Source: a virus. Taken from it: a DNA stretch of 24,175 bases. Positions 1 through 24,175 of this stretch are shown piece after piece. Below the pieces are notes generated by a model that had not been told where the DNA came from, made no database searches, and saw nothing but the letters and a program-made list of their open reading frames with translations. Position 1 is the first letter of the stretch; each line of letters starts with the position of its first letter. Position numbers and translations under genes: made by a program. The DNA is taken from positions 1 through 24,175 of the IMG/VR virus record IMGVR_UViG_3300000116_000217. The stretch is one strand, 5' to 3'.

Positions 1-267
1 TTTATCGTTAAAACAGCAGGTACATACGATGAGGATGGTAATGAAGTTACCGCCCCTGTATTGTCTGAAAAGTATGCAGTAGATGTATGTTGGGACGGTG
101 AGCCACACGCAGAGTGGGAAGAGCATATTATATGGGTTAAACCATTAGGCGTACACAGCTTTGGTAGCTCAAGTCAGCGAGACGAGTATGCTGCTAAGTA
201 TTGTGAATTGTTTCCAGACAGCGAATACTGCAATCCACCAGAGCCTGAAGAACTTGAATTACCTTAA
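1..267 (+). CDS. C-terminal end of an unidentified phage gene (5' partial)
   Basis: The frame is open from the first base of the window to a TAA at 265-267, giving the last 88 residues of a protein whose start lies outside. A TTG at 61 could be read as a start, but in-frame coding continues upstream of it (a Thr/Gly/Asp-rich stretch), so the partial reading is preferred. The fragment is acidic, Trp-rich (DVCWDGEPHAEW, HIIWVKPLG) and ends in a Pro/Glu-rich tail (NPPEPEELELP). It shows no catalytic motif, signal peptide or membrane segment that I can recognise. It lies 32 bases before the next gene on the same strand, so it probably belongs to the same transcript. Function unknown; I have seen similar small proteins near phage terminase genes, but this is only an impression. 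Confidence 0.65.
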   Translation, partial: FIVKTAGTYDEDGNEVTAPVLSEKYAVDVCWDGEPHAEWEEHIIWVKPLGVHSFGSSSQRDEYAAKYCELFPDSEYCNPPEPEELELP

Positions 268-299
268 ACACAGGTAATTATATAATAAAATTTAATTAA

Positions 300-518
300 A
301 TGCAGATAATAAGAAAAATAAGCGTAGGTAAAGACTACAAAAACGATGCAATGCACTATTCTGTTGGGCAGGAAGTGTACGGTGGTCATACCATAGTAAA
401 TATTATAGAAGAAGAAGATAAGTACTCTATATATATTCAGAAAGCTGATAACGTAATGCCATGGAAAGACTTTAACAAGAACATGGCTGTTTCTGTAGAA
501 TACGATCTCAGCTACTAA
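300..518 (+). CDS. Small conserved phage protein of unknown function
   Basis: A 72-residue soluble protein with no membrane segment. It alternates short hydrophobic strands and charged turns (MQIIRKISVG, VGQEVYGGHTIVNIIEEE, YSIYIQKAD), suggesting a small all-beta or alpha/beta domain; the N-terminal block up to VGQEVYGG looks like its conserved core. The ATG at 300 follows an A/T-only leader (TATAATAAAATTTAATTAA) with no Shine-Dalgarno sequence, as at other starts here. The stop codon overlaps the start of the next gene by one base (TAATG at 516-520), so translation of the two is probably coupled. No function can be assigned. The position, just ahead of the GroES-like and terminase genes, is compatible with an accessory role in virion assembly, but that is inference only. 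Confidence 0.75.
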   Translation: MQIIRKISVGKDYKNDAMHYSVGQEVYGGHTIVNIIEEEDKYSIYIQKADNVMPWKDFNKNMAVSVEYDLSY

Positions 519-1108
519 TGAAGAGTGTCTTTAACTTTATGGTGCGCCCTAAAAGTTCTAGGTCAACCAGCAAAAAAGATATAGACGGTAAAGAGTTACT
601 TTTAAATACAGAAGTACAAAACCACCACTATACTAGCAGAATAGGTATAGTTACCGCGTTACCAATTGCAACCCCTACGGATATAAGCATAGGCGATGAA
701 GTAATACTACACCACAATGTATTCCGCAGGTTTAGGGACGTAAGAGGTGTAGAGAAAAATAGTAAGTCGTATTTTAGTGAAGACCTGTTCTTTGCACAAC
801 CCGATCAAATTTACGCTTACAAGAATGAAGACGAGTGGTGTTGCATTGACGGCTATTGTTTTATAAAGCCAATAGCTAATAAAGATAAGTTTTCATTAGA
901 CCACGAACGCGTAGGTATAGGTGTTGTTAAATATGCAGACGAAGGCTTTAAGAAAAATGAGCTTGTGGGTTTTAAGCCAGGTATGGAATACGAATTTAAT
1001 ATAGAGGAGCAACGATTATACCGTGTTCCCACCAATCAAATTACAATTAAATATGACTACCAAGGAGACGAAGAGGAGTATAATCCAAGCTGGACGCAAA
1101 GCGGTTGA
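518..1108 (+). CDS. Putative tandem GroES-like (co-chaperonin-type) protein
   Basis: A 196-residue soluble protein that reads as two consecutive GroES-like halves. Half one: a first strand FNFMVRP (5-11), RIGIVTALP (41-49), ISIGDEVILHH (56-66) and a closing strand DQIYAYK (96-102). Half two: GYCFIKPI (112-119), RVGIGVVKY (131-139), FKKNELVGFKP (144-154) and IEEQRLYRVPTNQITI (162-177). The second series matches the GroES order of elements: an opening 'VLVKP' strand, a 'GVV' strand, a 'VKVGDRVLF' strand, then 'IDG-YLILRESDIL'. Phages such as T4 (Gp31) carry their own co-chaperonin to fold capsid protein, and this gene sits just ahead of the packaging and head genes. It starts in a TAATG overlap with the previous stop and ends in an acidic tail. 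A GroES fold is inferred from pattern matching by eye; a non-chaperone beta-barrel is the alternative. Confidence 0.55.
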   Translation: MKSVFNFMVRPKSSRSTSKKDIDGKELLLNTEVQNHHYTSRIGIVTALPIATPTDISIGDEVILHHNVFRRFRDVRGVEKNSKSYFSEDLFFAQPDQIYAYKNEDEWCCIDGYCFIKPIANKDKFSLDHERVGIGVVKYADEGFKKNELVGFKPGMEYEFNIEEQRLYRVPTNQITIKYDYQGDEEEYNPSWTQSG

Positions 1109-1331
1109 GGAATTGATTAAGGTAGCTGAAGAAAAAATCATTACTAATACAGAAGATGATGTATCAGCTGACAGATTAAAAAACGCAGCGGCAACTAAGA
1201 AGCTGGCAATCTTTGACGCTTTTGAGATACTTACGCGCATAGAAGAAGAAGAGCGCATTCTTGAAAACAAACCTAAAGAAGAAACTAAGAAAGAAGCTTT
1301 TAAAGGTTTTGCAGAAAAACGATCTAAGTAA
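1053..1331 (+). CDS. Candidate small terminase subunit / short helical protein
   Basis: A 92-residue, highly charged, almost entirely helical protein (Lys/Glu/Ala-rich, e.g. KAVEELIKVAEEKIITN, EILTRIEEEERILENK) ending in the basic motif GFAEKRSK. The frame extends back to a GTG at 1023, but the ATG at 1053 is preferred because it gives a conventional hydrophilic start (MTTKETKRS) and shortens the overlap with the upstream gene to 56 bases. Its stop overlaps the start of the terminase gene (TAATG at 1329-1333), implying coupled translation. Short helical proteins immediately before the large terminase are often the small, DNA-recognising subunit. I see no clear helix-turn-helix, so the role rests on position and on memory of similar proteins in related phages. 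It could instead be an unrelated assembly factor. Confidence 0.55.
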   Translation: MTTKETKRSIIQAGRKAVEELIKVAEEKIITNTEDDVSADRLKNAAATKKLAIFDAFEILTRIEEEERILENKPKEETKKEAFKGFAEKRSK

Positions 1332-2128
1332 TGTACGAGCAGAACTTAGTTAAGGTTGTAGAACCTATAAAGCTTACAACTGTAAGTAGATTAAACCGAT
1401 CAAAAGCATGGAAGTACGGTTACAATAAAGAGCATGATCTTATTGTGATAAGTAAGACAGGACAGATCGGTGAAATCATTGAGATACAAAATTTGTGTAT
1501 AGCATTGCCGCCGGCACCAAAAAACCTTAAGAAAGGCGAAAACAAGTGGGTGGTTTCAGAGTATCCTAAGGAGCTAAAAAATATCAAGAGTATATTTGAT
1601 TGGCAAACATACCCGGACGCGTTTAAAAGCAACTGGGAAGCGTATATAGATGAAGAATTTAACAGACGTGAGAACGGATACTGGTTTTACAACAAAGATG
1701 TACCAACTTATATTACTGGTACTCATTACATGTACTTGCAATGGTCAAAGATTGATGTTGGACACCCTGACTATAGAGAGGCAAATAGACTCTTCTATAT
1801 ATATTTTGGGAAGCCTGCAAGGCTGATACTAGATGCTACGGAATGTGCTATCTTAAGAACAGACGGAGTGGATTCTCGTTTATGGCATCAGGTGAAACCG
1901 TCAATCTTGCAACAATATCAAGTGACGCCAGATTTGGTATCTTATCGAAGAGTGGTGCTGATGCCAAAAAGATGTTTACCGACAAGGTTGTACCCATCTC
2001 AGTTAACTATCCATTTTTCTTCAAACCTATCCAGGACGGTATGGATCGGCCAAAAACCGAACTTGCTTATAGAGTTCCAGCTTCTAAGCTCACTCGAAAA
2101 TCCATACAAGCGCAAGAAAAACAGATAG
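1331..2128 (+). CDS. terL: Large terminase, N-terminal reading frame (frame broken near 1800)
   Basis: The first about 159 residues are the N-terminal part of a phage large terminase: after a divergent lead-in comes the conserved stretch FDWQTYPDAF, then RENGYWFYNKDVPTYITGTH and MYLQWSKIDVGHPDYREAN. After about base 1807 this frame stops resembling the family, while the -1 frame takes up the expected sequence (FWEACKADTRCYGMCYL). The remaining about 106 residues to the stop at 2128 are therefore out-of-frame reading and probably meaningless. Translation begins in a TAATG overlap with the candidate small subunit. Joining 1331-1807 to 1807-3543 gives one continuous 737-residue protein, a sensible length for terminases of this type. 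Either an indel (real or a sequencing error) or recoding accounts for the break. The gene identity is secure; the 3' boundary of this frame is not biological if the frames are joined. Confidence 0.8.
   Translation: MYEQNLVKVVEPIKLTTVSRLNRSKAWKYGYNKEHDLIVISKTGQIGEIIEIQNLCIALPPAPKNLKKGENKWVVSEYPKELKNIKSIFDWQTYPDAFKSNWEAYIDEEFNRRENGYWFYNKDVPTYITGTHYMYLQWSKIDVGHPDYREANRLFYIYFGKPARLILDATECAILRTDGVDSRLWHQVKPSILQQYQVTPDLVSYRRVVLMPKRCLPTRLYPSQLTIHFSSNLSRTVWIGQKPNLLIEFQLLSSLENPYKRKKNR
1789..1830 (+). other. Interval containing the -1 frame break in the terminase gene
   Basis: The downstream frame has a TAG at 1786-1788, so the switch must lie 3' of it, and terminase-like sequence is already in the -1 frame by about 1807. 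The most economical point is the run TATATATATTTTGGG at 1796-1810: re-reading one T at 1807 yields IYFWEACKADTR. No canonical X XXY YYZ slippery heptamer occurs here: TAT TTT GGG would allow only a one-tRNA slip on TTT. The site combines a TA dinucleotide repeat with a T4 run, both prone to single-base indels in replication and sequencing. Confidence 0.75.
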
Positions 2129-3543
2129 AGCTTGAAGGACTTGATACAACAATTGACTGGAAAAACACTGGCGACAACTCTTACGATGGGGAAAAGCTTA
2201 AACTACTTGTCCATGACGAAAGTGGTAAATGGGAAAGACCAGATAACATCCTCAATAACTGGAGGGTTACCAAAACAACGTTAAGACTAGGAGCACGTAT
2301 TATAGGTAAGTGTTTGATGGGTAGTACATCGAATGCTTTAGATAAAGGTGGTGATAATTTTAAAAAATTATATAACGATTCAAACGTAACTAAAAGAAAC
2401 TCTAATGGACAGACCAAATCAGGACTATATTCATTATTTATCCCGATGGAGTGGAACTACGAGGGATTTATTGATGAGCACGGGTGGCCCGTATTTAATA
2501 ATCCTGATGGAAAGGTTTTGGATCCTTTTGGCGACGTTATTGAGCAAGGGGTTATAGATTACTGGGAAAACGAAGTTGAAGGTCTTAGACAAGACCAAGA
2601 TGCTTTAAACGAATACTACAGACAGTTTCCGCGTACGGAAGACCACGCGTTTAGAGATGAAACTAAAAACAGTATATTTAACCTAGCAAAAATCTACGAA
2701 CAGATTGATTATAACCAAGACCTACGTAATACTAATACTGTAACGCAAGGTAATTTTCAATGGGTTAACGGTGTACCGGATACAAATGTAGTGTTTATAC
2801 CTAGCCCGCAAGGTAGATTTAAGGTATCTTGGATACCGGGTGCGCATTTACAAAACAAGCACATAAGTAAAAACGGTGTTAAATATCCAGCTAACGAGCA
2901 CATTGGTGCATTTGGTTGTGATAGTTACGATATTTCAGGGACGACTGACGGCAGGGGCTCTAAAGGTGCATTACACGGCTTGACTAAGTTTACAATGGAA
3001 GATGCACCACCTAGTACATTCTTTTTAGAATATATAGCTAGGCCTCAGACAGCAGAGATATTTTTCGAAGACGTGCTTATGGCATGTGTATTTTACGGAA
3101 TGCCTATACTTGCTGAGAATAACAAACCTAGATTACTCTACCACTTTAAGCGTAGAGGCTATAGAGGTTATTCGATGAACCGACCTGACAGATTATGGAA
3201 TAAGCTTTCCGTAACTGAAAAAGAAATTGGAGGTATTCCAAACTCAAGCATGGATATGAAGCAATCACACGCTGCAGCAATAGAGATGTACATTAACGAA
3301 CATGTTGGTCAAATAGCTGAGGGTGAATACGGTACAATGTATTTTAACGAAACATTAAACGATTGGTCTAAATTTGACATAAATAATAGAACAAAATATG
3401 ATGCTGCTATTAGTTCTGGTCTTGCTATTATGGCTTGCCACAAAGATTTATACAGACCCGTCGGAAAACAACAAAAAACAAAATTAAACCTAAAGATTGC
3501 TCGATATAATCAAGAAGGTTATAATTCAACAATAATAAAATAA
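1843..3543 (+). CDS. terL: Large terminase, ATPase and nuclease reading frame
   Basis: This frame carries the catalytic body of the packaging motor. Numbering from the ATG at 1843: NRRSGFS (6-12) is a deviant Walker A; LLVHDE with D125/E126 is the Walker B and catalytic acid; IIGKCLMGSTSN around 150-165 fits the coupling motif; FGCDSYDISG (acid D360), PILAENNKP (E425) and NSSMDMKQ fit the acidic residues of the RNase H-like nuclease that cuts concatemeric DNA. Coding clearly extends upstream of this ATG (in-frame FWEACKADTRCYG at 1804-1842, overlapping the N-terminal frame), and no ribosome-binding signal precedes it, so the ATG is probably internal. In the joined 737-residue protein add 171 to these residue numbers. 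The gene ends 4 bases before the portal start. Whether active full-length protein is made depends on the frame break. Confidence 0.88.
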   Translation: MCYLKNRRSGFSFMASGETVNLATISSDARFGILSKSGADAKKMFTDKVVPISVNYPFFFKPIQDGMDRPKTELAYRVPASKLTRKSIQAQEKQIELEGLDTTIDWKNTGDNSYDGEKLKLLVHDESGKWERPDNILNNWRVTKTTLRLGARIIGKCLMGSTSNALDKGGDNFKKLYNDSNVTKRNSNGQTKSGLYSLFIPMEWNYEGFIDEHGWPVFNNPDGKVLDPFGDVIEQGVIDYWENEVEGLRQDQDALNEYYRQFPRTEDHAFRDETKNSIFNLAKIYEQIDYNQDLRNTNTVTQGNFQWVNGVPDTNVVFIPSPQGRFKVSWIPGAHLQNKHISKNGVKYPANEHIGAFGCDSYDISGTTDGRGSKGALHGLTKFTMEDAPPSTFFLEYIARPQTAEIFFEDVLMACVFYGMPILAENNKPRLLYHFKRRGYRGYSMNRPDRLWNKLSVTEKEIGGIPNSSMDMKQSHAAAIEMYINEHVGQIAEGEYGTMYFNETLNDWSKFDINNRTKYDAAISSGLAIMACHKDLYRPVGKQQKTKLNLKIARYNQEGYNSTIIK

Positions 3544-3547
3544 CAAT

Positions 3548-5971
3548 ATGGCTAACCAAATTGTAAATAGTTTTTTCCCAAGCCAAGTCGTATCAGACCA
3601 AGAAAAAATGTCATATGAGTACGGCTTAAAAGTAGGGCGCGCTATTCAGCAAGAATGGTTTTCAGGTAATGCTGGAAACATACGTCATAATACTAACCAA
3701 AAATCTTTTCACAATTTAAGACAATATGCCAGAGGCGAGCAATCCATACAAAAGTATAAAGATGAGCTATCTATAAATGGTGATTTGTCTTACCTTAACT
3801 TAGATTGGAAGCCTGTACCTATTCTTTCAAAGTTTGTTGATATTGTAGTAAATGGTATAGCTGATAGATCTTTTGATATTAAAGCATATTCACAAGATCC
3901 ATTTGGTATTTCAAAACGCACGAAATACATGGAATCTATGATTCGCGACATGCAAACAAAAGACCTAAATAATTTTGTTAAAGAAGAATTTAATATAAAC
4001 TTATTTGAAAATGACCCAGAGCAACTTCCTGAAACTAAGGAAGAACTCGAGTTACATATGCAACTAAGTTATAAGCAATCAATAGAAATAGCTGAAGAGC
4101 AAGCTATTAATACATTATTAGAAAGCAATAATTATGACTTAATAAAAAAGCGTTTATATTATGATATAGCTACACTTGGAATAGCTGCTGTAAAAAATAG
4201 ACACAGTACAGCTGAAGGTGTTAAAGTAGAGTATGTAGATCCAGCCAACTTAGTTTATTCATATACGGAATCACCTTATTTTGAAGATATATATTATGTA
4301 GGTGAAGTTAAGTGGATACCCATAAACGAATTAAAAAAGCAATTTCCTGAATTAACCAACGAAGATTTAGATGAAATAAAAAAGAAAAATTCTAAATCAT
4401 ATGGCACTGCTTTTGATTCTACAACACAAAATCAAGATTTTAGAGATTCTAATACAATACAGGTTTTATATTTTAACTATAAAACTTATATGAACGAAGT
4501 GTATAAAGTTAAAGAAACTTCTACCGGCGCTTCAAAAGCTATATTAAGAGATGATCAATTTAATCCGCCAGAAGACACTATTGATTTTAGCAAATTATCA
4601 CGTTCGTTAGAAGTACTTTATGAAGGGGCTTTAATATTAGGTACTGATAAATTATTAAAGTGGAACATAGCTACTAATATGATGCGCCCTAAAAGCGACA
4701 TTACAAAAGTAAAAATGAATTACAGTATAGTGGCTCCAAGAATGTACAAGGGTAAAATAGAATCTTTAGTTAGCCGTTGTACTGGTTTTGCTGATATGAT
4801 TCAGCTTACTCATTTAAAAATGCAACAAGTTCTTGCAAAAATGATGCCTGATGGTGTTTACCTAGACGCCGATGGACTTGCTGAAATAGATTTAGGTAAC
4901 GGAACAAACTATAATCCGCAAGAAGCGCTTAACATGTATTTCCAAACAGGTTCTGTTATTGGACGCTCATTTACACAAGAGGGTGATATGAATCCCGGTA
5001 AAGTGCCTATTCAACCTTTGCAAACAGGTGCTGGTGGACAAAAATTACAAACTCTTATACAGACATACAACTATTACTTGCAGATGATTCGTGATGTAAC
5101 GGGTCTTAATGAAGCGCGTGACGGTTCTACACCTGATTCAAGAGCATTAGTCGGTGTACAAAAGCTAGCGGCTGCAAATTCAAATACAGCTACAAGACAT
5201 ATACTTGACGCAGGTTTATTTTTAACTGCTGAAACCGCAGAATGTTTATCATTAAGAGTTTCAGATATTATAGAGTATAGCCCCTCTAAAGAAACGTTTA
5301 TACAAAAAATAGGAGGTTTTAATGCGGCAACATTAGCAGAGCTTAGCGATTTGCACATGCACGACTTTGGTATATTTTTACAATTATTACCAGATGAAGA
5401 AGAAAAAGGCATGCTTGAAAACAATATACAAACAGCACTTTCCGCTGGTTTAATTGATTTAGAAGATGCTATAGATATTAGAGAAGTTAAGAATATAAAA
5501 TTAGCTAACCAGCTATTAAAACTTCGTCGCAAGAAAAAGCTAGAGCGCGATCAAATGATGCAGCAGCAGAATATACAAGCTCAAGCACAAGCAAACGCAC
5601 AAGCGCAACAGGTTGCGGCACAAGCGGAAGTGCAAAAAGACCAAGCATTATTTCAGACAAAAGCGCAGCTCGAGCAGCTTAAGGGCCAGATGGAACAGCA
5701 AAAAATGCAAGCAGAGGTTGCCGCCAAGAAAGAGCTTATGGCATTGGAGTTCAATTATAACATGCAGCTTAAAGGCATTGAGGTTGAAGGACAAAAGTCT
5801 AAAGAGAAACAAAAACAAGACCGTACAGACGAAAGAACCAAATTACAAGCTTCTCAACAAAGCGAATTAATAGAACAAAGACAAAAGCAAACAGGTCCTA
5901 AAAACTTTGAATCTGCTGGAAATGACATCATTGGCGGTGGATTTGGTTTAGGAACGTTCGAACCTAAGTAA
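3548..5971 (+). CDS. Portal protein
   Basis: The portal forms the dodecameric ring at the capsid vertex through which the terminase pumps DNA and to which the tail attaches. The 807-residue protein has a conserved N-terminal region with RQYARGEQSIQKYKDEL (around 58-75), DLSYLNLDWKPVPILSKF and VDIVVNGIADRSFDIKAYSQ, a pattern I recall from portals of crAss-like and marine flavobacterial phages. A helical core follows with MIRDVTGLNEARDGSTP, which fits the portal stem/crown region, and NAATLAELSDLHMHDFGIFL. The last about 130 residues are a Gln/Ala/Lys-rich coiled coil, then a Gly-rich tail (DIIGGGFGLGTFEPK). Length suits large podovirus portals. The position directly after the terminase supports the call. 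The ATG at 3548 follows the short AT-rich spacer TAACAAT with no Shine-Dalgarno sequence. Confidence 0.9.
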   Translation: MANQIVNSFFPSQVVSDQEKMSYEYGLKVGRAIQQEWFSGNAGNIRHNTNQKSFHNLRQYARGEQSIQKYKDELSINGDLSYLNLDWKPVPILSKFVDIVVNGIADRSFDIKAYSQDPFGISKRTKYMESMIRDMQTKDLNNFVKEEFNINLFENDPEQLPETKEELELHMQLSYKQSIEIAEEQAINTLLESNNYDLIKKRLYYDIATLGIAAVKNRHSTAEGVKVEYVDPANLVYSYTESPYFEDIYYVGEVKWIPINELKKQFPELTNEDLDEIKKKNSKSYGTAFDSTTQNQDFRDSNTIQVLYFNYKTYMNEVYKVKETSTGASKAILRDDQFNPPEDTIDFSKLSRSLEVLYEGALILGTDKLLKWNIATNMMRPKSDITKVKMNYSIVAPRMYKGKIESLVSRCTGFADMIQLTHLKMQQVLAKMMPDGVYLDADGLAEIDLGNGTNYNPQEALNMYFQTGSVIGRSFTQEGDMNPGKVPIQPLQTGAGGQKLQTLIQTYNYYLQMIRDVTGLNEARDGSTPDSRALVGVQKLAAANSNTATRHILDAGLFLTAETAECLSLRVSDIIEYSPSKETFIQKIGGFNAATLAELSDLHMHDFGIFLQLLPDEEEKGMLENNIQTALSAGLIDLEDAIDIREVKNIKLANQLLKLRRKKKLERDQMMQQQNIQAQAQANAQAQQVAAQAEVQKDQALFQTKAQLEQLKGQMEQQKMQAEVAAKKELMALEFNYNMQLKGIEVEGQKSKEKQKQDRTDERTKLQASQQSELIEQRQKQTGPKNFESAGNDIIGGGFGLGTFEPK
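5545..5870 (+). other. Gln/Ala/Lys-rich coiled-coil segment of the portal
   Basis: Codons in this segment give a low-complexity helical stretch beginning DQMMQQQNIQAQAQANAQAQ and continuing with heptad-like QLEQLKGQMEQQKMQAEVAA and KSKEKQKQDRTDE. The DNA has short CAA/GCA-rich imperfect repeats without a fixed unit. It corresponds to the extended C-terminal helices (barrel) expected of large portals and lies roughly at residues 667-774. Confidence 0.55.
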
Positions 5972-6004
5972 TAATAACCATATACAATTATATAATATTT
6001 TATC

Positions 6005-7168
6005 ATGAGTGAAGAATTTAAACCAACTACCAGCGTAGATGACGATGGTACAATTAAAGTAGACTTCAGTAAAAATGCCGTTCAAGAGCAAAGCCCAGAT
6101 GAGGTTCCTGTACAAGACGAACCCGCAGTTAGCGAAGAAATACAGTCAGAAAACGTCGAAGAACCAGTTGAGCAACCTGCCGGAGAAGGCACCGTTGAAA
6201 CTGATGAACCCGTTGAAGAAGCTGTAGAAGAACAACCCGTATTACAGGAAATTACAAACGAAGAAGTTGAAGAAATTGTTGAGGAACTTCAAGAAGAAGT
6301 TACTGAAGCAATTGAAGAAGCACAAGAATCTGGTATAGAATTACCTGAAAATATTCAAAAAGTTGTAGACTTTATGAATGAAACAGGTGGAACGCTAGAA
6401 GACTACGTAAAGCTTAATACCGATTACAGTTCTTTAAACGAAGAACAATTACTTCGTGAATACTACCAAAGCACGAATCCGCATTTAGATAATGAGGACA
6501 TCGACTTTATGATGGAAGATAAGTTTTCGTATGACGAAGACATTGACGACGAACGTGAAGTAAGACGTAAAAAGGTAGAGCGTAAGCAAGCATTAGCAAA
6601 TGCTAAAAATTATTTAGACGGTCTTAAGTCTAAATACTACGATGAGATCAAGATGGGTTCAAGGTTGAGCCCTGATCAACAAAAAGCAGTTGATTTTTTC
6701 AACCGCTATAATAAAGAAAGTGAAGAGTCTGCTAAAATAGCTAAAAGACAAGTAAACATTTTTAACAAACAAACCGATCAAGTGTTTTCAGATAAATTCG
6801 AAGGTTTCGATTATCAAGTGGGAGACAAAAAGTATAGGTTTAAAGTTAAAAATGCCGATAAGATCAAAAGTACTCAAAGCGACATTAATAACTTTACCAA
6901 GAAGTTCTTGAATGAAAAAGGAGAGATGTCAGATGCTAAGGGTTATCACAAATCTTTGTTTACAGCTATGAACGCGGATCAAGTTGCACAACATTTCTAC
7001 GAGCAAGGCAAGGCTGATGCTCTTAGAACAAGTATAACTAAAGCCAAAAATGTAGATATGGACCCGAGAGGGGTGCATAAAGAAGTTACTACATCTAATG
7101 GTTGGACTATGCGTGCGGTTGACAGCGGGGAAAGTAGCTCTAAGCTTAAGATTAAATTTAAAAAATAA
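6005..7168 (+). CDS. Putative capsid scaffolding / head assembly protein
   Basis: A 387-residue protein lying between portal and major capsid protein, the usual place of the scaffold. Residues about 20-115 are extremely acidic and low-complexity (repeated EEPVEQP, EEVEEIVEELQEEV), which would be disordered or coiled. Then comes a conserved-looking block (MNETGGTLEDYVKLNTDYSS, LLREYYQSTNPHLDNEDI) and a long basic/acidic helical region (DDEREVRRKKVERKQALANA). The C-terminal end is basic (SSKLKIKFKK), as in many scaffolds where a basic C-terminal helix contacts the coat protein. No protease motif was seen, so there is no sign that it cleaves itself. Scaffold function is inferred from position, charge pattern and helical content. 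A minor head protein is the main alternative. Confidence 0.65.
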   Translation: MSEEFKPTTSVDDDGTIKVDFSKNAVQEQSPDEVPVQDEPAVSEEIQSENVEEPVEQPAGEGTVETDEPVEEAVEEQPVLQEITNEEVEEIVEELQEEVTEAIEEAQESGIELPENIQKVVDFMNETGGTLEDYVKLNTDYSSLNEEQLLREYYQSTNPHLDNEDIDFMMEDKFSYDEDIDDEREVRRKKVERKQALANAKNYLDGLKSKYYDEIKMGSRLSPDQQKAVDFFNRYNKESEESAKIAKRQVNIFNKQTDQVFSDKFEGFDYQVGDKKYRFKVKNADKIKSTQSDINNFTKKFLNEKGEMSDAKGYHKSLFTAMNADQVAQHFYEQGKADALRTSITKAKNVDMDPRGVHKEVTTSNGWTMRAVDSGESSSKLKIKFKK

Positions 7169-7190
7169 TTAACTCTAAAATTTATAAAAA
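7169..7190 (+). promoter_or_regulatory. A/T-rich translation leader of the major capsid gene
   Basis: The 22 bases between the scaffold stop and the capsid ATG read TTAACTCTAAAATTTATAAAAA. They contain no Shine-Dalgarno-like purine run. A-rich, unstructured leaders of this kind are how efficiently translated genes of Bacteroidota start without Shine-Dalgarno pairing. This gene's protein must be made in hundreds of copies per virion, so the leader is probably a strong initiation site. No promoter motif (TTTG / TAnnTTTG) is seen in it. Confidence 0.4.
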
Positions 7191-8609
7191 ATGAGTTTTG
7201 ACGTTACGCCAAATACTTTGGCAAATTTATCACATTTGACTCCACGCCCAGTTAAAGGATTGTTCGGAGACAATTATCTATCTGTTGCGGACATGACGTT
7301 TGCACAACAATTTCTTCCTGAGGTCTACGAAAAAGAAGTAGAGCGATACGGAAAGCGTACTGTAGGCGGTTTCTTGCGTATGGTTGGTGCTGAAATGCCT
7401 ATGGCTTCTGACCGTGTTGTATGGTCTGAGCAGGGTCGTTTGCACATCGCATACACTGATCTTAACAGTAACAATGCTGATGCTAACACAGCTTCTCAAA
7501 TTACTAGCTTACCTACTGGTCACTTACTAGGTGCAGGTATGACTATTGTGGTTTCTGACGGCACTAACACAGCTAAAGCGCGTGTTACTTCGGTTACTGC
7601 AAATGCTGCTACTATTGCAGTATATGGTGAGGCTAATGCTATTTTACCAACTGGTCTTGATAATACAAGCGATGACAGCATAAGCATTTTCGTTTTTGGT
7701 TCTGAGTACAAAAAAGGTGAGGGCGATGTCGGTAATTCTTTCGATGCTTCATTCACAACATTTGACAACAAGCCTATTATTCTTCGTGACAAGTACAGTG
7801 TAAAAGGTTCTGATGTTGCTCAAATTGGTTGGGTAGAAGTTACTACCGAAGCTGGTACTGGCGGTTACTTGTGGTACTTGAAGTCTGAGCACGAAGCACG
7901 TCTACGTTTTGAAGACTACCTAGAAATGTCAATGGTTGAAGCTGAAAAAGCTGGCGCTGCAGGTGCTGATATGGGAACTGGTATTGAAGGTACCGAAGGT
8001 ATGTTTGAAGCTATTGGTACTCGTGGTCTTGTTTACTCTGGCGCTGTATTTGATGGTGCTGGTTCTGGTGAAGGTCTTGAAGAGTTTGATACTATTCTTC
8101 ACGAACTTGATAAGCAAGGTGCTATTGAAGAGAACATGATGTTCTTAAATCGTACTACCGCTTTAGAGATTGACAACATGCTTGCTGCTCAAAACTCTTA
8201 CGGTGCTGGTGGTACTTCTTTTGGTGTATTTGAAAACAGTGAAGAAATGGCGTTAAACTTAGGTTTCTCTGGTTTCCGTCGTGGTTCTTACGATTTCTAC
8301 AAAACTGATTGGAAATACTTGAACGACTCTGCAACACGCGGTGGTCTTCAGGCAGATATTGAAGGTGTTATTGTACCAGCTGGTACTTCTACTGTTTACG
8401 ACGAGCAATTAGGTCAAAACATTTCACGTCCTTTCTTACACGTACGTTACCGTGCTAATGAGGCTGAGGATCGTAGAATGAAATCTTGGGTTACTGGCTC
8501 AGTTGGTGGAAACTACACTAGCGCGGTTGATGAAATGAATGTTCATTTCTTATCTGAGCGTGCACTTTGTGTTCAAGCTGCTAACAACTTCGTATTATTG
8601 AAAAAATAA
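7191..8609 (+). CDS. Major capsid protein
   Basis: A 472-residue protein placed between the scaffold-like gene and the head-tail genes. The N-terminal part (PRPVKGLFGDNYLSVADM, QQFLPEVYEKEVERYGKR) fits the arm and spine helix of an HK97-type capsid fold. Residues about 85-175 form a Thr/Ala/Asn/Gly-rich, beta-rich segment that looks like an inserted surface domain. The C-terminal half has FRRGSYDFYKTDWKYLND, VIVPAGTSTVYDEQLGQN, RPFLHVRYRANEAEDRRMKS and a final LSERALCVQAANNFVLLKK, a pattern I recall from capsid proteins of crAss-like and related marine phages. Codon use differs from neighbours: 17 of 21 arginines are CGT and only one is AGA, whereas neighbouring genes favour AGA, as expected for a very highly expressed gene. 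It starts after a strong A-rich leader and ends before a hairpin terminator. Confidence 0.88.
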   Translation: MSFDVTPNTLANLSHLTPRPVKGLFGDNYLSVADMTFAQQFLPEVYEKEVERYGKRTVGGFLRMVGAEMPMASDRVVWSEQGRLHIAYTDLNSNNADANTASQITSLPTGHLLGAGMTIVVSDGTNTAKARVTSVTANAATIAVYGEANAILPTGLDNTSDDSISIFVFGSEYKKGEGDVGNSFDASFTTFDNKPIILRDKYSVKGSDVAQIGWVEVTTEAGTGGYLWYLKSEHEARLRFEDYLEMSMVEAEKAGAAGADMGTGIEGTEGMFEAIGTRGLVYSGAVFDGAGSGEGLEEFDTILHELDKQGAIEENMMFLNRTTALEIDNMLAAQNSYGAGGTSFGVFENSEEMALNLGFSGFRRGSYDFYKTDWKYLNDSATRGGLQADIEGVIVPAGTSTVYDEQLGQNISRPFLHVRYRANEAEDRRMKSWVTGSVGGNYTSAVDEMNVHFLSERALCVQAANNFVLLKK

Positions 8610-8623
8610 TATACACATAATAT

Positions 8624-8660
8624 TATCCCCTAGCTGCGGCTGGGGGATATATTTTCTTTT
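8624..8660 (+). terminator. Intrinsic terminator after the capsid gene
   Basis: An 11-bp hairpin, TATCCCCTAGC at 8624-8634 pairing with GCTGGGGGATA at 8639-8649 (one T-G wobble) around a TGCG loop, followed by the T-rich run TATTTTCTTTT. It begins 14 bases after the capsid stop. The T-tract is interrupted, so partial read-through to the downstream genes is likely. The hairpin may also protect the 3' end of the capsid mRNA. Confidence 0.85.
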
Positions 8661-8678
8661 ATTTAATTATATTATATC

Positions 8679-9533
8679 ATGGCAACAGCTAAAAAACCTG
8701 CAGCTAAAAAGACTGCAACAAAAAAACAAATGCCTGCAGAGGCGCCGGTAGTATCATTTGATAATATCGATAAACCATTACAAGAACCCACAAATCCTAA
8801 GTGGGAATATAAAGATAGACTGTACGAGCTTACAGGTAGAAAAAAACCTTTAGTGTTTAAAATACCATCAATGCACTCAGCCAAAAGCCCTTTGTTGTGG
8901 TTTGACGAAGAAAAAGGCTATCAAAGAGAGCTTAAATATGCTACTAATCAGCGTTCTTGTTTTGTAGATGAACAAAAAGGACCTGCAACTTTAGGGCGTA
9001 TTGTATTTAGAGAAGGTTCACTAAGTGTTCCTAAAGAAGAAGTTGCATTGCAACAATTACTCTCTTTATACCACCCTTATATGCATAAAGGCATTATAAA
9101 AGAATATAAGCCAGATGTAATAGCTACATCACAGGTTGATTATATAGAGATGGAATTAGACGCTATGAATTTAGCTACCTCTCTAGATTTAGATGAAGCA
9201 GAGGCTATTATGCGTGTCCAAATAGGCTCAGGAGTATCTAGAATGAGTTCTAAGGAGCTTAAACGCGATTTACTTGTATTTGCACGTAATGAGCCTAAAT
9301 TATTCTTAGATCTTGCTAATGATGAAAATGTACATTTAAGAAACATCGGTATTAAAGCTACAGAAATGGGTATTTTAAAACTGTCAGCGGATCAACGAAC
9401 GTTCTTTTATGGAGATACAAATCGAAAACTAATGACTGTTCCGTTTGACGAGCACCCTTATTCAGCACTTGCGGCCTATTTCAAAACAGATGAAGGCATG
9501 GAAGTTTTGAATGCTATTGAAAAACGACTTTAA
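8679..9533 (+). CDS. Conserved phage structural protein with basic histone-like N-tail
   Basis: A 284-residue protein bracketed by two terminators, directly after the capsid gene. Residues 1-17 are a Lys/Ala tail (MATAKKPAAKKTATKKQ) resembling histone H1-type DNA-binding tails. The body begins with PKWEYKDRLYELTGRKKPL, LLWFDEEKGYQRELKYATNQ and ends with a helical region (SSKELKRDLLVFARNEPKLF, LANDENVHLRNIGIKATEMG) and HPYSALAAYFKTDEG. I recall this combination from conserved proteins next to the capsid gene in crAss-like and flavobacterial phages, but I know no established function for it. Auxiliary capsid or head-completion protein are candidates. No catalytic motif, signal peptide or membrane segment is evident. 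The start is preceded by an AT-only leader (ATTTAATTATATTATATC). Confidence 0.75.
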   Translation: MATAKKPAAKKTATKKQMPAEAPVVSFDNIDKPLQEPTNPKWEYKDRLYELTGRKKPLVFKIPSMHSAKSPLLWFDEEKGYQRELKYATNQRSCFVDEQKGPATLGRIVFREGSLSVPKEEVALQQLLSLYHPYMHKGIIKEYKPDVIATSQVDYIEMELDAMNLATSLDLDEAEAIMRVQIGSGVSRMSSKELKRDLLVFARNEPKLFLDLANDENVHLRNIGIKATEMGILKLSADQRTFFYGDTNRKLMTVPFDEHPYSALAAYFKTDEGMEVLNAIEKRL

Positions 9534-9543
9534 GTCTTAATAG

Positions 9544-9573
9544 TGGGGGTCGTGAAAACGGCTCCCATTTTTT
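9544..9573 (+). terminator. Intrinsic terminator with GAAA tetraloop
   Basis: A 10-bp hairpin, TGGGGGTCGT at 9544-9553 pairing with ACGGCTCCCA at 9558-9567 (two G-T wobbles), closed by the stable tetraloop GAAA at 9554-9557 and followed directly by six T at 9568-9573. It lies 11 bases after the stop of the 284-aa structural gene and 16 bases before the next ATG. It is a textbook Rho-independent terminator on the plus strand. Confidence 0.9.
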
Positions 9574-9588
9574 AATAAATATATAACT

Positions 9589-10344
9589 ATGAGCGTAAGC
9601 GTAGATACGGTGTATCAAAGAGTGTTAGCTATTGTTAACAAAGAACAGAGAGGATATATAACACCTCAAGAATTTAACATATTTGCTAATCAAGCTCAAT
9701 TAGACATATTTGAGCAATACTTTTATGACATTAATCAGTTTAGTAGAATACCTGGTAATAATACAGAGTATGCAGACATACTTAATCTGTTAAGAGAAAA
9801 AATAGCTGTTTTTGAAAAAAGAGCAGAGCTAACATACGATACTAATAGCGCAGTATGGTTAAGGCCGTCAGATATGTCTAGACTAGGTACATTAATGTAC
9901 GATCCCGCAGTTGGTTTACCAAATGAATGTGATCTTGTGTCAAAAAATGAGCTCATATATTTATTAAATAATCCATATACAAGGCCAACAAAAGATAGAC
10001 CTGTTTATGTAGAGTATGAAAATGGCTATGAAATATATTTTGGCCAAGAACAGCTTTTTACAAACAGCACGGTTACAGATGGTGACCCCGACGATGGCGC
10101 TGTTTCTAAAATAAAATGTGATTACATTAAAAAACCCGCATTAGTTAATTGGGCATATCAAGATATATTAGGTGCAGCGCAATATAATTCAGCAGCTTCT
10201 GTAGATTTTGAGTTGCATAGTACAGAAGAGGTTGAATTAGTGTTTAAGATTTTAGAAATTGCGGGTATTGCAATAAAAGACCCTAGTTTGTATCAAATAT
10301 CTGATCAAACAGACAAAGAAAAAGTACAACAAGAAAAATCATAA
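9589..10344 (+). CDS. Putative tail ring / head-tail connector protein (251 aa)
   Basis: A 251-residue protein whose N-terminus (SVDTVYQRVLAIVNKEQRGY, ITPQEFNIFANQAQLDIFEQ) has a helical pattern that I recall from small structural proteins next to the gp4-like connector in crAss-like phages, where ring proteins stack below the portal. The middle has a DNA-independent, beta-rich look (GYEIYFGQEQLFTN, VSKIKCDYIKKPALVNW), and the C-terminus (STEEVELVFKILEIAGIAIK, DPSLYQI) is a helix followed by a charged tail; 'DYIKKPA..W' and 'E.....ILE.AGI...DP.L' are features shared with connector/ring proteins. There is no enzymatic motif. It follows a terminator and precedes the next ring-type gene by 3 bases. 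Function is assigned by position and remembered family pattern; a tail-tube component is equally possible. Confidence 0.65.
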   Translation: MSVSVDTVYQRVLAIVNKEQRGYITPQEFNIFANQAQLDIFEQYFYDINQFSRIPGNNTEYADILNLLREKIAVFEKRAELTYDTNSAVWLRPSDMSRLGTLMYDPAVGLPNECDLVSKNELIYLLNNPYTRPTKDRPVYVEYENGYEIYFGQEQLFTNSTVTDGDPDDGAVSKIKCDYIKKPALVNWAYQDILGAAQYNSAASVDFELHSTEEVELVFKILEIAGIAIKDPSLYQISDQTDKEKVQQEKS

Positions 10345-10347
10345 TAT

Positions 10348-11217
10348 ATGGGATTAGCAACAGACGCGCAGAGTTATTACGAAGACTCTATACAGGGAAC
10401 TTATCAGTTTACTGTAATTCAAGATATTATAAATTCATTTATGATTTCTTACGTTGGAGAGGACAAACTTATTTCAAAAGTAAAAAGATCGGATATTGTA
10501 TTTCACGCAATGCGTGGTATCCAAGAATTTAGTTTTGATACTTTCCCGTCAACTAAAGCCATTGAGGAAGAGTTAGGCCCTACATTATCTATAACTTTAC
10601 CTCATGATTATGTTAATTATACAAAAATTTCTTGGATAGATGATGACGGCATTGAAAGAATAATATATCCTACTAATAATACTACTTATCCAATAAGTTA
10701 TTTAAAAGACTCTGATGGTAATAATATATATGATAAACAGGGGTCTCAAATATACACAGAAGGTAGCACAACTTTAGATAAGTTTACAGCTGCAAACACA
10801 AATAACAATTTTACAACTACGGAGTCTGAATTTTTTAATTTATACAGATACGGTAATCGTTTTGGAGGTTCTCCTGAACAAATGCAAACTAACGGTGTTT
10901 TTTTTATTGACCAAACAGCAGGCGTTATACGGTTTAGTTCGGACCTTGCTAATAAGCTTGTTGTACTACGGTATATTAGTGATGGGCTAGGACATGATGA
11001 AGATATGAAGGTACATAAGTTCGCTGAAGATGCTATATACAAATATATTGCGTATGCAATATTATCGAGAAGAGCTAATGTTCCAGAATACCAGGTTGCT
11101 AGATTTAAAAAAGAAATGATAGCGTCTAAGCGTAACGCTAAATTGCGCATGTCAAATTTAAAATTATCTGAAATGGCTCAGGTATTACGTAACCAAGCTA
11201 AGTGGATAAAGCATTAA
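10348..11217 (+). CDS. Putative head-tail adaptor / ring protein (P22 gp4-like)
   Basis: A 289-residue protein with the features of the connector that binds the portal in short-tailed phages (P22 gp4 / T7 tail tubular A type). It has an N-terminal helix with SDIVFHAMRGIQEFSFDTFP, then SITLPHDYVNYTKISWIDDD, a variable loop region rich in Asn/Thr, a strand KLVVLRYISDGLG and a C-terminal helical bundle (EDAIYKYIAYAILSRRANVP, YQVARFKKEMIASKRNAKLR). The 'LP.DYVN....SW.D..G' and 'F..EA.Y.YI......R.NVPE' patterns recur in this family. It lies between the 251-aa ring-type gene (3 bases upstream) and the stabilisation protein gene (3 bases downstream), the order expected for building the tail outward. 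No Shine-Dalgarno sequence precedes the ATG. Confidence 0.75.
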   Translation: MGLATDAQSYYEDSIQGTYQFTVIQDIINSFMISYVGEDKLISKVKRSDIVFHAMRGIQEFSFDTFPSTKAIEEELGPTLSITLPHDYVNYTKISWIDDDGIERIIYPTNNTTYPISYLKDSDGNNIYDKQGSQIYTEGSTTLDKFTAANTNNNFTTTESEFFNLYRYGNRFGGSPEQMQTNGVFFIDQTAGVIRFSSDLANKLVVLRYISDGLGHDEDMKVHKFAEDAIYKYIAYAILSRRANVPEYQVARFKKEMIASKRNAKLRMSNLKLSEMAQVLRNQAKWIKH

Positions 11218-11220
11218 TTT

Positions 11221-14200
11221 ATGGCTAAAATACAAAGAACGTTTACAGGCGGTAAAATGAATAAAGACCTAGATGAAAGATTACTTTCTCCAGGTCAATA
11301 TAGAGACGCTTTAAACATACAAGTTTCTACTTCTACAGGTTCTGATGTTGGCGCAATAGAAAATATACCTGGCAACACGATAAAAAACGCAAGACCTGAC
11401 GGAGATAGCATATGGCAAAGTAATTTTGGCATTGGTGTAGCTACTAATGTTGTAGGCAGCGTAGTAGACGGTCAGAATGATAAAATATATTATTTAGTAG
11501 CAACTCAAAATGCTAGCGTAAGCTTAATTGCTGAATACGATCAAAATACGGATGTATTAGATTTAGTATTAACGGATACACAATCTATTCTTAACTGGAA
11601 CTGGAAAAATCCTATAACAGGTATAAATATTTTAGAAGGCGTTTTGTTATTTACTGATAATAATAGAGAGCCTAAAAAAATAAATATAGACAGGTTTAAG
11701 GAAGGTACTACAAATGCTCAAACTCACACGCAAGTATATAATAGAGACTTTGTAGAGGCAGATATTACTGTAATTAAGAAAAGACCTCAAAATGCCCCTT
11801 CTTTAGAAACAAAGGCTACTAAAAAAACAGGTACTGGGATTGGTTGTGGTTTAAATCCCGTAGAGGTAACACATAATTTTTCATTATCTGGTGTAGTGAC
11901 TGGTGACAACGTGCCTGTGCCTAATGGGACAGAAGTGGATTTAAACTTCACCGGCTTGAACGATTGGGCTGTAGACGATATAGTCATATTAAACGCATCA
12001 AAGCCTAGAGAAAAAAATTTAATAGACGAATATAGAGTTAGAGCAAAAGTAAAGACACCTTTGCCAACTGGCTCGCCTTATACATATAAGCTAGAAGTGT
12101 TATCGGCATCGTCTGATATGGCGAGTGAAAATTTAGTTTGGTCTTGTTTATTAGAAGAAGACCCGCCGATGTTTGAAAATAAGTTTCCTCGATTTGCATA
12201 TAGATGGAAATACATTGACGGAGAGTATTCCGGGTTTTCACCCTTCTCAGAGCCTGCGTTTATAGGTGGTGACTTTGAATATAAAAGCTCTAAGGCTCAT
12301 AATGTTGGTATGAAAAATAACTTACGTTATTTAAGAATTCATACTTTTGAAACCCCACCAGACGATGTTGTAGAAATAGATATATTATATAAAGAAACTA
12401 ACTCAACCGGTATATATAAGGTGGATTCAGTTGGAGATACCGCGACTGAATATGAAATTACTTCTGAAATAGTAGGCCCTATTATTGAGCCCAACCAGTT
12501 TCTTAGAACTTTTGATAATGTTCCTCGTAAAGCGAAATCGCAAGAGGTTGTATCAAATAGAATAGTTTATGGTAATTATACACAAGGATATGATATAACC
12601 AATAAACCTAACATAACAGCGTCTGTAACTTCTACTAATCACCCGCAACTAAAAAGAGCAAATTCTTCGGTTAAATCACTTAGAAACTACCAAGTGGGTG
12701 TTGTTTTTGGTGATGCTTACGGAAGAGAAACACCTGTTTTTACAAGTGAGAATGCAAGTGTTACTGTTGATAAACAATCTGCTGTTAAAGTAAATTCAAT
12801 AAGCGCACAAGCAAGCGGAACCGCCCCAACCTGGGCTGCGTATTTTAAATACTATATAAAAGATATTAGCGGTGAATACTATAATCTAGCTTTAGATAGG
12901 TTTTTCCCTGCAGACGACGGCAATGTTTGGCTTTCTTTTCCAAGTGCCGAAAGAAACAAATTACAGGAAGGCGACTTTTTAGCACTAAAAAAGGTGCATG
13001 ATGATGAAGCTTCTGTTGATGAAGACATTAGATATAAAGCTTTAAGCATTTCTAATGAAACGCCGGAAGATGTTTTGTACAAAAAAACAGTTATAGCCGA
13101 GCATCAAGTAAGTTTATGTAATGTTGGGGAGGGCGATACTGTTATAACTTTTAACGGGCCAAGATCTGATTTTAATACAAAATTTGCACAAGCATTTAAT
13201 CAAGGTGGTTTTATTAGATTACAAACAGCTAATGGGCAAACTGATTTATATGAAATAAAAGAAGGTGGCCCTACTCAAAGTGTACCTCAAAATGGTTTAG
13301 ATAGTGTAAATTATAGGGTTGTTTTAGAAGAAGCCTTAGGATCAGAAATAGCGGGTAGTAATATAGGTGTAAGTAAAATAGCCGTTATAGATTATGTTGC
13401 AAGGCCGCGCAGAATGTATAACGGTAAGTTTTTTGTTAAAATAAATATAGATGCTAATTTTAAAGACTTTTTAATAGACCCACAGCATCAATTAAACCCT
13501 GTTTACGAAAATGTTGCACTTGCGGCTAGTAACAATCCTATTATTACGCCAGTTAACTCTGTAAGAACAGTTAGTGATACTGCTCCAGAAATAATATCTC
13601 AAGTAGCTTGGCAAGATCACCAAAACGGTGGCTATACAATAGCTGATTACCCTGAGCAAGGCAGTAATCAATTTACACTTTTATATCTGCCTCACGACGA
13701 AGCTCTCACGGAAAGTGGCACTATAGATAACACGGATCTCGATATTACATCGCCAGATGGTGGCACCGGGTGGTTTGTAAATAATATGAAGGTTGGGAAA
13801 TTTATTAAATTTGAACAAGACCCCGACCAAAATTATTACAAAATAACCAATATATCTACTTTAGTAAGAGCCAGAGCGGATGCCACTCCTACTAATAATA
13901 CTTATACAGGGAGAGACATAGAGCTTGTTAGAACTTTTACATTAGATAAAAATATACAAAACCACCCTGTCGACGATTGGAGCGGCTCTCCTGCATCCGC
14001 GACTGATGTAAGTAAATACGATTTTGAAATATTTAAGCAAACTACAGATTGGGATACATTCTTAGACCAGTTTAATGTAGAGTTTTCTTCATCTTCACCA
14101 GCTATATTTGAAACTATACCGCAAGAAACTTTAGATTTAGATATATATTATGAAGCTACTGATGCTTTACCTATAAATACTTATACTAACTCGATAAGCA

Positions 14201-15630
14201 TCGATTGGTTTAACTGCTACAGCTTTGGGAATGGTGTAGAATCTAATCGTATAAGAGATGATTTTAACGCGCCTACTATAGACAAAGGCTCTAAGGCTTC
14301 GGCGCCATTAGATGAGCCCTATGCAGAAGAGGTGCGTAAAACAGGGCTTATATACTCTGGTATTTTTAATTCTCTTTCAGGTGTAAATAATCTTAACCAG
14401 TTTAACATGGCTGAAAAGATTACCAAAGACATAGAACCTATATACGGTGGTATACAGAAACTGCATGCTAGAGATACTTCGTTAGTTGCTTTTTGCGAGG
14501 ATAAAGTATATAGAATACTAATAGACAAAGACGCTATATATAATGCAGATGGCAATCCTAATTTAATTGCTAGCAATAGGGTATTAGGTGATGCTTCTGC
14601 TTTTGCAGGCGAGTACGGTATATCTACCAATCCTGAGTCGTTTGCTTCTTATGGGTTTAGAATTTACTTTACTGATAAGAAAAGAAGCTCAGTGCTTAGG
14701 TTATCCATGGACGGTATAACCAGTATATCGGATAAAGATATGTCTCAATATATTGAAGATGCGTTTAAAGCAGAAACAAATTCTTATATATGGGGTAGTT
14801 ATGATCAAACAACAGGGTGTTATAACTTATCTATTAATAACGAAACGTTATCTTTTCAAGAAAAGGTTAATGGGTGGCCTACTAGACTATCTTATATGGC
14901 AGTCGCGGGACAATCTTTAAATAATGAATATTATACATTTAACCAGGCTAATTTATACGAGCATTCTGCAGAAAGCAATAGAAACACTTTTTATGGCCTA
15001 GGATACAATGCTTCTGTAAAGGTTATATTTAATGACCAGCCTTCTAGTATAAAAAATTTTAAAGCACTATCTTACGAAGGTGATACTGGGTGGATTGCCG
15101 AGGTTGTTACACAAGAGCAAGACGGAAGCGTAAGCACTTGGGTTAAAAAAGAAGGTATATATTATAACTTTATATCTGGTAAAGCTGGTACATGGGATAA
15201 TGACGCACAATCCGGTACTTTAAAAGCTGAAGCTTTTAATATTCAGGGACTTGGTTATCCTACTAGTGTTGTAAACAATAATAATAATCCTTCTGGAAAT
15301 GTTGATGACGTATATACTATAGTATTACCGCATATTAATGATTCAGCTCAGGTAAAAGATATGTTATTTACCAAAAGACCTAATAACGACATTCATTCGG
15401 TAGGTACTATTGAAAGTATAAATAGAGTTACTAATACAATGACTGTTAAAAACACAACAGGCAAAGGCTTAGGAGCAACATCTATTAGTAACTTTTTATT
15501 TATAGTTAAAGATGAATACAAAAATACTTCAGGTGTTATAGGCTATTACGCCGATGTAGAAATGTCAACAAACAGCACAGCTAAGAAAGAACTGTTTGCT
15601 ATCAACTCGGAAGTTTTTATAAGCAGCTAA
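11221..15630 (+). CDS. Tail stabilisation protein (P22 gp10-like; tail 'muzzle' type)
   Basis: At 1469 residues this is the largest complete gene in the window. Its N-terminus, RTFTGGKMNKDLDERLLSPG followed by QYRDALNIQVSTSTGSDVGA, is the recognisable start of the 'stabilisation protein' family of short-tailed phages (compare P22 gp10), in which this domain packs against the connector. Long members in crAss-like phages form the tail barrel or muzzle. The rest is beta-rich, with WLSFP/W-containing repeats, FRIYFTDKKRSSVLRLSMDG (a beta-propeller-like blade near residue 1150) and YNLSINNETLSFQEKVNGW, a pattern typical of the C-terminal propeller of this family. A region near residues 640-830 (DEDIRYKALSISNETPEDVL onward) may be an inserted domain. 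It begins 3 bases after the preceding stop. No signal peptide or enzymatic motif was seen. Confidence 0.85.
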   Translation: MAKIQRTFTGGKMNKDLDERLLSPGQYRDALNIQVSTSTGSDVGAIENIPGNTIKNARPDGDSIWQSNFGIGVATNVVGSVVDGQNDKIYYLVATQNASVSLIAEYDQNTDVLDLVLTDTQSILNWNWKNPITGINILEGVLLFTDNNREPKKINIDRFKEGTTNAQTHTQVYNRDFVEADITVIKKRPQNAPSLETKATKKTGTGIGCGLNPVEVTHNFSLSGVVTGDNVPVPNGTEVDLNFTGLNDWAVDDIVILNASKPREKNLIDEYRVRAKVKTPLPTGSPYTYKLEVLSASSDMASENLVWSCLLEEDPPMFENKFPRFAYRWKYIDGEYSGFSPFSEPAFIGGDFEYKSSKAHNVGMKNNLRYLRIHTFETPPDDVVEIDILYKETNSTGIYKVDSVGDTATEYEITSEIVGPIIEPNQFLRTFDNVPRKAKSQEVVSNRIVYGNYTQGYDITNKPNITASVTSTNHPQLKRANSSVKSLRNYQVGVVFGDAYGRETPVFTSENASVTVDKQSAVKVNSISAQASGTAPTWAAYFKYYIKDISGEYYNLALDRFFPADDGNVWLSFPSAERNKLQEGDFLALKKVHDDEASVDEDIRYKALSISNETPEDVLYKKTVIAEHQVSLCNVGEGDTVITFNGPRSDFNTKFAQAFNQGGFIRLQTANGQTDLYEIKEGGPTQSVPQNGLDSVNYRVVLEEALGSEIAGSNIGVSKIAVIDYVARPRRMYNGKFFVKINIDANFKDFLIDPQHQLNPVYENVALAASNNPIITPVNSVRTVSDTAPEIISQVAWQDHQNGGYTIADYPEQGSNQFTLLYLPHDEALTESGTIDNTDLDITSPDGGTGWFVNNMKVGKFIKFEQDPDQNYYKITNISTLVRARADATPTNNTYTGRDIELVRTFTLDKNIQNHPVDDWSGSPASATDVSKYDFEIFKQTTDWDTFLDQFNVEFSSSSPAIFETIPQETLDLDIYYEATDALPINTYTNSISIDWFNCYSFGNGVESNRIRDDFNAPTIDKGSKASAPLDEPYAEEVRKTGLIYSGIFNSLSGVNNLNQFNMAEKITKDIEPIYGGIQKLHARDTSLVAFCEDKVYRILIDKDAIYNADGNPNLIASNRVLGDASAFAGEYGISTNPESFASYGFRIYFTDKKRSSVLRLSMDGITSISDKDMSQYIEDAFKAETNSYIWGSYDQTTGCYNLSINNETLSFQEKVNGWPTRLSYMAVAGQSLNNEYYTFNQANLYEHSAESNRNTFYGLGYNASVKVIFNDQPSSIKNFKALSYEGDTGWIAEVVTQEQDGSVSTWVKKEGIYYNFISGKAGTWDNDAQSGTLKAEAFNIQGLGYPTSVVNNNNNPSGNVDDVYTIVLPHINDSAQVKDMLFTKRPNNDIHSVGTIESINRVTNTMTVKNTTGKGLGATSISNFLFIVKDEYKNTSGVIGYYADVEMSTNSTAKKELFAINSEVFISS

Positions 15631-15664
15631 TAATACGTAATAATAATTTATAAACTAATTTAAT

Positions 15665-16282
15665 ATGGCAATACCATTACCATTAGTAGGCCTTGGTGTA
15701 CAAGGCGCACTAGGTGTAGCTAGCGGAACTATCGGCTATAAACGCCGCAGACAAGAGCAAAGAGACGCACAAGCTATGTTTGATCAAAACATGGCGCAGT
15801 ATCGCAATCAAGACTTATCCAATCCATATAGGAACATGCAAAACCCATACGAAGATATGACGGTTAATCAACAAGCTGCTGATTTTCAAGCGCAGCAGCA
15901 ACAGCAAGGCATGGCTGCTACTATGGACGCACTCAAAGGGGCAGCTGGTTCTTCCGGCATAGGCGCTCTAACCCAATCACTATTAGCACAGCAATCTCAG
16001 AACGCTCAACGCGCATCTGCTGATATAGCTAGACAAGAACAAACCATTGCTTCACAACAAGCTCAGGGAGCTGGTCAATTGCAAGCATTAGAACGTAAAG
16101 GTGATTTGCTTTCAAGAAGTTTAAAAAGAGAGCAATATTCAACAGAATTAGGTATGTCTCAACAAAGATTAGCATCGGCTAACTTAGCAAGACAACAGGC
16201 TACTCAAGCTTTATTAGGCGGTGTTGGCGATTTAGTTGGTGCTGGTGTAGGTTTTTATAATGAAAGTATATATGGCGGATAA
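15665..16282 (+). CDS. Putative internal virion / ejection protein, small Gln-rich
   Basis: A 205-residue protein with a hydrophobic Gly-rich N-terminus (PLPLVGLGVQGALGVASGTI) followed by a basic stretch (GYKRRRQEQRD), a Pro/Asn segment (DLSNPYRNMQNPYEDMTVNQ), a Gln run (QAQQQQQG), an Ala/Gly-rich helix (GAAGSSGIGALTQSLLAQQ) and a long Gln/Ala helix. The C-terminus (GGVGDLVGAGVGFYNE) is again Gly-rich and hydrophobic. This architecture is typical of small internal or ejected proteins of short-tailed phages, comparable in style to T7 gp14, which help form the conduit across the cell envelope. The NPY-containing motif and 'GSSGIGAL.Q.L..Q' are features I recall from marine flavobacterial phages. 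The gene overlaps the next one, so the two are probably translated together. No enzymatic motif. Confidence 0.6.
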   Translation: MAIPLPLVGLGVQGALGVASGTIGYKRRRQEQRDAQAMFDQNMAQYRNQDLSNPYRNMQNPYEDMTVNQQAADFQAQQQQQGMAATMDALKGAAGSSGIGALTQSLLAQQSQNAQRASADIARQEQTIASQQAQGAGQLQALERKGDLLSRSLKREQYSTELGMSQQRLASANLARQQATQALLGGVGDLVGAGVGFYNESIYGG

Positions 16283-17411
16283 ATCATTAATACAAGGGGC
16301 TGGTCAGGTATATGGTTCCCAGGGTTTTGTTGATTACGGAAAAGCATATAAGCCTTCTAATCTGTTGGACGCTTATTCTAAAATACTGCAAGACCAAGAA
16401 AAAGAAAAGCAGGAGGTCGACGCAATAACCACTAAGGTTAACAATAGAATGAACTCAATGAATACAGTAGATTTAACTGATATTACATTTGAACAAAAAA
16501 CTATTGTAAAAGATTATTTAGTAGATCAAAGAAACATATACGCACAGGCGGCCAATGAAATAGCTTATATAGATGATAAGTCATCTTCAGAATACCAATA
16601 CTACGCTGATATTATGAGCGAGGTAAATAATAATATAAGTAATTTAAGTGAACAACTTAAAGACTATAAAGAGGCTAAAATCCAATACGAAGACGATAAT
16701 GACAAAAGGCTTTGGTCAGGCGGCGTGGGTAATGCAGTAGCACAAGCTGATGCCGCTTCTGTGTATGGCTTTGATGAAGATAATATAGCTACATTACAAA
16801 TAGCTAACGGTGGCAATATGCAATTTGTGTATTCCGGTAAAACAGTAAACTGGAACGACCATCAAGACCCTTATTTAAAACATTTCACCACTGCAGAATA
16901 TATAACAGGTCAAGCAAAAACTATTGCAGCCAGTAATTCAGAGCTTACTGCTGAAAATGCAAATTCAATTAGGTTACAATTAGACCAAAAGCTTTCAGAT
17001 GAGCAAGCTTTAAAATCATTAGTTGCTGGAGACTTTGTATACGAGGGTATTGATTTAAGTGATATTGTATACAACGAGGAAGATCCTAATTCTACAAAAA
17101 TAGAAGTTATAGACAGATTGGTAAATGGGTTTAAAGCTGTTGGTGCAAGAAGTAAAGCTACTTATGATAATGCTGAAGGGAATACTACTTATAGTGACAT
17201 GAGTAGCGCTCAAAGAGCTCTAGAGCAATCAAGACTTGGTGTTACACCTATTGAAATTAATCAAGTATATAATGTAGGAACAGCTACTAAACCTATAAAA
17301 ATATCAGTTACAAATAATGGCTGGACTGTAGAAGATGTAAAATCAGGCTTAATAGAAACTTATCCTAATTTAAAAGACGTACAAATTAGCAACCCAAATT
17401 TATTTAAATAA
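16272..17411 (+). CDS. Putative internal virion protein, helical (379 aa)
   Basis: From the ATG at 16272 this gives 379 residues starting MADKSLIQGAGQVYGSQGFV. An in-frame ATG at 16260 would add four residues (MKVY), but the MADxSLIQGA start is what I recall for relatives and reduces the overlap with the upstream gene to 11 bases. The N-terminal half is a long charged coiled coil (SKILQDQEKEKQEVDAIT, ANEIAYIDDKSSSEYQYYAD, NISNLSEQLKDYKEAK). The second half is mixed, with a strand-rich piece around GGNMQFVYSGKTVNWNDHQD and a C-terminal domain with ISVTNNGWTVEDVKSGLIET. No enzyme motif, signal peptide or membrane helix is visible. Its place between the Gln-rich protein and the giant protein suggests a third component of the ejected cargo; that is inference from order. 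Confidence 0.65.
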   Translation: MADKSLIQGAGQVYGSQGFVDYGKAYKPSNLLDAYSKILQDQEKEKQEVDAITTKVNNRMNSMNTVDLTDITFEQKTIVKDYLVDQRNIYAQAANEIAYIDDKSSSEYQYYADIMSEVNNNISNLSEQLKDYKEAKIQYEDDNDKRLWSGGVGNAVAQADAASVYGFDEDNIATLQIANGGNMQFVYSGKTVNWNDHQDPYLKHFTTAEYITGQAKTIAASNSELTAENANSIRLQLDQKLSDEQALKSLVAGDFVYEGIDLSDIVYNEEDPNSTKIEVIDRLVNGFKAVGARSKATYDNAEGNTTYSDMSSAQRALEQSRLGVTPIEINQVYNVGTATKPIKISVTNNGWTVEDVKSGLIETYPNLKDVQISNPNLFK

Positions 17412-17414
17412 TTC

Positions 17415-20400
17415 ATGTACATATTAGACGGTAAAAGTATTTCAGACGAACAGGCGAAAAAGTCTGCGGACCACTATGGGATTACAATAGAAGAGTGGTC
17501 CTCAAAATACGGGTGGCAATTTAGTGAGGGAAAGACAACGGTTCCGGAGGAAACGACTCCACCGACGGAACCAGTAAAAACAACGGCCGCTGGGGATTCC
17601 AGTTTGGCCGATACTTCTTTGGAGTCACCCGGAATTGATGAATTTGCAAAAAGAGTAGCAAATAATGTAAAAAGTGGTGATGATAGCGTCATACCAGTAT
17701 ATATTCCTCAAGAAAATAGAATAATAGGTGTTTCAGATCCGTATATGGGTCAAGTAGCTGTTCAAACAGATAATGGTGAAATTGCTTATTATGACGCGGG
17801 CGCTGCTCCAACGATTTCTACAAAAGATGATGTATATGGTACTCGTGATTTAGGGGTTACCCCAATTTCAACATCTCAAGATATTATTTTTGAAACTGAA
17901 AAAAGACCAATTCAAGAAAATCCTAAACTTGCCAATGTTCAAGACCATAACCCAGAATTAAAAACGGATTTTGTTAGCAAGCATTATGATATTATTGGGT
18001 TGCAAGCTGTAGATATTGAGGTTGCTGATTTTGAAGCTTGGCTAAAAAGAAAAGGGTTTTCTGAAGACTTTGAAAAAGATCTTGCTGATGGCGTTTATAC
18101 CTCTAAATGGTATGATGGCGCAATATTAGGGGAAGATTTTACAAAACAAGAGGTTCTTGATGCTCAAAAAGAAGCAACATTATATAGATTTCTGCAAGAT
18201 TATATAAATGATACTCAGGGCGAGCTAGATAAAAAAAATGCAATTAATGATTATTCTTTAAATAAAGATTATTATTCAGAAGCAGTAGGGTATAAAGGTA
18301 TGCTTGATTTATATTATGATAAAAGCATTAAAAAACAATCTTTAGAGCCTTTATATGACTATGATCAGCTGTCCATATATAATCAAAATTATTTTCCAGC
18401 TTTAAGCAAAAGAAATAAGAAAATACAGAAAAAACTACAATCTGAGGTTAAAAAAGAAAAAGAAAGAAGTGCTATAAGCTCATTTGATAATGCTGCTGGA
18501 CAAACAATAGAATCTACAATAGAAGGATTTTTTGACGCGGGTTTTGATTTTATATATTGGATGGAAGACGGTATTTTAGGAGCTCTTGGTGCTAACGATT
18601 CCTATGTAGACAGACAAAGATTATATTCTCAAGAAATTGACGCTTGGGATGTTAAAAACTTAAATTACATGTCCGCTAAGGGCAAAAAAGTCGCTTATAA
18701 AGGCAGCAATTATATAGTTTCCGAAGAAGGCACAATATATGATGTAGATGCAGGATATATTGTAAATAATGCTTTATCTGAAGGAGATTCTAAAAATATT
18801 TTACTAAATGCTAAAGCATCAGAAGAAGTAGTCTCTGATGTAAGTGTTAAAGGTGGCGCTGTTCAAATGGGTGCTGTTATGGGTAATATTGGATTTCAGG
18901 TATTAGCCACCAGGGGTTTAGGAAGATTTAGAGCAGCCGCTTCCAGTACATATTTAGCTAAGGCTAATGGTTTTAAAAATGTAGCGCAGTATAATAAATA
19001 CATGAACATGGTTAACCGTGGCGGCACAAATATGCGCGGTATTACAAATGCTTCTACTTTTGGATTACGCGTGCCTTTTAATCCCGCTGTAGCTGAGTCT
19101 ACTTTATTTCAAACTTTTTACGGTGCGGCTTCAGGATATGAGCAAACAATTTTAGCGGCTAAAAACGCTGGTTTAACAAATAAAGAAGCGGAAGATTTAG
19201 CATCGCAGGCTATGCTTGAAATGGGTGCTTTATATGGTCTTACAGGACCTATAAATCCAAGAATTGCAGCTATGAAAAACTTAGATGATTTTTTATCTAG
19301 GTCAGGTGTTGTAAATAAAGCTGTTCGTGATTATTTAAAAGCAGGAAAAAGTCCATTAGCATTTAAAGAGTCTCTTAAAGCTAGTTTAGTTAAAACAGCA
19401 ACAGTTTCTAAAAACTTTTTAAATGAAGGTTCTAAAGAAGTTGTACAAGAAAATATTCAGCAATACGGTGAATTTGAACTAGTAAATAAAAGATTAAACG
19501 AGGCAGCTGGAGTTGATTTTGTTAAAGATACTTATAGCCGCAAAGATTTTATAGAAACCTCTATACTTTCTTTTGTTTCTGCTGGTTTATTAGGTAGCGT
19601 TAATCTTAAAAATGTAGGGTTTAAAGGTACAAATAAACAAAGAATAACTAACCTTTATGCTTTTGCGAAGGATATGAAGGGTAGCACTTCTCGGTTAAAC
19701 GCTATGGTAGATGCTGGGCGTATTACCAGAGATCAAGCTGATGAAATTATTTTTGAAGCACAGGCGGTTGCTAGTTCAATTAATTCAATGCCTGCAAGAC
19801 TTCTTGAGCAAGATGCATATGATGCTGTAGAAATATTAAAGCTACAATCAAGCATAAAAGAAATGGAAGCGCAAAAAAAGCGCATGGACAAAGCTTACCA
19901 TTCTGTTATAGACCAATCAATTTCAACTGCGCAATCACAACTTGAAGAATTAATAATAGGGGCTAATAGAGAAATAGTTCTTAAAGACGCTGAAATAGCA
20001 GGTAGACTTGCGAGAAAAGCTGGTTCAAATGTTAAGACGCTTACAAACGAAGACTTTATTAAGGCTGGATATGATGCATCAGCACTAAATGCTGATGGTT
20101 TTATGGAGCAAGATGGAGAAATAATAATTAATATTGACAGAGCTGCGGAAACTGGAGCGTTTTTGTCTGTTGCTTCCCATGAATTATTACATAATATTCT
20201 TAGAAACGAGTTTAAAAATGTTCTTAGTGAAGAACAACAAAAAACCATTATAAACGAGTTTAGAAATATACTTAAAAAACGCGGGATACTAGCAGACATT
20301 GATAAAAGAGCTAAAATAATAAACCCGGAAACAGGAGAACAAGTTTATGATATTAAATTTGATAAAGAAGGTAATGTTGAAGGTGCTGATATAGATGAAT

Positions 20401-23400
20401 ATATTACATTTCTTTCAGACGCTATAGCTAAAGAAGAAGTATCTTTTGAGCAGCTAGGCGAAACCGTATGGGCAAGAATAGGTCGTTGGATTTCAAATGC
20501 TGTTAAAACTAGTTTTGGTAGAAAAGATATTAAATTTGAAAATGGGCGCCAAGTATTTGATTTTGTAAAAGATTATCAATCTTCTTATAAAAAAGGAAGA
20601 TTATCTTTTGCTGCTAAAGCTAAGGCTAAAGCATCAAAGGGAATAACAACGGATATAAAATTATCTGTTACTACTAAAAAGGAATTATTTGAAACCATTA
20701 GATCTGTAGTGCCCAAAAAAGCTAAAACCAAAGCTGAATTCCAATCAGATCCAGGGTTTACTGACATATACATGCTTTTACAGCCAGGGCAACCTGTACA
20801 TAATTTTATAGTAAGTAAGTTCCCTGGGCAAACAGAAAAAGTTAGAGGTCTAATAGAGTCTTTAGAAGAACGCCTTATAAATTTCGACCCTGAAAAGAAA
20901 AGAAAGGGAAGTAACGAGGCAATTGGAACTGAAGGATTTGTAGAATTCCTTATGGCTAATATTAATTTTGCCGCGCTTGACATCAATAAAAAATTAGCTA
21001 AAGAAGCTGCTAGAGAAAAGCAAACGGGAAGTCTTGACAGCGAAACAGCAAAACAAGTTGCTGATATTTCTAATGAAATTAAAAAAGAGCTGTCTAAAAG
21101 ACCTGAATATAGAGATTTACTTAGAAGAAGGGTAGTAGATGAAGATGTTGTAAAAGATATTGAACAAAAAGTAATTAAAATAGTTGCTCTTTTAAAATCT
21201 CGTATAGATGCTAAAGTAAGCAACAATGTTACCGTTACGCCTTTAATTAGAGAAATTAAAAAAGAAGCGGGTAAGTCAATAGATATTGATTTTAAAAAGG
21301 CTATGGGTGGTAAAAAAGATGGCGAGTTGCGTAAGTTTTTATTGCGTAATAAAGCGGCTATTTTAGAGAATATGTCAACTACCTGGTTGAGTCAAGCAAT
21401 TCCACAGGCTATTCAAAAAAGTGTTGATGGTGTTTTTACAACCGATTGGAAAGGTAAAAAAATAGATAGGGAAACAATGGAAACAGATTTAGCTGGGCGC
21501 ACATCTGGTGCGGATTTGGTTAGACGTTTACCAAAAGCTCCTGGTGCTATTTCTGATTCAGACTTTTTGTCGTTATTCTTAGAGCCTAACGGTAATCCCA
21601 CAAGAGGTAAAAAAGAATCTTTAGCTAAAGCTATGGCTGAAGAAATAACATTTGATATAATTAAAAAATCTTTTGACGAAAACGGTCCTATTGCACAAGC
21701 GCTTATAGAAAATCAAAAGCGCAACGGTGTTGAAAACGCTGAAAACATGGGACCTGAATTTAAAAGACAGGCTGAACGCGGTAATGTTAAATTTTCATTT
21801 ACAGCACCTATTTCAGAAGGTCGTCCACCTGCTGTAAATGTTTTAAATGAAGCAGATATTATGGCTACTCTTCGATTACTTGATTCCCCAAATGGTGATT
21901 CAAGAGTGTTAAAAGAACAATTAATACAAACTGCTTTAACAAAAATTCTTAAAGACAACGGTTATGGAGGTAAATTATTTGATTTAAGTAATCCAGAGCA
22001 ACTAGAAACGTATACGCGGACCATTAAGGATTTTGTGGTTCCTATTATGGAAAGAGATTTTTGGGGAACAAATGAGGCTACTCATTTACTGCATAGTAAG
22101 GAAATAATGTTTGGTGGGAAAATTAAGAAAAGACTTAAAGAGCTTGAAAAAGAGCTTGAAGACAATCCAGAACAACTAAAAAAAGAAAAAATAAAAATTA
22201 TAGCTGAATTTAAAGCTGAATTTCAAGCTGCAAGAAATAAGCTTATTGAAGATATATTTAATGATTCAAGCCAAAAATACGGTAAAAAAATAGCTAAGCC
22301 TAAAAAATTTAAAAATCCTAAAACAGACATAGTTATAGATACCACACCTACCAATGTTTTTCAAAATGAAGAAATTGCTAAAGCGGCTTATGAACAAGGA
22401 GCTGTTCTTAGTTATAATATATGGACAGAAAAAACAGGTAAACAATTATGGTTTGGATTAAAAGATGTACTTCAACAAAACAAAAATAATCCAGATGTAG
22501 TAATAGCTATAGCTACTTGGTTAAGCTCTTCTGCTAGTAATACAAAACACCCTATGAGAGCATTAGCTAGTATGATAGGGTATTCTAAAGGGTTTGATAA
22601 AAAAGTTGCACCTATAGAAATAGAGCACGCTTTACCAGCTACTACTATGATACAAACGCTCTTTAATACAGCTTTACAAAACCCGGAAGACTTTGCAACC
22701 AACTATTCATATATGAGTAAGAATTATGTTCTTATAGGAATGAATAAATCGGATGAAAATAAAACTAAAGCTTTTAAACAAACTAACATAACGGGGTACA
22801 ATTTAAGATCAGGTACATGGTGGGATAGGTATTTAAATCCTATAACTGCAAAAGCACAGGGATTTTTAGGAAAAAAAGATGATAAAACATTTATTGATGG
22901 CGATTTTGGAATAGACCCTAGATCAATTATATTATTTTCTGGAAATTCTTTATATGAAGTTGCTGGAGTTAGAAAAGATGGTTCTTTTTTAGCTTTTTTA
23001 GGAATAGGACTAAAGAAAATTAAGCTTAAAGAAAGTAATGAGTATTTAGATTTAACTGATGTTGCAAAAATAGCAGCTAAAGATAGAGTAGAACTAGATA
23101 GATTCCAAGACAATCAAAGAAAATATTCAGCTAGTTTTGCACCACCTGAAGCATTAAACGCTCAGTTTAACGCAATACTTAGAAGAAAGAGTGGTATTGA
23201 TGGTAGAACAGAAATATCTAGAACTAGAGCTCAAATTTTAGGTAAGGATAAAGGCAGGTTTAAGTTCTTTATTGCGCCAGGCGCCGATGACTTTAGAGGT
23301 TTAGTACATTATGCTTTTGCAGGACAAGGCAAGCAAGGTGAAAAAGATATGGAATTCTTTGAAAAGAATCTTATGGACCCGTACTTTAGAGGTATTGCTG

Positions 23401-24175
23401 CTATAGACGCTATGCGACAACTTATTAAAAGAGAATTTAAAGTTGTTACTACAGAGTTTAAAGATGAATACAAAATGCTTGAGGAGTCTGTACCTGGCAC
23501 ACCATTTACTTATGACCATGCGGTTCGTGTATATATGTGGGGTCTTGCAGGTACAGAAGTTCCTGGGTTAAGCGATAAAGATAGAAACGATTTAGAAAAT
23601 GCTATTTTAGATAATCCAGCGCTTGCGGATCTTGCTGAAGCATTACTCATTGTTGGTCGTCGCGAGGCGTGGCCTAAACCTTCAGAGTTTTGGCTTGGGG
23701 ATTCAGTATTGTCCGACCTTAACAGCATGACTGAAAAGGTTGGTCGTAAAGAAATACTTGCACAGTTTATTACAAATGTAGATGCAATATTTGATGAGGC
23801 TGCACTTAATAAGGTTGAAGCTATTAAAGGTAGAAAGCATCGTGAAGCCCTTGAAGATTCAATATACGCTATGAAAAACGGTAGTAACCGTCCTTCAGGT
23901 GCTAACATTCAAACTAATAAATGGATTAATTGGATTAACGGTTCCACGGGTGCAATCATGTTCTTCAACCGCCGCTCTGCATTATTACAGATGTTATCGT
24001 TTACTAACTTTATAAATTGGTCAGATAACAATCCTATAAAAGCTGCAGCAGCGTTTGCAAACCAAAAACAATACTGGAAAGACTTTGTATTTTTATTTAA
24101 CTCTGATAAATTAAAAGAACGTCGTGGTGGTTTGAAACAAGACGTTAGTGAATCTGAGATTGCTCAGATAGCAGG
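17415..24175 (+). CDS. Giant virion-associated polyvalent-type protein with zincin domain (3' partial)
   Basis: The frame opens with ATG at 17415, three bases after the previous stop, and stays open to the window edge: at least 2253 residues. Residues 1-40 form a short module (MYILDGKSISDEQAKKSADH, YGITIEEW), then a Pro/Thr-rich linker (about 45-75). Two Gly/Ala-rich hydrophobic helices follow (KGGAVQMGAVMGNIGF near 478; ILSFVSAGLLGSV near 715), then a coiled coil (about 800-860). Residues 900-930 hold a strand GEIIINIDRA and SVASHELLHNILR, a zincin metallopeptidase centre (H922, E923, H926) with E995 in DEYITFLSDA a possible third zinc ligand. Later come TDLAGRTSGADLVRRLPKAP and a conserved block from 2179 (GAIMFFNRRSALLQ, NFINWSDNNP). 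The protein is probably packaged and ejected, with protease activity and other domains acting in the host. Substrate unknown. Its end lies outside the window. Confidence 0.85.
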   Translation, partial: MYILDGKSISDEQAKKSADHYGITIEEWSSKYGWQFSEGKTTVPEETTPPTEPVKTTAAGDSSLADTSLESPGIDEFAKRVANNVKSGDDSVIPVYIPQENRIIGVSDPYMGQVAVQTDNGEIAYYDAGAAPTISTKDDVYGTRDLGVTPISTSQDIIFETEKRPIQENPKLANVQDHNPELKTDFVSKHYDIIGLQAVDIEVADFEAWLKRKGFSEDFEKDLADGVYTSKWYDGAILGEDFTKQEVLDAQKEATLYRFLQDYINDTQGELDKKNAINDYSLNKDYYSEAVGYKGMLDLYYDKSIKKQSLEPLYDYDQLSIYNQNYFPALSKRNKKIQKKLQSEVKKEKERSAISSFDNAAGQTIESTIEGFFDAGFDFIYWMEDGILGALGANDSYVDRQRLYSQEIDAWDVKNLNYMSAKGKKVAYKGSNYIVSEEGTIYDVDAGYIVNNALSEGDSKNILLNAKASEEVVSDVSVKGGAVQMGAVMGNIGFQVLATRGLGRFRAAASSTYLAKANGFKNVAQYNKYMNMVNRGGTNMRGITNASTFGLRVPFNPAVAESTLFQTFYGAASGYEQTILAAKNAGLTNKEAEDLASQAMLEMGALYGLTGPINPRIAAMKNLDDFLSRSGVVNKAVRDYLKAGKSPLAFKESLKASLVKTATVSKNFLNEGSKEVVQENIQQYGEFELVNKRLNEAAGVDFVKDTYSRKDFIETSILSFVSAGLLGSVNLKNVGFKGTNKQRITNLYAFAKDMKGSTSRLNAMVDAGRITRDQADEIIFEAQAVASSINSMPARLLEQDAYDAVEILKLQSSIKEMEAQKKRMDKAYHSVIDQSISTAQSQLEELIIGANREIVLKDAEIAGRLARKAGSNVKTLTNEDFIKAGYDASALNADGFMEQDGEIIINIDRAAETGAFLSVASHELLHNILRNEFKNVLSEEQQKTIINEFRNILKKRGILADIDKRAKIINPETGEQVYDIKFDKEGNVEGADIDEYITFLSDAIAKEEVSFEQLGETVWARIGRWISNAVKTSFGRKDIKFENGRQVFDFVKDYQSSYKKGRLSFAAKAKAKASKGITTDIKLSVTTKKELFETIRSVVPKKAKTKAEFQSDPGFTDIYMLLQPGQPVHNFIVSKFPGQTEKVRGLIESLEERLINFDPEKKRKGSNEAIGTEGFVEFLMANINFAALDINKKLAKEAAREKQTGSLDSETAKQVADISNEIKKELSKRPEYRDLLRRRVVDEDVVKDIEQKVIKIVALLKSRIDAKVSNNVTVTPLIREIKKEAGKSIDIDFKKAMGGKKDGELRKFLLRNKAAILENMSTTWLSQAIPQAIQKSVDGVFTTDWKGKKIDRETMETDLAGRTSGADLVRRLPKAPGAISDSDFLSLFLEPNGNPTRGKKESLAKAMAEEITFDIIKKSFDENGPIAQALIENQKRNGVENAENMGPEFKRQAERGNVKFSFTAPISEGRPPAVNVLNEADIMATLRLLDSPNGDSRVLKEQLIQTALTKILKDNGYGGKLFDLSNPEQLETYTRTIKDFVVPIMERDFWGTNEATHLLHSKEIMFGGKIKKRLKELEKELEDNPEQLKKEKIKIIAEFKAEFQAARNKLIEDIFNDSSQKYGKKIAKPKKFKNPKTDIVIDTTPTNVFQNEEIAKAAYEQGAVLSYNIWTEKTGKQLWFGLKDVLQQNKNNPDVVIAIATWLSSSASNTKHPMRALASMIGYSKGFDKKVAPIEIEHALPATTMIQTLFNTALQNPEDFATNYSYMSKNYVLIGMNKSDENKTKAFKQTNITGYNLRSGTWWDRYLNPITAKAQGFLGKKDDKTFIDGDFGIDPRSIILFSGNSLYEVAGVRKDGSFLAFLGIGLKKIKLKESNEYLDLTDVAKIAAKDRVELDRFQDNQRKYSASFAPPEALNAQFNAILRRKSGIDGRTEISRTRAQILGKDKGRFKFFIAPGADDFRGLVHYAFAGQGKQGEKDMEFFEKNLMDPYFRGIAAIDAMRQLIKREFKVVTTEFKDEYKMLEESVPGTPFTYDHAVRVYMWGLAGTEVPGLSDKDRNDLENAILDNPALADLAEALLIVGRREAWPKPSEFWLGDSVLSDLNSMTEKVGRKEILAQFITNVDAIFDEAALNKVEAIKGRKHREALEDSIYAMKNGSNRPSGANIQTNKWINWINGSTGAIMFFNRRSALLQMLSFTNFINWSDNNPIKAAAAFANQKQYWKDFVFLFNSDKLKERRGGLKQDVSESEIAQIA
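20178..20192 (+). other. Zincin active-site motif HELLH in the giant protein
   Basis: Codons 922-926 of the giant protein read His-Glu-Leu-Leu-His. The motif lies in a predicted helix (LSVASHELLHNILRNEF) preceded at 901-909 by a strand (GEIIINIDR), which is the local arrangement of zincin metallopeptidases. The helix composition (small residues before HE, hydrophobic after) argues against chance occurrence. The third zinc ligand cannot be fixed by eye; E995 is a candidate. Confidence 0.7.

Follow-up and report, generated by a model that had tools for sequence, protein, structure and literature searches.

The window, a 24,175-base fragment of an uncultured marine phage analysed at its full length, ends in a gene for a giant protein whose anatomy is new: two conserved blocks, B and C, flank a slot for exchangeable cassettes, and a short motif, [VI]K[FY]S, lies at the slot edges. 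On our reading, held at about even chances, the protein is polyvalent virion cargo with an obligatory zincin that cleaves it from within, at [VI]K[FY]S-type seams, so that a cassette enzyme is freed.

The giant protein (P0001) is encoded at 17415..24173 (+ strand) by a single open frame that has an ATG start and 2253 codons and is still open at the contig end, in agreement with the original observation of a stop-free frame of at least 2253 codons at 17415-24175. The 3' end is missing. Complete homologues are about 2.4-3.4 thousand residues long, and the homologue on L001 extends ~360 residues beyond its match to the window end, so the full gene is longer. The stop codon of the preceding gene lies at 17411, making the giant the next gene of the late operon. 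The late genes immediately upstream (11221..17411, +; 1469, 205 and 383 aa) are in the order found in cultured Pervagoviridae, Pachyviridae and Elemovirus, and genes for a GroES-like co-chaperonin, terminase, portal and several virion structural proteins precede the giant, which places it among virion genes. The co-chaperonin gene (518-1105) is immediately 5' of the terminase, as it is in several cultured relatives. The terminase large subunit is present as two overlapping frames (1331-2128 and 1843-3543) matching successive parts of one PHROG; a frameshift, a sequencing error or a real split might account for this.

Relatives of the portal were found in 87 cultured-phage records (Flavobacterium, Cellulophaga, Tenacibaculum, Maribacter and one unclassified podovirus), and in those genomes a giant gene closes the same gene order. 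Depositors of Cellulophaga, Flavobacterium and Tenacibaculum phages annotated this syntenic gene as a structural protein (phi38:1 gp101, Gundel gp74, elemoF gp18 and phi46:3 gp120). This synteny suggests that the giant of the window is also present in the virion. Because portal relatives and gene order are shared with cultured flavophages, the hosts are most likely Bacteroidota. Among eight contigs from metagenome-assembled genomes (MAGs) that carry block C, two are labelled Flavobacteriaceae, one Saprospiraceae and one Flavobacteriales; the remaining labels may be binning errors. Block C relatives were also seen on contigs of a Woesearchaeota MAG (L158, L159), probably misbinned phage contigs.

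Giants were gathered via blocks B and C and never via the zincin. A direct search with the window protein returned seven viral contigs, the profile of block B (residues 1100-1461) returned 58 contigs, and that of block C (residues 1910-2253) returned 138, of which 80 were retained. The block B and C contigs yielded 102 distinct giant ORFs. We considered whether the giant is naturally divided between separate genes in L110 and L051 and rejected this, as the overlapping frames resemble frameshifts. The record behind L110 (G010, 129,537 bases) contains two zincin regions ~62 kb apart and may hold two giants or two joined phages. P0001 had no significant match in Pfam, PHROG or NCBIfam, and tblastn of P0001, block B, block C and the HAD module against cultured phages gave no match.

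The first 792 residues of the protein (17415..19790, +) form a fast-evolving N-terminal region; the equivalent region of a homologue, P0006, matches giants of the cultured flavophages phi38:1, phi46:3 and elemoF. The zincin domain follows at approximately residues 855-1075 (19977..20639, +), with a long predicted helix hairpin before it. As originally described, GEIIINIDR stands directly ahead of HELLH (residues 922-926; 20178..20192, +) and DEYITFLSDA comes after it, with E995 (20397..20399, +) exactly 69 residues past H926. HELLH would supply two ligand histidines and the catalytic glutamate, and E995, on a downstream helix, is the predicted third zinc ligand. When 41 divergent zincin regions were aligned (23% mean column identity), the only invariant columns were H922, E923, H926 and E995. 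Two histidines, a glutamate and a downstream glutamate in this arrangement are the classic zincin ligand and base set.

Exactly one HExxH was present in 99 of the 102 distinct giant ORFs. The three ORFs that lack it are one 5'-truncated ORF and downstream pieces of frameshift-split genes, so that loss of HExxH in close homologues, which had been named as grounds for rejecting the zincin, was seen among these ORFs in fragments only. Since HExxH occurred in only 0.5% of shuffled giants, its presence in the real ORFs is not due to chance. Several divergent zincin subtypes occupy the same position, some of them beyond the reach of the zincin profile. Syntenic giants with no HExxH at all are found in phi38:1, phi46:3 and Panino (L012 21710-26785, L013 24433-28752 and L009 35423-40912), indicating that the zincin was gained or lost between families.

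In the AlphaFold2 (AF2) model of the zincin (pLDDT 79.5, pTM 0.73), the HExxH helix follows short strands and E995 sits on a later helix (200-212 of the model). The order of elements fits the zincin fold, with a small beta sheet, an N-terminal helix and two C-terminal helices. No significant match to the zincin was found in the PDB by sequence or by fold. Fold matches were dominated by the N-terminal helix hairpin; no weight was given to two longer but weak alignments with anthrax edema and lethal factor complexes (Z 5.5). The best match among viral models was an uncharacterised giant protein (E 2e-7), and Pfam zincin matches were weak and scattered. With no solved structure matching significantly, the assignment rests on residue pattern and invariance. 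A zincin-type active site, as originally claimed, is supported by sequence; the zincin fold is putative, and the domain would be predicted to bind metal and to act as a protease.

Domain order in the family is fixed: N-terminal region, zincin, block B, slot, block C. In the window protein, block B (residues 1100-1461; 20712..21797, +) ends in RGNVKFS, the cassette occupies residues 1462-1902 (21798..23120, +), and block C (residues 1910-2253; 23142..24173, +) extends past the window in homologues. The slot shows in a comparison of two homologues, P0002 and P0004, which are mostly >90% identical outside it, except for a less similar stretch in block B, and only 24-43% identical within its ~430 residues, which span VKFS to KYS. 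Across the family the slot holds HNH-like, HAD, ART-in-HAD, zeta-toxin-like kinase and unidentified modules. The cassette of the window protein was recognised by pattern only (HP..EHALP..NYVLIGMNK, HNH-like); the pattern HP..EHxxP..NY..N/K is conserved in eight homologues, judged by eye, and had no Pfam or fold match. Several unrelated domains per chain, namely the zincin with zeta-toxin/AAA_33 kinase, HAD or ART-like cassettes, are thus found at the level of the family, and the window protein itself has the zincin and the HNH-like pattern only. Zeta-toxin-like P-loop kinase cassettes were seen in the giants of L035, L038, L040, L050, L052 and L081, in each case with the seam motif or a degenerate form of it ahead; the zeta-toxin/AAA_33 Pfam match had E 1e-13 to 1e-15 in L040 and L050. 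Relatives of this kinase occur in DAC16 and PSS2. In the giants of L006 (residues 1869-2182) and L100 (residues 2185-2496), a HAD hydrolase module is interrupted, between DFDDT and its end, by an ART-like module.

The two junctions of the slot in the window protein are VKFS at residues 1458-1461 (21786..21797, +) and KYS at residues 1903-1905 (23121..23129, +). In most giants block B ends in RG[NT][VI]K[FY]S, and in many block C starts right after [VI]K[FY]S. The motif was observed 119 times in giants compared to 16 expected (~7-fold), and once in 186 other proteins of the same contigs compared to 2.9 expected, i.e. with no enrichment. Among 72 dereplicated giants, 72 of 95 copies lay at the two slot edges (49 at the B end and 23 at the C start), 16 were in cassette stretches and one in 59 thousand residues of N-terminus; none was found in the B core or in 50 thousand residues of block C and C-terminus. 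Scarcity outside the seams was significant relative to shuffles (P about 0.005). Counts of plain [KR][FY]S within single proteins were mostly not significant, and the family was needed for the signal to appear.

Common descent accounts for part of the motif's presence at the B end. The same residues are also carried by unrelated modules: K[FYW]S was found ~12 residues ahead of HAD in 13 of 32 distinct HAD starts, with degenerate forms at others, and at the C start it followed 8 of 10 unrelated groups of cassette ends, yet only about half of all sequences. Of 418 similarity breakpoints, 74 fell at most 15 residues from K[FYWL]S, where 19 were expected. Since 276 [KR][FY]S sites are encoded by 50 different 9-mers, the motif is kept as protein and not as DNA, and this variety of codons argues against a seam at the DNA level. 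In the AF2 model of residues 1100-2253, pLDDT was <50 at 1456-1494 and 1897-1907, stretches that cover both motifs and lie between better-predicted parts. Both motifs are therefore in predicted disordered linkers, which suggests that the seams are flexible.

In the proposed mechanism, the N-terminal region of the giant is followed by an obligatory Glu-zincin, then by block B, an exchangeable cassette and block C. The zincin would cleave the chain of which it is part at the [VI]K[FY]S-type seams flanking the cassette, and the cassette enzyme, HNH-like here, would be freed from structural or ejection parts either during assembly or after entry into the host. For the phage of the window this predicts three products: N-zincin-B, ending at about residue 1461; the cassette, about 1462-1905; and C. 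As the motif is not markedly enriched between the zincin and block B, the zincin should remain attached to the N-terminal product. Release in cis is the simplest reading, given that the zincin is obligatory, the cassettes are exchanged and seams resembling cut sites surround the payload, and it follows a processing role for the zincins of polyvalent proteins that was predicted in 2017 (PMC5512222). The zincin, which persists in all giants although its subtype may change, behaves like a maintenance function, and the cassettes, which are exchanged, behave like payload. Counting against cleavage in cis, the N4 virion RNA polymerase (RNAP) is packaged without being cut although it has a metallopeptidase (MPTase) domain (PMC5512222). 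Zincin and motif are linked by circumstantial evidence: the elemo and Gundel giants have a zincin and no [VI]K[FY]S, so the two are not always together.

The original prediction was of a cargo protease acting on the host. The giant polyvalent type, the late virion operon, the probable Bacteroidota phage and the zincin-type site all held up, but the zincin as a host-directed weapon was not supported. A zincin that acts after injection, early in infection, on a host protein of the envelope, of defence or of transcription would fit the late-gene position and polyvalent make-up, host targeting is among the options listed for such proteins (PMC5512222), and several divergent subtypes in one place might be expected if targets differ. 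It is the cassettes, however, that turn over in the manner of effectors, while a single HExxH is kept in essentially every giant; moreover, the seam motifs around the slot suggest a substrate in the same chain. These patterns favour processing in cis, and we regard a host-directed zincin as less likely, indeed improbable.

Two other explanations concern the seams themselves. They might be cut by another enzyme, such as a phage maturation protease or a host protease, with the zincin serving elsewhere, such as by helping to package or eject the giant. The MPTase-containing region is required for encapsidation of the N4 virion RNAP (PMC5512222), and zincins without the motif in elemo and Gundel point the same way, but no separate protease was recognised among the late genes of the window and the motif is no more frequent than expected in the remaining proteins of these contigs; we give this explanation little weight. 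Alternatively, the seams might not be cut at all, [VI]K[FY]S being a linker or docking motif or the inherited trace of recombination by which modules are swapped. Cassettes are clearly exchanged at these points, and recombination seams could explain this. Short DNA identity is not what is kept, however, as the codons of the motif vary freely, and non-homologous modules bear the same residues in giants where the motif is otherwise scarce, so that uncut seams also appear quite unlikely.

Zincins are reported to be the commonest domain of polyvalent proteins (PMC5512222), and we found no description in the accessible literature of a cutting site for the self-processing predicted there. The present family supplies candidate sites at fixed places in ~100 homologues together with an invariant active site, which makes the prediction of self-processing testable. 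If it is correct, the cassettes could also be recognised by their seams, yielding a catalogue of the enzymes that these phages deliver. More tentatively, and with somewhat less than even confidence, we propose a polyprotein system in which marine phages deliver interchangeable cassettes within a single giant virion protein, from which its own zincin cuts them out at a shared K[FY]S-type site; any new cassette that gained two seam sites could then be loaded and released.

Among known systems, the N4-type virion RNAP is likewise a giant virion protein with a zincin (its MPTase domain), but P0001 matched no RNAP family in Pfam or PHROGs, a comparison that divergent RNAPs may escape. The cargo proteins gp45-gp50 of phiCrAss001 (PMC10172136), likened here by description, are also large cargo proteins of a Bacteroidota podovirus for which an unfolding and ejection model is given; unlike our reading of the giant, the text of that paper does not mention protease, peptidase or cleavage. 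The polyvalent proteins of phages and conjugative elements (Iyer et al. 2017, PMC5512222) resemble the giant as large multidomain late-gene proteins with a zincin-like MPTase, and kinds of cassette listed there, such as ART, occur across the giant family. The giants differ in the fixed order N-zincin-B-slot-C, in the defined slot with its seam motif, which we did not find described in PMC5512222, and in that no family profile matched the window protein. Among the cultured flavophage giants, those of phi38:1, phi46:3 and Panino are without HExxH, none has [VI]K[FY]S repeats, and blocks B and C had no tblastn match in the phage collection. They nonetheless resemble the window protein in their place in the late operon (Elemovirus gp18, Gundel gp74, phi38:1 gp101 and phi46:3 gp120); 1460-1660 of elemo gp18 matches the zincin region (i-E 2e-7), and the C-terminal region of the Gundel protein matches the C-terminal part (4e-9).
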